NCBI RefSeq assembly: GCF_003426815.1
Contig: NZ_QKYK01000027.1
Span: forward strand, 1 to 64,000
Direction of reading: 5' to 3'
Source of the DNA: Desertimonas flava
Lineage (GTDB): Bacteria; Actinomycetota; Acidimicrobiia; Acidimicrobiales; Ilumatobacteraceae
Length of the DNA: 64,000 nt
The notes under the pieces were generated by a model. The model saw only the letters and a program-made list of their open reading frames with translations, was not told where the DNA came from and did no database searches. Positions 1 to 64,000 of the stretch are shown in pieces (position 1 is the first letter of the stretch; every line of letters starts with the position of its first letter). Both the position numbers and the translations under genes were made by a program.

Positions 1-127
1 CGCCGCTGGCTGCGTTGCTCGTCCTCGAAAGACTGGGTGTATTCCTTCGTCCTCGCGCCTTGCCAGCGACGAGCCCAGCGGCGCGATCCACCTCACCAAC
101 TCGACGACAGACCACTAGTGTGACTAC

Positions 128-2164
128 ATGCCGGGGCGATATCGCTACTCCCGTTGGGACGGTTCGCAGCGCGGGTTCGAGTTCGATGCCGACGATCTGC
201 TCGGCGAGCTCACCGACGACCTGATCGAGCACGGCGACGTCTCCGCCGCGATGCGCCGTCTGATGAACGACGGGCTGCGCGATCGCAACGGCGAACAGCT
301 CGCCGGACTCCGGGAGCTGCTCGATCGGCTCCGCAAGGCTCGTCAGGAGCGCCTCGACCGCTACGACCTCGGCGGCGTGTACGACGAGATCGCCCGGGAG
401 CTCGACGACATCGTCGACGAGGAGCGCCACGCCATCGACAACTCGCTGAGCGAGGCGCGGGCAGCCGCCGAGCGCACCGGCGACTCGCGACGGGCCGACA
501 TCGCCGCCGACTCGGCCGCCGAGCGCATGCTGCGGCTCGATCTCCTGCCCGAGGACCTGGCCGGGAAGGTGAACGGTCTGCAGCAGTACGACTTCACGTC
601 GCCCCAGGCCGAAGGCCGGTTCGAAGCCTTGATGGACCGGCTCCGCCAGCAGCTCGCCAACCAGATGTTCGAGCAGGTCGCCGGCTCGATGCAGCAGATG
701 ACGCCGGAGTCGATCGCCCGCATGAAGGACATGCTGGCCGATCTCAACGAGATGCTCGAGCGGCGCCAGCGCGGGGAGGACCCGGGCTTCGAGGAGTTCA
801 TGGCGAAGCACGGCGACTTCTTTCCGGAGAACCCCAAGGACCTCGACGAGCTGCTCGAGACGATGGCCCGGCGGATGGCGGCCATGCAGGCGATGCTCAA
901 CTCGATGACGCCCGAGCAACGGGCGCAGCTGCAGCAGCTGTCCGAGCAACTCCTCGGCGACATGGACCTGCAATGGCAGATGGAGCAGCTCGGCTCGAAC
1001 CTGCGGTCGATGATGCCGCAGATGGGCTGGGGGTCGAGTTACGAGTTCGGCGGCGACGATCCGCTCGGCATGGGCGAGGCCGTCGAGACGATGGCCGAGC
1101 TCGGCGACCTCGCCCAGCTCGAGGGCCTGATGCGTGGCGTCACGTCGCCGACGGCGTTGGCCGAGGCCGACATGGACAAGGTGCGCAACCTGCTCGGCGA
1201 CGACGCCGCCCGGTCGCTCGACAAGCTGTCCAAGCTCAGCCGCCAGCTCGCCGAGGCCGGCCTGATCGAGCAGACCGAGCAGGGCCTGCGGCTCACGCCG
1301 CACGGGATGCGGACCATCGGATCGAACGCGTTGCGTGACCTGTTCAGCAACCTCACCAAGGATCAGATCGGCCAGCACCAGGTGCCGCAGACGGGGATGG
1401 GGCACGAGCGCAGCGGCGAGTCGAAGCCCTACGAGTACGGCGACCCCTTCCGGCTCGACCTCCAACGCACGATCCGCAACGCGCTGGTCCGCCGGGGTCA
1501 GGAAGGCCGAGCGGCCGGGCTGCCGGTTCGCCTCCAGCCCGACGACTTCGAGATCGAGGAGACCGAGCACCTCTCGCGCGCCTCGACGGTGCTGATGCTC
1601 GACCTGTCCATGTCGATGCCGATGGAGGGGCGCTTCGTTCCGGCGAAGAAGGTGGCGATGGCGCTGCACTCGCTGATCTCCACGCAGTTCCCGCGCGACT
1701 ACCTCGGCGTGGTGGTGTTCTCCGAGACGGCGCGGGTGATCCGTCCGCAGCAGATCCCCGAGGCGAGCTGGGACTACGTCTACGGCACCAACATGCACCA
1801 CGGGTTCACGCTGGCCCGCAACCTGCTCGGGCGCCAGCACGGCACCAAGCAGATCATCATGGTCACCGACGGCGAGCCGACGGCTCACATCACGCCCGAC
1901 GGCGACGTCTTCTTCCGGTATCCCCCGGTGGCCGAGACCGTCGAGGCAACGCTGCGCGAGGTCGTGCGGTGCACCCGCGCCGGGATCCGCATCAACACGT
2001 TCATGCTCGGCACGTCCCAGTCGCTGAAGGGATTCGTGGAGCGCATCACGGAGATCAACCGTGGCCGTGCCTTCTTCACGACCCCGGAGAACCTCGGCGA
2101 CTACGTGTTGGTCGACTTCATCGCCAACCGCCGGCAGCAGTCGTCGCGGCGTCGCGCCAGCTGA
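128..2164 (+). CDS. VWA-domain (CoxE-like) protein
   Basis: 678-residue protein with a C-terminal von Willebrand factor A domain. The metal-ion-dependent adhesion motif DLSMS lies at about residues 492-496, and a later VTDGEP stretch near residue 579 carries the conserved Thr/Asp. The N-terminal 450 residues are predicted helical, rich in Met, Gln, Glu and Arg, with no recognised catalytic motif. Related proteins in Actinobacteria are annotated as VWA or CoxE-like and often work with MoxR-type AAA ATPases, but no such ATPase is visible in this window. The ATG start is supported by a -10-like TAGTGT at 116-121, six bases before the start, which suggests a leaderless transcript. The role is unknown; a chaperone or metal-insertion partner is possible by analogy. 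Confidence 0.85.
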   Translation: MPGRYRYSRWDGSQRGFEFDADDLLGELTDDLIEHGDVSAAMRRLMNDGLRDRNGEQLAGLRELLDRLRKARQERLDRYDLGGVYDEIARELDDIVDEERHAIDNSLSEARAAAERTGDSRRADIAADSAAERMLRLDLLPEDLAGKVNGLQQYDFTSPQAEGRFEALMDRLRQQLANQMFEQVAGSMQQMTPESIARMKDMLADLNEMLERRQRGEDPGFEEFMAKHGDFFPENPKDLDELLETMARRMAAMQAMLNSMTPEQRAQLQQLSEQLLGDMDLQWQMEQLGSNLRSMMPQMGWGSSYEFGGDDPLGMGEAVETMAELGDLAQLEGLMRGVTSPTALAEADMDKVRNLLGDDAARSLDKLSKLSRQLAEAGLIEQTEQGLRLTPHGMRTIGSNALRDLFSNLTKDQIGQHQVPQTGMGHERSGESKPYEYGDPFRLDLQRTIRNALVRRGQEGRAAGLPVRLQPDDFEIEETEHLSRASTVLMLDLSMSMPMEGRFVPAKKVAMALHSLISTQFPRDYLGVVVFSETARVIRPQQIPEASWDYVYGTNMHHGFTLARNLLGRQHGTKQIIMVTDGEPTAHITPDGDVFFRYPPVAETVEATLREVVRCTRAGIRINTFMLGTSQSLKGFVERITEINRGRAFFTTPENLGDYVLVDFIANRRQQSSRRRAS

Positions 2165-2450
2165 CGTCTCGTCCCGATCGGTCGGGACCTGAAACCCCTG
2201 CTCACCGCCTCGCGAAATGTCCCCTTGCGCGAACGTGATGTGGTATGCGACAATTACAAGCACGTAATTACGTCGTCGTGACATCGTAGGTGCCTGGTGG
2301 GACCTACGCATGTCGCGGGGATTGACACAAGAGGTGGGTTGTCGGTTGGGCTCGGATTCGCTCCGGTCAACAGGCACTCCGCCTCCAACGTTGACGACAT
2401 CAGCGCCCGATAGCGACCAACAGCAGGACCACAAGCAGGGGGTCCGAATC
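2165..2450. promoter_or_regulatory. Leader/promoter region of whiB-like gene
   Basis: Non-coding gap before the first whiB-like gene. It is more AT-rich than its surroundings. It holds a perfect 12-base palindrome ACGTAATTACGT (2262-2273), an inverted repeat CGTAGGT/ACCTACG (2285-2291 and 2302-2308) and a TTGACA hexamer at 2322-2327 that lacks a good -10 partner. Long regulated leaders are common for whiB genes. Which of these elements is a real promoter or operator cannot be told from sequence alone. Confidence 0.4.
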
Positions 2451-2732
2451 ATGTACGACTTTCTCGAATCCGCCGGAGACCCGGACGACCACGGCTGGCA
2501 GGACAGCGCCAACTGTCTCGGCGTCGACCCCGATCTCTTCTTTCCCGAGCGAGGAGCCTCCACCCGTGAGGCCAAGGAGGTATGCCGGGGCTGCGTCGTC
2601 CGCGGCGAGTGCCTCGAGTTCGCCTTGCAGAATGGGGAGAAGTTCGGCATCTGGGGCGGCCTGTCGGAGCGTGAGCGCCGACGCATTCGCCGCCAGCGCG
2701 CCCAGGCCGCCCGCAGCGTCGTCGGCGCCTGA
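2451..2732 (+). CDS. WhiB-family Fe-S transcriptional regulator (WhiB2/WhmD-like)
   Basis: 93-residue WhiB-like protein. Four cysteines (C22, C45, C48, C54) in the order C-Xn-CxxC-X5-C are the expected [4Fe-4S] ligands. They are followed by the GIWGG turn (66-70) and a basic SERERRRIRR tail that contacts DNA or sigma factor. The segment FFPERGASTREAKEVC resembles the WhiB2/WhmD subgroup, which in actinobacteria is linked to septation and cell division; the subgroup call is tentative. The ATG at 2451 is preferred over the in-frame extension back to 2310 because homologues start just before the first cysteine block and a purine-rich AGGGGG lies about 10 bases upstream. Confidence 0.9.
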   Translation: MYDFLESAGDPDDHGWQDSANCLGVDPDLFFPERGASTREAKEVCRGCVVRGECLEFALQNGEKFGIWGGLSERERRRIRRQRAQAARSVVGA

Positions 2733-2844
2733 CGCCCGCTCCGACGTCCGACATCCGCGTGTCGGCGCGGTGAACTCACGGAGAATCCTCCGACTCCGGG
2801 CCCCCGCCCTGTCGTCGCGACCGCAGCGGGTGTAGCGTGACCAC

Positions 2845-3054
2845 ATGATCGGTTTCGACATCGGTGGCCCCGAGGGCATCATCATCCTCGTGGTGGTCCT
2901 CGTCCTGTTCGGCGGTTCCCAGATTCCCAAGCTGGCCCGCAACCTCGGACGGGCGCAGAAGGAGTTCAAGGACGGCATCGAGGAAGGCTCGCGATCCGCG
3001 GGCGAGTCCTCGTCGTCCGACTCCAGCTCGGATTCCAGCGTCTCCAAGAGCTGA
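2845..3054 (+). CDS. tatA: Twin-arginine translocase subunit TatA/TatE
   Basis: 69-residue protein with a single N-terminal membrane helix (about residues 9-23). It is followed by the TatA hinge LFGGSQIPKLAR, an amphipathic helix and a Ser/Asp-rich tail. TatA oligomers form the pore or membrane-weakening element through which TatBC-bound folded proteins cross the membrane. tatC and tatB are not in the window. A TAGCGT hexamer at 2833-2838 ends six bases before the ATG, indicating a leaderless transcript. A likely Tat substrate, the dioxygenase at 4001, is encoded about 1 kb downstream. Confidence 0.92.
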   Translation: MIGFDIGGPEGIIILVVVLVLFGGSQIPKLARNLGRAQKEFKDGIEEGSRSAGESSSSDSSSDSSVSKS

Positions 3055-3089
3055 CCGAGCTCGGGGCGCCACGGGCGCACTGATCCGGA

Positions 3090-3131
3090 ACGCGCCGAAG
3101 GCCGACCCGTGCGGGTCGGCCTTCGGCGCGT
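3090..3131. terminator. Bidirectional terminator hairpin between tatA and whiB
   Basis: Perfect 19-bp stem (3090-3108 with 3113-3131) and a 4-base loop GTGC, placed between the convergent tatA and second whiB-like gene. There is no clear T-run, as is common for hairpin terminators in high-GC actinobacteria. Confidence 0.75.
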
Positions 3132-3178
3132 CGAGAGTTGGCCCAGCCAATGGCCGGCTCGTTGGGGGTCGACGCCGC

Positions 3179-3466
3179 TCAGGAGGTGACGGCGAGGCGG
3201 CGGCGCTTGAGGATGCGGCGGCGCTCACGCTCGCTGCACCCGCCCCACACACCGTGGTCGATGCGGTGTTCGAGGGCGTAGTCGAGGCAGGGCTCGGTGA
3301 CGGGGCAGCCGACGCAGATCTTGCGGGCCTTGTCGACGCCGACGCCGTCGCTCGGGAAGAACGTCGCCGGGGGATAGAGGCGGCAGTTGCCCTGCATCAT
3401 CCAGGCCGTCGCGCTCTCCGTGTCGATCGAGGCTGGGTCGATGGGGGCTGCGGTGTTGTCGTGCAT
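3179..3466 (-). CDS. WhiB-family Fe-S transcriptional regulator (second copy)
   Basis: 95-residue WhiB-like protein with cluster ligands C28, C51, C54 and C60, the turn GVWGG at 72-76 and the basic stretch SERERRRILKRRR. An extra cysteine (C77) directly follows the turn. The start is the ATG at 3466, with GAGGA about five bases upstream; the longer frame back to 3733 has no homologous content. It diverges from the dioxygenase gene and converges on tatA. The difference from the first WhiB (GVWGGC rather than GIWGGL, and a shorter spacing to the CxxC pair) suggests a different subgroup. Target genes are unknown. Confidence 0.88.
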   Translation of the reverse strand: MHDNTAAPIDPASIDTESATAWMMQGNCRLYPPATFFPSDGVGVDKARKICVGCPVTEPCLDYALEHRIDHGVWGGCSERERRRILKRRRLAVTS

Positions 3467-4000
3467 GTCGTCCTCGATTCGTGCGATCGTCAGGTTGGGG
3501 CTGCGATGAGGTGGTCGATGTGGAGGTGTGCTCGGCGAGCTGGTCTGAGTTCGGTGCCGTCGTCTGGGTGGTTTGGACGATCCGGACCAGGGAACGGTTC
3601 CCGGAATCGGCGAGTCGTACTCACATTGATTCGCTCGCTGTGAAGATGCACGTGTCATGGGACCGTAACATGACCCGCACGATCTTGTCATGAACCGATG
3701 GCGGATCGATGGGAAATCGGCCGGAAGTACCAAGCCGGCCGCTTGCCTCCACCGAACGGCCGAGCGAAGCGAGGCCGGCCGGCGGCGCGAGCGCCAGCGA
3801 GCCCGGCGGCGATGGGGTGCGGGGGCGCAGCCCCCGTGCAGGGACGGCCGAGCTCCGCTCTCTGAGCGTCTCGAGCGGCCACGGCTCTCGGGAAGCTCTC
3901 AGCCGGCCCAGGTCGGCCGCTCAGCGTCGAGTCCTACCGTGGCTGCCACCACCGCACCGGAACCTGCCGGGCGGCCGCTCCCGAACGAACGGAGGATTTC
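3467..4000. other. 534-bp intergenic region, low-complexity GC repeats
   Basis: Divergent gap between the second whiB and the dioxygenase. The whiB-proximal part contains GTCATG (3654-3659), CATGAC (3669-3674) and GTCATGA (3687-3693), which could be regulatory half-sites. The middle (about 3760-3870) is low-complexity sequence of the gagcgaagcgag type with a small hairpin CGGGGGC-GCA-GCCCCCG (3820-3836). A TACCGT hexamer at 3935-3940 is a candidate -10 for the dioxygenase. I see no convincing gene; the open frames here are composition artefacts. Confidence 0.5.
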
Positions 4001-4915
4001 GTGTCTCGCATCTCCCGCCGCCGCACCTACGAGGGACGCTCGCTCCCACGGCCAGACGAGCAGCTCGTCGACCAGGGCCTGGCGTTCGACCTCGGCACCG
4101 TCGCCAGCCGCCGGCGTGTCCTCGCCCTGTTCGGTGCCGGAGCCGGCGCCGCCGGCGTCGGCATCCTGATGCGGGGCGCCGGCGCGCTGGCGTCCACCAC
4201 ACCCGGCGACGGAACATCCACCCCCACGGTCGAGATCCCCGAGGAGACGGCGGGGCCGTATCCCGGTGACGGCTCGAACGGGCCAGACATCCTCGAGCAG
4301 AGCGGCATCGTTCGCCCCGACATCACGAGGAGCTTCGGGGGAGCGACCGGTGTAGCCGGGGGCGTGCCGTTGACGCTCGAGTTCACCGTCTACGACCTGG
4401 CCAACGGCGGCATCCCGTTCGAGGGTGTGGCGGTCTACGCCTGGCACTGCACCCGTGACGGTCTCTACTCGATGTATTCGCAGGGCGCGGAGGACGAGAA
4501 CTTCCTGCGCGGCGTGCAGATCGCCGACGTCGACGGCAAGGTGCAGTTCGCGACCATCTTCCCGGGGTGCTACGCCGGCCGCTGGCCACACGTGCACTTC
4601 GAGGTGTACCCCGACGAGGCGAGCATCGTCGACTCCACCAACGCCATCGCCACGTCGCAGCTGGCGTTCCCCGAGGACGTCTGCCACGTCGTCTACTCCG
4701 AGCCCGGCTACGAGACCTCGGTGGCGAACCTGGCCGGCGTCTCCCTCGAGAGCGACGGGATCTTCGCCGACGACTCGGCGCGGACCCAGCTCGCCACCGT
4801 GAGCGGCGACGTGGCCACCGGCTACCTCGTCACGCTCGCCGTCGGCGTCGACATCACCACCGCAACCGGCGGCGCTGGGTCGGGCGGCGGCATGCCGGGC
4901 GGCGGCAACGCCTGA
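4001..4915 (+). CDS. Tat-exported intradiol ring-cleavage dioxygenase-like protein
   Basis: 304-residue protein of the intradiol (catechol/protocatechuate) dioxygenase fold, which opens catechol-type rings using non-haem Fe(III). Likely iron ligands are a Tyr in DGLYSMYS, Tyr191 in GCYAGRW, and His197/His199 in PHVHFEV. The N-terminus carries a twin-arginine-like signal: SRRRVLALF at about 36-44, then a Gly/Ala-rich hydrophobic stretch, so the enzyme is probably exported folded through Tat. The C-terminus ends in a Gly-rich tail. The GTG start has GGAGG six bases upstream. Secreted members of this family are often of unknown substrate, and no aromatic-degradation genes are adjacent, so the substrate is undetermined. 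Confidence 0.85.
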   Translation: MSRISRRRTYEGRSLPRPDEQLVDQGLAFDLGTVASRRRVLALFGAGAGAAGVGILMRGAGALASTTPGDGTSTPTVEIPEETAGPYPGDGSNGPDILEQSGIVRPDITRSFGGATGVAGGVPLTLEFTVYDLANGGIPFEGVAVYAWHCTRDGLYSMYSQGAEDENFLRGVQIADVDGKVQFATIFPGCYAGRWPHVHFEVYPDEASIVDSTNAIATSQLAFPEDVCHVVYSEPGYETSVANLAGVSLESDGIFADDSARTQLATVSGDVATGYLVTLAVGVDITTATGGAGSGGGMPGGGNA

Positions 4916-4938
4916 GGGCAGCGGTAGCCTCGATTGCC

Positions 4939-5202
4939 ATGTCTGACGTCGCCCCTGCCGACCTGCCGCCGCGGGCGCACGCCCGCATCGTCTACCTCGG
5001 CCCGGTGTCGCCGCACTGGGAGGTGTACGGCGACTGGGGTGACCGCACCGTGCTCGACGAGTTCCGCGCCCGCGTCCTGGCCCGCCTCGTCCTGCTGCCC
5101 CGCGACGATCCCCAGTTCCGCCGCAACCGCGAGCGCATCGTCCGCGACGCCGAGCGCGAGCTCATCTCCCTCGAATGGGACCTCGGCATCCCGGAGGACT
5201 GA
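4939..5202 (+). CDS. Conserved small hypothetical protein
   Basis: 87-residue charged, Arg-rich protein without membrane segments or recognisable motifs. The N-terminal half contains HARIVYLGPVSPHWEVYGDWG and the C-terminal half is predicted helical (RDDPQFRRNRERIVRDAERE). A TAGCCT hexamer at 4925-4930 sits eight bases before the ATG, so it probably has its own leaderless promoter despite the short gap after the dioxygenase. Codon usage matches the neighbours, with strong GC3, which supports a real gene. Function unknown. Confidence 0.7.
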   Translation: MSDVAPADLPPRAHARIVYLGPVSPHWEVYGDWGDRTVLDEFRARVLARLVLLPRDDPQFRRNRERIVRDAERELISLEWDLGIPED

Positions 5203-5551
5203 TTCGTCCTCGGCGAGCGTTTCGTCCTCGGCTCGCTTCGTCGCTGCGCTCCTCGCTCGCCTGCGGCGAGTTGAATTGAGCTCGCTGCGCTCGCACTGAA
5301 GAATGGAAAGATGCGGCGGCGCAGCAAGCTGCGCTGATCGCCGCATCGAAGGGGGAATCCCCCTTCGAGCATCCCCCTTCGGCGCCCGCGCGTTGGTCGT
5401 CCCGCGACCGTTCGGCGCCGGCCCGTTGAGCGGTTCGCACCGGCGCACTTGTCGAGTTGCGGGTCGGGGACATCGGGCATTCAGGGCGCGACATCGGGTG
5501 TTCGCCGAACTTGTGGACGCGATGGGAGGTGCGACGGGCGAGAATGGGGTG
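5203..5551. repeat. 349-bp intergenic region with repeat and nested hairpins
   Basis: No gene is visible. At 5221-5272 it carries a sequence starting TTCGTCCTCGGCTCGC and ending CTCGCCTGCGGCGAGTT that recurs twice at 23614 and 23777. It then has a nested hairpin (outer arms GATGCGGCG 5310-5318 and CGCCGCATC 5339-5347, inner arms GCGCAGC and GCTGCGC). A second 9-bp perfect hairpin follows (CGAAGGGGG 5347-5355 with CCCCCTTCG 5359-5367). It separates the small protein from ppk1 and probably includes the ppk1 promoter: GAGAAT at 5540-5545 lies six bases before the chosen start. Confidence 0.6.
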
Positions 5552-7609
5552 ATGGATCCGCGGTTCATCAATCGGGAATTGAGCTGGATCGACTTCAACG
5601 ACCGCGTGCTCGCCCTCGCCACGGAGCAAGGGATCCCGCTGCTCGAACGGGCCAAGTTCTGCGCCATCGCCTCGTCCAACCTGGACGAGTTCTTCCAGGT
5701 CCGCGTGGCCGCCCTCAAGGACCAGGTGGCGGCGCGGATCGAGGAGCCCACCCCCGACGGGCGGACGGCGGCGATGCAGCTCGGCGCGATCGCCGAGCGG
5801 GTCCGCCAGTTCACGTCCACGCAGGAGCGCATCTGGTCCGAGCAGCTCGCCCCCGCGCTCGCCGACGCCGGTCTCGCGATCGTCACGTGGGACGACCTGT
5901 CCGCCGTCGACCGCAAGGCTCTCACCGAGATCTACGAGGACCGCATCTTCCCGGTCCTCACGCCGCTCGCCGTCGATCCCAGCCACCCGTTTCCGTACAT
6001 CTCCGATCTCGCCCTGTCGATCGCCGCGCTCGTCCGCGACCCCGAGACCGGTGACCAACGATTCGCCCGGGTGAAGGTTCCCGACCTGCTCCCGCGCCTG
6101 ATCCCCATCGACGAGACACGGTTCCTGCCCGCCGAGGAGTTGGTGATCGCCCACCTCGGCTCGCTGTTCGCCGGCATGGTGATCGACGAGTCGGCGGCGT
6201 TCCGCGTCACCCGCAACGCCGACCTGACGGTGGAGGAGGAGCAGGCCGACGACCTCCTCGAGGCGGTCGAGATGGAGCTGCGGCGGCGCCGCTTCAACCG
6301 CGCCGTGCGGCTCGAGATCGCCGACTCGGTGGGCGACGAGATGCTCGATCTGCTCGTCCGTGAGCTCGACCTGCATCCCAACGACGTGTACCGCCTCCGC
6401 GGGCCCCTCGATTTCCGGTTCCTCTGGCAGCTCCACGGGCAGGAGCGTCCCGACCTCAAGGACCGTCTCTGGCCGCCCATCACGCCGGGCCGCATCGCCA
6501 GCGGCCTCGAGGCCGAGCGACCCATCGTGTCGGTCATGCGGGACCGGGCGATCATGGTCCATCACCCCTACGAGAGCTTCTCAACGTCGATCGAGGCCTT
6601 CATCGAGCAGGCCGCAACCGACCCGCGGGTGCAGTCGATCAAGATGACCCTCTACCGCGCCGGTGGCGACAGCCCGATCATGCGGGCCCTCATCCGCGCG
6701 TCCGAACGGGGCGTGCAGGTCGCGGTGCTCGTCGAGCTGAAGGCGCGCTTCGACGAAGCGAACAACGTCAACTGGGCCAAGCAACTGGAGCGCGTGGGTG
6801 TCCACGTGATCTACGGCATGGCCGGACTGAAGACCCACTCGAAGTGCGTTCTCGTCGTCCGCGACGACGGCGATCAGCTGCGCCGTTACTGCCACATCGG
6901 CACCGGCAACTACAACACCAAGACGGCTCGCATCTACGAGGACCTCGGCATCCTCACGTGTGACGACGACATCGGCGACGACATCGCCAAGCTGTTCAAC
7001 CACCTCACCGGCTACAGCCGCGACGACACCTACCACACCCTGCTCGTCGCGCCGCGAGACCTGCGCCCGCGGTTGCTCGAGCTGATCGAGCGCGAGATCG
7101 CCTTCGGATCCGAGGGCCACATCACCGTCAAGGCCAATGCCATCGCCGACGCCGAGATGACCGAAGCGCTGTACCGGGCGAGCGCGGCCGGGGTACGGGT
7201 CGACCTCGTCATCCGCGGCATCTCCTGCCTGCGGGCCGGTGTCCCCGGCCTGTCCGACAACATTCACGTGCGGAGCGTGCTCGGTCGCTATCTCGAGCAC
7301 AGCCGCATCTACCGCTTCGCCCACGGTGGCGTCGACGGTGAGCCGCACTACCTCATCGGTTCGGCCGATCTGATGCCGCGCAACCTCGACCGCCGCGTCG
7401 AGGTGCTGGTGCCGATCGAGCACCCGAAGCACCGCGAATGGCTCGACACGGTGTTCGAGTTCCTGCTCGCCGACGACATCGTGCGCTGGGAGCTGCAATC
7501 CGACGACTCGTGGCTGCGGTGCGGCGCGCCGGACGCTTTCGAACCGAACGCTCAGACCCGCCTGTACCAGTGGGTCGTCCACAGGCAGGGCATCAAGTCG
7601 TCGCAGTAG
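5552..7609 (+). CDS. ppk1: Polyphosphate kinase 1
   Basis: 685-residue PPK1, close to the E. coli enzyme in length. It reversibly makes polyphosphate from ATP through a phosphohistidine intermediate. The N-terminus FINRELSWIDFNDRVL is diagnostic. The two catalytic histidines are His429 (GLKTHSK) and His591 (SRIYRFAHGG), close to H435/H592 of E. coli. The phospholipase-D-like segments with ARFDEANNV are present. Start chosen at the ATG at 5552, where the family N-terminus begins; the in-frame ATG at 5522 is an alternative. The gene directly precedes the phosphate-uptake operon, which fits a role in phosphate storage. Confidence 0.95.
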   Translation: MDPRFINRELSWIDFNDRVLALATEQGIPLLERAKFCAIASSNLDEFFQVRVAALKDQVAARIEEPTPDGRTAAMQLGAIAERVRQFTSTQERIWSEQLAPALADAGLAIVTWDDLSAVDRKALTEIYEDRIFPVLTPLAVDPSHPFPYISDLALSIAALVRDPETGDQRFARVKVPDLLPRLIPIDETRFLPAEELVIAHLGSLFAGMVIDESAAFRVTRNADLTVEEEQADDLLEAVEMELRRRRFNRAVRLEIADSVGDEMLDLLVRELDLHPNDVYRLRGPLDFRFLWQLHGQERPDLKDRLWPPITPGRIASGLEAERPIVSVMRDRAIMVHHPYESFSTSIEAFIEQAATDPRVQSIKMTLYRAGGDSPIMRALIRASERGVQVAVLVELKARFDEANNVNWAKQLERVGVHVIYGMAGLKTHSKCVLVVRDDGDQLRRYCHIGTGNYNTKTARIYEDLGILTCDDDIGDDIAKLFNHLTGYSRDDTYHTLLVAPRDLRPRLLELIEREIAFGSEGHITVKANAIADAEMTEALYRASAAGVRVDLVIRGISCLRAGVPGLSDNIHVRSVLGRYLEHSRIYRFAHGGVDGEPHYLIGSADLMPRNLDRRVEVLVPIEHPKHREWLDTVFEFLLADDIVRWELQSDDSWLRCGAPDAFEPNAQTRLYQWVVHRQGIKSSQ

Positions 7610-7670
7610 ACCGACCGAGCGGCTGACACCGGTCCCGACGGCGTCCGTCCGGGGGACGCTGGGCTGCTCG

Positions 7671-7762
7671 GTTCACCCGGACGGCCTTCGCCGTTTGTCT
7701 GGCGTGCGTTCACCTCCTGTTCACCGACGTCGGCTCGGCGCGTCACCTGTGCTCCCTACCGT
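7671..7762 (+). promoter_or_regulatory. PHO box and putative pstS promoter
   Basis: Two perfectly tandem 11-base units, GTTCACCTCCT (7708-7718) and GTTCACCGACG (7719-7729), match the actinobacterial PHO-box format: conserved GTTCACC plus four looser bases, bound by PhoP/RegX3-type regulators. A third GTTCACC lies at 7671-7677. A TACCGT hexamer at 7757-7762 is a candidate -10. The site lies between ppk1 and pstS, and its likely regulator is the response regulator encoded at 14135. Confidence 0.8.
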
Positions 7763-7838
7763 GCCCGACGAGCGCCTCCCCCGGTCGCGCCCACCAGATG
7801 CCCACACGTTCCACCAATCACGAAACGGAGCACCACGC

Positions 7839-8975
7839 GTGAACATTCTCCAGGCCCCCCGGGGTCGCAAGCTGATGGCAGCCATCGGCGGTTCCCTGGT
7901 CCTGGCCGCCGCCAGCAGTGCGGTGGCGTCGGCCACCGTTGCCCCCACCGAGCCCGCCGCCAGCGAGGCCCCGGCCGGGACCGAGGCGGGCGGCGAAGCC
8001 CCCGCGTTCGAAGGTGAGCTGGCTGCCGGCGACGTGTTCGTCACCGGATCGTCCACCGTCGAGCCGATCTCCATCCGCGTCGGCGAGCTCGCCCTCGAGC
8101 TCTCGGGGGGCGAGCTGGCCACCACGGTCGAAGGTCCGGGCACGGGCGACGGCTTCGCCACGTTCTGCGAGGGTGGCGCCGACATCAGCGACGCCTCCCG
8201 TCAGATCAAGGACGAAGAGATCCAGACCTGTGCCGACAACGGCATCAACTTCGTCGAGCTCGAGGTCGCAATCGACGGTCTCACCGTGGCCACCAGCCCG
8301 AACAACGACGCCATCACGTGTCTCGATGTTCCCGGTCTCTACGCCCTGCTCGGTCCGGAGTCGGAAGGCCTCGGCAACTGGAGCGATGCCGCCGAGCTGG
8401 CCACCGAGGTCGGCTCGGCCTTCGCCGGGGACTTCCCCGAGGCGCCGCTGACGATCGCCGGTCCCGGCGAGGAGAGCGGCACGTACGACACGTTCGTCGA
8501 GTTCGCCATCGCCGAGCTCGCCGAGGAGCGTGTCGGTGAGGATTCGGTCTTCACCCGGCCGGACTACGCCGCCAGCCCGAACGACAACCTGATCGTCGAG
8601 AGCATCGAGGGCAGCGACACGTCACTCGGTTGGGTCGGCTACGCCTACTACGCCGCCGAGTCCGAGCGCATGAAGGCCATCGAGATCGACGGCGGCGAGG
8701 GCTGTGTGGCCCCGACGCCCGAGACGATCGCCGATGGCTCGTACCCGTTCTCGCGGAGCCTGTACATCTACGTGAACGTGGACAAGGCCGAGGAGAACCC
8801 GGCGGTCGCCAGCTACGTCGACCTGTACGTGTCCGAGGCCGGCCTGGCGCTCGTCGGCGCCGCCGGCTACGTCGACCTCCCTGCCGAGCGCATCGCTGCC
8901 AGCCAGGAGGCATGGGCCGCCCGCGCCAACACGCCGGCCGGCACCGAGGCCGCCCCGGCCACGACGACGGCCTGA
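7839..8975 (+). CDS. pstS: Phosphate ABC transporter substrate-binding protein
   Basis: 378-residue phosphate-binding protein. Residues 1-33 form a signal peptide with an Ala-rich h-region. No lipobox cysteine is visible, so it may be soluble or tethered otherwise. Binding-site motifs include VFVTGSSTVEPI and GGADISDASRQI, typical of PstS. The C-terminus is a Thr/Ala-rich tail. The GTG start has ACGGAG about eight bases upstream, and starting here places the signal peptide correctly. It is the first gene of pstS-pstC-pstA-pstB-phoU, preceded by a PHO box, so induction under phosphate limitation is expected. Confidence 0.93.
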   Translation: MNILQAPRGRKLMAAIGGSLVLAAASSAVASATVAPTEPAASEAPAGTEAGGEAPAFEGELAAGDVFVTGSSTVEPISIRVGELALELSGGELATTVEGPGTGDGFATFCEGGADISDASRQIKDEEIQTCADNGINFVELEVAIDGLTVATSPNNDAITCLDVPGLYALLGPESEGLGNWSDAAELATEVGSAFAGDFPEAPLTIAGPGEESGTYDTFVEFAIAELAEERVGEDSVFTRPDYAASPNDNLIVESIEGSDTSLGWVGYAYYAAESERMKAIEIDGGEGCVAPTPETIADGSYPFSRSLYIYVNVDKAEENPAVASYVDLYVSEAGLALVGAAGYVDLPAERIAASQEAWAARANTPAGTEAAPATTTA

Positions 8976-8999
8976 TCGCCGGACCCCACCGTCCATGAC

Positions 9000-9048
9000 G
9001 ACGAGCCCTGCTGCTGCGAGACTTCGTGTCCGTGCAGCAGGGCTCGTC
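9000..9048 (+). terminator. Hairpin between pstS and pstC
   Basis: 15-bp perfect stem (9000-9014 with 9034-9048, GACGAGCCCTGCTGC and its complement) with a 19-base loop, lying 24 bases after the pstS stop. Partial termination or 3'-end protection here would raise PstS relative to the membrane components, as seen in other pst operons. That role is inferred. Confidence 0.6.
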
Positions 9049-9146
9049 CGTCCGCTTCACCGCACCCGTCCCGCCCCGATGTCGCCGGGCCACCGACGAA
9101 GGAACCATTGCATCATGAGAACGTCGCACCACGGAGGCGCCGGCGG

Positions 9147-10067
9147 ATGTTGACCGTCGCCGACCTCCAGGGGAGCAGATCGCGCCGGCGCAAGGAGAGC
9201 GCGATGCGGACGCTGTTCCGCGGCGCCGCCCTCGCCTCGGTCCTGGTCAGCCTGCTGATCGTGTTCGTCCTGGTCCGGGGCGCGCTCAACTTCCTGTCGG
9301 CCATCGACTGGGACTGGGGCATCCTCGTCGACACCGGCTGGTACCCGCGACGCAGCCGGTTCGACCTCCTCACGATCGTGCAGGGCACGTTGGTGATGAG
9401 CGTCGTGGCGATGGTCGTAGCCGTGCCGTTCGGCCTCGGCACCGCCGTCTACCTGTCCGAGTACGCGCCGCGCCGAGTCCGCCAGATCGTCAAGCCCGTC
9501 GTCGAGGTGCTGGCCGGGATCCCGTCGGTGGTGGTGGGATTCTTCGTCCTCAGCTTCGTCGCCCCGGACATCGTCAACCGCTTCCTCGACCCGACGTCGC
9601 CGAAGACGATGCTGGCCGCCGGCATCGGCATCGGCATCCTGGTCATCCCGATCATGGCGTCGGTCTCCGAGGACGCCATCTCGGCCGTTCCCGGCTCCCT
9701 CCGCGAAGCGAGCTATGCGGTCGGCGCCCGCAAGGTGACCACCGTCGTCAAGGTCGTGCTTCCCGCAGCGGTCTCCGGTCTCGTCGCCGCCTTCATCATC
9801 GCCGTGTCGAGAGCGATCGGTGAGACGCTCGTCGCCACGATGGCCGGCGGCTACGACGGCTCCGGGCCCCGTCCCGGATTCAGCCCGCTCGAGCCGGGGA
9901 TGAGCATGACCGCGGCGATGACCAGCGCCGCCGGTGGCACCGACCAGGTGCTCGGCGATGCTCCGAAGGAAGTGCTGTTCTTCGTCGGCCTGCTGCTCTT
10001 CATGATCACGCTCGGTCTCAACCTGGTCGGTGACCGGTTCGTCCAGCGAGTCAGGCAGAAGTACTGA
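9147..10067 (+). CDS. pstC: Phosphate ABC transporter permease PstC
   Basis: 306-residue permease with six predicted membrane helices and the binding-protein-dependent permease (EAA-type) loop around EASYAVGARKVTTVVKVVLP. GTLVMSVVAMVVAVPFG and EVLAGIPSVVVGF are typical PstC segments. It pairs with PstA to form the membrane channel for phosphate. The ATG at 9147 has GGAGG about ten bases upstream; an in-frame TTG at 9108 would add 13 residues. It follows pstS after a hairpin gap and is tightly followed by pstA. Confidence 0.93.
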   Translation: MLTVADLQGSRSRRRKESAMRTLFRGAALASVLVSLLIVFVLVRGALNFLSAIDWDWGILVDTGWYPRRSRFDLLTIVQGTLVMSVVAMVVAVPFGLGTAVYLSEYAPRRVRQIVKPVVEVLAGIPSVVVGFFVLSFVAPDIVNRFLDPTSPKTMLAAGIGIGILVIPIMASVSEDAISAVPGSLREASYAVGARKVTTVVKVVLPAAVSGLVAAFIIAVSRAIGETLVATMAGGYDGSGPRPGFSPLEPGMSMTAAMTSAAGGTDQVLGDAPKEVLFFVGLLLFMITLGLNLVGDRFVQRVRQKY

Positions 10068-10119
10068 TGTCGCCGACCCCGACCGGCCCCGTCCGCCGTC
10101 TCGCGAGGAGAGCAGCCTC

Positions 10120-11073
10120 ATGGCGTTCGTGACAACGCCGGCATCGGCCGCCGCGGCCGCCCGAGAGCTCGTCGCCGCACGCCTGACGACGCGGGACCGC
10201 GACGTGAGAGGCCTCGCATTCCTCATCGTCCTCCTCCTCGCCGCCGGGATCACGATGCTGATCCTGTTGACGCTCATCGTCCAGCTCGTCACCGACGCGT
10301 GGCCCGTGGTCAGCGACCATCCGGGGGCCTTCATCACCGACACCATCGGCTCCCAGGCCGGCAAGGTCGGCATCTGGCCCGGGTTGTACGGATCTGTGTT
10401 CATCGGCCTCGGCGTGCTGATCATCGCGGTGCCGATGGGAGTCGCCGCCGCCATCTACCTCGAGGAGTACGCCAACGCCCGGAACCCGTTCACCCGGGTG
10501 ATCATGGTCAACATCCGCAACCTCGCCGGCGTGCCGGCGGTCGTGTACGGCGTGCTCGGCTTGATCATCTTCGTCGAGTGGCTCGAACCCGTCACTCAGG
10601 GCGAGACGGTGCTCACCGCCGCCCTCACGATGTCGGTGCTGGTGCTGCCGACGGTGATCATCACCACGATGGAGGCGATCCGCTCGGTTCCCCAGGGGCT
10701 GCGAGACGCCGGCTTCGGCGTCGGAGCCGCGCGATGGGAGGTCACTCGCGACCACGTGCTGCCGTACGCGGCGCCGGGAATCCTCACGGGCGTCGTCTTG
10801 TCGATCGCCCGGGCCCTGGGCGAGGCCGCGCCGCTCATCATCATCGGTGCGATCACCGGCCTGCTGCCACGCACCAGCCTCGACGGCCCGTTCACGGCGA
10901 TCCCGATGCTGATCTACAACTGGTCGGGCCGCCCCAACGACCCCAACGATCCCATCACCTGGGCCAACTCGGCCGCCGCAGCCGGGCTCTTCCTGCTGAT
11001 CCTCGTGTTGATCTTCAACGCCGCGGCGATCATGCTGCGCAACAGATTCGAGCGCCGCCGGGTTGGGAACTGA
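10120..11073 (+). CDS. pstA: Phosphate ABC transporter permease PstA
   Basis: 317-residue permease with six predicted membrane helices and the permease loop in [37 protein letters not shown] and [17 protein letters not shown] are characteristic PstA segments. The ATG at 10120 has GAGGAG about eight bases upstream and puts a short cytoplasmic N-terminus before the first helix. It is located 52 bases after pstC and 16 bases before pstB, consistent with one operon. Confidence 0.93.
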
Positions 11074-11089
11074 GACGCAGGTACGCACG

Positions 11090-12001
11090 ATGAACGAACA
11101 CACGGCCAGCGAGACCACGATGGAAACAGGAAACGACCTGATCATGCCGGATTCCTCACCTATACAGCTGGGCCCCGAGGGCTCGACCGCGGTCGACCGG
11201 GCGGAGCCCGCCGAGGGCACGACCGTCTTCGACGTCGATGACCTCAGCGTGCTCTACGGCGACTTCCGAGCCGTTCGGGAGGTGACCATCGACATCCTCC
11301 AGCACGAGATCACGGCCTTCATCGGACCATCGGGCTGCGGCAAGACCACGGTGCTGCGCTGCTTCAACCGCATGAACGACTTCATCGACGGCGCCAAGGT
11401 CGAGGGCAAGCTCACCTACCACGGGGTCGACCTGTACGACCCGGGGGTCAATTCGACCGAGGTGCGTCGCCGCATCGGCATGGTCTTCCAGAAACCGAAC
11501 CCGTTCCCCAAGAGCATCTACGACAACGTCGCCTACGGCCCCCGCCTCGCCGGGACCCGCAAGCGGTCCGAGCTCGACGACATCGTCGAGAAGTCGCTGA
11601 GGGGAGCGGCCCTGTGGGACGAGGTGAAGGATCGGCTGAAGTCGTCGGGTCTCGGACTGTCGGGCGGTCAGCAGCAGCGGCTCTGCATCGCCCGGGCGAT
11701 CGCCGTCGAGCCCGAGGTGATCCTCATGGACGAGCCGTGCTCGGCGCTCGACCCGATCGCCACGGCCCGCATCGAGGAGCTGATGCAGGAGATCAAGGAC
11801 GAGTACACGATCGTGATCGTGACCCACAACATGCAGCAGGCGGCCCGCGTCAGCGACCGCACGGCGTTCTTCACGACCGAGATCAACCCCGAGAGCGATC
11901 GGCGCACCGGTCGTCTCGTCGAGTTCGACCTGACGCCCAAGATGTTCTCCAACCCGGGCGACGAACGGACCGAGGCCTACGTCACGGGGCGGTTCGGGTG
12001 A
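11090..12001 (+). CDS. pstB: Phosphate ABC transporter ATP-binding protein PstB
   Basis: 303-residue ATPase that powers phosphate import. Walker [10 protein letters not shown] (about 79-87), signature LSGGQQQR (about 190-197) and Walker B VILMDEP (about 210-216) are intact, and [18 protein letters not shown] is typical of PstB. It has an N-terminal extension of about 45 residues before the ABC domain, so the exact start is uncertain: ATG 11090 is used, with a TTG at 11063 and ATGs at 11120 and 11144 as alternatives. The stop overlaps the phoU ATG by one base, indicating coupling. Confidence 0.93.
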
Positions 12002-12774
12002 TGGCCGACCCACAGTTCGACAGCTCCGACCTGGGGCCGACCGTCGAGTCCGGTGAGCCGGTGACCAAGACGGAGTTGCGCACCTCCTTCCACAGCCAGC
12101 TCGACGACCTGCGCGACCGCATCGCCAGCCTCGCCGCCCTCGTCACCGAGAACATCCCCCGGGCCACCGAGATCCTCCTCAGCCAGGATCTCGAAGGGGC
12201 CGAATACGTGATCCGCGCCGACGACGAGATGGACTCGCGGGCCCTGCTGCTCGAGGAGGAGTGCTACGAGGTGCTCGCCCTGCAGTCGCCCGTCGCGTCC
12301 GACCTGCGACGGGTCGTCGCCGCCCTGCGGATCATCGCCGACGTCGAACGCTCGGCCGACCTGGCGGTGAACATCTGCAAGGCGGCCCGGCGCATCTACG
12401 GCCAGCGCCTCGACCCCCGGCTGCGGGGCATCATCCAGAAGATGGGCGACCAGGCCCAGCAGCTGTTCAAGGAGGCGACCGAGGCCTACCTCAACGACGA
12501 CGCCATCCGCGCCGCCGCTCTCGCCGACATGGACGGCTATCTCGACCTGCTCCAACGTGAGTTCGTGCAGGCCATCTTCCAGAGCCATTCCGAAAGCACG
12601 ATCGATCTCCAGGTCGCCGTCCAGCTCGCCGTCGTGGCCCGCTTCTACGAGCGCATCGGCGATCACGCGGTCAACATCGGCGAGCGTGTGCGCTACGTCG
12701 TCACGGGATGGGTGCCCGAGAAGGACGGTGCCGCTCGCTACGCCGAGCGCCAGGCCGCGAGTGACCTGGAATGA
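12001..12774 (+). CDS. phoU: Phosphate signalling protein PhoU
   Basis: 257-residue all-helical PhoU with two repeats of a three-helix bundle. Each carries the acidic metal-binding pattern: ADVERSADLAVNI in the first half, and FYERIGDHAVNIGERV in the second, matching the E/DxxxD signature. About 20 extra residues precede the fold. PhoU links the Pst transporter to the histidine kinase, damping the response when phosphate is plentiful. Its ATG overlaps the pstB TGA, and it is followed 47 bases later by the sensor kinase, so the whole pathway sits in one operon-like run. Confidence 0.93.
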   Translation: MADPQFDSSDLGPTVESGEPVTKTELRTSFHSQLDDLRDRIASLAALVTENIPRATEILLSQDLEGAEYVIRADDEMDSRALLLEEECYEVLALQSPVASDLRRVVAALRIIADVERSADLAVNICKAARRIYGQRLDPRLRGIIQKMGDQAQQLFKEATEAYLNDDAIRAAALADMDGYLDLLQREFVQAIFQSHSESTIDLQVAVQLAVVARFYERIGDHAVNIGERVRYVVTGWVPEKDGAARYAERQAASDLE

Positions 12775-12821
12775 GGTCGTCGACGTGACGAGCGATCTGA
12801 CGTGAACGGTCTGGCGGGACC

Positions 12822-14138
12822 GTGACTTTCGTTCTCGCCTCCCTGGCCGTGGGTGTGGGTGCGCTGGTGGGTGCCGGAGCAATGGCCATGTTCGTGGCGC
12901 GCCGCCGCCCTGCACCGGGCGTGGCGCCGGAGACGCAACCCCCGGCGGCTCCTGCGCCCACCCCGAGGGCCCGAGTGGAACGGGACGAGCAGGCATCGGT
13001 TCACGGGCCGCGGGCAGCGGTCGACCCGACGCCGGGTACCGGGATCAGCGCGGCGGTCGATGACGGCACGTCGCCGGCGGCCTCCCCGCCCGCGGGGGTT
13101 CCGGCTTGGTCCTCGGTGGTCGACAAGCTCGCCCTCGGTGTGGTGGTGATGACCCGCTCCGGTGAGATTCGCTACCGCAACCGGCGGGCCAACTCGATGG
13201 CCGGTACCCACACCGGCCTCCTCGTCGACAACGCTGTGAAAGAAGCGCTGCTGCGAGCGCTCCACGGCGAGGACTCCCGGCGCACCCTGGAGTTCTACGG
13301 TCCGCCCCAGGTGGCCGTGGTCGTGTCGGCCGAGCCCTTGCCCGAGGGTGCGGCCGTCGCGACGATCGAGGACGTCAGCGACCGGCGGCGCGTCGACGCG
13401 GTCCGCACCGACTTCGTCGCCAACATCAGCCACGAGCTCAAGACTCCAGTCGGGGCGCTCGCCGTGCTCGCCGAGGCGCTGGCCGACGAGAACGACGTCG
13501 GCGTGATCCACCGGGTCGCCGAGCGCATGGTGGGTGAGGCACATCGCGTCGCCCGCACCATCGACGACCTGCTCGAGCTCTCGCGGATCGAGCTCGGCGA
13601 GGAACCCGTGCGGGATCCGGTGTCCGTCCACGACCTCGTGGCCGGGGCGATCGAGCGGGCCAGGGGGCTCGCCGAGGCCAAGGGCACCAACGTGGCAGTC
13701 CTCGACGTGCCTGACGAGGTCCGCATCGTCGGCGACCGGCGCCAGCTCGTGTCGGCGCTCGGCAACCTCGTCGAGAACGCCGTGAAGTACTCCGAACCGG
13801 GCGCCAGCGTGCAGGTCAGGGTTCTCGTCGAGGGAGCGTTCGCCGAGCTGATGGTGGCCGACCAGGGCATCGGCATCCCGGCCGCCGACCACGGCCGGAT
13901 CTTCGAACGCTTCTATCGCGTCGACAAGGCTCGGAGCCGGGACACGGGCGGCACCGGGCTCGGCCTGTCGATCGTCCGGCACGTGGCGCACAACCACGGT
14001 GGCGAGGTGCTGGTGTCCTCGCAGGAGGGCGAGGGGTCGACGTTCGTCCTCCGCATTCCGCTCCACATCCCGCCCGGTGACGGCGCCGAGGCGCCCGTTC
14101 GTGTCGAGGCCCAACGTCCCACGGAGCAGAATCCATGA
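12822..14138 (+). CDS. Sensor histidine kinase, SenX3/PhoR-like
   Basis: 438-residue kinase. Residues 1-25 form one membrane helix, followed by a Pro-rich linker and a PAS-like domain (about 95-190). The dimerisation/phosphoacceptor box is NISHELKTPVGAL with His204. The ATPase domain has N-box NLVENAVKYS, DQGIGIP and GGTGLGLSIV. A single membrane helix with no large extracellular loop matches the SenX3 type, which senses phosphate status through Pst/PhoU. The GTG start is at 12822. The last four bases overlap the response regulator gene (ATGA). Confidence 0.9.
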   Translation: MTFVLASLAVGVGALVGAGAMAMFVARRRPAPGVAPETQPPAAPAPTPRARVERDEQASVHGPRAAVDPTPGTGISAAVDDGTSPAASPPAGVPAWSSVVDKLALGVVVMTRSGEIRYRNRRANSMAGTHTGLLVDNAVKEALLRALHGEDSRRTLEFYGPPQVAVVVSAEPLPEGAAVATIEDVSDRRRVDAVRTDFVANISHELKTPVGALAVLAEALADENDVGVIHRVAERMVGEAHRVARTIDDLLELSRIELGEEPVRDPVSVHDLVAGAIERARGLAEAKGTNVAVLDVPDEVRIVGDRRQLVSALGNLVENAVKYSEPGASVQVRVLVEGAFAELMVADQGIGIPAADHGRIFERFYRVDKARSRDTGGTGLGLSIVRHVAHNHGGEVLVSSQEGEGSTFVLRIPLHIPPGDGAEAPVRVEAQRPTEQNP

Positions 14139-14836
14139 CCACCGCGATTCCTACTGTCCTCGTCGTCGAGGACGAGATCAGCTTCGTCGAGGCGCTGACG
14201 ATCGGGCTCAAGCGCGAAGGCTTCCGCGTCGAGGTGGCGAGCGACGGGTTCGAGGCCCTCGACCGCTTCGACGCGGTCAAGCCCGATCTCGTGCTCCTCG
14301 ACGTGATGTTGCCCCGGGTCAGCGGCATCGACGTCTGCCGCCAGCTGCGCAAGCGCAGCCAGGTGCCCATCATCATGGTCACCGCCAAGGGCGCCGAGAT
14401 CGACACCGTCGTCGGCCTCGAGGTCGGCGCCGACGACTACGTCACCAAGCCGTACCGTCTCCGCGAGCTCGTCGCCCGCATGCGTGCCGTCCTGCGCCGG
14501 GCGGCCGGAGACGACGCCGGAGAGCTGGGTCCCGCCGCGATCCAGGTCGGCGACGTCGTACTCGATCCCGAGGAGCACACGGTCAGCGTGGCCGGAGACG
14601 CCGTGACGCTGCCGCTCAAGGAGTTCGAGTTGCTCCACGTGCTGCTCGCCAACGCCGGGCGCGTCCTCCCGCGCGAGACGCTGATCGACCGCGTGTGGGG
14701 CAACGACTACGTCGGTGACACCAAGACGCTCGACGTCCATGTGAAGCGGCTCCGCGGCAAGATCGAGCCCGATCCCTCCGCCCCGAGCCGCATCGTCACC
14801 ATCCGCGGCCTCGGCTACAAATACGAACGCAGCTGA
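14135..14836 (+). CDS. Response regulator, RegX3/PhoP-like (OmpR family)
   Basis: 233-residue OmpR-type regulator. The receiver domain carries the acidic pocket VVEDE, phosphoacceptor Asp56 in LLDVMLPR, and the conserved Lys in YVTKPY. The C-terminal winged helix (about 135-230) contains LPLKEFELLHVLLANAGRV and VHVKRLRGKIEPD. It is co-encoded with the sensor kinase. Given the adjacent PHO box with GTTCACC repeats, it is the likely binder of that site and regulator of the pst operon. Confidence 0.92.
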   Translation: MTTAIPTVLVVEDEISFVEALTIGLKREGFRVEVASDGFEALDRFDAVKPDLVLLDVMLPRVSGIDVCRQLRKRSQVPIIMVTAKGAEIDTVVGLEVGADDYVTKPYRLRELVARMRAVLRRAAGDDAGELGPAAIQVGDVVLDPEEHTVSVAGDAVTLPLKEFELLHVLLANAGRVLPRETLIDRVWGNDYVGDTKTLDVHVKRLRGKIEPDPSAPSRIVTIRGLGYKYERS

Positions 14837-14917
14837 GTCGCGCGGCGCGCCGGGCGCGGTCGGCGGCATCCGCCGACGGCGACACGAACGCGGCCTCGAG
14901 CCCTAGGCTCCGAACTC

Positions 14918-16357
14918 GTGAGAGAGGCGCCGACGACGTTCGCGGGCCGCACCATTCCGCTCGAGGACTATTCGCCGTTCCGCCGCCTGGCCATCGTCCA
15001 CGCGGCGATGATGGGGGCCGACGCGGCCATGGTGGTGGCCCTCGCCGACACCGTGTTCTTCTCCGTCGACCCGCAGGCCGCCCGCGACAAGGTGCTGCTG
15101 TTCCTCGTGATCAGCTTCGCACCGTTCCTCGTGCTCGCCCCGCTGATCGGCCCGCTTCTCGATCGCATCGCGGGCGGCCGGCGGGCGATGATCCAGTTCG
15201 TCGGCATCTCGCGCGTCGTCCTCTCGATCGTGATGGCGGTCTTCGTCGACGACGTCGTGCTGTTCCCGCTCGTCTTCATCGCCCTGGTCCTGCAGAAGAC
15301 GTACATCGTGTCGAAGTCGGCGCTCGTCCCGTCGGTGGTCCGCAGCGAGAGCGACCTGATCGAGGCCAACTCGAAGCTCGGCCTGATCAGCGGCATCGTC
15401 GGCATGGTCGCCGTCCTGCCCGCCGGCATCATCCGTCTCACCCCACTCGGCAGCAGCGGGATCCTGGTGTACGCCGCGCTGATCTTCCTCGTCGCCCTGG
15501 TCGCCGCCACGTGGCTGTCGGCCGATGTCGTGGCCTCCAACGCCGCGGACGATCAGGAGCAACTCCAACTCCACTCCTCGGCCATCCAGCTCGGCTCGCT
15601 GGTCATGGTGCTGCTCCGTTCCGTCGTGGGCTTCGTGTTCTTCCTCATCGCCATGGTGCTCAAGGAACAGGGCGCCGATCTGGCCACGTACGGCACGGCC
15701 GTGAGTGCCGGAGCGATCGGCACCTTCCTCGGCAACGCGGTCGCTGTGCGGGTGCGCCGGCGACTGAGCGAGCGGCTGATGCTGCTCGGCTCGCTCGGCC
15801 TGTCCGGCGTGGCCGGCTTCGCGGCAGCGGTCGTGGGCGGGACCGGCGGCTTGGTCATCCTGTCGTTCTCGGCCAGCCTCGCGGCCGCGATCGGCCGGAT
15901 GGGCTTCGAGGCGATCCTGCAGAAGGAGGCCCCCGCCGCCAACCGCGGGCGGGCGTTCGCCTCGTTCGAAACGCGATTCCAGTTCGGCTGGGCGATCGCC
16001 GGCCTCGTTCCGGTGGTCATCGTCATGTCCGGCTCGGTGGGCGCGCTGCTGGTGGGGCTGCTCTGCGCCGGCGGTCTGCTCTACGCGCTGGTGCTGCCGA
16101 AGGTGGCCCCGGGCGTCACGATCACGTCGCTGTCGGGCAAGGCCGCGGGGCGGCTGCGCACGCGTGTCCACGACCGTCGTACCGCCAAGGCCGAGGCCAA
16201 GGCCCACCGGGCCGATGCGTCCGATGCCGCCGGCGAGTCGGAACCAGGGGTCGCCCAAGGCGCCTCGATCGACGTGCCGCCGCCGCCGAGCGATCCGGCC
16301 TCGGCTCCGGCCCCGCCGCCCGGTACGTGGCCACCCCCGCCGTCGTCACGGTACTGA
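14918..16357 (+). CDS. MFS-type membrane transporter
   Basis: 479-residue membrane protein with about 10-12 predicted helices, followed by a cytoplasmic tail rich in Lys/Arg and then Pro. The pattern LIGPLLDRIAGGRRAMI is the MFS loop 2-3 motif. It resembles MFS proteins of the enterobactin-exporter/multidrug type; the substrate cannot be assigned. A TAGGCT hexamer at 14904-14909 lies eight bases before the GTG start, so it is probably transcribed separately from the phosphate operon on a leaderless mRNA. Confidence 0.82.
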   Translation: MREAPTTFAGRTIPLEDYSPFRRLAIVHAAMMGADAAMVVALADTVFFSVDPQAARDKVLLFLVISFAPFLVLAPLIGPLLDRIAGGRRAMIQFVGISRVVLSIVMAVFVDDVVLFPLVFIALVLQKTYIVSKSALVPSVVRSESDLIEANSKLGLISGIVGMVAVLPAGIIRLTPLGSSGILVYAALIFLVALVAATWLSADVVASNAADDQEQLQLHSSAIQLGSLVMVLLRSVVGFVFFLIAMVLKEQGADLATYGTAVSAGAIGTFLGNAVAVRVRRRLSERLMLLGSLGLSGVAGFAAAVVGGTGGLVILSFSASLAAAIGRMGFEAILQKEAPAANRGRAFASFETRFQFGWAIAGLVPVVIVMSGSVGALLVGLLCAGGLLYALVLPKVAPGVTITSLSGKAAGRLRTRVHDRRTAKAEAKAHRADASDAAGESEPGVAQGASIDVPPPPSDPASAPAPPPGTWPPPPSSRY

Positions 16358-16389
16358 GCGGGCCTTCGGGATCGACGGTGAACATCGTG

Positions 16390-16411
16390 GTGTCGCGCGA
16401 ACGCGCGCCAC
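16390..16411. terminator. Short hairpin after the MFS gene
   Basis: GTGTCGCGCG (16390-16399) pairs with CGCGCGCCAC (16402-16411) with one mismatch. It sits 33 bases after the MFS stop and just before the diiron gene's promoter. It is plausible as a terminator, although no T-run follows. Confidence 0.4.
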
Positions 16412-16426
16412 GACTCGACGCACTAA

Positions 16427-16443
16427 AGAATGACCGTTATTCT
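16427..16443. promoter_or_regulatory. Palindromic operator overlapping the -10 of the diiron gene
   Basis: AGAATGACCGTTATTCT is a 17-base near-perfect palindrome with one mismatched pair. Its right arm contains TATTCT (16438-16443), which fits as the -10 ending seven bases before the ATG at 16451. The position and symmetry fit repression by the TetR-family regulator encoded two genes on, in the same operon. Confidence 0.6.
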
Positions 16444-16450
16444 CCTTGTG

Positions 16451-17560
16451 ATGAGCGCGACCACCACGAGCCCCGGGCACCACACCGGCGACCGGACCGC
16501 CGACGCGATGATCGACGCCGCCGTGCTCGACGAGGTGCTCCACGCCATCGATCTGCACAGCGACGTGCTGATGACCTGGGACTACGAGCGCAGCCGCCAC
16601 GCCCTCGTGAAGCTCTACGAGAAGGCCAAGACGTCACAGTGGAACGGCAACGACCTGCCGTGGGACATCGAGGTCGACGCCGAGAAGCTCGCCGCCTCCG
16701 GAAGCGCCGCGCAACGCTTCGGCGTGCTGTCGGGTCACCCCGACTCCCCGCTGCGTTCGTGGGGAGCCGCCGACTGGCAGGTGTTCCAGGTCGAGCAGCA
16801 GAAGTTCACGCTCTCCCAGTTCCTCCACGGCGAGCAGGGCGCCCTCGTCTGTACCGGACTCATCACGTCCACCACGCCGTGGATCGACGCCAAGTACTAC
16901 GCGGCGACGCAGGTGATGGATGAGGCCCGCCACGTCGAGGTGTTCGCCCGCTATCTCGACGAGAAGCTCGACGGGGCGTACCCGATCAACGACAACCTCG
17001 GGGGCCTGCTCGACACGATCGTCGAGGACGGGCGTTGGGACATCACCTACCTCGGCATGCAGATCATGGTCGAAGGCCTCGCCCTCGCCGCCTTCGGGTT
17101 CATGCACATGCTGTCGCAGGAGCCGTTGCTGAAGCAACTGCTCCGGTACGTGATGAGCGACGAAGCCCGTCACGTCGCGTTCGGCGTGCTCTCGTTGAAG
17201 GAGCTCTACGACGGGTTGGGCGCGGCCGAGATCCGTGAGCGCCAAGAGTTCGCCTACGAGGCAGCAGTGCGCTTGAAGCGCCGCTTCAGCGGCGGCGAGG
17301 TGTTCGCCCGGCTCGGGGCCGACCCGAAGGCGGTGCTGTCGTTCCTCGACGCCAACCAGGATCCCAACCAGCTCGTGTTCCAGCAGATGCTGTTCTCCAA
17401 GATCGTGCCCAACTGCAAGAAGCTCGGGCTGCTCGACGCCGGCGACGGCTGGTTGCGTGAGCAGTTCACCGGGCTCGGCATCATCGAGTTCGAGGACGGC
17501 ATCAACGCCGTGGACGAGTACGAGCTCCTCGACGCCGTCGCCTCGGACGAGGCATCGTGA
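16451..17560 (+). CDS. Ferritin-like diiron protein (putative oxygenase/N-oxidase)
   Basis: 369-residue protein of the ferritin-like four-helix diiron superfamily. Metal ligands are recognisable as Glu in FLHGEQGAL, then MDEARHV, a further Glu in IMVEGLALAAFGF and MSDEARHVAFG, giving the paired E...ExxH pattern. Related proteins include AurF-like N-oxygenases and uncharacterised actinobacterial diiron oxidases; the substrate is unknown. An upstream ATG at 16430 lies inside the operator palindrome, so ATG 16451 with -10 TATTCT seven bases away is preferred. It is followed within 13 bases by a TetR gene, suggesting an autoregulated pair. Confidence 0.85.
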   Translation: MSATTTSPGHHTGDRTADAMIDAAVLDEVLHAIDLHSDVLMTWDYERSRHALVKLYEKAKTSQWNGNDLPWDIEVDAEKLAASGSAAQRFGVLSGHPDSPLRSWGAADWQVFQVEQQKFTLSQFLHGEQGALVCTGLITSTTPWIDAKYYAATQVMDEARHVEVFARYLDEKLDGAYPINDNLGGLLDTIVEDGRWDITYLGMQIMVEGLALAAFGFMHMLSQEPLLKQLLRYVMSDEARHVAFGVLSLKELYDGLGAAEIRERQEFAYEAAVRLKRRFSGGEVFARLGADPKAVLSFLDANQDPNQLVFQQMLFSKIVPNCKKLGLLDAGDGWLREQFTGLGIIEFEDGINAVDEYELLDAVASDEAS

Positions 17561-17573
17561 ACGGGACGTCCTG

Positions 17574-18167
17574 ATGGGTCGGCGCGCCGGGCTCGCCCCC
17601 GACGAGACCCGCGAGCGGTTGCTCGAGGCCGCCGCCGACGCGTTCTCGCGCCTCGGCTACGACGGCGCCGGCGTCGCCGCGATCGCCCGGGCCGCCGGCC
17701 TGAGCACGGGCGCGATCTACGCCAACTACGCGTCGAAGGCGGAGCTGTTCGCCGCCACGCTCGAGGCCTACGGGCGCATCCAGTACAAGGCGCTGATCGG
17801 CACCGGCGCGGTGCGGGACGTCACCGAGTTCCTCGAGGTGGCCGGCAGCACGATCGATCGGCGCGAGCGCCGGCAGGCCGAGCTGTTCGTCGAGGCGGTC
17901 GTCGCCGCGAAGCATCACCCGGAGGTGGCCGAGCTGGTCGGCCGCCACCTCCTCGAGAGCGAGTCGATGATGGGCGATGCCGTCAAGCGAGGCCTACACA
18001 CCGGCGCCGTCGACGCCGGCGTTTCCGAGCAGGCGGTGAGCCGCTTCATCACGATGGTCGGCCTCGGCTCGGCCTTGACCGCCGCCCTCAACCTGCCGGC
18101 CCCCGACCACGACGACTGGCAGCGCCTGATCGAGCGCCTCACGGCAGCCCTGCGACCCACCGCCTGA
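17574..18167 (+). CDS. TetR-family transcriptional regulator
   Basis: 197-residue TetR protein. The N-terminal helix-turn-helix is in AIARAAGLSTGAIYANYASK (about 39-58), followed by a ligand-binding helical domain containing VEAVVAAKHHPEVAELVG. It lies 13 bases downstream of the diiron gene and probably shares its transcript. The palindrome at 16427-16443 is the likely operator, making this a ligand-controlled repressor of the diiron enzyme. The ligand is unknown. Confidence 0.88.
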   Translation: MGRRAGLAPDETRERLLEAAADAFSRLGYDGAGVAAIARAAGLSTGAIYANYASKAELFAATLEAYGRIQYKALIGTGAVRDVTEFLEVAGSTIDRRERRQAELFVEAVVAAKHHPEVAELVGRHLLESESMMGDAVKRGLHTGAVDAGVSEQAVSRFITMVGLGSALTAALNLPAPDHDDWQRLIERLTAALRPTA

Positions 18168-18194
18168 CGGGATGTGCGTGGCCCATCCCGTCAG
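18164..18194. terminator. Bidirectional terminator between tetR and DUF2342 gene
   Basis: 11-bp perfect stem CTGACGGGATG (18164-18174) with CATCCCGTCAG (18184-18194) and a 9-base loop. It lies at the convergent ends of two genes and overlaps the tetR stop codon. Confidence 0.7.
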
Positions 18195-18203
18195 GGTGAG
18201 CGG

Positions 18204-19388
18204 TCAGCCTTGGATGCGGGCCAGCCAGAGACCGGGAGCGTCCACCTCGGCCGGCGTCGGCAGGGCGTCGGCCCGCTCGAGCAGGGGGAGTAGACCGGCG
18301 TCACCCGCCCGGTCGACGACACCCTGGGCGAAGGCCTTGCCCCGAGCGACCTGCTGGTCGCCGAGGCGGATGCCGAGGAGCTGCTCGACGAACGAGTCGG
18401 CCGCCGACGTCTCGACGCGCTGGCGCCGCACGGCCTCGGCGATGCGCAGGGCATTGCCCCCGACGAGGCGCACGGCGACGGCGTCCACCACCCAGTCGGT
18501 GTAGCCCACCACCACCGAGACCAGGGCGTCGAGCTCGGGCCGCAGCGCCTGCTGCTCGGCTGAGCTGACCGCGCCGAGCAACAGCTCGGGGTCGTTGAGC
18601 GCCTGCTGCAGCGCCGCCATCGGGTTGTCCGCCTCGACGTCGAGGGACGTCAGCTTGTCGGTGATCGCCGACGCGTCGGGCCGGAACCCGCCCACGTGGC
18701 GGCGCACCAGCGACGACAGGGCGTCGGTGAGGTGCTGAGCCTGGAACAGCGTGAAGCCGGCGATCTCGTGGGCGAGGACCCACAAGCGCATCTCGTCGAG
18801 GGGGATCTCCCACGACGTGGCGAAGCCGTCGATGTTGGCCGGCACCAGCGTGACCTGCTCGGGCCGCCGGGGGATCGGCAGGTCGTGGGTGCCGAACGCC
18901 CTCGTGGCCAGGCGGCCGACCATCGAGCCGACCGACATGCCGACCATGGCGGGAGCCATCATGCGCGAGAGCCCGGCCATCATCGACATCATCGGGTCGG
19001 CCGCAGCGGTGGCGTCGACGTCGGTGCCCGGATCGTTGGCGGCACCGAGTGCCGTGGCCATCTCGGTGAACAGGTGCCGGTAGGCCTCGAGCGTCTCGGC
19101 CGCCCACTGCGTTCGCGTCACGGCCCGGATCTCGCCGATCTCGTGTTCGACGCCGATGACGTCGGCGACGTGCATGCGGGCGATCCGCGACAACGTCTCG
19201 TAGGCGATCCGCACGTCGGGACCGACGTTCGGCTCGGCTTCCCCGCCGCTCGCGCCGAGCTGGGCGAACTGCCGGGCGGCGTCCCAGTTCAGCGGTCCCT
19301 GGCCGGCCAGCGCCTTGGACAGATCACCGAACAGCGGGAGCCCGGCGAAGGGGTCGAACGGCTGGTCGGGGAGTTCGTCGCCGCTCAT
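18204..19388 (-). CDS. DUF2342 (zincin-like, F420-associated) protein
   Basis: 394-residue protein of the actinobacterial DUF2342 family, often labelled zinc-dependent metalloprotease or coenzyme-F420-associated protein. The Met-rich segment MMSMMAGLSRMMAPAMVG and VPANIDGFATSWEIPLDEM are typical. The expected zinc motif appears only as AHEIAGFTLF, which lacks the second His of HExxH, so protease activity is doubtful. The ATG at 19388 has GGGGA upstream; the frame extends further 5' but without family-like content. F420-dependent enzymes at 28.9 and 34.3 kb suggest the organism makes F420. Confidence 0.8.
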   Translation of the reverse strand: MSGDELPDQPFDPFAGLPLFGDLSKALAGQGPLNWDAARQFAQLGASGGEAEPNVGPDVRIAYETLSRIARMHVADVIGVEHEIGEIRAVTRTQWAAETLEAYRHLFTEMATALGAANDPGTDVDATAAADPMMSMMAGLSRMMAPAMVGMSVGSMVGRLATRAFGTHDLPIPRRPEQVTLVPANIDGFATSWEIPLDEMRLWVLAHEIAGFTLFQAQHLTDALSSLVRRHVGGFRPDASAITDKLTSLDVEADNPMAALQQALNDPELLLGAVSSAEQQALRPELDALVSVVVGYTDWVVDAVAVRLVGGNALRIAEAVRRQRVETSAADSFVEQLLGIRLGDQQVARGKAFAQGVVDRAGDAGLLPLLERADALPTPAEVDAPGLWLARIQG

Positions 19389-19599
19389 CGCGTTCCCCGA
19401 CACGCGTCGCTGACGTTCGCGAGGCCATGCCGGCAGACGCGCCGCCCACCCGACAAGCCGGCTCGGTCGAAGCCTCGGCACCTCGCGCTCCGGTCGCCTA
19501 CCCGCTCCAACTCCGGGACGCTCGCTGCGCTCGCTGGAGTGCATCGATCAGCGATCATCACGTCAGGTTAGGGGGATCGCTGCAGCTAGCGTCGGCGGC

Positions 19600-20625
19600 G
19601 TGGCGACCGCGGCCGAACACCTTGCCCCCGAGCCGGTGACCCCCACCACCGTGCGGGTCACCGGCGGCGACGGGGACCTCGGGCGGCGGGTCCTCGCCCA
19701 GCTCGCCGCCGACCACGACGTCGTGCTCGCCGGCGCGGCGGGCGCGGAGGGGGCCGGCGACGACGCGGCGTCGGTCGATGTGGTCGTCCACGTCGGCGGC
19801 GGCGATCACGATGCCCGCGCCCGCCGGCGCGAGAACATCACCGAAGGGGTGGTCGAATCGCTGGCCGAGGCCATCGAGCGTGACGCCAACCACCTCGTCC
19901 TGGTGTCGTCGGCGATGGTGTACGGGGCCTGGCCGAACAACCCTGTCCCGCTCACCGAGGACGCGATCCTGCGGCCCGACGTCGACTTCGTGTTCGCCCG
20001 GCAGCTCGCCGCCGCCGAGGCGATGGCCGACCACTGGCGCCGTCAGCGGACCGGTCGAACAGTCACCGTGCTGCGTCCCGTGGTGGCCATGGCGGCCGAC
20101 GGCTCGTCGCGACTCGCCAGGGCGTTGGCCGCCGGGCTCGGTCAACGGTTCGGCGAGGAGGATCCGCCGGCGCAGTTCCTCCACCTCGACGACCTGGCCG
20201 GCGCCGTCGGGATCGCCGTACGGCGACGCCTCGACGGCGTGTACAACGTCGCCCCCGACGGCTGGGTTGCCGGCGAGCGGGTACGGGCTCTCACCGGCGA
20301 GCCGCCGAGGATCAAGCTTCCCGACCGCGCCGGCGAGGTGATCGGAGCCCTGCGCTGGCGATTCCAACGAGGCCCGATCCCGCCTGGCCTGCGCAGCTAC
20401 ACCAGGGCGCCGTGGGTGGTCGCCAACGACCGGCTCAAGGCCGAAGGCTGGCAGCCGACGGTGACCAACGAGCAGGCGTACGTCGAGGGCACAGAAGGCA
20501 AGTGGTGGACGATGGTGTCCCCGAAGCGCAGGCAGGAGATCGCCCTCGGGGCGATGGTGATCGTCGCCCTCGCCGGCGTCGTCGGCGTGGCCGGAGCGAT
20601 CCGCCGCTGGCGCCGCCGACGCTGA
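19600..20625 (+). CDS. NAD-dependent epimerase/dehydratase-like protein with C-terminal membrane anchor
   Basis: 341-residue protein of the extended SDR type. The N-terminal nucleotide-binding segment is VRVTGGDGDLGRRVLAQLA (Gly-rich loop), and LVLVSSAMVYGAW matches the active-site strand of epimerases. The catalytic YxxxK is not intact: the Tyr-containing helix reads DFVFARQLAAAEAM. A single hydrophobic helix near the C-terminus (about 315-332) followed by RRWRRRR suggests membrane attachment. TAGCGT at 19587-19592 ends seven bases before the GTG start. The missing Tyr/Lys pair suggests a binding or regulatory role rather than standard catalysis. Confidence 0.75.
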   Translation: MATAAEHLAPEPVTPTTVRVTGGDGDLGRRVLAQLAADHDVVLAGAAGAEGAGDDAASVDVVVHVGGGDHDARARRRENITEGVVESLAEAIERDANHLVLVSSAMVYGAWPNNPVPLTEDAILRPDVDFVFARQLAAAEAMADHWRRQRTGRTVTVLRPVVAMAADGSSRLARALAAGLGQRFGEEDPPAQFLHLDDLAGAVGIAVRRRLDGVYNVAPDGWVAGERVRALTGEPPRIKLPDRAGEVIGALRWRFQRGPIPPGLRSYTRAPWVVANDRLKAEGWQPTVTNEQAYVEGTEGKWWTMVSPKRRQEIALGAMVIVALAGVVGVAGAIRRWRRRR

Positions 20626-20644
20626 CAGCAGTCGGCATCGCCGG

Positions 20645-21718
20645 TCAGCGACCGGGCACCGAGCTCGTGGTCGAGCTGGACGTCGACGTGGTGACCGCCG
20701 CGCTCGTCGCCACGGAGGTCGACGCGTCCGGTTCGGTCGCCGGCGACGTGGCGCCGGGGGCGGGGTCGACGGCCGGGGGCAACGACGAGACCGCCGGCTC
20801 GGAGTCCGGCGCGGCGTCGGTGTCGGGAACGGTGGGCGCCGTGAGCTCCGGGACCTCCCCGACGGGCACCACCTGGATGCCGTCGGGCCCGTACGTGCAC
20901 AGGCCGACGAGATCGCCGTCCACGTCGATCACGGGGGTGGCTTCGGGGATGACCATCGAGGCGAGCGCCCTCGAGTCGATCGGCATCGTCGTCCCCCCGA
21001 TGCTCAGGTACAGGGAGCCGGGATCGGAAGCCTCGGGAGCGATCGCCATGCCATCGTCCATCCCTGCGACGGCGACGAACACCACACCATCGGTGGCCGT
21101 GATGACGTCGGCGATTACCCGCTCGCCGGTGGGCAGAACGGCGTTGAACGATCCGGCGGCACCACCGAGTGCCGACTCGGTGGTGACGGCGAGGCCGTTG
21201 CCGAGCGGCGTCACCACGGCGGCCCCGGCGATGGTGACGGAGATCGACGGCACGAGGCCCGAGCTCGTGGCCTGCCCGGTGCCGAAGCCGACGCTCGGCG
21301 CCGGCGTCGTGGCGATGCGGTCGTCCGGCGCGCTGCGTCCGCCAACGACGGCCGGCCCGTCAGTGGCATCCACCGTCGTCTCGTCCACCGGCCCGGTCGC
21401 CGTACCGACCGGGCCCGAGTCGGGGGATCCGGCCGCCGGCGCGAACGTGACGAAGTCGGTGACGATCGCCAGACCGGAATCATCGACACCGTCGGCGACG
21501 CCGGAGTCGTCCGCCTCGCGGGTGCGCGACGGCGTCATGAGCAGGGCCAGCACGCCGACCAGCAGCAGGCTCACGGTCGCCGTCGAGATGATCAGCACGC
21601 GCCCACCGCGGGTGGTGGGTTCCAGTGGCGGCGCCGCCAGTTCCGACGGATGCCGCCACGCGCGCTCGTGCGGGGGGAGCGGTCCACGCCCTCCGGCGCC
21701 TCCTGGCTGATCGGTCAC
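20645..21718 (-). CDS. Membrane-anchored, catalytically degenerate HtrA/trypsin-like protein
   Basis: 357-residue protein. The cytoplasmic N-terminus has PLPPHERAWRHPSE, a motif I associate with HtrA-like proteins of Acidimicrobiia. One membrane helix follows (about 42-62), then an extracytoplasmic domain and a long Thr/Ser/Ala/Pro-rich tail. The domain resembles a trypsin fold but the triad is lost: GLAVTTESAL stands where the His loop should be, TDGVVFVAVAG at the Asp strand and PEATPVIDVDGDLVGL at the Ser loop. It is therefore probably a pseudo-protease that binds ligands or partners. Start chosen at the GTG at 21718. Confidence 0.7.
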   Translation of the reverse strand: MTDQPGGAGGRGPLPPHERAWRHPSELAAPPLEPTTRGGRVLIISTATVSLLLVGVLALLMTPSRTREADDSGVADGVDDSGLAIVTDFVTFAPAAGSPDSGPVGTATGPVDETTVDATDGPAVVGGRSAPDDRIATTPAPSVGFGTGQATSSGLVPSISVTIAGAAVVTPLGNGLAVTTESALGGAAGSFNAVLPTGERVIADVITATDGVVFVAVAGMDDGMAIAPEASDPGSLYLSIGGTTMPIDSRALASMVIPEATPVIDVDGDLVGLCTYGPDGIQVVPVGEVPELTAPTVPDTDAAPDSEPAVSSLPPAVDPAPGATSPATEPDASTSVATSAAVTTSTSSSTTSSVPGR

Positions 21719-21893
21719 GGAACCGCAATCTACCGACGCACTCGAACGCCGTGGCCGCGGGTCGGCCGGGCGGGTGGGTGAGTGATCGTCACGTGGGTGG
21801 TGGGTGATCGTCACGTCGTCGGAGAGCCGCGACGGCCCGAATGGACGCGCTCGAGGCGACCGCCGCGCCGGTCCCCGCAGCTACGATGCCGTC

Positions 21894-22409
21894 GTGCAGC
21901 CTCCCGAGACCGGTGATGAGTGGTTCGCAATCAGCGCGCAACCTCTCCCGGTCGGCGCGATCTACGACTGGGCCGTTCGCCCTGATTGTGGTGCGGTCGT
22001 GCTCTTCTCGGGCATCGTTCGCGACCACGCCGACGGGCGCGACGGCGTGGAGAGCCTCGAGTACGAGGCCTACGAGTCCGCCGCCCTCGAGCGCTTCGCC
22101 GCCATCGCGACCGAGGCCCGTACGAGGTGGCCGGCGATCGGCCGCGTGGCGCTACTTCATCGCATCGGTCGGCTCGAGCTGGGTGAGAGCGCGGTCGTCG
22201 CCGCCGTCTCGTCCCCGCACCGGCCAGAGGCGTTCGAGGCGGCTCGTTACGCGATCGACACGTTGAAGGTGGCGGCGCCCATCTGGAAGCACGAGACGTG
22301 GAGCGATGGGTCCGGGTGGGGCACGGACGCCGCCGCCATCACCGACGTCGAACGGACGGGCGGCGCAGATTCGGCGATGTCGGCGTCGGGAGCGGATCAG
22401 ACCTCATGA
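21894..22409 (+). CDS. moaE: Molybdopterin synthase catalytic subunit MoaE
   Basis: 171-residue MoaE, which transfers sulfur from MoaD to precursor Z to make molybdopterin. Family segments include GAVVLFSGIVRDHADG, LEYEAYESAA, HRIGRLELGESAVVAAVSS and the catalytic Lys132 in PIWKHETW. A C-terminal extension of about 30 residues is not conserved. TACGAT at 21882-21887 ends six bases before the GTG start, indicating a leaderless transcript. Its stop overlaps the next small gene by four bases. moaD is not in the window. Confidence 0.9.
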   Translation: MQPPETGDEWFAISAQPLPVGAIYDWAVRPDCGAVVLFSGIVRDHADGRDGVESLEYEAYESAALERFAAIATEARTRWPAIGRVALLHRIGRLELGESAVVAAVSSPHRPEAFEAARYAIDTLKVAAPIWKHETWSDGSGWGTDAAAITDVERTGGADSAMSASGADQTS

Positions 22410-22615
22410 TCTGGATCATCATCGGTGTGGCCGTCGTCGTGGTCGCGCTCGGGCTGCTCGCCATGCGCCGGCGCCGGGCCACCGACGGTGTCTCGACGTT
22501 CCAGCGCCAGATCGATGCCCTGTCGCCCGAGGCCCGGCGCACCGTGGTCGACCGCGTCCAGCGTCTCGATCACGAGTCACCCCCCGACGAGCCGGGACGT
22601 GTCGATGGCGCGTGA
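22406..22615 (+). CDS. Small single-pass membrane protein
   Basis: 69-residue protein: one N-terminal membrane helix (MIWIIIGVAVVVVALGLLAM), then a basic stretch RRRR and a charged cytoplasmic helix (STFQRQIDALSPEARRTVVDR). The ATG overlaps the moaE stop (ATGA), and its 3' end overlaps the mreB start by 11 bases, so it is translationally linked to both. Function unknown. Its place directly before mreB makes a membrane-proximal partner of MreB conceivable, but nothing in the sequence proves it. Confidence 0.7.
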   Translation: MIWIIIGVAVVVVALGLLAMRRRRATDGVSTFQRQIDALSPEARRTVVDRVQRLDHESPPDEPGRVDGA

Positions 22616-23609
22616 CCTCGCCATCGACCTGGGCACTGCCAACACGCTCGTCTACATGAAGGGCCGGGGCATCGTGCTGAACGAGCCCTCGGTCATCGCG
22701 CTCAACCGGCAGACCGGCGAAGTGCTCGCAACCGGCCACGAGGCGTGGCAGATGATCGGCCGCACGCCCGGCTACATCGTCGCCGTGCGGCCGTTGCGCG
22801 GTGGCGCCATCACCGACTTCGAGATCACCGAGCGCATGATCCGGCTGTTGCTCCAGCGTGTCGGCGTCTCCCGCTTCACGCGCCCGAAGGTCGTCATCTG
22901 CGTTCCCTCCGCCATCACCGAGGTCGAGCGTCGCGCCGTCACCGACGCCGCTCGCCGGGCAGGCGCCGCCGACGCCAACCTGATCGAGCAGCCGATGGCT
23001 GCGGCCATCGGCGCCGACCTGCCGATCGACGAACCGGTCGGCAACATGGTCATCGACATCGGCGGCGGCACGAGCGAGACCGCCGTCATCTCCCTCGGCG
23101 GCATCGTCGCCCTCGAGGCCGTGCGTGTGGGCTCGTTCGACATCGACAACGCGATCCAGAACTACGTCCGCCGCGAGCACGGCATCGCCATCGGCGAGCG
23201 CACCGCGGAGGAGATCAAGAAGGAGATCGGCTCGGCCGATCCCACCGGCGACGACCGCCAGGCCGAGGTGCGTGGTCGCGACATGATGACCGGGCTGCCC
23301 AAGACGATCGTCCTCAGCCCGGAGGAGATCCGCTTCGCCATCGAGGACGTCGTGTCGTCCCTCGTCGCCTCGGTGATCCGCTGCCTCGCCAAGGCCCCGC
23401 CCGAGCTGTCGCAGGACTTCCTCGTCCGGGGCATGTACCTCGTCGGCGGCGGCGGCCTGCTGAAGGGGCTACGCGAGCGCATCGAGCGCGAGACGAAGGT
23501 CCCCGTTCGGGCGTCGACTCAACCCCTCGAAGCCGTCGTGCTCGGCGCCGGCCACGTCATCGAGCACTACGACGCCCTCAAGGGCATGTTCATGGGCGCC
23601 AGACGCTAG
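22605..23609 (+). CDS. mreB: Rod-shape-determining protein MreB
   Basis: 334-residue actin-like ATPase with the expected nucleotide-binding motifs: phosphate-1 LAIDLGTANTLVY near the N-terminus, connect-1/phosphate-2 MVIDIGGGTSETAVISLGG, and the adenosine motif YLVGGGGLLKGL. IVLNEPSVIALN is typical of MreB/Mbl. It forms filaments that guide side-wall peptidoglycan synthesis. Unusually, it is not followed by mreC/mreD/rodA but by a repeat-rich gap, and is preceded by moaE. The ATG at 22605 is used; a GTG six bases earlier is possible. Confidence 0.92.
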   Translation: MARDLAIDLGTANTLVYMKGRGIVLNEPSVIALNRQTGEVLATGHEAWQMIGRTPGYIVAVRPLRGGAITDFEITERMIRLLLQRVGVSRFTRPKVVICVPSAITEVERRAVTDAARRAGAADANLIEQPMAAAIGADLPIDEPVGNMVIDIGGGTSETAVISLGGIVALEAVRVGSFDIDNAIQNYVRREHGIAIGERTAEEIKKEIGSADPTGDDRQAEVRGRDMMTGLPKTIVLSPEEIRFAIEDVVSSLVASVIRCLAKAPPELSQDFLVRGMYLVGGGGLLKGLRERIERETKVPVRASTQPLEAVVLGAGHVIEHYDALKGMFMGARR

Positions 23610-24015
23610 CTAGTCGTCCTCGGCTCGCATCGCTTCGCTCGCTCGCCTGCGGCGAGTTCTGTTCTGCAGCCCCCGGCGCCCGGCAAAGCCCGGGCGCCGG
23701 GGGCGCTGAAGAGTTGCTGGGACGTCATCTCGACTCTCGGCTCTCTCGGGGCGTTCCATCCCCACTGCCCGCGAGTTCGTCCTCGGCTCGCGTCGCTTCG
23801 CTCGCTCGCCTGCGGCGAGTTTGGTTTGCGGCCCCCGGCGCCCGGCAAAGCCCGGGCGCCGGGGGCGCTGAAGAGTTGCTGGGACGTCATCTCGACTCTC
23901 GGCTCTCTCGGGGCGTTCCATCCCCACTGCCTTCCTCGACTGCGCGTTGGTCGCTCGTCTCCGGGTTCGTGTCCGCGCGTTGGGCGGGTGCGGATGGCGG
24001 GTACGGTCGGGCGGC
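23610..24015. repeat. Tandem 156/155-bp intergenic repeat with GC hairpins
   Basis: Two near-identical units, 23614-23769 and 23777-23931, with a period of 162-163 bases. Each starts TCGTCCTCGGCTCGC, continues through CTCGCCTGCGGCGAGTT and contains a perfect 15-bp hairpin (first copy 23669-23683 with 23690-23704, second copy 23831-23845 with 23852-23866; arms GCCCCCGGCGCCCGG, loop CAAAGC). Each ends GGCGTTCCATCCCCACTGCC. The 5' part recurs at 5221-5272. No gene is visible; the last 80 bases include TACGGT (24002-24007), the likely -10 of the RNase gene. Confidence 0.85.
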
Positions 24016-25410
24016 ATGGTTGTGCGGTTGCGAGGGGCGGGCGCGTCCGACCTGTTGACGGACGAGCTGGCCGATCTCCGTGACGAGTTCGGCGTCCCCG
24101 GAGACTTCCCGCCGGACGTGCTGGCCGCGGCCGACGAGGCGGCCCGCCGCGATCCCACCGCGTCGCACGTCGACCGCACCGATGTCGAGTTCCGCACGCT
24201 CGACCCGGCGTCGTCCACCGACCTCGACCAGGCGTTCGCCATCGAGGTGGCCGGCGGCGACATCGTCCTGCGCTACGCCATCGCCGACGTCGGGTTCTTC
24301 GTCGATCACGATGACCCTGTCGACGTCGAGGCCTGGAAACGGGGAATGACGGTGTACCTGCCCGACGGTCGGGCGCCGCTCTACCCGACGGTGCTGTGCG
24401 AGTCGGCGGCGAGCCTCCTCCCCGGGGGCCCGCGACCCGCCGTCGTGTTCATCGTGCGCATCGACGGCGACGGCAACCCGTCGCTCGACGGGGTGGAGCG
24501 GGCCGTGATCAGGAGCCGGGCGAAGCTCGCCTACACGGACGTGAGCGCGGACGACCTGCCCGACGGATTCGCTGAGCTGTCGCGTCGCATCGTCGCCGCC
24601 GAGGACCGTCGTGAGGCGCCTCGGGTGGAGTTTCCGGAGCAGGACCTGGTGCGTACCGACGACGGGTGGACGCTGACGTTCGAGCCGAGGCTCGAGAGCG
24701 AGGATCAGAACGCCGGCATGTCGCTCGCGTGCAACCTCGCCGTCGCCGACGCCCTGATGACCGCCCGAACCGGCCTGTTCCGGGTCATGCCAGAGGTGGA
24801 CGATCGGGCAACGCGCCGGCTCCGGTACACCGCGAGGGCGTTCGGCCTCGACTGGCCCAAGGGTCAGTCGCTCGCCCACTTCCAGCGCAGCCTGCCTCAC
24901 GGGGATCCCCGAACGGCCGCCTTCCTCCTCGCCGTTCGCCGGGCCGCAGGTCGGGCGTCCTACGAGCCGTTCCGCGAGGGCGTCACGCCGTGGCACTCGG
25001 CGATGGCGGCCACCTACGTCCACGCCACCGCGCCGCTCCGGCGTCTCGCCGACCGCTATGTGATCGAAGGGGCGCTCGCCGTCGCCAACGGTCGCCCGGT
25101 TCCCGATGCCGTGGAGGAGGCCTACGGCAAGCTGCCCGAGGTGATGGAAGCGGCCGACAGCCTCGCCGGACGGCTCGATGCCGCCGTCTTCGACCTCGCC
25201 GAAGCGGTCCTGCTCTCCGGCCACGAAGGGCAGGTCTTCGACGGCATCGTCGTCGACGAGGACGATCGAGGCGTCAAGGTGCAGATCGCCGAGCCTGGCG
25301 TGCTCGTGCGGGTCAAGGCCTCACGCGTCGACCCCGGCGACGAGGTGCGCGTCAAACTCGTCGCGGTCGACGTCGACGCCCGGCGCGTCGAGTTCGAACG
25401 CGTCGGCTGA
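24016..25410 (+). CDS. RNB-domain ribonuclease (RNase II/R family)
   Basis: 464-residue 3'-5' exoribonuclease-like protein consisting mainly of the RNB catalytic domain and a short C-terminal S1/OB-like region. The metal-binding acidic residues sit in TLDPASSTDLDQAFAIE (Asp63, Asp69, Asp71). APLRRLADRYV is the conserved RNB segment near the end of the domain. It lacks the N-terminal cold-shock domains of full RNase R, as do many actinobacterial RNB proteins. The ATG at 24016 is eight bases after TACGGT, which fits a leaderless start. It converges on the sugar dehydrogenase gene. Confidence 0.88.
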   Translation: MVVRLRGAGASDLLTDELADLRDEFGVPGDFPPDVLAAADEAARRDPTASHVDRTDVEFRTLDPASSTDLDQAFAIEVAGGDIVLRYAIADVGFFVDHDDPVDVEAWKRGMTVYLPDGRAPLYPTVLCESAASLLPGGPRPAVVFIVRIDGDGNPSLDGVERAVIRSRAKLAYTDVSADDLPDGFAELSRRIVAAEDRREAPRVEFPEQDLVRTDDGWTLTFEPRLESEDQNAGMSLACNLAVADALMTARTGLFRVMPEVDDRATRRLRYTARAFGLDWPKGQSLAHFQRSLPHGDPRTAAFLLAVRRAAGRASYEPFREGVTPWHSAMAATYVHATAPLRRLADRYVIEGALAVANGRPVPDAVEEAYGKLPEVMEAADSLAGRLDAAVFDLAEAVLLSGHEGQVFDGIVVDEDDRGVKVQIAEPGVLVRVKASRVDPGDEVRVKLVAVDVDARRVEFERVG

Positions 25411-25434
25411 CTCGCCCCGTTACTGCGGGGTGAG
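25411..25434. terminator. Bidirectional terminator hairpin
   Basis: CTCGCCCCG (25411-25419) pairs with CGGGGTGAG (25426-25434), with one G-T pair, around a 6-base loop that contains the stop codon of the minus-strand gene. It lies exactly between convergent genes. Confidence 0.6.
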
Positions 25435-26601
25435 GGCCAAGACACCCTCACCGCTCAGCACGTAGACCGTTCCATCGGGCCCCGAGACGACGGCCGTCAC
25501 CGAGCTGCTCGTCGCCAGGTCGACCGTTCGTCCGGCCGTGATCGCCGGTCCCTCGCCGAGGATCTCCAGCGCCGTGACGACCCCGGAGCAGTAGTCGGCG
25601 AACACGTACCAACCGACCAGCGAGCCGGCACCGTCGCCGCGGGCCCGGACCCCGCCGCTGATCGAACAGCCGCCGGTGGCGTGGTCGTAGGTGTGGATGG
25701 GCCCGTGATGGTCCTCGACGACGATGCCGTCATCGAAGACGGCATCGCCCTCGTAGGCGTTCCAACCGAAGTTGAGCCCACGGCCGGCGTCGAGACCGTC
25801 GGTGGCCGGGGCGACGTCGATCTCCTCGATCGAGCCTTGGCCGACGTCGGCGATCCACAGGTCGCCGGTCTCGGGATCGAACGACACCCGCCACGGGTTG
25901 CGCAGGCCGAACGACCAGATCTCGGGTCTCGTCCCCTCGACACCGACGAAGGGGTTGTCGTCGGGGACCGTGTAGCCGAGCTCACCGGACGGCGTCGGGT
26001 CGATGCGCAGCAGCTTGCCGAGCAGTTCGGCCGGGTTCTGCGCCCGGCCCTCGGGGTCGCCGCCGGATCCGCCGTCACCGGTCGGGATGTACAGCATGCC
26101 GTCGGGTCCGAACAGCAGATCGCCGCCGTTGTGGTTCCCGTAGGGCTGCTCGATCTGCAGCACGGTGCGCATGTTGTCGCGGTCGAACGCCGTGCCGTCC
26201 TCGCTCACGGTGAGTTCGGCGACGACGGTGTTGCCCTCGACGTCGGTGAAGTTGATGTAGGCGTGGTCACCGGCCGGCGAGAACGCCAGACCGAGCAGGC
26301 CCTGCTCGCCGCCACGCGAGATCAGGTCGGAGATGTCGAGCACCGGCGTCGGCGCGCCACCGACGAGCTGCTGGATGACGCCGTCCTGCTGCACGACGTA
26401 CAGCGCCGGGTCCCCGTCCCGCCACGCCAGGTCGACTGGTGAGGAGACGTCGGCGAACGGGGTGAGGGTCGCAGCCGCGGGCGGCCCGGACCCGGCCGAC
26501 GACGCCGGATCGGTGGGCGGTGTCGACGCCGACACGGCGACTCCTGCTCCGAGGACGACGAGAGATGCCACGGCGACGGCGGCGGCGCAGGGACGGATCA
26601 T
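25420..26601 (-). CDS. Secreted PQQ-type sugar dehydrogenase (glucose/sorbosone dehydrogenase fold)
   Basis: 393-residue secreted beta-propeller protein. A signal peptide spans about residues 1-25 (Ala/Val-rich), followed by a Pro/Ser linker. Family hallmarks are RGGEQGLLGLAFSP, YGNHNGGDLLFGPDGMLYIPTGDGG, FGLRNPWRVSFDPETGDLWIA and NFGWNAYEGD. The His in NHNGG is the usual catalytic/PQQ-site base of soluble glucose dehydrogenase-like (YliI-type) enzymes. Whether PQQ is really bound is unknown, and no pqq genes are nearby. The ATG at 26601 has GGAGG seven bases upstream. It is followed upstream on the same strand by tesB. Confidence 0.87.
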   Translation of the reverse strand: MIRPCAAAVAVASLVVLGAGVAVSASTPPTDPASSAGSGPPAAATLTPFADVSSPVDLAWRDGDPALYVVQQDGVIQQLVGGAPTPVLDISDLISRGGEQGLLGLAFSPAGDHAYINFTDVEGNTVVAELTVSEDGTAFDRDNMRTVLQIEQPYGNHNGGDLLFGPDGMLYIPTGDGGSGGDPEGRAQNPAELLGKLLRIDPTPSGELGYTVPDDNPFVGVEGTRPEIWSFGLRNPWRVSFDPETGDLWIADVGQGSIEEIDVAPATDGLDAGRGLNFGWNAYEGDAVFDDGIVVEDHHGPIHTYDHATGGCSISGGVRARGDGAGSLVGWYVFADYCSGVVTALEILGEGPAITAGRTVDLATSSSVTAVVSGPDGTVYVLSGEGVLALTPQ

Positions 26602-26631
26602 GAGAAGGCCTCCAGTGCGCGGCCTGTCCAT

Positions 26632-27492
26632 TCAGCCGACGCGGATCAACCCCTCTTGTACCACGCTCACGGCGAGGCGACCGTCGCGGGTGAAGATCGA
26701 ACCGCCGGCGAGCCCGCGCGCCGACGTCACCGAGATCGGCCGCTGGCTGTACAGCAGCCACTCGTCGGCCCGGAACGGACGATGGAACCACATCGCGTGG
26801 TCGAGGCTGGCCATGCGGATGCCGGGCGAGTCCCAGGCCAGGCCGAACGGGAGGATCGCGGTGTCGAGCAACGTCATGTCGCTCGCGTAGGTGACGATGC
26901 ACGCGTGGAGCACCGGGTCGTCGGGCAGCGGCCCGTCGGCGCGCAGCCACACCTCCTGCGACTCCGCCGTCGTTCCCCGCCGGCTCATCGGGTCGGGGCC
27001 GACGTAGCGCAGGTCGATCGGTCGGGGCCGGTCGAACATGTCGCCGAGCTGCTCGCGGTACGGCTGGAGGCGCTCGTGCCAGTCGGGCAGCGATTCTGGG
27101 TCGGGGAGGCCGGACGGCATCGTGGGCTGGTAGTCGGGGCCGTCCTCGGCGCCGTGGAAGCTGGCCTGCAGGTTGAAGATCGCCGCCCCGTGTTGGATCG
27201 CCACGACGCGGCGCGTCGTGAAGCTGCGGCCGTCGCGCAGGCGGTCGACCTCGTAGAGGATCGGCGCCGCCGGGTCGCCCGGGCGGAGGAAGTAGGCGTG
27301 GAGGGAGTGGACGTGGCGGTTGATGTCGTCGACCGTGCGAGCGGCGGCCACCAGCGCCTGGCCCGCCACCTGGCCCCCGAACACCCGGAGGCGGTTCTCG
27401 TCGGACGAGCGCCCGCGGAAGATGTTGACCTCGATCGGCTCGAGATCGAGGAGGTCGATCAGATGGTCGACGGCGGAACGATCGGCAGACAC
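26632..27492 (-). CDS. tesB: Acyl-CoA thioesterase II
   Basis: 286-residue double-hotdog thioesterase that hydrolyses acyl-CoA to free fatty acid and CoA. The N-terminal hotdog has RVFGGQVAGQALVAAARTV and SLHAYFLRPGDP; the C-terminal one has MASLDHAMWFHRPFRADEWLLY. The catalytic Asp (SLDHAM), a Ser/Thr near SVTSARGLAGG and Gln (VVQEG) match the TesB triad. The GTG start at 27492 has CATGAT ending six bases upstream, consistent with a leaderless start. The dehydrogenase gene lies 30 bases downstream and may be co-transcribed. Confidence 0.9.
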   Translation of the reverse strand: MSADRSAVDHLIDLLDLEPIEVNIFRGRSSDENRLRVFGGQVAGQALVAAARTVDDINRHVHSLHAYFLRPGDPAAPILYEVDRLRDGRSFTTRRVVAIQHGAAIFNLQASFHGAEDGPDYQPTMPSGLPDPESLPDWHERLQPYREQLGDMFDRPRPIDLRYVGPDPMSRRGTTAESQEVWLRADGPLPDDPVLHACIVTYASDMTLLDTAILPFGLAWDSPGIRMASLDHAMWFHRPFRADEWLLYSQRPISVTSARGLAGGSIFTRDGRLAVSVVQEGLIRVG

Positions 27493-27526
27493 GCTCAGAT
27501 CATGCCGTGTTTCACGCCTCGATCCT

Positions 27527-27568
27527 GATTCTCAGCCGTCTCCGGTCGCGATGCCGCGACGCCGGGAG
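27527..27568. repeat. Decayed copy of the 54.8-kb palindrome
   Basis: 27527-27551 matches 24 of 25 bases of the left arm of the large palindrome at 54845-54869 (both begin GATTCTCAG and end CGTCTCCGGTCGCGA). The expected right arm is only partly recognisable (CCGCGACGCCGGGAG follows). It lies between tesB and the XRE regulator gene. Confidence 0.6.
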
Positions 27569-27597
27569 CACACGAACTGCGTGACCCGCGGCGGCGC

Positions 27598-28407
27598 CTA
27601 TCGGGCCGCGGCGAGCCGGGCGCCGTCCGCCGCTGCGCGAAGGAGCGCGGCCGTGGCCGCGTCGGCCGGGAAGAACGTCTCGATGGCGATCTCGTCGAGC
27701 GTCACGTCGCGTGGCGCCCCGAACACGGTGACCGTGTAGAGGAATGTCAGCTCACCGCCGTCGGTGCGCAACCGGAGGGGGATCACGAGGTCCTCGCCGA
27801 CGTCGTCGATGTCGACACGATGCCCGTCCCGTTGCGGGTACGACTCGATCTCGTCGGCCAGTTCGCTGAGCGCCGGATCGGCCGTTCGTGCGGCGTGACG
27901 CCGGATCCGCCGTACGACGTGGGCTCGCCATTGCTCGTAGTTGACCACCCGGGGTGCCAAGGCGTCGGGATGCAACGTGCCCCGCATGACGTTGAAGGGC
28001 TCGTCGAGGGGCGGCCCGTCGGCAAGCCCGAGGATCGAGAGCGCCGCGTCGTTGGCGGCCAACAGCTCCCACCGCGCGTTCACGGCGAGCGCCGGGTTGG
28101 GTTCGTGCCCGGTGAGCACCGCCTCGACGGCCGCTCGCGCCGATCCGAGGTCGGCGAGCGGCCGTTCCGGATGCATTGGCGCGAACCCCGCAGCCAGGTA
28201 CAGGCGGTTGCGCTCGCGCAGGGGGACGTCGAGCTCGTCGCAGAGCCGGGCGATCATCGTCCGGCTGGGCAACGAACGGCCCGTCTCGACGAAGCTCAGA
28301 TGGCGCGCCGAGATGTCGGCGCCGATCGCCACGTCGAGCTGCGACCGGCGGCGTCGCTGTCGCCAGGTCCGCACCAGGTGTCCGACAGGTTCGGTCGCCA
28401 CGGTCAT
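27598..28407 (-). CDS. XRE-family regulator with MmyB-like ligand-binding domain
   Basis: 269-residue regulator. The N-terminal helix-turn-helix (about 8-70) includes RSQLDVAIGADISARHLSFVETGRS, split here by the usual turn, and the C-terminal part (about 95-260) is an MmyB-type PAS-like domain with NPALAVNARWELLAANDAAL. Such proteins control adjacent short-chain metabolic genes and may bind fatty-acid-like ligands. The ATG at 28407 is divergent from the SnoaL-like gene 87 bases away, which is the obvious target. Confidence 0.85.
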   Translation of the reverse strand: MTVATEPVGHLVRTWRQRRRRSQLDVAIGADISARHLSFVETGRSLPSRTMIARLCDELDVPLRERNRLYLAAGFAPMHPERPLADLGSARAAVEAVLTGHEPNPALAVNARWELLAANDAALSILGLADGPPLDEPFNVMRGTLHPDALAPRVVNYEQWRAHVVRRIRRHAARTADPALSELADEIESYPQRDGHRVDIDDVGEDLVIPLRLRTDGGELTFLYTVTVFGAPRDVTLDEIAIETFFPADAATAALLRAAADGARLAAAR

Positions 28408-28494
28408 GGCTCCAGCGTGCCGACCGCGTCGGGGCCGGCCAACTACGTCCGAGGTAATCGACACGCCGACGCGCCGGTGCGCATCGTGGACACC

Positions 28495-28899
28495 ATGACC
28501 CCCACGACCAACCCCCAAGCCGCCGCGATCGAGCGCTACCTGGCCTTCTGGAACCATGCCCCCGGCGACGATCGACGCCGCCTCGGCCGCCAGACGTTCG
28601 CGCCCGACGTCCGCTACCGCGCACCGCTCGCCGATCGATCCGGTCTCGACGACCTGGTCGAGTTGGCCGGCGAGTTCTCGCTCGAGCTCGGTGCGATCAC
28701 CATGACCTCCCGTGGCGAGCCTGACCTGCACAACGACTGCGCCCGATTGCGGTGGGAGCTGCACCGCGACGGCGAGTCGTTCGCGGAGGGAACCGACGTG
28801 TTGACGTTCGATCCCGACGGACTCGTGGCGACGGTGACCACGTTCATCGACCGGCCACCGGCGGGCTTCGATCCGCATGCTCACGGCCGCGCGGCCTGA
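28495..28899 (+). CDS. SnoaL-like / NTF2-fold protein
   Basis: 134-residue small alpha+beta protein with the SnoaL/NTF2-like pattern: N-terminal helix AIERYLAFWNHAP, then FAPDVRYRAPLADRSGLDDLVE and a terminal strand ATVTTFIDRPP. The family covers cyclases, isomerases and binding proteins, so activity cannot be named. It is divergent from the MmyB-type regulator, probably its target. A CATCGT hexamer (28482-28487) precedes the ATG by seven bases. Confidence 0.8.
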   Translation: MTPTTNPQAAAIERYLAFWNHAPGDDRRRLGRQTFAPDVRYRAPLADRSGLDDLVELAGEFSLELGAITMTSRGEPDLHNDCARLRWELHRDGESFAEGTDVLTFDPDGLVATVTTFIDRPPAGFDPHAHGRAA

Positions 28900-28936
28900 C
28901 CGGGCGAGGGCCCTCGGCGACCCCTAACGTGGCGGG

Positions 28937-29878
28937 GTGACCTCTGAGACCGCCCGCACCCTCCACGTGGGCGCCGGGATCGCGATGTCGTACGCCGACC
29001 CGGCGAGCGATCTCCGGGCGACCGCCGCTCACGTGGAGGCCCTCGGGTTCGACAGCGTGTGGCTGTCGGACAGCAACCTCGGACATCCCGGCAGCCTCGA
29101 GCCGCTCACGATGCTCGGCTACCTCGCGGCGACGACCGAACGGCTGCGGCTCGGGGTGTCGGTGCTGGTCGTCCCGTCCAAGGTGCCGGTCCAGCTGGCC
29201 CAGATGTTGGCCACGATCGATCAGCTGTCGGGCGGCCGGTTGATCGCCGGAATCGGCCTCGGGCAGCCGGACCATCTCTCCGCTTACGGGGTGACGCGTG
29301 CGGGGCGTGCCCGTCGGTTCGACGAGGCGGTCGAGCTGATGCGGGCGGTGTGGCAGCCGGGGCCGACGACGCTCGACGGCCCGACCTGGCAACTCGACGG
29401 CGTCGACGTGAACCCCCGACCCGTGCAGCAGCCCGGTGTGCCGCTGTGGTTCGGTGGCGGCAGCGACGGGGCCATCGATCGGGCGGCGCGCTACGGCGAC
29501 GGATGGACGAATGCCGGGATGTCGAAGTTCGCCGACGCGGGGGCGCTGGCCGACCGGATGCGCGCCGCGCTCGAGCGTCACGAGCGGGACCCGTCGGCGT
29601 TCACCATCGGGAAGCGGGTGTACGTCGTGGTCGACAACGACGAGCAGCGGGCACTCGGCCGCATCGAGCGCGAGTTCCACACGATCTACGGGCGGCCCGG
29701 GCTGGGCGAGGGGATCGCCGTGCACGGATCGAGCGACCAGGTCACCGAGCAGGTGCTCGGCCTCGCCGCCCACGGCTACTCGTTCGTCATGCTGCACCCG
29801 ATCGACGACCAGCACGAGCAACTGGCGCTCCTGGCCGACTCCGTCCTGCCCGCCCTGCGCGCGGCGTGGGGCTCGTGA
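28937..29878 (+). CDS. LLM-class (F420-dependent) flavin/deazaflavin oxidoreductase
   Basis: 313-residue luciferase-like monooxygenase-fold protein. Segments GFDSVWLSDSNLGHPG, VSVLVVPSKVPVQLAQMLATIDQLSGGRL and PLWFGGGSDGAIDRAARYGDGW are characteristic of the F420-using LLM class. The substrate is unknown. TAACGT at 28925-28930 ends six bases before the GTG start, a leaderless configuration. Its stop overlaps the next gene's ATG by one base, so a small operon with the methyltransferase is likely. Confidence 0.88.
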   Translation: MTSETARTLHVGAGIAMSYADPASDLRATAAHVEALGFDSVWLSDSNLGHPGSLEPLTMLGYLAATTERLRLGVSVLVVPSKVPVQLAQMLATIDQLSGGRLIAGIGLGQPDHLSAYGVTRAGRARRFDEAVELMRAVWQPGPTTLDGPTWQLDGVDVNPRPVQQPGVPLWFGGGSDGAIDRAARYGDGWTNAGMSKFADAGALADRMRAALERHERDPSAFTIGKRVYVVVDNDEQRALGRIEREFHTIYGRPGLGEGIAVHGSSDQVTEQVLGLAAHGYSFVMLHPIDDQHEQLALLADSVLPALRAAWGS

Positions 29879-30513
29879 TGTCGGCGGACTGGCGCCGGCA
29901 CGCCATCGCCGCCAAGGGATTCATGCCACCAGACGAAGGGGACGCGCTCTACGAGGCGGCCCTCGCCGCGGCCGTCGCCGTTCCCGGCGCACCGTTCGTG
30001 GAGGTCGGCTCGTACTGCGGACGTTCGACGATCTGGCTCGCCGCGGCCGCACGGGAGGCGGGAACGGTGGTCTTCGCCGTCGACCATCACCGCGGGTCGG
30101 AGGAGAATCAGAGCGGTTGGGAGCACCACGACCCGTCGGTGGTCGACCCGCGGACGGGACGGATGGACACGCTGCCGTTCTTCCGCCGGGCGCTCGAGGA
30201 CGCCGGCCTGGAGCAGTACGCGATCGCCGTGGTCGGTCAGTCGCCGACCGTGGCGATGCACTGGCGGGCGGCGGACGCTGCGCTGGTGTTCATCGACGGT
30301 GGCCACGGTGTGGAGCCCGCGACCGCGGACTATCTCGGCTGGACGCCCAAGGTAGCGATGGGTGGCACGTTGGCCATCCACGACGTGTTCCCCGACCCCG
30401 CCGACGGTGGGCGGCCGCCGTACGAGAACATCTACCTCCCGGCGCTCGAGAGCGGACGCTTCCGCCTCGCCTCCACCGCCGGCTCGCTGCGGATCCTCAC
30501 CCGCGTCGACTGA
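29878..30513 (+). CDS. Class I SAM-dependent methyltransferase-like protein
   Basis: 211-residue Rossmann-fold methyltransferase. Motif I is FVEVGSYCGRSTIWLA, an acidic end of strand 2 is in VVFAVDHHRGSEENQ, and strand 4 reads AALVFIDGGHGVEPATADYLGW, as in Methyltransf_24 proteins. The metal/acceptor-binding HD-type residues in AIHDVF are typical of that group. The acceptor is unknown. The ATG shares one base with the stop of the LLM oxidoreductase. It is followed by a strong hairpin that probably ends the transcript. Confidence 0.82.
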   Translation: MSADWRRHAIAAKGFMPPDEGDALYEAALAAAVAVPGAPFVEVGSYCGRSTIWLAAAAREAGTVVFAVDHHRGSEENQSGWEHHDPSVVDPRTGRMDTLPFFRRALEDAGLEQYAIAVVGQSPTVAMHWRAADAALVFIDGGHGVEPATADYLGWTPKVAMGGTLAIHDVFPDPADGGRPPYENIYLPALESGRFRLASTAGSLRILTRVD

Positions 30514-30543
30514 TCCTTCTGGGCGCGGATCGTGCCATTTCTC

Positions 30544-30592
30544 CTTCTGGGCGCGATCCGTGACGCTCACCGTCACGGATCGCGCCCAGAAG
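30544..30592. terminator. Perfect 22-bp stem hairpin after the methyltransferase
   Basis: Left arm 30544-30565 (CTTCTGGGCGCGATCCGTGA...) and right arm 30571-30592 are perfectly complementary, with loop CTCAC. A partial direct copy of the left arm's start (TCCTTCTGGGCGCG) lies at 30514-30527, one base after the stop codon. Probably a terminator, although its length and the duplication resemble a palindromic repeat element. Confidence 0.75.
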
Positions 30593-30634
30593 CGTGATGG
30601 TGGCGGGCCACCGCCGCCGTCTACCGTGACCTCC

Positions 30635-32608
30635 ATGCGCCCTCCCCGTCGCCCGCTGGTCGGCCTCGTCGCCGTCGCTGTCACCGCCACCCTCGCCGCA
30701 CCCGTGGGAGTGCTCGCCGGATCCGACCCGCCGTCCGACCCGCCCTCCTCGTCGGACCCGGCCGACGCATCCGGCTCCGACCCGGCGGCGTCCGACCCGA
30801 CCGGCGCCGCAGACAGCTCCGACGGCGCCGGCGATGCCGATCTGGCCGCAGCGCGCGCCGGCCTCGCCACGTGGTTGCAGGCCAACAGGCCGGCGTCGCC
30901 GAGCACCAGCACCGACCTTCCCGGCTGCCCGGCGATCGAGCTCGAGACCTTCGAGGCGGCGATGGCCGATGCCGGTGTCTCCGCCGAGCTCGGGGGCTGG
31001 GGCACCGAGATCGAGTGGTCCGAGTACGCCGGCATCGACCCCGACCTGATGGGGATCGTGTGTGCTGGTGACACCGACGGCGACGCCAACGACTCCGACG
31101 CCGAGCTCGCCGCCGGTCTGTTCGCCGTCGACGCCGGAACCGACGAGCGGGCGGTCCGCATCGTCACCGGGTTCAGCCTCGGGGCCCTCGATGTGATCGA
31201 CGCGGACATCCCCGGCATCTCCGGCGGCACCCTGACCACCGGCTGCCTCCTCGACGGCGGACTCAGCGCCTGCCTCACGTTCTGGGATCTCGACGGGCTG
31301 ATCGTCGGGACGAGCCTGATGTCGGACGTCAGGGAGCTTCCCGACGGGTCGTCGCAAGCCGTGCTCGAGGCGGTTCTGCCGCAGGTCCTCGCCACCCTGA
31401 CAACGCATGGCGGCGCCGTTCCAACGCCCCCGCCGTCCGAGCCGGCGATCGCCAGCGACGGCACGTCCGTCGGCGACGCCCGAGCCGGGCTGATCCGCGT
31501 CCTCAGCGGCGCCGACACGCCCCTCGATGCGCCGCTGGAGCCGTGTGTCCTCGCCGATGTCGCCGCCGTCGACGCCGCGCTCGAGACGTCGGGTGCCGAC
31601 ACCCCGCTGAGCGACTGGGGCCAGTGGATCGGCCCGCTGACACCGCTCGACGAGTGGCCCCAACGTGGCATCGTGTGCACGGGCAGCTACGTCGGCGCGG
31701 CCGGCGACGCATCGTTCCCCGAGTTGAACCTGGCCCTCGCCGTGGCCGACTTCGGTGACGACGCGACGCTCGGCACGTACTTCTCCGACCACCTCGGGAT
31801 CAGCCCCGACGAGGAGCCGATCGCCGCGCCCGCCGCCGGTGGCGAGACGATCGGGAGGTGCGTCCAGCGGGACCGCGTCTACGACTGCTACGAGGCGTGG
31901 ACCGACGGCAGCGGCTTCGTCGTGGCGGTCCACATCGAGGATCAGACGTTCTTCGACCGCCAGTCGGCGTCGGTCGTCGTCGACGAGCTCGTGCCGTCGG
32001 TGTTGGACGCGCTGGGCAGCGGGGCGACGCAGGTGGGCGACGAGCTCGCCGGCATCGACGGCAGCCAGGTCGACGACGCCGAGGCCGCCCTCCTGTCGTT
32101 CGTCGAGTCGGCGGGAGCAACGAGCGGATTGGACTGCCCGGTGGCCACGGCCGATGAAGTCGCCGGCGCCTTGGACCTTGTCGGCATCGATCACGATGTC
32201 GACGACTGGCGCGCCCACATCCAGGAACTCGAGACCACGAACGGCACCGAACTGGGGACCGGACTGGTGTGTACCGACGGGTCGCTCCTCACCGTCGAAG
32301 GCGTCTCCTTCAGACTCGAAGCCATCTCCTTCTTGGATGTGGTGGAGGCCGAGGAGATGGTGGCAGCGGCGAGTCTCACCGCGGGTGGCACCCCCGAAGA
32401 TGTCGCGCCCGGCACGATCGCCGGATCCTGCACATCGGTGTCGGGGCAGGAGTACTGCAACGCCTGGTGGCGCGACGGCACGTTCGTGGTCGGCGTGACG
32501 CTGTTGGCCGACGCCGACGCCGACGAGATCACCCGCAACGACGCCGGCGAGGTGCTCACCACTCTGGTGCCGACGGTCCTGTCGTCGCTCGCGACCATCG
32601 CCGGCTGA
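30635..32608 (+). CDS. Secreted protein with three tandem Cys-containing repeats
   Basis: 657-residue secreted protein not recognised as a known family. A signal peptide (about 1-28) is followed by a Ser/Asp/Pro-rich linker and three tandem repeats of about 190 residues. Each repeat starts with a helix ending near a Cys (LPGCPAIE, EPCVLADV, LDCPVATA), then has a second Cys (MGIVCAG, RGIVCTG, GLVCTDG), a third (TTGCLLDG, IGRCVQRD, AGSCTSVS) and a fourth (SACLTFWD, YDCYEAWT, EYCNAWWR). The four-Cys pattern suggests two disulfides per unit outside the cell. TACCGT at 30622-30627 ends seven bases before the ATG. Low sequence identity between repeats implies old duplications. Function unknown. Confidence 0.8.
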   Translation: MRPPRRPLVGLVAVAVTATLAAPVGVLAGSDPPSDPPSSSDPADASGSDPAASDPTGAADSSDGAGDADLAAARAGLATWLQANRPASPSTSTDLPGCPAIELETFEAAMADAGVSAELGGWGTEIEWSEYAGIDPDLMGIVCAGDTDGDANDSDAELAAGLFAVDAGTDERAVRIVTGFSLGALDVIDADIPGISGGTLTTGCLLDGGLSACLTFWDLDGLIVGTSLMSDVRELPDGSSQAVLEAVLPQVLATLTTHGGAVPTPPPSEPAIASDGTSVGDARAGLIRVLSGADTPLDAPLEPCVLADVAAVDAALETSGADTPLSDWGQWIGPLTPLDEWPQRGIVCTGSYVGAAGDASFPELNLALAVADFGDDATLGTYFSDHLGISPDEEPIAAPAAGGETIGRCVQRDRVYDCYEAWTDGSGFVVAVHIEDQTFFDRQSASVVVDELVPSVLDALGSGATQVGDELAGIDGSQVDDAEAALLSFVESAGATSGLDCPVATADEVAGALDLVGIDHDVDDWRAHIQELETTNGTELGTGLVCTDGSLLTVEGVSFRLEAISFLDVVEAEEMVAAASLTAGGTPEDVAPGTIAGSCTSVSGQEYCNAWWRDGTFVVGVTLLADADADEITRNDAGEVLTTLVPTVLSSLATIAG

Positions 32609-32614
32609 GCTGCG

Positions 32615-32688
32615 CCGTTCCCCATCCGAGTACTGAAGCGCGCCCGAGTACGGAGGGTCCCCCTGCGGGTCCCTCCGTACTCGGATGA
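32615..32688. repeat. Dispersed hairpin repeat, CCGAGTAC family (copy 1)
   Basis: The first 23 bases (32615-32637, starting CCGTTCCCCATCCGAG) are identical to 56261-56283. Arms CCGAGTACGGAGGG (32644-32657) and CCCTCCGTACTCGG (32671-32684) form a 14-bp stem extended by three pairs after one mismatch. ATCCGAGTAC at 32624-32633 can pair alternatively with GTACTCGGAT at 32678-32687. It lies between convergent genes and may also terminate both. Confidence 0.75.
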
Positions 32689-32698
32689 ACCGTCGTTG

Positions 32699-33406
32699 TC
32701 AGGCGGGGTGTCCGAGCTTGGCGACGACGGCGGCGATCTCGGCGGGCGAGACGCCAGCGCCCGCGAGATAGTCCGCCGCATCGAGGCCGCTCGTGAAGGC
32801 GCGCAGGGCGGCGACCTTGTCGGCGATGCTCGTCTCCAGCTCCTCGCCGTCCAGGTGACGTTCGATCGGCTCGGGATGAGGATGGATGCGGTGACGGTCG
32901 TTGATCCCCCGGATCCCCGCCGCGTAGTGGGCGTCGACGGTCGCGCCATCGGTGCCGGCGAGGGCCAGCAGCAGCGTCACGATCAGCCCGGTCCGATCAC
33001 GGCCGGCGGAACAGTGCACCACCACGCCAGCCGGTGCGGCCGCCACCGCACGTACGACGGTGGCGACGTGGTCGGGAAAGAGGCGCAGCACGTCGGGGTA
33101 GTGCCGGGGGTGGTTCAGCCACGGAACGCACAGCTCGGCGAACTCGGCGTTGCGCGGATCCTCCGTCGGCGCGCTGACGATGTCGATGCCGGCCCACGAT
33201 CGCTCCGACACCTCAGGGTCGGCGGGACGCCGGCCCCACTCGTCCTCGTTGCGGAGGTCGATCACCGTCGTGACCCCGGCCGCACGGAGCTCCGCCCATC
33301 CCCGGTCGGTCAACCACTCGCGGCGTCCCATCCGGAACAGCGACTCGCCGACCCGCCAGGCGTTGACGGCACCGTCCCAGCCGACCGGCTCGACGTGGGC
33401 GGTCAC
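32699..33406 (-). CDS. Tyrosine-protein phosphatase (dual-specificity/PtpB-like)
   Basis: 235-residue phosphatase with the signature HCSAGRDRTG (nucleophile Cys132, Arg138) and the upstream TTVIDLRNEDEW segment typical of Rv0153c/PtpB-like and other DSP-type enzymes. It removes phosphate from tyrosine or phosphoinositide substrates. The GTG start overlaps the end of the plsC gene by four bases (GTGA), so the two genes are translationally coupled. Confidence 0.88.
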   Translation of the reverse strand: MTAHVEPVGWDGAVNAWRVGESLFRMGRREWLTDRGWAELRAAGVTTVIDLRNEDEWGRRPADPEVSERSWAGIDIVSAPTEDPRNAEFAELCVPWLNHPRHYPDVLRLFPDHVATVVRAVAAAPAGVVVHCSAGRDRTGLIVTLLLALAGTDGATVDAHYAAGIRGINDRHRIHPHPEPIERHLDGEELETSIADKVAALRAFTSGLDAADYLAGAGVSPAEIAAVVAKLGHPA

Positions 33407-34203
33407 GGCGCGTCGGCCGTGGTCCCCGCCGCTGGGGCGCCGGACGTCCCGGTGACGTCGGCGAGCTTGGCGGCGATCAACGCACGCACCTGCTCACGCA
33501 GCTGCTTGACGTCGCCGCGTTCGAGCCCGGCGGTGTCGACGGGATCGAGCACGTAGACGTCGGCCTCGGACACGCCGAGTCGCCAATCGTGCTTGCGCAG
33601 CGCCGAACGCGTGCCGTGCACCACGAGGGGCACGATGGGCACCTGCTTCTCGATGGCGAGCCGGAACGCGCCGTCCTTGAACTCACCGAGCTCGCCGCTC
33701 GCCGACCGGGTGCCCTCGGGGAAGATCATCACCGACACCTTCTTGTCGAGGCGGTCGCCGCACTCCTTCATCGCCTGGACGATGCTCTTGGCGTCGGTGC
33801 GGACGAGCGGGATGTCGCCGGCGAGCTGCATCAACCAGCCGACGAACGGGATCTTGAAGAACTCCGACTTGGACAGCCACTTCATCTCCCACGGCAGGTG
33901 CGAGATCAGCAGGATGTCGACGAAGCTCTCGTGGTTGGAGACCACGACGTAGGGCCGCCGCGGGTCGGGCGGGAGCGTGCCGTGCGTGCGGAACTTCCAC
34001 AGCGGGTTGAGCACCTGGTGCACCACCGTGAGCTTGCGGAACAGCCAGCCGGCGGCGTAGCGGCCCGGGTCGAACGGCGCGGTGACCAGGCGGACGATCG
34101 CGACCAGCGGCAGCCACACGACGATCACGACGGCCAACACGAGCCAGCTCCACGCACTGAAGACGGTGCGGGCGACGGGGTTGTCGAGCAGACGGCGACG
34201 CAT
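33403..34203 (-). CDS. 1-acyl-sn-glycerol-3-phosphate acyltransferase-like protein
   Basis: 266-residue PlsC-family acyltransferase. An N-terminal membrane helix (about 18-38) is followed by the catalytic NHESFVD (His91, Asp96 of HX4D) and the phosphate-binding FPEGTR (161-166). It adds the second acyl chain to lysophosphatidate or a related acceptor. CAGACT ending seven bases before the ATG at 34203 is a plausible -10. The Ala/Thr-rich C-terminus is non-conserved. It is coupled to the downstream Tyr phosphatase. Confidence 0.88.
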   Translation of the reverse strand: MRRRLLDNPVARTVFSAWSWLVLAVVIVVWLPLVAIVRLVTAPFDPGRYAAGWLFRKLTVVHQVLNPLWKFRTHGTLPPDPRRPYVVVSNHESFVDILLISHLPWEMKWLSKSEFFKIPFVGWLMQLAGDIPLVRTDAKSIVQAMKECGDRLDKKVSVMIFPEGTRSASGELGEFKDGAFRLAIEKQVPIVPLVVHGTRSALRKHDWRLGVSEADVYVLDPVDTAGLERGDVKQLREQVRALIAAKLADVTGTSGAPAAGTTADAP

Positions 34204-34292
34204 GGCCGACAGTCTGGCGCTTGGCCGGCGTGGATCGGCACCGGTGACGGAGGCGTGGGACTCGGTGGCCGCGTCGGATCTACAGTGCGCGC

Positions 34293-34688
34293 ATGGGGAT
34301 CGAGGACGAGAAGTACGTGCGGTTCACCACGTTCAAGCGCGACGGCACGCCGGTGTCGACCGCCACGTGGATCGTCCCGCTCGACGGCGGCCGGATGGGA
34401 TTCTGGACGGCGTCGACGACCGGGAAGGTCAAGCGCCTGGCCCACACGGCGAGAGTCGAGGTGCAGCCGAGCGACAACCGCGGCCGCGCGAAGCCGGGGA
34501 CGGACGCAATCGGGGCGACGGCGCAGGTCGTCAGCGACGGCGACGACTTCGCCGCCGTCAAGCGCCGCATCGTGGCCAAGTACGGCGCGATGACGACGCT
34601 GACCCGCTTCCTGGCGCGCATCGGCGCGTTCGTCCGTCGGCGGCCGTTCGTCTACGCCGACCGCGTCGTCGTGATCACGCCGAACTGA
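34293..34688 (+). CDS. PPOX-class F420-dependent oxidoreductase-like protein
   Basis: 131-residue split-barrel protein similar to the small F420/FMN-binding PPOX group. MGIEDEKYVRFTTFKRDGTP and VSTATWIVPLDGGRMGFWT form the N-terminal strands, and VKRLAHTARVEVQPSDNRG is the typical cofactor-phosphate contact region. The cofactor could be F420 or biliverdin/FMN. TACAGT at 34281-34286 ends six bases before the ATG, so the transcript is leaderless. Its 3' end overlaps the convergent thpR gene by 14 bases. Confidence 0.85.
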   Translation: MGIEDEKYVRFTTFKRDGTPVSTATWIVPLDGGRMGFWTASTTGKVKRLAHTARVEVQPSDNRGRAKPGTDAIGATAQVVSDGDDFAAVKRRIVAKYGAMTTLTRFLARIGAFVRRRPFVYADRVVVITPN

Positions 34689-35268
34689 ATCGTTCGTCGC
34701 CGCCCGGACCGTCCCGCGGCGGCGCAGGCGCGACCGGCGGCGCCCCCGGTTCACTCGGCGCGGTCGAGGTCCCCGACGTGGTCGGCCACGTGCACAACGT
34801 CTCGTAGCGGGGACCTTCGGGGCGCAGCCGGCTCTCGACGAGGGCGATCTCGGCGACGGGGAACTCGGCACTGACGAGGTCTCCGAGACAGCGCGGCATC
34901 GGCACGTGGGCTTTCACGCGGGCGATCGTGACGTGGCCGACGAACCGCTTGCGCGGCGGCTCGCCGAGACGGCGTGTCTGCTCGGTCACCACAGCGGCGA
35001 GGTCGTCCACGCCGGCGACGGGGACGACGAGGGCCCGTTCCGACATCACGTCGACCGCTGGGCCGAGGCGGGCGGTCGTGGCGCCGAAGGTGCCGCCGTC
35101 GAGGGCCGCGGCCACCGCCTCGGGGGAGGCCTCGCCGAGGAAGCGGAGCGTGACGTGCCAGTTCTCAGGCGGAACGAAGCGCACGCCGCGCTGGTTCTTG
35201 CGGTGGATCGCCGCCAGCGCCTCGACCACCTCGTCCGTCGGCCACACCGCCACGAACAGTCTCGCCAT
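34675..35268 (-). CDS. thpR: RNA 2',3'-cyclic phosphodiesterase (2H family)
   Basis: 197-residue 2H phosphoesterase. The two catalytic HxTx motifs are His38-Val-Thr40 (NWHVTLRFLG) and His112-Val-Thr114 (GHVTIARVK). The N-terminus RLFVAVWPTDEVVEAL is typical. The last about 35 residues are a Pro/Gly/Ala-rich tail not found in most homologues, produced where the gene overlaps the convergent PPOX gene. Start taken at the ATG at 35268; an in-frame TTG at 35280 is possible. The enzyme opens 2',3'-cyclic phosphates, and the cellular substrate is unknown. Confidence 0.87.
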   Translation of the reverse strand: MARLFVAVWPTDEVVEALAAIHRKNQRGVRFVPPENWHVTLRFLGEASPEAVAAALDGGTFGATTARLGPAVDVMSERALVVPVAGVDDLAAVVTEQTRRLGEPPRKRFVGHVTIARVKAHVPMPRCLGDLVSAEFPVAEIALVESRLRPEGPRYETLCTWPTTSGTSTAPSEPGAPPVAPAPPRDGPGGDERFSSA

Positions 35269-35640
35269 CCCCTCAGTCAATCGCCCGAGCGTCGCCGCGG
35301 GAGAGTGCCTGGGCGGTGAGCGGAAAGGGCGTGCGAGGCGGAGGGCCGACCGCTGGTCGCCGTCCCAACCGGAGGGTAAATACCGGACGCTTCGGTGGGG
35401 TATTTACCCTCCCGTTCGTACGTAGGGGTGACGAACCACCCGGTCCGCCCGACCGGAGGGTAGATACCGGACGGGACGACGATCGTGATCCCGATCTCGA
35501 CCGGTGCCGGAGGCGACCCCGCCCCGCTCGTCGTCGGCCACATCGTCGAGGAGTGACAGGACGATCGGTGTCCGCGCAGCGTCAGGTTGCACGGCGGAAC
35601 GCGATCGATCGTGGGAGCGCCGATCGGAGACACTGTCGTG
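35269..35640. repeat. 372-bp intergenic region with GGAGGGTAAATACC hairpin repeats
   Basis: No gene is visible. It contains GGAGGGTAAATACC (35371-35384) facing GGTATTTACCCTCC (35399-35412), a perfect 14-bp stem with a 14-base loop. A third copy in direct orientation, ACCGGAGGGTAGATACCGG..., at 35452-35473 matches 35369-35390 at 21 of 22 bases. The local AT-rich TAAATA/TATTTA cores stand out in this GC-rich window. It separates divergent thpR and SDR genes, so promoters must also lie here. Confidence 0.65.
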
Positions 35641-36477
35641 ATGGACAGGACCGCCCACACCGACGATCTCGCAGGGCGCGTTGCGCTCGTCACCGGCGCC
35701 AACAGCGGGATCGGCGCGGCGACGGCGATCGCGCTGGCGGCACATGGGGCGTCTGTCCTGGTCACGTTCCTCCGGCTCGACGTCGGGGCGTCGCCCGGCA
35801 CGCCGGATGCCTACGGCCTGCTGCGGGCACGCGGCGCCGACGCCGTGATCCACACGATCCGCACTGCCGGCGGCACGGCCGCCGCCGTCGAGGCGGATCT
35901 CGCCGACCCCGCGATGCCGGCGTCATTGCTCGACACCGCCGAACGGGAGTTGGGCCCTGTCGACATCCTCGTCAACAACGCCAGCGGCTGGCGCCAGGAC
36001 AGCTTCGCCGCCGGACCGGGAGGGGGCAGCGACGGCCTCGGACGATCCACGGAGGCGGTGACCGCCGCGTCGTTCGACGCGAACTTCGCGGTCGACGCCA
36101 GGGCATCGGCCCTGCTGATCGCCGAGTTCGGCCGTCGGCTGGCGTCACGCGAGGGGACGTGGGGCCGGATCGTCGGGCTCACGTCGGGCACGCCGCGCGG
36201 CTTCCCCGGTGAGGCCAGCTACGGGGCGGCGAAGGCGGCGCTGGAGAACTACACGATGACCGCGTCGATCGAGCTGGCCCCGCTCGGCGTGACCGCGAAC
36301 GTCGTGCACCCGCCGGTCACCGACACCGGCTGGGTGACCGACGCCGTGCGAGAGTTCGTCGCCGCCAGCCACGATCACCATCACGTCGCCGACCCGGCCG
36401 ACGTCGCCGAGGTCATCGCCTGGCTGTGCTCCCCGGCTTCGTGGCTGGTGACCGGCAACATCATCCGTCTCCGCTGA
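35641..36477 (+). CDS. Short-chain dehydrogenase/reductase
   Basis: 278-residue classical SDR. The cofactor loop TGANSGIG is at about 18-25, NNASGW marks the central strand, and the catalytic Ser (GLTSGTPRG) and Tyr/Lys pair (SYGAAKAALE) are intact. The C-terminal WLVTGNIIRLR is typical of the FabG-like group. It contains insertions around 48-60 and 110-125 that lengthen it by about 30 residues over FabG. The substrate is unknown. The ATG at 35641 is used; a GTG three bases earlier would add one residue. Confidence 0.85.
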   Translation: MDRTAHTDDLAGRVALVTGANSGIGAATAIALAAHGASVLVTFLRLDVGASPGTPDAYGLLRARGADAVIHTIRTAGGTAAAVEADLADPAMPASLLDTAERELGPVDILVNNASGWRQDSFAAGPGGGSDGLGRSTEAVTAASFDANFAVDARASALLIAEFGRRLASREGTWGRIVGLTSGTPRGFPGEASYGAAKAALENYTMTASIELAPLGVTANVVHPPVTDTGWVTDAVREFVAASHDHHHVADPADVAEVIAWLCSPASWLVTGNIIRLR

Positions 36478-36489
36478 GCGCGGCGGGCG

Positions 36490-37767
36490 TCAGGCCGGGG
36501 CCGGGATCGGGTCGGTGCGGCGGAACAGCACGGCGGCGGCGAGGGCGAGCACGGCGAGGCCACCGATGCCGCCGGCGACGAACACCGGCCGTGGTCCGAG
36601 CAGGCCGACGGCCCCGCCGCCGATCGCCAGAGCAGCCAGCGAGAACACCTTGGCGACGGCGTTGAGCGTGGCCTGCACCTTGCCCCGGTCGGCGTCCGCC
36701 GTGCGGGTCATGATCACCGCACCGAGGCAGGCGTTGCCGAGGCCGCTGCCGATCGCCAGCACCACCAGCACGACCACGTACGTCCAGAAGTGCTGCATGA
36801 AGCCGTTGGTGAGGATCGACGCACAGGCGATGGCGAAGCCGGCGAGCGTGCCCCGCACCCAGAACCGATCGCCACCACGGCGGGCGGCGAGGTAGGAGCC
36901 GATCACGGCGCCGGCGCCGGCGAAGACGTCGGTCAACCCGTACTGCCACGGGCTGGCCCCGAGCTCGTCGCGGGCCAGGAAGATCTCGGCCGGGTTGATG
37001 CCCTCGACGAGCAGCACCATCGGCATCAGGGCGACGAACAGTGGCCACACCACCAGATCGGCGCGCACCACGGCGAGCCCGACGTTCCACTTCGGCGGGC
37101 GAGGGGCGTCGGCACCGTGACGGGCCACGTGCTCGCGCTCGGCGGGCCCGTTGCGGCGCGTGTGCAGGAGCAGCCCGGCGACGAGGAGGGCGGCGAACGT
37201 GGCCGCATCGATGACGAACACCCAGCCGATGTCGCCGAGGCCGACGAGGAAGCCGCCGAGGGCCATGCCCGTCGGTGCGGCGACCGAGTTGAGACCCTGC
37301 TGCCACGCCACCGCCTTGCCGATGAGCCCTTCGCCGCTCGCCCGCGGCACCAGCGCCGACCAGGTCGGGCCGGCGAAGGCGCCGGCCGTCTGCATCACGA
37401 TCATCAGCGGGTAGACCACCCACAACCGCTGGCTGCCGACGAGGGCGACGCAGCAGAGCGTCTGGACGATCGCGGTGAGGGCGAGCACATTGCGTGAGTC
37501 CCGCTCGTCGGCGACACGGCCGGCCAAACCGATCACGCAGATCGTCGGCACCGCCGTGCACGCCATCATGGCGGCGATCGCCAGCCCGCCGGCACCCGAG
37601 TCGTGGAGGTGCAGCAGCAGCGCCACCGTCGTCATCGCGCTGCCGGCCGTGCTGATCGCCCGGGCGGGGAGGATGATCCGCATGTCGCGCCGGGCCCAGA
37701 TCGACGGCGGGGCAGACGGGACTGCGTCCATGTCGGCGTCGGGAGAGACGTGAAGTGTTTCTTTCAC
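36490..37767 (-). CDS. MFS efflux transporter
   Basis: 425-residue major-facilitator protein with 12 predicted helices. VIGLAGRVADERDSRNVL is the loop 2-3 motif, and DVFAGAGAVIGSYLAARRGGDR is the repeat motif in the second half. It resembles macrolide/multidrug exporters. The GTG start at 37767 is supported by a -10 TACCTT (minus strand, 37776-37781) eight bases upstream; ATG 37731 is an alternative. It diverges from an ArsR-type regulator and shares its operator region, so drug- or ligand-induced export under that regulator is likely. Confidence 0.85.
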   Translation of the reverse strand: MKETLHVSPDADMDAVPSAPPSIWARRDMRIILPARAISTAGSAMTTVALLLHLHDSGAGGLAIAAMMACTAVPTICVIGLAGRVADERDSRNVLALTAIVQTLCCVALVGSQRLWVVYPLMIVMQTAGAFAGPTWSALVPRASGEGLIGKAVAWQQGLNSVAAPTGMALGGFLVGLGDIGWVFVIDAATFAALLVAGLLLHTRRNGPAEREHVARHGADAPRPPKWNVGLAVVRADLVVWPLFVALMPMVLLVEGINPAEIFLARDELGASPWQYGLTDVFAGAGAVIGSYLAARRGGDRFWVRGTLAGFAIACASILTNGFMQHFWTYVVVLVVLAIGSGLGNACLGAVIMTRTADADRGKVQATLNAVAKVFSLAALAIGGGAVGLLGPRPVFVAGGIGGLAVLALAAAVLFRRTDPIPAPA

Positions 37768-37789
37768 AATATGTGAAGGTATTCCTTCA
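37751..37789. promoter_or_regulatory. Double operator between MFS exporter and ArsR-type regulator
   Basis: Two inverted repeats with the same outer bases: TGAAGTGTTTCTTTCA (37751-37766) and TGAAGGTATTCCTTCA (37774-37789, perfect 6-bp arms), 23 bases apart. The second overlaps the exporter's -10 and lies 8 bases before the regulator's ATG. The AT-rich TGAA...TTCA form is typical of winged-helix repressor sites. Confidence 0.7.
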
Positions 37790-37797
37790 CACTTCGG

Positions 37798-38421
37798 ATG
37801 TCAACCGCTACGCTCCACGTCGTGCCGAAGAACGGGCCCGCTGCCAGCGCGACGGCTGCCGACGCGGCGGCCGCTGACGCCGATCGCGACATGGTCACGC
37901 TGTCCGAACCAGAAGCGTTCAAGGCCATCGCCCATCCGGCTCGATTCCGGATCATCGAGGAGCTGTACTCCGGGCGGGAGTTGACCGCCACCGAGGCGGC
38001 CGAGGTCGTCGGTCTCACACCGTCGGCGATGAGTTACCACCTGCGGGCACTCGAGCGCTTCGGGCTCGTCGAGCGGGGGCAATCCGACGACGGTCGCGAG
38101 CGCCCGTGGCGCCGGGTCGCCGAGCATCTTGGCTTCGCCAACCAGGTGGGCGGCGTGTCGCCGGCCGTCGCCCAGGCCGTGGTGGCCAACATGTCGACGT
38201 CGATCGACCGGCTGTTGCGCCGGCCGCACGCCGCCGGCAAGCCGTTCGGTGCCACCGTCACCAAGGGCCTGCTGCGGCTCACCGACGAGCAGGCCGCCGA
38301 GCTCGACCGCCGCGTCGGCGCGGTCATCGAAGAGTTCGAGGCCGACGAGCCGCCCGCCGGACCCGATGCCCCGCCGGCACGCGAGTTCTACTGGATCCGC
38401 GGCGACGCCGAGCGGGCCTGA
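37798..38421 (+). CDS. ArsR-type winged-helix transcriptional regulator
   Basis: 207-residue regulator. The HTH (about 36-100) includes FKAIAHPARFRIIEELYSG, ELTATEAAEVVGLTPSAMSY and HLRALERFGLVERG. No metal-binding Cys cluster is present, so it is not a metal sensor of the classical ArsR kind but an HTH_20-like regulator. The C-terminal 100 residues are helical with a Pro-rich break. The ATG lies just after the double operator, consistent with autoregulation and control of the divergent exporter. Confidence 0.85.
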   Translation: MSTATLHVVPKNGPAASATAADAAAADADRDMVTLSEPEAFKAIAHPARFRIIEELYSGRELTATEAAEVVGLTPSAMSYHLRALERFGLVERGQSDDGRERPWRRVAEHLGFANQVGGVSPAVAQAVVANMSTSIDRLLRRPHAAGKPFGATVTKGLLRLTDEQAAELDRRVGAVIEEFEADEPPAGPDAPPAREFYWIRGDAERA

Positions 38422-38454
38422 CGCCGGCGGCCACCACCGAACCGGCGGCGATCG

Positions 38455-38492
38455 GTGAGCCCACAGCGCGGATACCTGCCTTCGTGGCTCAC
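38455..38492. terminator. Possible terminator hairpin
   Basis: GTGAGCCCAC (38455-38464) can pair with GTGGCTCAC (38484-38492) with a one-base bulge. It is placed between the convergent arsR-type gene and the prenyltransferase-like gene. It is weak compared with the other hairpins. Confidence 0.35.
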
Positions 38493-38530
38493 ACTTCGGC
38501 GTCGACCGGCGGAAGGGCGGCCGAGCGGCG

Positions 38531-39595
38531 TCAGAGGTCGTCGGGAGCGGTGAAGATGCGCGAGCCGGGGGTGGCGCCGGTGATCGCATCGGAGGCGAGG
38601 ATGATCGCCGCCGCCGTGTAGGACGTGTGCTCCTCGAACGGGAATCGGACGCCCTGGCTGATGGCGTCAGCGGCCGGCACGCCCTCGGGATAGACGATGC
38701 CGGTCCAGTACGAGCCGTCGTCGCGCCGGTGGGTGCGTGTCCAACGCAGGAGGTCGGTGGCCGTGTCGACGTCGCCGATCACGGCGAAGGCCAGGGCACA
38801 TTCGGCCGTCTCGGAGGCGGTGACCCACGGCTCGTCGCTCACGCAGCGCACGCCGAGGCCCTCCATCACGAACGTCGACCAGCCGTCGGCGAGCCGTGCC
38901 TTGCCGGCGCTCACGCCGAGCGCTCCGCTGAGCACCGGGTAATACCAGTCCATCGCCCAGCGTTCCTTGGGCTCGAAGGCATCGGGGCGGTCGACGATCG
39001 CCGCGTCGATCTCGGCCGCGGCGCGCAACCAGCTGCGCATGCGATGGCCGAGCACGGCGCCGAGGCGGGCGCCGCACTCGAGCGCGTGGGCGATGCTTGA
39101 CGATCCGGTGAGCAGCGCGTAGTCCCACGTACGGGTGTCGTCGGCCTCGACCGCCCACAGCACCAGGCCGTCGTCGCGACGGTGCGACAGTACCCACGTG
39201 AGGGCTCGCTCGACCGTCGGCCACAGCTCGGCGGCGTCGGCCCGGGACTGCGTGGCCAGCCAGTGGTGCCACGCGCCGGTGGCGATGTACGCGCAGACGT
39301 TGGTGTCGAGCTTGGCCTCCTCGACGCTGCCGTCGGCGGCGTAGTAGTTGTGCCACGCGCCGCTCGGCATCTGGATGTCGACGAGCCAGCGGTACGCCGC
39401 CATGGCCTCCTCGTGCAGGCCGGCCACGTCGAGGGCCATCGCCGACTCGACGTGGTTCCACGGGTCGCAATGACCACCGGGGAACCACGGGATCATCCCG
39501 CTCGGCACCTGCAGGCCGGCGAGGTGGCGGGCCGTGGCTAGCAGCTCGCCGGCGTCGAGCACGCCGGGGAGGTCGGGGACCTCCGGCTCGGTCAT
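38531..39595 (-). CDS. Prenyltransferase/terpene-cyclase-like (alpha/alpha-barrel) protein
   Basis: 354-residue protein with repeated QxW-like and helical-hairpin units of the prenyltransferase/squalene-oxidase-repeat fold: GLQVPSGMIPWFPGGHCDPWNHVESAMAL is one such block, then IQMPSGAWHNYYAADGS and HRRDDGLVLW, HRRDDGSYWTGI. No DxDD cyclase motif is evident, so it may be a glycosidase-like or binding protein of the six-hairpin type. The ATG overlaps the methyltransferase stop by four bases (ATGA), making it the last gene of the GT4-methyltransferase-barrel operon. A role in modifying a glycosylated lipid is conceivable. Confidence 0.75.
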   Translation of the reverse strand: MTEPEVPDLPGVLDAGELLATARHLAGLQVPSGMIPWFPGGHCDPWNHVESAMALDVAGLHEEAMAAYRWLVDIQMPSGAWHNYYAADGSVEEAKLDTNVCAYIATGAWHHWLATQSRADAAELWPTVERALTWVLSHRRDDGLVLWAVEADDTRTWDYALLTGSSSIAHALECGARLGAVLGHRMRSWLRAAAEIDAAIVDRPDAFEPKERWAMDWYYPVLSGALGVSAGKARLADGWSTFVMEGLGVRCVSDEPWVTASETAECALAFAVIGDVDTATDLLRWTRTHRRDDGSYWTGIVYPEGVPAADAISQGVRFPFEEHTSYTAAAIILASDAITGATPGSRIFTAPDDL

Positions 39596-40416
39596 GCCGT
39601 GGCGCTCACTTCGTCTCCGGTGCGAGCGAGCGAGCGAGCGCCGGTGAGTGAGCGGCTCGGCGCGGCCTGCGTGGCCGGGGAATGCGGTGGTGGTCGTTTG
39701 ACGGCGTAGAGCACGAGGCTCTTGCCGAGGACGGGGGACAGCACCCGCTCGGCCAGCTTCGTCGAACGGGGCTGGGTGATGATGTCCCACTCGAGGAACT
39801 TGCGATAGCGGCGCACGAGGGGATGATCCTCGTCGTTCACGCCGACGGCGCACTTCAGCCACCAGTACGGCGAGTGGAGGGCGTGGGCGTGATGCGATCC
39901 GGCGACCCCGAACCCGGCGGCACGGAGCTTGGCCTTGAGCTCGGTCGCCGAGTAGATGCGAACGTGGCCACCGACCGCGGCCGGTGCGTGGTAGTCGTCC
40001 GACAGCATCCAGTTGATCTTCTCGGGCAGCCACGACGGCACGGTGGCGGCGAGGACGCCGCCGGGGCGCAGCACCCGATACAGCTCGGCGAGGGCTCCGG
40101 TGTCGTTCGGGATGTGCTCGAGCACCTCGGACGTGACGATGGCGTCGAACGTGGCGTCGGCGAACGGCAGGGCCGTGGCGTCGCCGCGCAGCACACCGAC
40201 GTATCGCTCGGCGGGGATCTCACCGGCCTCGGCCATGGCGGCGAACGTGTCGCGGGTGCCCTCCACCTCGTCGGCGGCGTAGTCGAGGGCGACGACGCGG
40301 TGACCGCGACGGGCCAGTTCGAAGGCGTGACGCCCGAATCCGGCGCCGGCGTCGAGCACCAACGACCCGGGCGCGATCCCCAGATCGCCGAGCCGGTCGA
40401 ACCTCACGGTCAACAT
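39592..40416 (-). CDS. Class I SAM-dependent methyltransferase
   Basis: 274-residue methyltransferase. Motif I is LVLDAGAGFGRHAFELARRG, the strand-2 acidic residue is in VVALDYAADEV, and FDAIVTSEVLEHIPN is motif II/III of the UbiE/Methyltransf_11 group. The C-terminal half contains WWLKCAVGVNDEDHPLV, characteristic of the version clustered with GT4 genes. Start at ATG 40416; the frame extends into the upstream palindrome and would begin with an artefactual MVPGTICY. It is downstream of the glycosyltransferase and overlaps the barrel-protein gene. Confidence 0.85.
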   Translation of the reverse strand: MLTVRFDRLGDLGIAPGSLVLDAGAGFGRHAFELARRGHRVVALDYAADEVEGTRDTFAAMAEAGEIPAERYVGVLRGDATALPFADATFDAIVTSEVLEHIPNDTGALAELYRVLRPGGVLAATVPSWLPEKINWMLSDDYHAPAAVGGHVRIYSATELKAKLRAAGFGVAGSHHAHALHSPYWWLKCAVGVNDEDHPLVRRYRKFLEWDIITQPRSTKLAERVLSPVLGKSLVLYAVKRPPPHSPATQAAPSRSLTGARSLARTGDEVSATA

Positions 40417-40434
40417 GGCGTCACCGTTCGGGTG

Positions 40435-40465
40435 GTAACAGATGGTGCCAGGCACCATCTGTTAC
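40435..40465. repeat. Dispersed palindrome, GTAACAGATGGTG family (copy 1)
   Basis: 15-bp perfect arms (GTAACAGATGGTGCC, 40435-40449, and its complement 40451-40465) around a single A. It recurs almost identically at 57491-57521 (29 of 31 bases). Here it sits inside an operon, between the glycosyltransferase stop and the methyltransferase start, so it could attenuate transcription or protect mRNA ends as well as being a mobile-type repeat. Confidence 0.8.
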
Positions 40466-40489
40466 GCGATCGGCGGAGGCCGGGCATCG

Positions 40490-41830
40490 TCATGCCTTCA
40501 GGGTGACCGGGGTCGACGCCGGGCTGATGGGCGCCTCGAACGGCGTGCGGCCGTTGCGGCGCAGCTTCTCGACGTTGGCCGGCATCGCCAGGACCTCGCG
40601 GTACTGGTCGACGGTGAGCTCGGCGCAACGTCGCCACGTCCACCGCTCGACCACCCGCTGGCGACCGGCCTCGCCCACGCGGGCCCGCAGGCCGGGGTCG
40701 TCGAGACCGCGGCGGATGGCCGCGGCGAGCGCATCGGCGTCGCCGGCCTTGCACGACAGCACCGTGTCGCCGTCGGTGCCGGTGACCTCGGGGAGGGCGC
40801 CGCCATCGGTGGCGACGAGCGCCGTTCCGGTGGCCATCGCCTCGATCGCCGGGAGGCTGAAGCCCTCGTACAGGCTCGGCACCACGGCCAGCTCGGCCTC
40901 GGCGTAGAGCTCGACGATGCGCTCGTCGGTCACGCCGGACACGAAGTCGACGCACGAGCGGAGACCGAGTGACTCGATGAGGTCCATGCTCTTGCCCGGC
41001 TTGGGCTTGCCGATGATGGTGAGCGACACGTCGCGCTCGGTGCGCAGCTTGGCCAGCGCCTCGAGCAGGTAGCTGAGCCCCTTGAGGGCGACATCGGCCG
41101 AGGCCGTGGTGATCAGCCGGCCGGGCACCCGCGCCACGTCGGGCAGCGGGCGGAACAGCTCGGGATCGACGCCCACCGGCACGAGCCGCATGCGGTCGAC
41201 GTCGACGCCCATGTCGGTGTGGATGTCGTTGATGGAGTTCTCGCTCACGACGACGATGCGCGGCATCCGCGATGCCACCTTGCCCTGCATCTTGACGAAC
41301 GAGTACCAGCGGCCGATCGACCAGCGCTTGAAGCGGTTCGGCGCCTTCTCCATCTCGAGCATGCGGTCGCGCGTGATGGGGTGGTGCAGCGTGACGATGG
41401 TGGGGATCTGCTGCTCGATACCCAGGATCCCGTAACCGAGGCACTGGTTGTCGTGGACGAGGTCGAAGTCGCCGGCCCGCTTGGCGAGCTCGCGCTTGGC
41501 CCGGTAGCTGAACGCCAGCGGCTCGGGGAACACGCCGAGTGAGAACTGGGCGACCTCGAGGAAGTCCTCACGGCGCTTCAGCTCCCAGTACGCCGGGAAG
41601 CGGCCGGGGTAGTGGTCGTTGAACAGGTCGAGGCTGGGCAACTGGTGCAGCTCGACCTCGTCGGTGAGCACCGGATAGGGCTGACCGCTGTACACCTCGA
41701 CGTGATGTCCGAGGTCGACCAGTGCTTTGGTGAGATGGCGGGTGTAGATGCCCTGGCCGCCGACGTGGGGCTTGCCGCGATACGTCAGGTACGCGATGCG
41801 CAGGGGAGCGTCGGCGGAGCGAGTCGGCAC
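40490..41830 (-). CDS. Family 4 glycosyltransferase
   Basis: 446-residue GT-B glycosyltransferase. The N-terminal domain has RIAYLTYRGKPHVGGQGIY, the acceptor-side glycine loop, and ALVDLGHHVEVYSG. The C-terminal nucleotide-sugar domain has VALKGLSYLLEALAKL, LTIIGKPKPGKS, then the EX7E signature in VPSLYEGFSLPAIEAMATG. Start chosen at GTG 41830 because TAACCT (minus strand, 41838-41843) ends seven bases before it; an in-frame ATG at 41887 is the alternative. First gene of an operon with a methyltransferase and a barrel protein. The palindrome at 41861-41878 overlaps its -35 region. Confidence 0.87.
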   Translation of the reverse strand: MPTRSADAPLRIAYLTYRGKPHVGGQGIYTRHLTKALVDLGHHVEVYSGQPYPVLTDEVELHQLPSLDLFNDHYPGRFPAYWELKRREDFLEVAQFSLGVFPEPLAFSYRAKRELAKRAGDFDLVHDNQCLGYGILGIEQQIPTIVTLHHPITRDRMLEMEKAPNRFKRWSIGRWYSFVKMQGKVASRMPRIVVVSENSINDIHTDMGVDVDRMRLVPVGVDPELFRPLPDVARVPGRLITTASADVALKGLSYLLEALAKLRTERDVSLTIIGKPKPGKSMDLIESLGLRSCVDFVSGVTDERIVELYAEAELAVVPSLYEGFSLPAIEAMATGTALVATDGGALPEVTGTDGDTVLSCKAGDADALAAAIRRGLDDPGLRARVGEAGRQRVVERWTWRRCAELTVDQYREVLAMPANVEKLRRNGRTPFEAPISPASTPVTLKA

Positions 41831-41860
41831 CGGGTCGAGGTTATCCGCCTCGGGGCCGCG

Positions 41861-41878
41861 TGTTACCGCTGGGTAACA
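41861..41878. promoter_or_regulatory. Palindromic operator TGTTACC-N4-GGTAACA
   Basis: TGTTACCGCTGGGTAACA has 7-bp perfect arms. It lies about 18 bases upstream of the glycosyltransferase -10, overlapping the -35 position, and between that gene and divergent dtd. Its core GTTACC-N3-GGGTAA is shared with the site at the tetR gene start near 62860. Confidence 0.6.
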
Positions 41879-41921
41879 CAGCGCCATCACGCCGCTCTGG
41901 GCGGCGCGCGAGGATCGGCGG

Positions 41922-42359
41922 ATGCGGGCATTGGTGCAGCGGGTGAGCTCGGCGGGTGTGACGGTGGCCGGCGAGACCGTCGGAGCGATCGGGCGTGGCC
42001 TGTGCGTGCTGGTGGGAGTCACGCACGACGACACCGTCGACACGGCGGCCAAGGTCGCCGACAAGATCTGGAACCTGCGGGTGTTCGACGACGACGCCGG
42101 CGTGATGAACCGCTCGGCCGCCGCTGTCGGCGCCGAGATCCTGGTCGTTTCGCAGTTCACGCTGTATGGCGACACCTCCGGAGGGCGACGTCCGAGCTGG
42201 ATCGCCGCCGCCCCACCCGAGCACGCCGAACCGCTCGTGGATCACGTCGTGGCCTCGTTGCGGGCAGCGGGGGCCGTCGTGGCGACCGGTCGGTTCCGCA
42301 CCGAGATGCAGGTGTCACTCGTGAACGACGGCCCGGTCACCGTGATGATCGAGCGCTGA
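41922..42359 (+). CDS. dtd: D-aminoacyl-tRNA deacylase
   Basis: 145-residue DTD that removes D-amino acids (and Gly from tRNA-Ala) from mischarged tRNA. The N-terminus [15 protein letters not shown], the active-site [17 protein letters not shown] and the C-terminal Gly-cisPro motif in [11 protein letters not shown] are all intact. GAGGAT ending six bases before the ATG is a possible -10. It is divergent from the glycosyltransferase and its 3' end overlaps the convergent lnt gene by 45 bases. Confidence 0.93.
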
Positions 42360-43946
42360 GGAACCCGATGGACGCGACCGGTCGCGCCAGGACAGGGCTC
42401 GGACGGCACCGAAGGCGGCGAGCAGGACGACGATGAACGGCCAGTCGCCGAGGGCGACGTACCAGGTGCGGCCGCTGCGCACCTCGACCTCGTGGCGGAT
42501 GATCGCCCGTTCGCTGACGGCGGTACGGTCGATCACGTCGCCGCCGGGCGACACGAAGGCCGAGAACCCCGTCGGCGCCGCCTGGACCACCCAGCGCCCG
42601 GTCTCCACCGCCCGCAACCGGCTCGACGCCACCTGCTGCGTCTGCACGATCGTGCCGGTGTAGCTGGCTCCGTTCGTCGGGTTGATCACGAAGCCGCCGC
42701 CGGCCTTGACGCCCTCGCGGACCCGGCCGCCGAAGAACACCTCCCACGAGATGACGACGGCGACGCGCAGCGGCTCGCCGCGAGCGAGGGGGATGTCGAG
42801 CACGGCCACGTCCGTGCCGGCCAGGGCGTCGCGGCCGATCTGGTCGACCGGCGCACCCAGTGCCTCGAGGAGACCGCGCAGGGGGACGTACTCCCCGAAC
42901 GGGACCCGGCGCACCTTGTCGTAGCGGCTGACGATGTCGCCGGCGGGCGTGACGACGATCTGGGCGTTGGTGAATCGATCGGGTCGGTCGGCGATGTCCT
43001 CGGTGACGCCGAGGGCGATCGGCACGCCCAACCGCGCTGCCTGGTCGGCGACCGCGACGAAGGCCTCGCTCGTCGCGAAGTCGGCGACGTCGACCACGTT
43101 CTCCGGCCACAGCACGAGGTCGAGCTCGTCGTCGGGTTCGATCGACGCGGTGGCCTCGAGGTGGCGCTCGGTGACGAGGCGGCTCGGCACCTCCTCGGCG
43201 CTCGTGCCCTGCTCACCACCGCCCTGCACCGCGGCGACATCGACGAACGTGCCGGTGCCGTGCCCTCTTGGCGCCACGAGCGAGACGACGAAGACGACGA
43301 GAGTCAGCGCGACAGCCGCGAGTGAGGGAACGGGCACGGCACGCCATCGGTCATGGACGGGGTCCGCCGTGCGCCACGACCCGGCCGCAGCTCCACCGGC
43401 GGCTCCCGCTGCGATGCCGACCTGGAAGACGAACCACGTGATGAGGATCACGCCGCCGACGCGGGCCAGAGTGAGGAACGGGCCGCCCGCCTGGGCGATG
43501 CCGAACGTGGCGAGCGGGACGCCGCCGAACGGGAACGACAGGCGCAGCGCCTCGACGAGTGTGTGGGCGAGCGGCCGGCCGACGAGTCGCCATCGTCCCG
43601 CCGGCGCCGCCAACGCGGCGACACCGTGGTAGAGGCCGAACACAGCGTTGGCGACGACGTAGCCAGGCGCCGTGAGCTGCCACATCCAGGCCGTGCCGAT
43701 GACGAGCCACACGAACCCGAACGTGAAACCGGCGCCGAAGCGGGCGCGGCGGTGCGGGGTGGGCCCGAGGCCGACCTCCAGGAGGGCGACGCCGACGAAC
43801 GACAGTGGCCACCAGCCCCACGGGGGGAGTGAGAGCGCGGCCGCCAGGCCGCCGAGCGCGGCCAGGGCATACCGCGTGACAGCGGGGAACCGGGAGCCGG
43901 CGCGCCCGGCCTCGGTGAGGACCGGTGCCCGGACCGGGTCGATCAA
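42315..43946 (-). CDS. lnt: Apolipoprotein N-acyltransferase-like protein (nucleophile Cys replaced)
   Basis: 543-residue Lnt-like protein with about six N-terminal membrane helices, a periplasmic-side nitrilase domain (about 235-490) and a final membrane helix. The Glu ([11 protein letters not shown]) and Lys ([18 protein letters not shown]) of the Glu-Lys-Cys triad are present. The nucleophile position, normally Cys in an ICWE/ICYE motif, reads VISWEVFF with Ser400. Activity may therefore be altered or lost. The start is TTG at 43946, overlapping the upstream sortase stop by four bases; no ATG/GTG is better placed. Confidence 0.82.
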
Positions 43947-44683
43947 CCGGGGGCGGCGGTGGTGGTCGTCGGCCGCGGGACGTCGTTCGCCACGTCGGCC
44001 GGCTCGCCGTTCACCGACACGAGGTCGAGGTGGGCGACGATGCGCTCAGCCGTGGAGCCCGGCGGGTGGCAGGCGAACAGCGTCGCTTCGTGCCGGTAGT
44101 CCTGCGTGACGATCCACATCGCGTCGGGCCCGACGATCTCGACGTAGGCGACCTTGTAGACGTAGACGCCCGAGTACGGGTCGGGGTCGACGACGGTCGC
44201 CGTGGGAATGCCGTCGGAGTTGTCGAGGTCGAAGATCACCTCGTCGCCGGGCACGAGCTCGTCGAGGCGGCGGAAGTCGGCGTTGTGACTCGTGCGGTGC
44301 CCGGCCACGACGACGTTGCCCATCTCGCCCGGCATCGCGGTGCCCGGCCAGTGCCCGGGGCCGTAGTCGAGCGTGGAGAGGCGGATGCCGTCGATGAACG
44401 GCGAGTCGACCTCGATCGCCGGGATCTGGATGCGACCGAAGTACTGCTGCGGCTCGGCCTCGTTGTCCGCCGGCGGGGCGACGGGCGTGGGCAGCGGCGG
44501 CAGGGTCGGCGGCGTGGGGGTGGCCGTGGTGGCGGGCGCGTTCGGATCGGCGGTTCCCTGGTCGGTCGGAGGCAGGGTCGCCGGGTCGGCGACCGCTCCG
44601 GCGATGCCTGCGGTGGCGCCTGCCGTGATGCCGACACTGACGAGACACGCCATGAGCGCACGTCGGCGGTTGAGCGAGATCAT
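43943..44683 (-). CDS. Class E sortase
   Basis: 246-residue sortase. An N-terminal signal/membrane helix (about 9-31) and a Thr/Pro-rich linker (35-75) precede the catalytic beta-barrel. Catalytic residues are His129 (VVAGHRTSH), Cys205 (TLFACHPPGS, the TLxTC position) and Arg214 (AERIV). Class E enzymes attach LAxTG-type proteins or pilins to actinobacterial cell walls; no substrate with a sorting signal is visible nearby. TACCCT ending seven bases before the ATG suggests its own promoter. Coupled to lnt downstream. Confidence 0.88.
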   Translation of the reverse strand: MISLNRRRALMACLVSVGITAGATAGIAGAVADPATLPPTDQGTADPNAPATTATPTPPTLPPLPTPVAPPADNEAEPQQYFGRIQIPAIEVDSPFIDGIRLSTLDYGPGHWPGTAMPGEMGNVVVAGHRTSHNADFRRLDELVPGDEVIFDLDNSDGIPTATVVDPDPYSGVYVYKVAYVEIVGPDAMWIVTQDYRHEATLFACHPPGSTAERIVAHLDLVSVNGEPADVANDVPRPTTTTAAPG

Positions 44684-44768
44684 GCGCAGCAGGGTACTTG
44701 CTGGCCCTCCGCGAAGGCCCCGATTTGCGCCCCGTCGGAGGCCCGGACCGACGCGTCTCCGGTGGGCT

Positions 44769-46136
44769 TCAGACCGTTCGGTCGGCCGGCCGGCTGAGCA
44801 CGTAGGAGACAGCGGCGCCTGCGGCGCGCTCGGCGTCGGCGATGCACGCGGGCACTCCGATGCCGCGGTAGCTCGCTCCCGCGACGAACAGCCCCGTCGG
44901 CGTGGCGGCGTCGACGGCGGCCAGCCAGCGCTCGTGACCCGGTCGGTACTGGGGGAAGGCGGCCGGCCACCGTGTGATCCGCACCTCGTTGGGCGCCACG
45001 TCGAGGTCGAGGTGGCGGTTCAGTTCATCGACGGAGGTCGAGACGAGGTCATCGTCGGTCCAGCCCGTCACGTCGTTGCCGTCGCGCCCGAGCGAGACGC
45101 GCAGCACCTCGCCGGGCCCGGCCCAGTGCGCCCACTTCTGCGAGCCGAACGACACCGCCGTCACCGTGCGCTGATCCGGCTTGGGCACGAGGTATCCGCT
45201 CCGGCCTCGGAGGCGTTCGGGCCAGTCGTCCACCGTCATCGTGACGATGACCACCCCTGCGTGGTGCATGGCCGACATCGCCGCGGCCAGGTCCGGGGCG
45301 ACACCGGTGACCAACGGTGCCGTCGCCGCGGCCGGGGTGGCCAGCACGACGGCGTCGGCCGTGCGATCGTCGACCCGCCAGCGGGTGCCGTCGCGCTCGA
45401 CGCGCGCCACGGTTGCGCCACGGGTGATGGTGACGCCCTGCCGGATCGCCTCGGCCGCGACGGCGTCGGCGAGGGCGCCCATGCCGCTCGCGGGTGCGGC
45501 GAACACCGGTCCCGCCGCCGGAGGGGCGGCGGCGCGGATGGCGCGGGCCGAGAGCAGCAGGCTGCGGCCCTTGCCGGCGAGGGCGGCGAGCTGCGGCACC
45601 ATGGCGAGGCTGAAGTGGTCGGTGTCGGCCGCGTAGATGCTGCCGACCAGTGCGTCGACCAGGCGATCGTGCACTTCGTCGCCGAACCGCGCCCGCACCA
45701 GCCGCCCGATCGAGTCGTGTGCGTCGGTCCGCGGCAGGAGGGGTTCGAGCGCGGCTCGGGCCTTGCCGCGCCAGCTGAGCAGCCCGCTGCCGGCGAGGCG
45801 GATCATGTCCGCCGGGACACCGAGGAGCAGACCCTCGGGGATCGGGTGCAGCCGCTCGTGCCACACGGCAGCGGTGGCCGCGGTCGGTGAGGTCAGGTCG
45901 TCGGCGAGCCCGACGCGTGTCGCCAGCGTCAGGCCGTGGGGGACCCGGCGGAGGAACGCGTCGGCCCCCTCGTCGACCGCCGGGCGCCCGCCGAATGGCG
46001 TGGACCGCAGCTTGCCGCCGATCCGTTGGTCGCCCTCGAGCACCTCCACCTCGACCACACCTGGCGCGGCCTCGGCGATGGCCAGCGCCGCGGTGAGCCC
46101 GCTGATCCCCCCACCGACGACGAGGACGCGGCTCAT
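44769..46136 (-). CDS. hemY: Protoporphyrinogen/coproporphyrinogen III oxidase
   Basis: 455-residue FAD-dependent oxidase. The N-terminal dinucleotide-binding motif is RVLVVGGGISGLTAALAIA, followed by VLEGDQRIGGKLRS; the C-terminal FAD contact is GLFVAGASYRGIGVPACI. In actinobacteria this enzyme normally oxidises coproporphyrinogen III (CgoX) in the coproporphyrin-dependent haem pathway, which the adjacent ferrochelatase supports. Start at ATG 46136, overlapping the hemH stop by four bases. Confidence 0.92.
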   Translation of the reverse strand: MSRVLVVGGGISGLTAALAIAEAAPGVVEVEVLEGDQRIGGKLRSTPFGGRPAVDEGADAFLRRVPHGLTLATRVGLADDLTSPTAATAAVWHERLHPIPEGLLLGVPADMIRLAGSGLLSWRGKARAALEPLLPRTDAHDSIGRLVRARFGDEVHDRLVDALVGSIYAADTDHFSLAMVPQLAALAGKGRSLLLSARAIRAAAPPAAGPVFAAPASGMGALADAVAAEAIRQGVTITRGATVARVERDGTRWRVDDRTADAVVLATPAAATAPLVTGVAPDLAAAMSAMHHAGVVIVTMTVDDWPERLRGRSGYLVPKPDQRTVTAVSFGSQKWAHWAGPGEVLRVSLGRDGNDVTGWTDDDLVSTSVDELNRHLDLDVAPNEVRITRWPAAFPQYRPGHERWLAAVDAATPTGLFVAGASYRGIGVPACIADAERAAGAAVSYVLSRPADRTV

Positions 46137-47020
46137 GACGTGGCGCGGACCAGCCCGGCGAGCGAGCGCATCACCGTGGCGTCGTCGTTGACCACCGCCG
46201 TGCGGGCGAACGGCAGGCCCCGATCGGCCGCCCGGTGTGACGCTTCGATGTCGAGGTCGTACAGCACCTCGAGGTGATCGGACACGAACCCGCACGGGCA
46301 CACGACGAGACCGGGCGTGCCGTCCTCGGCGAGGCGGTCGATCTCCTCGAGCACGTCGGGGCCCAGCCACGGCTCCGGGGTGCGGCCGGCCGACTGCCAC
46401 CCGACCGACCACGTCCCGTCGGTGAGCTCGGCTTCGTCGGCGACGGACGAGGCCGTGGCCCCGACCTCGGTGGGGTAGGGGTCGCCGTCGGCGATCACTC
46501 GTTGCGGAAGGGAATGGGCGGTGAACAGGACGTGCGAGCCGTCGGGCATCGTCTCCAGCGAGGCCCGAACGGCGTTGGCGAGGAACGCCACGTAGGCGGC
46601 GTCGGCCGCCCAGCTGTCGATGGCGCTGTACACCACGCCTGCCGCCTCGGCGGCCACCCGGGCCCGACCGTGGTAGGCGGCCACCGACATCGAGGAGAAG
46701 TGCGGCGCCAGCACGAGGCCGGTGATCCGCTCGGCGCCGGCGGCGACGACATCGGCCACGGCGGTCTCGATCGACGGATCGGCGTGCCGCAGCCCGGTGG
46801 CAACCGTCCAGTCGGCGCCGAGCTCGGTGGCGATCGCCGTCCGCTGGGCCTCGGTGCGTTCGGCCAGCGGGCTCAGCCCGCCGATGGCGTCGTAGCGGCG
46901 GACGAGATCGGCCAGCTGCTCGGGCGTCGGCGGTCGACCTCGGCGGATGTCGGTGTAGTACGCCTCGATCTCCTCGGGCCGGCGCGGCGTGCCGTACGCC
47001 ATCACGACGAGCCCGTTCAT
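46133..47020 (-). CDS. hemH: Ferrochelatase (coproporphyrin ferrochelatase type)
   Basis: 295-residue ferrochelatase that inserts iron into the porphyrin. The metal-binding His is in LFTAHSLPQRV, SVGWQSAGRTPEPWLGPDV forms the active-site wall and the acidic partner is in SDHLEVLYDLDIE. The Cys-rich CPCGFVSD stretch may relate to a [2Fe-2S] ligand set known in some actinobacterial enzymes, but only two Cys are obvious. It lies between hemE and hemY in a hemE-hemH-hemY run; chdC/hemQ is not in the window. Confidence 0.92.
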   Translation of the reverse strand: MNGLVVMAYGTPRRPEEIEAYYTDIRRGRPPTPEQLADLVRRYDAIGGLSPLAERTEAQRTAIATELGADWTVATGLRHADPSIETAVADVVAAGAERITGLVLAPHFSSMSVAAYHGRARVAAEAAGVVYSAIDSWAADAAYVAFLANAVRASLETMPDGSHVLFTAHSLPQRVIADGDPYPTEVGATASSVADEAELTDGTWSVGWQSAGRTPEPWLGPDVLEEIDRLAEDGTPGLVVCPCGFVSDHLEVLYDLDIEASHRAADRGLPFARTAVVNDDATVMRSLAGLVRATS

Positions 47021-47075
47021 CGGGCTCGTCCCGAGGTGCCGGCGTCGACCGGTGGGCGTCCGCAGCGTCGGGGAT

Positions 47076-48122
47076 TCATCGCGCGGTGCGTTCGTGCACG
47101 AGGTCGACCACGGCCTTCAACACGCCTGGATCACTGGCGGGATTGACGCCGTGACCGAGGTTGAAGATGTGGCCGTCGTGGCCGTCGTTGTCGGCGAGGA
47201 CCCGCTCGGTGCCGGCGAGGGCGACGTCGGCGCCGGCGAGCACCAGGGCCGGATCGAGGTTGCCCTGGAACGCCACACCGTCTCCGAGCCGCTTGCGGGC
47301 CGCGGAGATCGGCGTCCGCCAGTCGAGGCCGACCACGCTGGGCCCGGCGGCGGTCATCGACTCGAGCAGATGGTCGCACCCGATGCCGAAGTGGATGCCG
47401 GGGACCCCCGGGTGCCGTTCGGCGAGCTCGGCGAACACCCGGCGCGAGTGGGGCAACACGTAGCGCTCGTAATCGGCGGCCGACAGCGTCCCGGCCCACG
47501 AGTCGAAGAGCTGGAATCCACGCGCTCCGGCCGACAGCTGGACGTCGATGAACGTGATCGCCTGCTCGGCGAGCCGGCTGCAGACGTCGTGCCACAGCGC
47601 CTCGTCGGTGGCGATCATCGCCTTGGTGTGCTCGTAGGTGCGGCTCGGCCGCCCCTCGATCAGGTAGCTGGCCACCGTGAACGGCGCGCCGGCGAAGGCG
47701 AGCACCGGAACCGTGGATGGGAGCTGGGCGCAGACCAGGCGGACGGCGTCGGCCACGTAGTCGATGTCGTCGAGCTCGAGCGGGCGGAGCCGAGCGAGGT
47801 CGGATCGGGCCCGCAGCGGCTCGTCGGCCACCGGACCGGTACCCGGGCTGACGTCGATGCCGAATCCGATGGCGTTGGCCGGTACGACGATGTCGGAGTA
47901 GAGCACCGCGGCGTCCACGCCGTAGCGCCGGACGGGCTGGAGCGTGATCTCGGCGGCCACGTCGGCGCGGCGGACGGCGTCGAGGATCGACCCGTCCCCC
48001 CGCACGGCGCGGTACTCGGGGAGGCTGCGGCCGGCCTGGCGCATGAACCACACCGGCGTGTGCGGGACCGGCCGGCGCTGCGCGGCGAGCAGGAACGGGG
48101 CGTCCACGGACGGCGAGCTCAT
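47076..48122 (-). CDS. hemE: Uroporphyrinogen decarboxylase
   Basis: 348-residue HemE, which decarboxylates uroporphyrinogen III to coproporphyrinogen III. The N-terminal signature PVWFMRQAGRSLPEYR with the substrate-binding Arg and the later YSDIVVPANAIGFGI, FAGAPFTVASYLIEG and FNLGHGVNP segments are all conserved. A TAGCGT hexamer (minus strand, 48132-48137) ends nine bases before the ATG and is the likely promoter for the hem genes. Next gene hemH is 55 bases downstream. Confidence 0.95.
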   Translation of the reverse strand: MSSPSVDAPFLLAAQRRPVPHTPVWFMRQAGRSLPEYRAVRGDGSILDAVRRADVAAEITLQPVRRYGVDAAVLYSDIVVPANAIGFGIDVSPGTGPVADEPLRARSDLARLRPLELDDIDYVADAVRLVCAQLPSTVPVLAFAGAPFTVASYLIEGRPSRTYEHTKAMIATDEALWHDVCSRLAEQAITFIDVQLSAGARGFQLFDSWAGTLSAADYERYVLPHSRRVFAELAERHPGVPGIHFGIGCDHLLESMTAAGPSVVGLDWRTPISAARKRLGDGVAFQGNLDPALVLAGADVALAGTERVLADNDGHDGHIFNLGHGVNPASDPGVLKAVVDLVHERTAR

Positions 48123-48210
48123 CGCCCCCGGACGCTACCGAGGCGGCCCGCGGAGTACGCCGAGGGGGCGCCCGGTAGAGTATTCAGACCCCGATTTCGG
48201 GTTTTCAGCA

Positions 48211-50448
48211 ATGACGCAACAACACCCAGAACTCGAATCCGAACAGGCGTACGTCGATCATGCGTACGAGTGCCTGGAGTCGACCAGGACGTCGGCGTGG
48301 CGGCTCCGTGACCTCAACGAGGCCAGCATGGGCGGCACGATGCAGGCCCGCTTCGAGCGCAACGCGTTCGACGAGCAGCTCGTCAAGCGCCTCAACGACC
48401 TCGATCTCGGCGACGCTGCGCTCGTGTTCGGGCGCATCGACCGCCTGGTCGAGAGCCCCGGCGACCCCGACCGCAACGGGGACGGCCTCGACGGCACCGA
48501 GAGCTTCCACATCGGTCGCCTCGCCGTCGCCGACGAGAACTCTGAGCCGGTCGTGGTCGACTGGCGCGCCCCGGTGGCGGAACCGTTCTACCGCGCCACC
48601 GGCCGCGACGCGATGGGCCTCGTGCGTCGCCGTCATTTCGCCGTCGAGGGCCGCACGGTGCTCGGCATCGAGGACGAGCTGTTCGGCGCCGGGCATCTCG
48701 GGGTCGGCCACGACGAGGGGCTCGACGGCGCCTCGGGCGGGGACGGCCGCCCGGCCATCCGCGGCTACTCCACCCTTCTCGCCGCCCTTGAGCGCGGCCG
48801 TACCGGCACCCTCGGCGACATCGTCGCCACCATCCAGGCCGAGCAGGACGAGATCATCCGCTCCAGCCCGGCCGGGGTCCTGGTCGTCCAGGGCGGTCCC
48901 GGCACCGGCAAGACCGTCGTCGCCCTGCACCGCGCCGCGTACCTGCTCTACACGCACCGCTTCCCGCTCGAGGATCAAGGGGTCCTCGTCATCGGGCCCA
49001 ACCGTGTGTTCCTGCGCTACATCGAGCGCGTCCTGCCGTCGCTCGGCGAGGCCGGCGTCGAGCAGGTGGTCCTCGCCGATCTCGTGCCCGACGTCGAGTT
49101 CGCCCGGGCCGGAAGCGGCGCCGTCGAGTCGGCCGAGACGCGCCGGATCAAGGGCGATGCCCGCATGTCCGACGTGCTCGACAAGGCCGTCAGCGACCGT
49201 CAACGAGCGCTCAGCTCCGAGCTCGTCGTCCCCTTCCGCACCGGCTACCTCCGCCTGTCGGTCGAGGAGTCGGCCCGCATCGTCAAGTCGGTGTCCCGGC
49301 GGGTCCGCCGGCACAACGCCGGTCGCCGGCTCGTCGAGCAGGAGTTCTACGGGGCCCTCGCCGCCTCTGCCCGCGGCACCGAGGTGTCCGTGTCGGAGGT
49401 CCGTCAGGAGCTGCGCTCGGTGCCCGACGTCCGGGCTGCGCTCGAGCGCATGTGGCCGACGCTCACGCCGGCTCAGCTGCTCCACGACCTGTTCGGCTCG
49501 CGGGCGCTGCTCCGCCTCGCCGGGCGCAACGTGCTCACCGACGCCGAGATCGATGCCCTGTTCCGGCCGCGCTCCGAGGATGTCGGCGCCGTCCGGTGGA
49601 CGGCGTCCGACGTGGCGCTGCTCGACGATGCCCGCGAGATCCTCGGGCCCGTGCCAGGCAAGGGCGGTCGGATCGACGAGTCCGACGAGATCCGCACGTA
49701 CGGCCACATCGTCGTCGACGAGGTGCAGGACCTGTCGCCGATGCAGCTCAAGATGGTCACACGTCGCTCGCTCAACGGGTCGATCACCGTCGTCGGCGAC
49801 CTCGCCCAGGCCACGGGACCCTGGGCCCCCGACACCTGGGACGACGTCACGGCCCATCTGCCCACCAAGCGACCGAGCCGTGTCGTCGGCCTGTCGGTCG
49901 GCTATCGCATCCCGGCGCAGATCATGCAGCTCGCCGATCGCGTCATGATGGCCGCGACTCCCGATCTTCGGCCTCCGCAGGCGATCCGTCAGGGTGACGT
50001 GCTGCCCGAGGTCGTCGACGCTCGCGTCGGCGCCAACGGCGACGGCCCCGACGTCGCGGCGGCGGCCGTCGCCGCGACGGCCCGCATGATCGAGGACGCG
50101 CCGTCGATGAGCGTCGCGGTCATCGTGCCCGACTCGCTCGCCGAGACGGTGTCGGACGCCCTGGCCGCCGCCGGGATCGCCCACGGCCGGGCCGCCACCA
50201 GCGGCCTCGACGATCAGGTCACCGTGGTCCCGATCAGCGTGGCCAAGGGCCTGGAGATCGACGGCGTGGTCGTGGTCGAGCCGGGACGCATCGTGCAGTC
50301 CGAACTGCAGGGAATGCGGGCGCTCTACGTGGCGCTCACCCGACCCACGCAGCGGCTCACGATCGTCCACGGGGACGCGTTGCCCGAACCCCTCGCGCAC
50401 GCCGTGGCCGACCTGCCGCGCCGCTCCGAGTGGGTCAGCGCCGGCTGA
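48211..50448 (+). CDS. helD: HelD-like UvrD/Rep-family helicase
   Basis: 745-residue superfamily-1 helicase-like protein of the HelD type, which binds RNA polymerase, clears stalled complexes and in actinobacteria can confer rifampicin tolerance. The N-terminal coiled-coil region (1-60) contains EQAYVDHAYECLES. Walker A is GGPGTGKT (about 228-235), motif II is VVDEVQDLSP (about 501-510), and the C-terminal helicase half ends with YVALTRPTQRLTIVH. The ATG at 48211 fits the family N-terminus; a TAGAGT hexamer lies about 30 bases upstream. Confidence 0.9.
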   Translation: MTQQHPELESEQAYVDHAYECLESTRTSAWRLRDLNEASMGGTMQARFERNAFDEQLVKRLNDLDLGDAALVFGRIDRLVESPGDPDRNGDGLDGTESFHIGRLAVADENSEPVVVDWRAPVAEPFYRATGRDAMGLVRRRHFAVEGRTVLGIEDELFGAGHLGVGHDEGLDGASGGDGRPAIRGYSTLLAALERGRTGTLGDIVATIQAEQDEIIRSSPAGVLVVQGGPGTGKTVVALHRAAYLLYTHRFPLEDQGVLVIGPNRVFLRYIERVLPSLGEAGVEQVVLADLVPDVEFARAGSGAVESAETRRIKGDARMSDVLDKAVSDRQRALSSELVVPFRTGYLRLSVEESARIVKSVSRRVRRHNAGRRLVEQEFYGALAASARGTEVSVSEVRQELRSVPDVRAALERMWPTLTPAQLLHDLFGSRALLRLAGRNVLTDAEIDALFRPRSEDVGAVRWTASDVALLDDAREILGPVPGKGGRIDESDEIRTYGHIVVDEVQDLSPMQLKMVTRRSLNGSITVVGDLAQATGPWAPDTWDDVTAHLPTKRPSRVVGLSVGYRIPAQIMQLADRVMMAATPDLRPPQAIRQGDVLPEVVDARVGANGDGPDVAAAAVAATARMIEDAPSMSVAVIVPDSLAETVSDALAAAGIAHGRAATSGLDDQVTVVPISVAKGLEIDGVVVVEPGRIVQSELQGMRALYVALTRPTQRLTIVHGDALPEPLAHAVADLPRRSEWVSAG

Positions 50449-50490
50449 GTCGCCCACTCGTCCCGAGCGCCCTGTCTAGGGTGGTGGGGC

Positions 50491-51843
50491 GTGAGCACTG
50501 CATCCGATGGGCTCCGGACCCTGCTCGCCGCCCTGTTCGCGGGCGGGCCGCCGATCCGGATCGAACTGTGGGACGGAAGCACCATCGAACCGGCCCGTCG
50601 CGCCGACGAGGCCGATGAGCCGCCGTCGACGCTCATCGTCCGCTCGCCGGATGCCCTGCGTCGCATCCTCTGGGCACCGAGCGAGCTCGGCCTCGGCCGC
50701 GCGTACGTGGCCGGCGACCTCGACGTGCCGGCCGGCGCCGACATCGTCGCGACGCTCGAGGCGCTGAGCCAAGCGCTCGGCCGTCGCGCCCGGTCCCAGC
50801 GCTTCGGCCTGCGGTCGGCGAAGGAGGCGGCAGTCGCCGCCTTCCGCATCGGGGCCGTCGGGCGCCCGCTGCCCCCGCCCCGCCAGGAGGCCCACCTCCG
50901 CGGCTGGCGTCACTCGTTGCGCCGCGACGCCAGCGCGATCCACCACCACTACGACACGGGCAACGACTTCTACCGTGTCGTCCTCGGCCCGTCGATGACC
51001 TACTCGTGCGCCCGCTTCGTCGACGACACCGTCACGCTCGACGAGGCCCAGGAGGCCAAACACGACCTCGTCGCGCGCAAGCTCGGGCTGCACGCGCGGG
51101 CGACGACGCCCGGCTCGGAGGCGCCGTCGCCGGCCCGCTTGCTCGACGTCGGCTGCGGCTGGGGCTCGATGGCCATCCACGCCGCCTCACGGTACGGCGT
51201 CAGCGTCGTCGGGATCACGATCAGCCAGGAGCAGGCCAAGCTCGCCCGCGAGCGTGTCGAGGCCGCCGGCGTCGGCCACCTCGTCGACATCCGCCTGCAG
51301 GACTACCGCGAGCTCGGCGACGAGCAGTTCGACGCGATCAGCTCGATCGGTATGTCCGAGCACGTCGGGTCGGCCAAGGTCGACACGTACTTCGCCGCGC
51401 TCCGTCGTGCCCTCCGACCCCACGGCCGCCTCCTCAATCACGCCATCACCACCGTCGGCGGATCGAAGCTCGGTCGCGCGTCGTTCGTCGGGCGGTATGT
51501 CTTCCCCGACGGCGAGCTGATCGACGTCGGCGACCTCGTGCTGGCGATGGAGCGCGCCGGGTTCGAGGTCCGCGACGTCGAGTCGCTCCGCGAGCACTAC
51601 GCCCGCACGTTGCGCGCCTGGGTCGCCAACCTGGAGGACGGCTGGGACGATGCCGTGGCCGCCGCCGATCGGGACGGCGAACCGGGCGACGGGCTCGCCA
51701 AGGCCCGCATCTGGCGTCTCTACATGGCCGCGTCGGCCGTCGGCTTCACCGACGGTGGGATCGCCATCCACCAGATCCTCGGCGTCGTCCCCGACGACCG
51801 CGGCGGCGTGGCGATGCCGCCGACGCGCCGCGAGTGGGGGTAA
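50491..51843 (+). CDS. Cyclopropane-fatty-acyl-phospholipid synthase family methyltransferase
   Basis: 450-residue CFA synthase-like enzyme. The N-terminal domain (about 1-130) is the lipid-binding part with WAPSELGLGRAYVAGDLDV. The C-terminal methyltransferase starts at IHHHYDTGNDFYRVVLGPSMTYSCA, with SAM motif LLDVGCGWGSMAIHAA and ISSIGMSEHVG. It methylates or cyclopropanates unsaturated acyl chains of membrane lipids. TAGGGT at 50477-50482 ends eight bases before the GTG start. It is next to helD but probably has its own promoter. Confidence 0.92.
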   Translation: MSTASDGLRTLLAALFAGGPPIRIELWDGSTIEPARRADEADEPPSTLIVRSPDALRRILWAPSELGLGRAYVAGDLDVPAGADIVATLEALSQALGRRARSQRFGLRSAKEAAVAAFRIGAVGRPLPPPRQEAHLRGWRHSLRRDASAIHHHYDTGNDFYRVVLGPSMTYSCARFVDDTVTLDEAQEAKHDLVARKLGLHARATTPGSEAPSPARLLDVGCGWGSMAIHAASRYGVSVVGITISQEQAKLARERVEAAGVGHLVDIRLQDYRELGDEQFDAISSIGMSEHVGSAKVDTYFAALRRALRPHGRLLNHAITTVGGSKLGRASFVGRYVFPDGELIDVGDLVLAMERAGFEVRDVESLREHYARTLRAWVANLEDGWDDAVAAADRDGEPGDGLAKARIWRLYMAASAVGFTDGGIAIHQILGVVPDDRGGVAMPPTRREWG

Positions 51844-51870
51844 CGCCGGACGGGTTTACCGGAGGGCCGC

Positions 51871-52305
51871 TCAGCCGTCGAACGCGGCGATCAGTGTGCG
51901 GAGATTGATGGTCGCCTTGTCGGCATCGGCCGGCCGCCGGCGCTGAACGCCGGTGTGCATCATCGCCACCGCTCGATCGATGTCGCGGGCGAGCGACTCG
52001 TCCTGCTCGGCGACCTGCGGCTCGGCCGCGGCCCAGTAGGCGTCGACGCGAGCGAGGATCTCGTTGTCGCCCTCGTTCTCGATGATCGCCTCGCTCAGCG
52101 TGGTCGCCTCGTCGAGCAGGCCGGCCAGCAGCTCGGCGGGGGTCCCGGTAGGCAGGAAGGGATCGGTGGCCACCGGTGCCGACCCGTCGTCGACCGGGTC
52201 AGCGGTGACGTCCGGGTCCATCGTGTTGGCGCACGCTCCGAGACACAGCGCAGCGACCACGCCGAGGGTGGCGCGGCGGAGAGTGGTGGAGCGACGCGTG
52301 ATCAC
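51871..52305 (-). CDS. Putative lipoprotein
   Basis: 144-residue secreted protein with a lipoprotein signal: basic ITRRSTTLRR, a hydrophobic stretch and the lipobox LGAC (Cys about residue 26). The mature part is acidic and helical (LLAGLLDEATTLSEAIIENEGDN). No family recognised. The GTG start overlaps the DtxR-type regulator's stop by four bases (GTGA), so it is translated with that regulator; a metal-related role is possible only by association. Confidence 0.75.
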   Translation of the reverse strand: MITRRSTTLRRATLGVVAALCLGACANTMDPDVTADPVDDGSAPVATDPFLPTGTPAELLAGLLDEATTLSEAIIENEGDNEILARVDAYWAAAEPQVAEQDESLARDIDRAVAMMHTGVQRRRPADADKATINLRTLIAAFDG

Positions 52306-52961
52306 GCACTGACCAGGATGCGGGAGCTGGCGAAGGCGCCGACTCCGACATGGTGGCCACCGATCTCGAGCGTGAGGGTGCCATCGGGCGAGATGGCCGT
52401 GACCGTTCCGTTGGTGCCGGGCACGAGCGCCGACTCCTCGAGGAACTCCAGCAGCCCCGGCGTGAACTCGAGCTCTTCCGGGATGCGCGAGATGACGAAC
52501 TTGGCGCCGACGTCGACGCTGGAGAGCGGCGAGGCGTCGGGCTCGATGTAGTCGGAGCCGGGGATCGGGTTGCCGTGCGGGCAGGTGGTGGGACTGCCGA
52601 GCAACCGGTCCATGGCGGCCTCGACCGACTCGCTCATCACGTGCTCCCAACGGCCCGCCTCGTGGTGGGCCTCGGCCCACGACAGCTGCAGGACATCGGT
52701 GAGGAAGCGCTCGGCGAGGCGGTGACGGCGCACGACGCGCTCGGCGAGGTCCTGACCGGCCCTGGTGAGGCGGATGCCTCCGTCGGTGGTGATGAGCCCC
52801 TCGCTCTCGAGCCGGCGCATCATCTCGCTCACGGCCGGGCGGCTCACCTGGAGGCGCTCGGCGATGCGGGCCTGGATGACGTCGACGTCATCCTCCTTGA
52901 GTTCGAAGATGCACTCGCAGTATTCCTCGAAGGCGGGATGGTGCTCTCCTGCGGCGGGCAT
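52302..52961 (-). CDS. DtxR/IdeR-family metal-dependent repressor
   Basis: 219-residue DtxR-type regulator: winged helix (1-65, RLQVSRPAVSEMMRRLESEGL), dimerisation and metal-binding domain (66-135), and a C-terminal SH3-like FeoA domain. Ligand positions include His80, Glu84, His99/100, Glu106 and His107 (RWEHVMS). The residue equal to DtxR Cys102 is Gly103 here, which may change metal preference or response. TACACT (minus strand, 52969-52974) ends seven bases before the ATG. Co-expressed with a lipoprotein. Iron or manganese control is expected from the family. Confidence 0.87.
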   Translation of the reverse strand: MPAAGEHHPAFEEYCECIFELKEDDVDVIQARIAERLQVSRPAVSEMMRRLESEGLITTDGGIRLTRAGQDLAERVVRRHRLAERFLTDVLQLSWAEAHHEAGRWEHVMSESVEAAMDRLLGSPTTCPHGNPIPGSDYIEPDASPLSSVDVGAKFVISRIPEELEFTPGLLEFLEESALVPGTNGTVTAISPDGTLTLEIGGHHVGVGAFASSRILVSA

Positions 52962-53003
52962 GCACCCGAGTGTACCCCCCACCTCCGAACCGGCACGGCA
53001 CGG

Positions 53004-53022
53004 ATTGTAAAGGTTCCCTAAC
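53004..53022. promoter_or_regulatory. Possible metal-regulator site between dtxR-type and ABC-F genes
   Basis: The minus strand reads TTAGGGAACCTTTACAAT, an imperfect dyad reminiscent of TTAGG/CCTAA metal-repressor boxes, ending in a TACAAT -10-like hexamer (53004-53009 on the plus strand ATTGTA). It lies about 43 bases upstream of the DtxR-type gene. The match is suggestive only. Confidence 0.35.
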
Positions 53023-53129
53023 GTCCGGTTCAGGGTCGTCCCTGGGCAGATCGCGAGGCCAGGCGATCGGTGCCGGTCGGTGCCGGAAACCGTGTCGCTC
53101 ATCGGCGTGCCCCGGTGCACACTGGAGTC

Positions 53130-54833
53130 ATGCCGACCGCCGCACCCCTCGTCGCCCGCGCCGTCACGGCGAAGCGCGGGGCGGCGACGATCCTCGACGC
53201 CGTCGATCTCACCGTGGCCATGGGCGATGTCGTCGGTCTCGTCGGACCCAACGGCGTGGGCAAGTCCACGCTGCTCGCCGTGCTCGGCGGCGACCTCCAG
53301 CCCGAGTCCGGACGTGTCGAGCGGACGCCGCCGACGGCGACCGTCGGCCTGCTGCCCCAGGAGCCGCATCGCGACGACGGCGAACTCGTCGTCGCCTTCG
53401 TGTCCCGCCGCACAGGTGTCGCAGCCGCCACCGTCGAGCTCGAGGCGGCCACCGCGGCGCTGGCCGCTGGAGCACCAGGCTCCGACACGCGCTACGACGA
53501 GGCCCTGCAGCGTTGGCTGTCGCTCGGCGCGGCCGATCTCGACGCACGCATCGGCGAGGTGTGGGCCGAGCTCGGGTTGAGTCCCGACGTGCTCGCCCAG
53601 CCGACCGCCACCTTGTCCGGCGGCGAGGCGGCGCGCGTCGGGCTGGCGGCGCTGCTCCTGTCTCGTTTCGACGCCTACCTCCTCGACGAGCCGACCAACG
53701 ACCTCGACCTCGACGGGCTCGCCCGCCTCGAGCGGTGGGTCACCGAGCAGCCGGCCGGCATCGTCCTCGTCAGCCACGACCGCACGTTCCTGTCCCGCAC
53801 GGTCAACGCCGTGGTGGAGATCGACGAGTTCACGCACCGGGCCACCCGCTACGACGGCGGCTGGGACGCCTACCTCGAGGAACGGGCGACCGCCGCTCGG
53901 CATGCCTGGGAACGGTTCGAGGACTACGACGCCAAGCGGACCGGGCTCGCCGAGCGGGCCCAGCGAGAGCGCGAGTGGGCGTCACAGGGTCTGTCCAAGG
54001 TGCGCAACTCCGACGAGAAGGACAAGAACATCCGCGCCTTCCGCAAGAACCAGACCGAGCAGCTGGCCGGGCGGGCGGCGCGGACGGACCGGGCGATCGA
54101 CCGGCTCGAGGTGGTCGACAAGCCCCGCACGCCCTGGGAGCTGCGCTTCGTGATCGGCACCGCCGGTCGCAGTGGCGACGTGGTGAGCCGTCTCAACGGT
54201 GCGGTCGTCCGCCGCGGTGCGAGCCCCGCCGGGACCGGCGCCGGTGCCGGTGCCGCCGCGTCGCCGTTCGTCCTGGGACCGATCGACCTGATCATCGCGG
54301 CCGGCGAGCGCGTCGCCATCCTCGGGGCCAACGGCAGCGGGAAGTCGACGTTGCTCGACCTCATCCTCGGTCGCATCGAGCCCGACGAGGGCTCGTCACA
54401 GCTCGGTGCCAGCATCGTGGTCGGCGAGGTGGAGCAGGTCCGCCGCCAGCTCACCGGCTCGTCGACGCTGCTGCGCGCGTTCCAGGACGAGACCGGCTAC
54501 GACGCGTCCGACGCCCGCACGCTGCTGGCGAAGTTCGGGCTCGTCGCCGACCACGTGCTGCGACCCACCGAATCGCTGTCGCCGGGGGAGCGGACGCGGG
54601 CCTCGCTCGCGTTGCTCATGGCCCGCCAGGTCAACCTGCTCGTGCTCGACGAGCCGACGAACCACCTCGACCTGCCGGCGATCGACAGCCTCGAGCAGGC
54701 GCTCGACACGTTCCCCGGCACGGTGCTGCTGGTCACCCACGACCGGTCGCTGCTCGAACACGTCCGTCTCACCCGCACGATCCGCCTCGACGCCGGCCGC
54801 GTCGTCAGCGACACGATCGCCCAGCCCGTATGA
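53130..54833 (+). CDS. ABC-F family ATPase (ribosome-associated)
   Basis: 567-residue protein with two ABC domains and no membrane segment. First Walker A GPNGVGKST, signature LSGGEAAR and Walker B AYLLDEPTN; second Walker A GANGSGKST, signature LSPGERTR and Walker B LLVLDEPTN. The linker between domains (about 245-330) is long and charged, the P-site tRNA-interaction motif of ABC-F proteins. They relieve ribosome stalling or protect from ribosome-targeting antibiotics. The stop overlaps the next frame's ATG by four bases. Confidence 0.9.
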   Translation: MPTAAPLVARAVTAKRGAATILDAVDLTVAMGDVVGLVGPNGVGKSTLLAVLGGDLQPESGRVERTPPTATVGLLPQEPHRDDGELVVAFVSRRTGVAAATVELEAATAALAAGAPGSDTRYDEALQRWLSLGAADLDARIGEVWAELGLSPDVLAQPTATLSGGEAARVGLAALLLSRFDAYLLDEPTNDLDLDGLARLERWVTEQPAGIVLVSHDRTFLSRTVNAVVEIDEFTHRATRYDGGWDAYLEERATAARHAWERFEDYDAKRTGLAERAQREREWASQGLSKVRNSDEKDKNIRAFRKNQTEQLAGRAARTDRAIDRLEVVDKPRTPWELRFVIGTAGRSGDVVSRLNGAVVRRGASPAGTGAGAGAAASPFVLGPIDLIIAAGERVAILGANGSGKSTLLDLILGRIEPDEGSSQLGASIVVGEVEQVRRQLTGSSTLLRAFQDETGYDASDARTLLAKFGLVADHVLRPTESLSPGERTRASLALLMARQVNLLVLDEPTNHLDLPAIDSLEQALDTFPGTVLLVTHDRSLLEHVRLTRTIRLDAGRVVSDTIAQPV

Positions 54834-55549
54834 CCCGATCACGCGATTCTCAGGCGTCTCCGGTCGCGAAATCGCGACCGGAGACGCCTGAGAATCGTGT
54901 TTCTGGCCGGACGCGGCCGGCGGGCGAGTTGTCGGGCTGGGTGGCCGGTGTGCTCGCCTCGATCCGCGACGACGCGCCCGCCGACGTGCCGTGCGACGGG
55001 TGCACGGCGTGCTGCCGCTCGTCGCAGTTCATCCACGTCACGCCGGACGACGCCGACGCCGTGGCCCACATCCCGTCGGCCCTCCTCTTCCCGGCTCCGG
55101 GGCTGCCGGCCGGTCACTACGTCCTCGGCTACGACGAGCGCGGCCACTGCCCGATGCTGGTCGACGACCGGTGCTCCATCTACGAGCACCGACCGAACAC
55201 GTGCCGCACGTACGACTGCCGGGTCTTCGCCGCCACGGGCATCGACGTCACCGACGAGAAGCCGCTGGTCGCCGCGCGCGTGCGGGAGTGGCGCTTCGAC
55301 GAGTCGGGTCCGGCCGCCCGCCGGACCGCCTCGGCGCTCGAGGCCGCCGCCCGCTACCTCGCCGAGCGGAGCGGCGACCTGCCGGCGGGGACGGTGCCGG
55401 TCGATCCGACACAGCGAGCGGTCCTCGCCATCGACGTCCACGACATGTTCGTCACGTCGCCGGAGCCGAGCCCCGAGACCGTTGCCGTGGCCATCACGCA
55501 GCGGCGCGCCGGGGGCTACGGTCGCGACGATGCCGACGCTGGAGCTTGA
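54830..55549 (+). CDS. YkgJ-family Cys-cluster protein
   Basis: Up to 239 residues, with the Zn/Fe-binding cluster CDGCTACC (Cys55, Cys58, Cys61, Cys62 counted from ATG 54830) and a second set in HCPMLVDDRCSIYEHRPN, TCRTYDCR, as in YkgJ/UPF0153 proteins. Function is unknown; metal chelation is assumed. The ATG at 54830 overlaps the ABC-F stop (ATGA), but then codons 6-22 lie inside a perfect 26-bp palindrome. A start after the palindrome, for example a GTG near WVAGVLAS, is therefore equally possible. The 3' end overlaps the next gene by 20 bases. Confidence 0.75.
   Translation: MTRSRDSQASPVAKSRPETPENRVSGRTRPAGELSGWVAGVLASIRDDAPADVPCDGCTACCRSSQFIHVTPDDADAVAHIPSALLFPAPGLPAGHYVLGYDERGHCPMLVDDRCSIYEHRPNTCRTYDCRVFAATGIDVTDEKPLVAARVREWRFDESGPAARRTASALEAAARYLAERSGDLPAGTVPVDPTQRAVLAIDVHDMFVTSPEPSPETVAVAITQRRAGGYGRDDADAGA
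54844..54897. repeat. Perfect 26-bp-arm palindrome
   Basis: Left arm 54844-54869 (CGATTCTCAGGCGTCTCCGG...) and right arm 54872-54897 are perfectly complementary around AA; with G-T pairing the stem extends to 54841-54900. It starts ten bases after the ABC-F stop. The left arm recurs as a decayed copy at 27527-27551. It is either a terminator/dispersed repeat or, if the ATG at 54830 is used, part of the coding sequence of the next protein. Confidence 0.85.
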
Positions 55550-56252
55550 CGCCACGACCATCCGGTACGAAGTGACGGGCGAGGGGCCACCGATCCTGAT
55601 GCTCGCACCGGGTGGCTTGCGGGCGTCGAGGATCGAGACGTGGGGCAACGCCCCGTGGAACCCGATCGACGCTCTCTCCGACCGCTACCAGATCGTCGCC
55701 ATGGACCAGCGCAACACGGGCACGTCGTTCGGCCCGATCGCCGCGACCGACGGCTGGGACACCTACGCCGCCGACCAGCTGGCGCTGATGGATCACCTCG
55801 GCATCGAGCGCTTCGCGGTGTGCGGCATGTGCATCGGCGGGGCGTTCATTCTCCGCCTCGTCACCACCGTGCCCGAGCGGGTGACGGCGGCCGTCGCCAT
55901 GCAGCCGATCGGGCAGGACGGCAACGCCGAGGAGTTCCGGGCGATCTTCGACGACTGGCGGGCGTCGATCGGCGGCGAGCACCCCGAGGCAGGCGACGAC
56001 GACTGGGAGGGATGCTTCGCCAACCTGTTCGGCAGCGAGCGACGGTTCTGGAGCGTCGACGACGACGTCATCGGGTCGATCACGACGCCGCTGCTGGTGC
56101 TGCGCGGCAACGACGTGTACCACCCGTCGTCGGCGTCCGAGCACCTGGCGGCCACGGCTCCCCGGGCGACCCTGGTCGAGCGGTGGAAGGACGCCGACGA
56201 CCAGCCCGCCGCGCGCGCTGCGGTCGACCGCTTCCTCGCCGACCACACCTGA
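55530..56252 (+). CDS. Alpha/beta hydrolase with Cys nucleophile
   Basis: 240-residue alpha/beta-hydrolase-fold protein. The oxyanion region is ILMLAPGGLRAS, MDQRNTGTSFGP follows, and the nucleophile elbow is CGMCIGGAF with Cys101 in place of the usual Ser, as in dienelactone-hydrolase-type enzymes. Asp (LLVLRGNDVYHP) is present, but the usual C-terminal His is not obvious (ERWKDADDQPAA). The substrate is unknown. TACGGT at 55517-55522 ends seven bases before the ATG, so it has a leaderless promoter inside the upstream gene. Confidence 0.82.
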   Translation: MPTLELDATTIRYEVTGEGPPILMLAPGGLRASRIETWGNAPWNPIDALSDRYQIVAMDQRNTGTSFGPIAATDGWDTYAADQLALMDHLGIERFAVCGMCIGGAFILRLVTTVPERVTAAVAMQPIGQDGNAEEFRAIFDDWRASIGGEHPEAGDDDWEGCFANLFGSERRFWSVDDDVIGSITTPLLVLRGNDVYHPSSASEHLAATAPRATLVERWKDADDQPAARAAVDRFLADHT

Positions 56253-56260
56253 CCCCCCCA

Positions 56261-56333
56261 CCGTTCCCCATCCGAGTACTGAACGTCGCCCGAGTACCGA
56301 AGGTCCCGATTCGGGCCCTTCAGTACTCGGATG
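56261..56333. repeat. Dispersed hairpin repeat, CCGAGTAC family (copy 2)
   Basis: 56261-56283 is identical to 32615-32637, and the following CGCCCGAGTAC and final AGTACTCGGATGA blocks are also shared. Outer arms ATCCGAGTACTGAA (56270-56283) and TTCAGTACTCGGAT (56319-56332) form a 14-bp perfect stem. Located just after a stop codon and before dinB. Confidence 0.8.
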
Positions 56334-56358
56334 AGAGACCCCGGGCGGGCACGGCAGG

Positions 56359-57486
56359 ATGGAACCGATGGGACCGCCCCGTGTCGCCCACGTCCTCCAC
56401 GTCGACCTCGACCAGTTCCTGGCCGCCGTCGAGGTGCTGCGACGGCCCGAGTTGGCCGGGCGCCCGGTGGTCGTCGGAGGCGACGGGAACCCGAAGCGCC
56501 CTCGCCAGGTCGTCGCCACCGCGTCGTACGAGGCTCGGGCGTTCGGCATCCACTCCGGCATGCCGTTGATGGCGGCGTACCGCAAGTGCCCCGACGCCGT
56601 GTTCCTGCCCTCCGACCATCCCGCGTACGACGCGGCGTCGGCCGTCGTGATGGCCACCCTGCGATCGTTGCGCGGCGACGACGGCGAGCCGGTGGTGGTG
56701 GAGGTGTGGGGTTGGGACGAGGCGTTCGTCGGCGTCGTCACCGACGAACCCGAGGTGTTCGCCCACCGCCTGCGCGCCGAGGTGCTGGCAGCGACGCGGC
56801 TGTCGTGCGCCGTCGGCATCGGCGAGACCAGGCTGCAGGCGAAGACCGCCACCGGCATCGCCAAGCAGGAGCGTCTGTCGGCCCCCGCAGGTCAGGCTTC
56901 CGGCGTGGCCCGGTTGACGAGGGCGCAATGGATCCCGTCCATGGGCGACAAGCCGGTCACGGCGATCTGGGGGATCGGCGACCGCACCGCCGCCCGGCTC
57001 GCCGAGGCCGGGATCCACACCGTCGTCGACCTGGCCCGCGCCGACCACGAGGACCTCGCCCGCCGGTTCGGGCCCCGGATCGGACCGTCGCTGCGGGTGC
57101 TCGGTCTCGGCGGCGACTCCTCGCCGCTCGTCGACGAGCCGTGGGTACCGAAGTCACGCAGCAAGGAGGTGACCTACACCCGCGACGTCGTCGGCGCGGC
57201 GGCCATCGAGGCGGAGGTCGACCGGCTCGCCCACGAGGTGACGGCCGAGGTGACCGCCGGTGGGTTCGTCGCCACTCACGTGGCCGTCAAGCTCCGCACG
57301 CCGACGTTCTTCACGCGCTCGAGGATCAGCAAGCTGCCCGCCCCGACCACCGACGCCGACGAGATCGCCGCGACCGCCCGCCGTGTTCTCGGCCGCTTCG
57401 ACGAGATTCTCCGTCCCGACGAGCCCGATCACCCTCGCGCCGTCCGCCTCATCGGCGTCCGCCTGATGCTCCAACCGGCGAGCTGA
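56359..57486 (+). CDS. dinB: DNA polymerase IV-like (Y-family)
   Basis: 375-residue Y-family translesion polymerase. Catalytic carboxylates are in HVLHVDLDQFLAAVE and in the palm loop WGWDEAFVG, which reads WDE instead of the usual SxDE. YEARAFGIHSGMP and VGIGETRLQAKTATGIAK are conserved. IWGIGDRTAARLAEAGIHTV is the helix-hairpin-helix region. It lacks an obvious C-terminal beta-clamp motif, as some mycobacterial DinB paralogues do. Starts at ATG 56359 or, by the leaderless spacing from CAGGAT (56355-56360), at ATG 56368. Confidence 0.9.
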   Translation: MEPMGPPRVAHVLHVDLDQFLAAVEVLRRPELAGRPVVVGGDGNPKRPRQVVATASYEARAFGIHSGMPLMAAYRKCPDAVFLPSDHPAYDAASAVVMATLRSLRGDDGEPVVVEVWGWDEAFVGVVTDEPEVFAHRLRAEVLAATRLSCAVGIGETRLQAKTATGIAKQERLSAPAGQASGVARLTRAQWIPSMGDKPVTAIWGIGDRTAARLAEAGIHTVVDLARADHEDLARRFGPRIGPSLRVLGLGGDSSPLVDEPWVPKSRSKEVTYTRDVVGAAAIEAEVDRLAHEVTAEVTAGGFVATHVAVKLRTPTFFTRSRISKLPAPTTDADEIAATARRVLGRFDEILRPDEPDHPRAVRLIGVRLMLQPAS

Positions 57487-57523
57487 CCGGTAACAGATGG
57501 TGTCTGGCACCATCTGTTACCGG
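57487..57523. repeat. Dispersed palindrome, GTAACAGATGGTG family (copy 2)
   Basis: CCGGTAACAGATGGTG (57487-57502) pairs perfectly with 57508-57523 around TCTGG. It shares 29 of 31 bases with the palindrome at 40435-40465. It begins directly after the dinB stop and probably also serves as its terminator. An ATG inside it opens a spurious N-terminal extension of the lhr frame. Confidence 0.82.
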
Positions 57524-57604
57524 CTGACGGGTGGCGGCCGGACCGGTGGCCCGGGAAACCCTGTCACAGGGCATCGGTACGATCGCCGTATCGCCGCTCA
57601 TCCC

Positions 57605-60600
57605 GTGCTCGACGCCTTCTCGCCCGCCGTGCGGGCGTGGTTCGCCGCGTCGTTCCCCACGCCAACGCCGCCGCAGATCCAGGGCTGGCCGGCCATCGTC
57701 GCCGGCAAGCACACGCTGATCTGCGCCCCCACGGGAAGCGGCAAGACGCTCGCGGCCTTCCTCACCTCGATCGACCGGCTCGTCACCACGCCGCCGCCCG
57801 ACGAGCGCAAGCACCGCACGCGGGTGCTGTACATCTCGCCTTTGCGAGCCCTCGCCTTCGACGTCGAGAAGAACCTGCGAGCGCCGCTCGCCGGCATCGG
57901 CCTCGCCCACGAGCGACTGTTCGGCGCCGGCCGGTCGGCCCCCGACGAGGGGAACGGCGGGACGGGGGGACCGGCGACGTTCCACCCGATCGAGGTCGCC
58001 ATGCGTACCGGCGACACGTCCGCCAAGGACCGTCAGGCGCTGGCCCGCAAGCCGCCCGACCTCCTGATCACCACCCCCGAGAGCCTCTACCTGATGCTCA
58101 CGTCGAACGCCGCCGAGACGCTCGTGGGCGTCGAAACCGTGATCATCGACGAGATCCACGCCATGGCCGCCACCAAGCGCGGTGCCCACCTCGCGGTGTC
58201 GATGGAGCGGCTCGAGGAGATCACCGCCCGCCCGCCCCAGCGCATCGGGCTCTCCGCCACGCAGCGGCCGCTGTCGGAGATCGCCCGCTTCCTCGGCGGC
58301 CAGCACGACAGCGACGGCACCGGGCCGGGCCAGCCGCGCGAGGTCGCCATCGTCGACGCCGGCATCTCCAAGCCGCTCGAGGTCGACGTCGTCATCCCGG
58401 TCGAGGACATGACCGACCTGCCCCAGCCGCAACAGCCGGTCGACGGCATGTACAGCGGACCGGCCGACCTGGCGATGACGCCGCGCCGGGCCAGCATCTG
58501 GCCGTCCATCTACCCGCGAATTCTCGAGCAGATCCTCGCCCACCGGTCGACCATCGTCTTCTGCAACGCCCGCCGTCAGGCCGAGCGTCTCGCCGCCAAG
58601 CTCAACGAACTGGCCGAGGAGCAGGGGATCGGGCTCAACGAGGAGGGCGAGCACGCCTTCGACCTGGTCAAGGCGCACCACGGCTCGCTGGCCCGCGAGC
58701 AGCGGGTGATCGTCGAGGACGAGCTCAAGCGCGGCACGTTGCGGGCCATCGTCGCCACCAGCAGCCTGGAGCTGGGCATCGACATGGGCGCCGTCGACCT
58801 CGTCATCCAGGTGGAATCTCCGGGCGCGGTCAGTCGGGGTCTCCAACGCATCGGTCGCGCCGGCCACCAGGTGGGTGAGCCGTCGAAGGGCACGATCTAC
58901 CCGAAGCATCGCGGCGACCTCCTCGAAGCCGCCGTGGTCACGCGACGCATGATCGACGGCGAGATCGAGCACACGCACTACCTGCGCAACCCGCTCGACG
59001 TGCTCGCCCAGCAGATCGTCGCCCACGTCAGCGCCCACACCGAACTGCCGGTGTCGGCCGTGGCGGCGATGGTCCGCCGCACGGCCACGTTCGCCGAGCT
59101 CTCCGACGAGCTGCTCACCAACACGCTCGAGATGCTCGCCGGCCGGTATCCGTCGGAGGAGTTCTCCGAGCTGCGCCCCCGCCTCGTGTGGGACCGGGTG
59201 AACGACACGCTGCGCGCCCGCGACGGGTCCAAGCGCCTCGCCGTCACGTCAGGCGGCACCATCCCCGACCGCGGGCTGTTCGGCGTCTTCCTGCCCGACG
59301 GCACCCGCGTCGGTGAGCTCGACGAGGAGATGGTGTACGAGAGCCGGCCGGGTGAGACGTTCCTGCTCGGCGCGTCCACGTGGCGCATCGAGGACATCAC
59401 GTTCGAGCGGGTCACCGTCACGCCGGCGCCGGGCCAGCCGGGCAAGATGCCGTTCTGGCACGGCGACCGGCCAGGCCGCCCGCTCGAGCTCGGCCGAGCG
59501 CTCGGCGCGTTCGTCCGCGAGCTGCGCGCCTTGCCACCCGAGACGGCGATGACCAGGCTGCGCGAGCACCACGCCCTCGACGAGTTCGCCGCCTCCAACC
59601 TGCTGCAGTACCTCGGCGAGCAGGCCGAGGCCACCGGAGTGGTTCCCGACGACCGCACCGTCGTCGTCGAGCGCTTCCGCGACGAGATCGGCGACTGGCG
59701 GGTCTGCATCCTCAGCCCGTTCGGCACGCCGGTGCACGCGCCGTGGGCGATGGCCATCGAACGGCGCCTGGCCGATCACTTCGACATCCCCGTCGAGTCG
59801 ATGTGGGGCGACGACGGCATCGTGCTCCGCCTCCCCGAGGCCGCCGACCCCACCACCAACGACCTCGTCCCGATGGATGCCCTCACCATCGACCCCGACG
59901 ACATCGACGAGCTGGTGGTGGCCACCCTGCCGCAGACGGCGCTGTTCTCGTCACGGTTCCGCGAGTGCGCCGGGCGCTCGTTGCTCCTGCCCCGGCGCCG
60001 GCCCGGCCAGCGCACGCCGCTGTGGCAACAACGCCAGCGAGCCGCCGACCTGCTCGCCGTCGCCGCCAAGCATCCGACGTTCCCCGTGCTGCTCGAGGCA
60101 TCGCGTGAGTGCCTGCAGGACGTGTTCGACGTGCCGGCGCTGCGCGAGGTGCTCGGGCAGCTGCGATCGCGCGCCGTGCGGGTGGTCAACGTCGAGACGT
60201 CGAAGCCCTCGCCGATGGCTCAGAGCCTGCTGTTCAACTGGATCGCCGCCTACATGTACGAGGGCGACGCCCCGCTCGCCGAGCGGCGGGCCGCGGCGTT
60301 GGCGCTCGACCGTGATCTGCTCGCCGACCTGCTCGGCGCCGAGGAGCTGCGTGAGCTGCTCGATGCCGACGTGCTCGCCGACGTCGAGCTCGACCTCCAG
60401 CGGCTGTCCGACGGGCGGCGCGCCCGTTCCGCCGACGAGCTGCACGACGTGCTGCGCCGCGTCGGCGATCTCACCCTCGCCGACCTCGGGCTGCGCTGCG
60501 AGGGCGATCCGGGGCCGATGATCGACGCCCTCGTTGCCGAGCGCCGGGCCATCGAGGTCGGCATCGCCGGCGAGCAGCGCTACGTCGCGGCCGAGGACGC

Positions 60601-62188
60601 CGCCCGGTACAGAGATGCGCTCGGCTGCGCGTTGCCACTCGGGCTCCCGCAGGTCTTCACCGATCCGGTGCCGCGCCCGCTCGAGGATCTCGTCGCCCGT
60701 TACGCCCGCACGCACGGGCCGTTCCTCGAGCGCGACGTCGCCGTCCGCTTCGGGGCGCCCGAGCCGCGCATCGTCGGCGCTCTCGCCGCGCTCGAGGCCG
60801 AGGGCCGCCTCGTTCGGGGCGAGTTCCGTCCCGGCGGGGTCCGGCGCGAGTGGTGCGATCTCGACGTGTTGCGCCAGCTCCGCCGTCGGTCCCTCGCCGT
60901 GCTCCGGCGTGAGGTGGAGCCGGTCGACCAGGAGGCGCTGGCCCAGTTCCTCCCGGCGTGGTCGGGCGTGTCGCGCACGAGGAAGGGGCTGGAGGCGCTC
61001 GTCGAGACCATCGGCGTGCTCTCCGGCGCGCCGCTGGTCGCCTCGGCGCTCGAGCGCGACATCCTGCCCGCCCGCGTCGCCAACTACCGGCCGGCGATGC
61101 TCGACGAGCTCTGCGCGGCGGGCGAGGTGGTGTGGGTCGGCAGTGGCGCCGTCGGCGCCAACGATGGTCGCATCCGGCTGTGCTTCGCCGACCAGCTCGC
61201 CGTGCTCGCGCCGAGCTGGGATCGCAGCGAGTCCGCCGATGCGGTGGTGGGACGGGTGCACGACGACATCCGCGCCGTCCTGGCCGCCGGCGGGGCGATG
61301 TTCTGGGGCCAGCTGCGCAGCGGCGTGGTCGGGCCCACCGACACGGAGCTCGTCGCCGCGCTGTGGGACCTCGTCTGGGCCGGCGAGGTCACCAACGACT
61401 CGCTCGTCGCCCTGCGCGCCTTCACCTCCGGCGCCGCGCGCAAGGCGGTCGGCGGTGGTCGCCCGATGCGCCGCGGCCGGCCCACCCGGCTGGGACGCAT
61501 CGGACCGGCTGCCGGGTCGGGCCGATGGAGCCTCGTCGCCCCGCTGCTCCAGCCGGCGCCCACGCCAACGGCGTCGGCCCATGCCGCCGCCCTGCAACTG
61601 GCCGAGCGCTACGGCGTGGTCACCCGTGAGGCGGTGCTGGCCGAAGGCGTCGTCGGCGGGTTCTCGTCGGTGTACGGCGTGTTCAAGGTGCTCGAGGAGC
61701 GGGGTCAGGTCCGCCGCGGGTACTTCGTCAGCGGCTTGGGCGCTGCGCAGTTCGCCGTCCCCGGCGCCGTCGACCGTCTCCGGTCGATGCGCCGGCCCGA
61801 CGACCTCGACGCCCCGCCGGCCGAGGTGGTGGCGTTGTCGGCGGCCGATCCGGCCCAGCCGTACGGCGCCAGCCTGGCGTGGCCAGAGTCACCGGGCCGC
61901 CCTGCCCGCATCGGTGCGGCGCTGGTGGTGATGCGTGGTGGCGTGCCCCTGATCTGGCACGACCGCCGGTCTCACCATCTCGTCACGTTCGCGGGTGCGG
62001 CCGACGACGACGGGTGGGTCGACGCCCTCGTCGGCCAGGTGCAGGACGGTCCGTCCCGGTCGGTCGAGATCCGCAAGATCAACGGCAACGAGCTGGCGTC
62101 GGCTCCCGAGGCGGCGTGGGTCACGGCGGCCGTGAAGTCGCGCGGGTTCAGCGACGGGTACCGCGGCCTCGTCCTGCGTCAGCCCTGA
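57605..62188 (+). CDS. lhr: Lhr-family ATP-dependent helicase
   Basis: 1527-residue superfamily-2 helicase. Walker A is APTGSGKT (about 40-48), the DEIH box is VIIDEIHAMA (about 178-187), motif III LSATQRPL and motif VI QRIGRAGHQVG. The winged-helix/Lhr-core region continues to about 850 and is followed by the long Lhr C-terminal domain, the full-length actinobacterial form. Mycobacterial Lhr is a 3'-5' translocase induced by DNA damage and linked to interstrand crosslink repair. Start set at GTG 57605, where conservation begins; TACGAT at 57578-57583 is a candidate -10. The in-frame ATG at 57497 is in a palindrome and unlikely. Confidence 0.92.
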   Translation: MLDAFSPAVRAWFAASFPTPTPPQIQGWPAIVAGKHTLICAPTGSGKTLAAFLTSIDRLVTTPPPDERKHRTRVLYISPLRALAFDVEKNLRAPLAGIGLAHERLFGAGRSAPDEGNGGTGGPATFHPIEVAMRTGDTSAKDRQALARKPPDLLITTPESLYLMLTSNAAETLVGVETVIIDEIHAMAATKRGAHLAVSMERLEEITARPPQRIGLSATQRPLSEIARFLGGQHDSDGTGPGQPREVAIVDAGISKPLEVDVVIPVEDMTDLPQPQQPVDGMYSGPADLAMTPRRASIWPSIYPRILEQILAHRSTIVFCNARRQAERLAAKLNELAEEQGIGLNEEGEHAFDLVKAHHGSLAREQRVIVEDELKRGTLRAIVATSSLELGIDMGAVDLVIQVESPGAVSRGLQRIGRAGHQVGEPSKGTIYPKHRGDLLEAAVVTRRMIDGEIEHTHYLRNPLDVLAQQIVAHVSAHTELPVSAVAAMVRRTATFAELSDELLTNTLEMLAGRYPSEEFSELRPRLVWDRVNDTLRARDGSKRLAVTSGGTIPDRGLFGVFLPDGTRVGELDEEMVYESRPGETFLLGASTWRIEDITFERVTVTPAPGQPGKMPFWHGDRPGRPLELGRALGAFVRELRALPPETAMTRLREHHALDEFAASNLLQYLGEQAEATGVVPDDRTVVVERFRDEIGDWRVCILSPFGTPVHAPWAMAIERRLADHFDIPVESMWGDDGIVLRLPEAADPTTNDLVPMDALTIDPDDIDELVVATLPQTALFSSRFRECAGRSLLLPRRRPGQRTPLWQQRQRAADLLAVAAKHPTFPVLLEASRECLQDVFDVPALREVLGQLRSRAVRVVNVETSKPSPMAQSLLFNWIAAYMYEGDAPLAERRAAALALDRDLLADLLGAEELRELLDADVLADVELDLQRLSDGRRARSADELHDVLRRVGDLTLADLGLRCEGDPGPMIDALVAERRAIEVGIAGEQRYVAAEDAARYRDALGCALPLGLPQVFTDPVPRPLEDLVARYARTHGPFLERDVAVRFGAPEPRIVGALAALEAEGRLVRGEFRPGGVRREWCDLDVLRQLRRRSLAVLRREVEPVDQEALAQFLPAWSGVSRTRKGLEALVETIGVLSGAPLVASALERDILPARVANYRPAMLDELCAAGEVVWVGSGAVGANDGRIRLCFADQLAVLAPSWDRSESADAVVGRVHDDIRAVLAAGGAMFWGQLRSGVVGPTDTELVAALWDLVWAGEVTNDSLVALRAFTSGAARKAVGGGRPMRRGRPTRLGRIGPAAGSGRWSLVAPLLQPAPTPTASAHAAALQLAERYGVVTREAVLAEGVVGGFSSVYGVFKVLEERGQVRRGYFVSGLGAAQFAVPGAVDRLRSMRRPDDLDAPPAEVVALSAADPAQPYGASLAWPESPGRPARIGAALVVMRGGVPLIWHDRRSHHLVTFAGAADDDGWVDALVGQVQDGPSRSVEIRKINGNELASAPEAAWVTAAVKSRGFSDGYRGLVLRQP

Positions 62189-62221
62189 CGTCGCCGGTCG
62201 GCCCGGACGCCGGGGCAGCGA

Positions 62222-62857
62222 TCAGTCGCCGGCGGCGGTGGCCAACTGCGACTCGCTGGCCTGACCGTCCGTGGCGGTCTGGGCGAGGCCACGCAGACCG
62301 GCCCAGGCGAGGTCACTCAGCTGGTCGGCCATCACGTCGGCGTCGAACTCACGACCGTGCTCGACGAGGCGGCGGCTGGCGCCCTCGGACATCCCGACGA
62401 TGGCGTGAGCCAGGGTGAGCTGATGATCGCGGTCGATGCCGGCGGCGATCAGCGGGGCGATGGCCCGGGCGGCGGCGTCGGTGAACCGCCGGACGGCGCG
62501 GGCGAACTCGACGTCCTGGCGCGACCCGCCGCCGAACAGGAGCGTGAACGCGTCGCGGTTCTCGCTGACCCAGCGGAAGTAGGCGCGGAAGCCGAGGCGT
62601 GTCTGCTCCCGCCCGCTCGTGACGCCGCTGGCGGCGACGGTGACGGCGAGCACCATCTCCTCGCCGACCGACTCGAGGAGGGCGTGGTACAGCTCTCTCT
62701 TGGACTCGAAGTGCTGGTACAGGACGGGCTTGGTGACGCCGGCGGCGTCGGCGATGTCGTTCATCGACGTCTCGTGGTACCCGGCACGGGCGAACGTGGT
62801 GAGGGCAACCCGCAGGAGTTGCTCACGACGATCACTGGCAGAGAGTCGCGCCGACAT
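62222..62857 (-). CDS. TetR-family transcriptional regulator
   Basis: 211-residue TetR protein. The N-terminal HTH is DIADAAGVTKPVLYQHFESK (about 35-54). The effector domain has GFRAYFRWVSENRDAFTLLFGG, a pattern seen in TetR regulators of lipid genes, although the ligand is unknown. The ATG at 62857 lies two bases from the palindrome TTACCC-GA-GGGTAA, inside which a TACCCT (minus strand) can be the -10. This strongly suggests autorepression. Confidence 0.88.
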   Translation of the reverse strand: MSARLSASDRREQLLRVALTTFARAGYHETSMNDIADAAGVTKPVLYQHFESKRELYHALLESVGEEMVLAVTVAASGVTSGREQTRLGFRAYFRWVSENRDAFTLLFGGGSRQDVEFARAVRRFTDAAARAIAPLIAAGIDRDHQLTLAHAIVGMSEGASRRLVEHGREFDADVMADQLSDLAWAGLRGLAQTATDGQASESQLATAAGD

Positions 62858-62859
62858 AC

Positions 62860-62873
62860 TTACCCGAGGGTAA
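62860..62873. promoter_or_regulatory. TetR autoregulatory operator TTACCCGAGGGTAA
   Basis: 6-bp perfect arms around GA, two bases upstream of the tetR start. The minus strand reads GTTACCCTCGGGTAA, identical outside its three central bases to GTTACCGCTGGGTAA at 41862-41876 before the glycosyltransferase operon. Confidence 0.65.
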
Positions 62874-62909
62874 CAAGCGTCGGGACGATCGGGCGCTCGC
62901 GCCCGGCCG

Positions 62910-63209
62910 TCAGAGGCCTCGCTCGCGATCGTCCCGGTCGGCGGCCTTCACGGCGTACCCGAGCACGATGGTCGGGGCGAGGAGCACGCACGACGCCACC
63001 AGCGTGCCGACGATGATGCCGGCCTTCGTCGACGTGAAGTCGGTGGCGACGCCGACGAAGAACACGACGATCGCCACGACCAGCAGGAGATAGCCCAGGC
63101 GGTTGGCCAGGCCGACGATTCGGCGCACCTGCTCGCGCCGGCGGCGGACGGGGTCGTCGTCGGCCGGATCGTTCCGGGGCGGATCCTTCGGGTCGGGGGC
63201 GGCCGTCAT
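62910..63209 (-). CDS. Small two-helix membrane protein
   Basis: 99-residue protein: charged N-terminus (DPKDPPRNDPADDDPVRRRRE), two predicted membrane helices (about 39-56 and 64-86) and a short charged tail KAADRDDRERGL. Not recognised. A TACCAT (minus strand, 63223-63228) could be the -10, placing the ATG at 63209 seven bases after the likely start of transcription; an in-frame ATG at 63224 falls inside that hexamer. Divergent from the enoyl-CoA hydratase gene. Confidence 0.65.
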   Translation of the reverse strand: MTAAPDPKDPPRNDPADDDPVRRRREQVRRIVGLANRLGYLLLVVAIVVFFVGVATDFTSTKAGIIVGTLVASCVLLAPTIVLGYAVKAADRDDRERGL

Positions 63210-63302
63210 AGAGTCGGCCGACATGGTACGGGCGGGCCACCCGGTCGGCACGGCCCGCGACGAGGACCTCCCGGACCACCCGGGCGCACGCTGGAGGCAC
63301 TG

Positions 63303-64000
63303 ATGAGAACGGAACGTCGCGGCGCGGTCACCGTGCTGACCCTCGATCGGCCGGAGCGCCGCAACGCCGTGGATCACGCCACGCTGCTGGCGCTCGCCGG
63401 CGTGATCGACGAGGTTCGCGGCGACGGCACGCGGGCGGTCGTGCTCACCGGTGAGCCACCGGCGTTCTGTGCCGGCGCCGACCTCACGGGCGTCGAGGAG
63501 GGCGAGTTCGCCGCCGCCCTCGCCACGGTGCTGCGCGGGTTCACCGCGCTGCCGATCCCGGTCGTCGGCGCCATCGACGGCGCTGCGCTCGGGGCGGGGT
63601 CGCAACTGGCATCGGTGTGCGACCTGCGGGTCGCCACACCGGCGAGCCGGTTCGGGATCCCGGCCGCCCGCCTGGGGCTCGTCGTCGACCACTGGACCGT
63701 TCGGCGACTGAGTCAGCAGTTCACGCCGTCGGTCGCCCGGGCGATGCTCGTGGCCGCCGAGACGTTCGACGGCGCCCGGCTCCACGCCGTCGGCGCCGTG
63801 CATCGCCTCGGCACGCTGGACGACGCGCTGGCGTGGGCCGACGAGATTGCCGGCCTCGCGCCACTCACGATCGCCGGGCACAAGCTGGCCCTGGAACGAT
63901 CGGCCGCCGAACCGCAGCCCGACGCCGACGTCGAAGCGGCCCGCGCCGCGGCGTGGGCGAGCGCCGACGCCGTCGAGGGCCGCACGGCGTTCCTCGAGAA
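63303..64000 (+). CDS. Enoyl-CoA hydratase/isomerase (crotonase) family, truncated by window end
   Basis: At least 232 residues, running off the right edge without a stop. The crotonase fold shows LDRPERRNAV near the N-terminus, the first oxyanion-hole loop PPAFCAGADLTG and the second in AIDGAALGAGSQLASVCDLRVA. The usual catalytic Glu positions appear replaced: the second loop reads ALGAGSQLA rather than GGGxELA, so hydratase chemistry is uncertain. The ATG at 63303 has GGAGG six bases upstream. It is likely to act in acyl-CoA metabolism. Confidence 0.85.
   Translation, partial: MRTERRGAVTVLTLDRPERRNAVDHATLLALAGVIDEVRGDGTRAVVLTGEPPAFCAGADLTGVEEGEFAAALATVLRGFTALPIPVVGAIDGAALGAGSQLASVCDLRVATPASRFGIPAARLGLVVDHWTVRRLSQQFTPSVARAMLVAAETFDGARLHAVGAVHRLGTLDDALAWADEIAGLAPLTIAGHKLALERSAAEPQPDADVEAARAAAWASADAVEGRTAFLE

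Follow-up and report, generated by a model that had tools for sequence, protein, structure and literature searches.

A dispersed palindromic repeat family in Desertimonas flava, placed mainly behind stop codons and, in one certain and one probable case, within genes

Introduction

What becomes of a perfect palindrome that directly follows the stop codon of one gene and that would be translated if the next gene started at the ATG overlapping this stop? The question is raised by positions 54844-54897 of a stretch of 64,000 nt from the genome of Desertimonas flava (contig NZ_QKYK01000027.1, positions 1 to 64,000 of the forward strand; hereafter the window), where the gene of an ABC-F type ATPase is followed by a palindrome and then by the body of a YkgJ-like gene. 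A first-pass annotation, made from the letters of the sequence, had suggested that the palindrome might be an in-frame insertion comparable to the RPE elements. The best descriptions of in-frame palindromes come from Rickettsia and from the REPs of several other species.

Results

The palindrome and its surroundings

The inverted repeat is exact, as the first-pass annotation had claimed. At 54844-54897, C followed by GATTCTCAGGCGTCTCCGGTCGCG leads to an AAAT centre and from there into the exact complement, and since the outer A and T of this centre pair as well, the arms measure 26 bp and the centre 2 nt. The segment 54830-54915 folds with -63.3 kcal/mol (z -10), a stability reached by 0 of 200 shuffles, and a scan for terminator-like patterns returned three overlapping matches on the stem as compared with 0.0 in shuffles. 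The hairpin begins 14 nt past the ATG at 54830. No Rfam family matched anywhere in the window at the gathering threshold, and the best matches of the ABC-F protein, among those listed, are actinobacterial. The features that matter for the argument are the following.

27527..27578, + strand: second family member in the window, an asymmetric A/B hairpin (covariance match C20:27513-27582, 66.9 bits)
53070..54833, + strand: upstream gene of an ABC-F type ATPase (ABC_tran match); its TGA directly precedes the A-end flank
54830..54832, + strand: candidate ATG start overlapping the ABC-F stop (ATGA); nearest in-frame start before AGELSGW
54830..55549, + strand: YkgJ-like CxxCxxCC ORF, 239 aa from the ATG (PF03692, E 4.7e-8), with the palindrome segment DSQASPVAKSRPETPENR
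54834..54844, + strand: left A-end flank CCCGATCACGC (family consensus CCCSAAAACCY), from flank conservation over the A arms
54844..54869, + strand: left arm of the perfect palindrome, A type, from arm comparison
54872..54897, - strand: right arm of the perfect palindrome, A type, from arm comparison
54897..54907, - strand: right A-end flank (reverse complement GCCAGAAACAC), A-end consensus-like and sharing the last arm base
54929..54943, + strand: alternative in-frame starts TTG 54929 and GTG 54941, downstream of the palindrome; the composition-based caller chose 54941

A family with two kinds of arm

The genome search for the arm sequence that had been recommended along with the in-frame idea brought up many further copies. 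At up to three mismatches, GATTCTCAGGCGTCTCCGGTCGCG has 25 matches in the own genome, a 6.2-Mb draft assembly of 73 contigs, two of which are the arms of the window palindrome itself, and the reversed control has 0. The usual copy is asymmetric and joins an A arm (CCCSAAAACCY-GATTCTCAGSCGTC...) to a different B arm (GATTCCTGTRCTGC...). Over the 44 A arms at the loci fetched, GATTCTCAGSCGTCTCYGGTYGCG has CCCSAAAACCY ahead of it, with about 6.7 bits in the flank from -11 to -1 and no more than 0.28 bits at any position between -24 and -12, and the flank of the B arm GATTCCTGTRCTGCTSYGGTYGCG holds at most 0.38 bits per position (25 arms). A covariance model built from 23 copies located the family at no fewer than 29 distinct places of the own genome (E<1e-6), with both strands of one place counted as one; this figure is a lower bound because only 150 of the 2911 first-look candidates were scored. 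On C42 and C43, family copies occur in pairs.

The arm copy at 27527 in the window had been taken for the decayed half of such a palindrome. The sequence is present there as described, but the notion of decay fails, as the place is an asymmetric A/B member in its own right (66.9 bits). It lies between two minus-strand genes, and it is the B arm, not the A arm, that stands at the 3' end of its neighbour.

With a symmetric model, three A/A palindromes stand out at 76-92 bits, the next match reaching 42.6 bits, namely the window copy, C45:15274-15347 and C72:23627-23700. Two of them are situated inside open reading frames and the third behind a stop codon. The resemblance of the right flank to the A-end consensus is weaker in the C72 copy.

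A copy inside an acyl-CoA synthetase gene

The A/A palindrome of C72 lies inside an open gene, an ORF of 789 aa in which it encodes NSQPPVVAKMQPQTAENR. The protein is an acyl-CoA synthetase (ATP-grasp_5, CoA_binding_2, Succ_CoA_lig and Ligase_CoA_2), and the insertion site is an inter-domain linker. None of the 23 fused relatives with a readable linker (56-79% identity) contains the peptide; for five relatives at the level of the order, the loci compared match the two halves of the protein separately. The linker comprises 30 residues in the C72 protein and 19-33 residues (median 21) in the relatives, and as this excess of 9 residues falls short of the 18 inserted, either part of the linker was replaced or the length of the linker varies. 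The C72 peptide and the window peptide DSQASPVAKSRPETPENR read the palindrome in the same frame and are similar in sequence.

Where translation of the YkgJ-like gene starts

The frame is preserved in the window as well: the ATG at 54830, situated at the ABC-F stop, opens a frame that crosses the palindrome and continues into the YkgJ-like ORF, just as the first-pass annotation had read it, and the product would be MTRSR-DSQASPVAKSRPETPENR-VSGRTRP-AGELSGW.... The next ATG, GTG or TTG upstream of 54830 in this frame lies 966 nt before GTG 54941, within the ABC-F gene.

The alternative with the greatest weight is that the window palindrome is extragenic like most copies, serving the ABC-F gene as a hairpin at its 3' end, be it as terminator, attenuator or stabiliser, and that translation starts at TTG 54929 or GTG 54941. 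We regard this as possible, albeit not as the reading that we favour. It agrees with the fact that gene calls extend across none of the 25 A/B copies examined and not across the third A/A copy, with the terminator-like pattern of the stem reported above, and with the composition-based caller, which preferred GTG 54941. This GTG is 44 nt away, as compared with a median of 75 nt (11-491) to the next called gene start on the B side of the copies. Published REPs at the N-termini of ORFs, too, are described as often extragenic with downstream starts (PMC3733652).

The N-termini of homologues, whose comparison had likewise been recommended, argue for a position of the window copy after the start codon and ahead of the gene body. 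At E<=1e-3, 7 of 40 relatives have a homologue; six genomes contribute the seven matches of the alignment, G010 with two, and the weak matches of G020 and G009 were left out. In all seven, the motif AGxxxxW is conserved at 6-13 residues from the starts chosen; three of these starts (L208, L210, L214) are bounded by an in-frame stop just upstream, and the other four were picked among several candidates. Both downstream starts of the extragenic alternative cut into this motif or follow it, although TTG 54929 would cost only its AGE, and 54830 is the nearest start that keeps the motif whole. Further points against the alternative are the open frame from the ATG across the palindrome, the tolerance of an in-frame insertion in the C72 copy and the lack, by eye, of a Shine-Dalgarno-like sequence before TTG 54929, which is equally lacking before ATG 54830. 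In its favour, three homologues (L207, L209, L212) also offer an ATG just past the motif.

As read from ATG 54830, 30 residues precede the motif. Without the 54 nt of the arms there would be 12, and without 72 nt (the arms and most of both flanks) there would be 6, as in two homologues, the N-terminus then reading MSRTRP-AGELSGW; the 72-nt boundary was picked to preserve the frame, which a symmetric unit of 74 nt would break. Since the ABC-F and YkgJ-like genes lie on separate contigs in the three relatives compared (G010, G017, G020), synteny is uninformative on the ancestral start, and no empty site was found at the DNA level. From the alignment, the likeliest interpretation appears to be an insertion that preserves the frame and separates the start of the YkgJ-like gene from its body; translation would begin at ATG 54830, although the very stable, terminator-like hairpin 14 nt past this ATG weighs against it, the downstream TTG and GTG being possible starts. 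If the in-frame reading is true, the peptide segments MTRSRDSQASPVAK... and MTRSRDSQASPVAKSRPETPENR are predicted. Start codons that are called automatically next to palindromes of this kind are unreliable.

Placement at gene ends

The context of 27 copies was tabulated with a composition-based gene caller, the intragenic C72 and C42:28751 copies being left out. In 20 of the 27, the A side faces the 3' end of a called gene, the distance ranging from -2 to 52 nt (median 4); one tabulated copy has no A-side gene call. In nine copies, the A end itself makes the TGA stop, the T being the one before GATTC, and the genes concerned end in exact PKT three times out of nine and otherwise similarly, e.g. 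in PQT or TKS. Where the neighbouring genes run in one direction, the A arm is at the 3' end 14 times and the B arm three times (p 0.013), the 27.5-kb copy of the window being one of the three exceptions. Leaving out the two A/A copies, because their orientation means nothing, gives 12 against 3 (p ~0.035, own arithmetic). The remaining contexts are convergent (6) or divergent (3).

Twelve A-side C-termini (of 16 prepared) were compared with those of six relatives, the comparison being local to the 30 loci returned. Seven of the 12 genes aligned, giving 30 alignments, and in 28 of these the protein ends are at most 6 residues apart, which suggests that genes capped by the element mostly end where they natively would, or close by. 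The exceptions are +9 (L144, where six of seven homologues are longer by 5-9 residues) and -14 (the ABC-F gene of the window, from which five homologue C-termini differ by -14 to +6 residues).

At C6:102792-103923 (L021, L022), a DUF559-like gene stands between two inverted A/B hairpins, and both outer neighbour genes end in a PKT-stop supplied by the hairpins. We considered a hairpin-ended gene cassette for this place and rejected it, two ordinary insertions behind neighbouring genes being sufficient.

Occurrence in relatives

In 60 relatives, a coarser scan gave no strong match, the best reaching 25.7 bits (E 0.002). The weak matches are in G002, G010 and G024 (23-26 bits, E 0.002-0.008), and that of G010, the one inspected, does not resemble a member. 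A scan of 394 further genomes from the class, a set overlapping with the 60 relatives, gave no match at E<=1e-4; the same scan recovers 12 copies in the own genome, and as only 12 candidates were scored per genome, weak families could be missed. To judge by these coarser scans of relatives and class, the family appears to be present in this genome only.

Regulatory elements or artefacts

It could be argued that the hairpins are regulatory or terminator elements under selection rather than mobile repeats. The orientation bias described above would fit this idea, as would the frequent TTTT on the strand leaving the A end (AGGTTTTGGG) and the two-sided changes at stem pairs, which number 23 cells against a shuffle mean of 13.2 and are as high in 1 of 500 shuffles. 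However, the 23 copies, chosen by similarity, share 21 invariant columns, more than a terminator needs, and stem columns 30-32 are mispaired in 11-14 of the 23. With no strong match in the relatives searched, one copy inside a gene and others paired on C42 and C43, we consider this explanation improbable. That the A/A palindrome is an amplification or assembly artefact (an inverted chimera) is very improbable, for although perfect inverted repeats are typical chimera products and the assembly is a draft of 73 contigs, the left and right flanks differ and yet are each A-end-like, both other A/A copies (C45, C72) have arms that differ from each other within the copy, and two genes remain open with their frame intact.

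Discussion

Proposed explanation

From our point of view, and with a probability of about 0.6, the hairpins constitute a REP/MITE-like family that is located mainly behind stop codons and whose A/A insertions, where they met the right frame, survive in the C72 and window genes. The family is dispersed through the genome and adjoins gene ends; as a mobile, non-autonomous palindromic repeat, it would have spread mostly to sites just behind stop codons. In one frame, the A-end consensus reads CCC AAA ACC TGA, that is PKT-stop, so that the element could cap a gene while adding hardly any residues, leaving a hairpin at the 3' end of the mRNA that may influence the transcript. Another frame of the A/A form is stop-free, with (RKP)DSQxxxVAKxxPxTxEN as its product; when the consensus is translated, the frame of both in-gene copies is free of stops (RKPDSQ...TPENQVFG), and the third frame is open too. 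Insertions in the stop-free frame would be tolerated in genes, namely in the linker of the C72 protein and at the N-terminus of the YkgJ-like protein, between the stop-coupled ATG and AGELSGW, and the two A/A copies in reading frames would each contribute about 18 amino acids to the product.

The in-frame idea of the first-pass annotation gains support from C72, which provides a second and firmer case, and it is likely to hold for the window; membership of the RPEs does not follow, the resemblance being one of behaviour in genes. A wider generalisation, which we offer as a rather doubtful one, would be that of a two-ended palindrome with frames of different fates, where entry by the A end either stops at once and caps the gene or is stop-free. 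The family would then generate protein inserts in Actinomycetota as RPEs do elsewhere, and A/A homodimers would be the in-gene form, two of three A/A copies (one of them probably) but none of 25 A/B copies being found in genes. Being small, with a gene-end and an in-gene mode and with 23 relatives available at one site, the family makes a testable case of repeat-added peptides.

Comparison with known systems

RPEs are described as palindromic repeats that run in frame through unrelated genes and add a conserved peptide (PMC10969869; PMC3733652), which is the behaviour met here in one certain (C72) and one probable (window) case. Unlike RPEs, most copies of the present family are extragenic, neither the third A/A copy nor any of the 25 A/B ones being located in frame; Rickettsia moreover belongs to a different phylum, and the units measure 54-74 nt here as compared with about 150 nt in the published description of RPEs (PMC10969869). 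The likeness is drawn from behaviour and published descriptions.

For REPs, the source consulted depicts dispersed short hairpins adjoining the 3' ends of genes, with GTAG ends that often supply a TAG stop, and some copies in genes, more than half of which are dimers or groups encoding 20-30 aa (PMC3733652). The general picture is shared by the present repeat, a short palindrome in many dispersed copies that are mostly extragenic near gene 3' ends. Two super-families, GTAG and CGTC, have been distinguished (Di Nocera et al., 2013; PMC3733652). The GTAG tag is absent here, the A end being CCCSAAAACCYGATTC and the B end GATTC, and no RAYT gene stands beside the window palindrome. The CGTC super-family is characterised in that source by its CGTC tag, a stem starting with AT, a loop of 4-5 nt and a CCA tail (PMC3733652); in the present family, most A arms carry CGTC or a variant of it ahead of the inner stem, and loops of 4 nt are usual, but the stems mostly start with TC or TG and a CCA tail was not seen by eye. 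Two distinct arms, A and B, further set the family apart from the REP super-families.

Bacterial MITEs, for which in-frame intragenic cases are on record (PMC10969869), are similar in being non-autonomous repeats with inverted ends. Inverted arms are present here, the flank on the B side carries at most the 0.38 bits per position given above, and a transposase with these ends was not found. An attC-like site of an integron was dropped on layout alone, the copies being single and dispersed. Among the open-licence papers searched, none lists such a family for Acidimicrobiia or Actinobacteria. We regard the family as new and its kind as already known, namely as REP-like and working like RPEs inside genes.

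RAYT genes, other palindromes and a composite element

The genome contains two genes of RAYT-type Y1 transposases (PF01797, ~300 aa), L204 (C72:106577) and L205 (C8:188), each of which adjoins a palindrome of its own (GAGATAGTGCC and GTAACAGATGGTGCC). A RAYT-borne REP was rejected as the identity of the window repeat (R1): both PF01797 genes carry palindromes of the GAGATAGTGCC and GTAACAGATGGTGCC types, and R1 is unmatched in either locus of 2-3 kb.

A different palindrome, GTAACAGATGGTGYC..GGCACCATCTGTTAC, is found in the window at 57487-57523 and 40435-40465 and matches that of the C8 RAYT gene (L205). The copy at 57487-57523 directly follows an ORF of 375 aa ending at 57486, and because the ATG of a 1563-aa ORF lies within it, the listed start of that ORF may be spurious.

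A composite element of about 545 bp is present at L023 1501-2046 (C10:46942-47487), with both arms also in at least five similar places. Its arms surround a core of about 500 bp that has CGGGCGCTCYTGTCG as its inverted ends and, by eye, a palindrome of about 39 bp at its centre. Among the 20 core matches listed, six have both arms, in either orientation, and others have one arm beside them; some core copies are armless. As the core is met between two arms in either orientation, the hairpin loop may itself be a target. The converse, that the hairpins are deletion remnants of the core, is disfavoured by this arrangement, by the armless cores and by the absence, by eye, of any core remnant in the short hairpins. 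An IS appears to be inserted in the core at L036 (C20:64.1-65.6 kb, shortly after the window ends) and at L024 (the start of C11); its end begins at about CAGGCTGTTGCGGTTTG (by eye), and its transposase is presumably IS1182-like.
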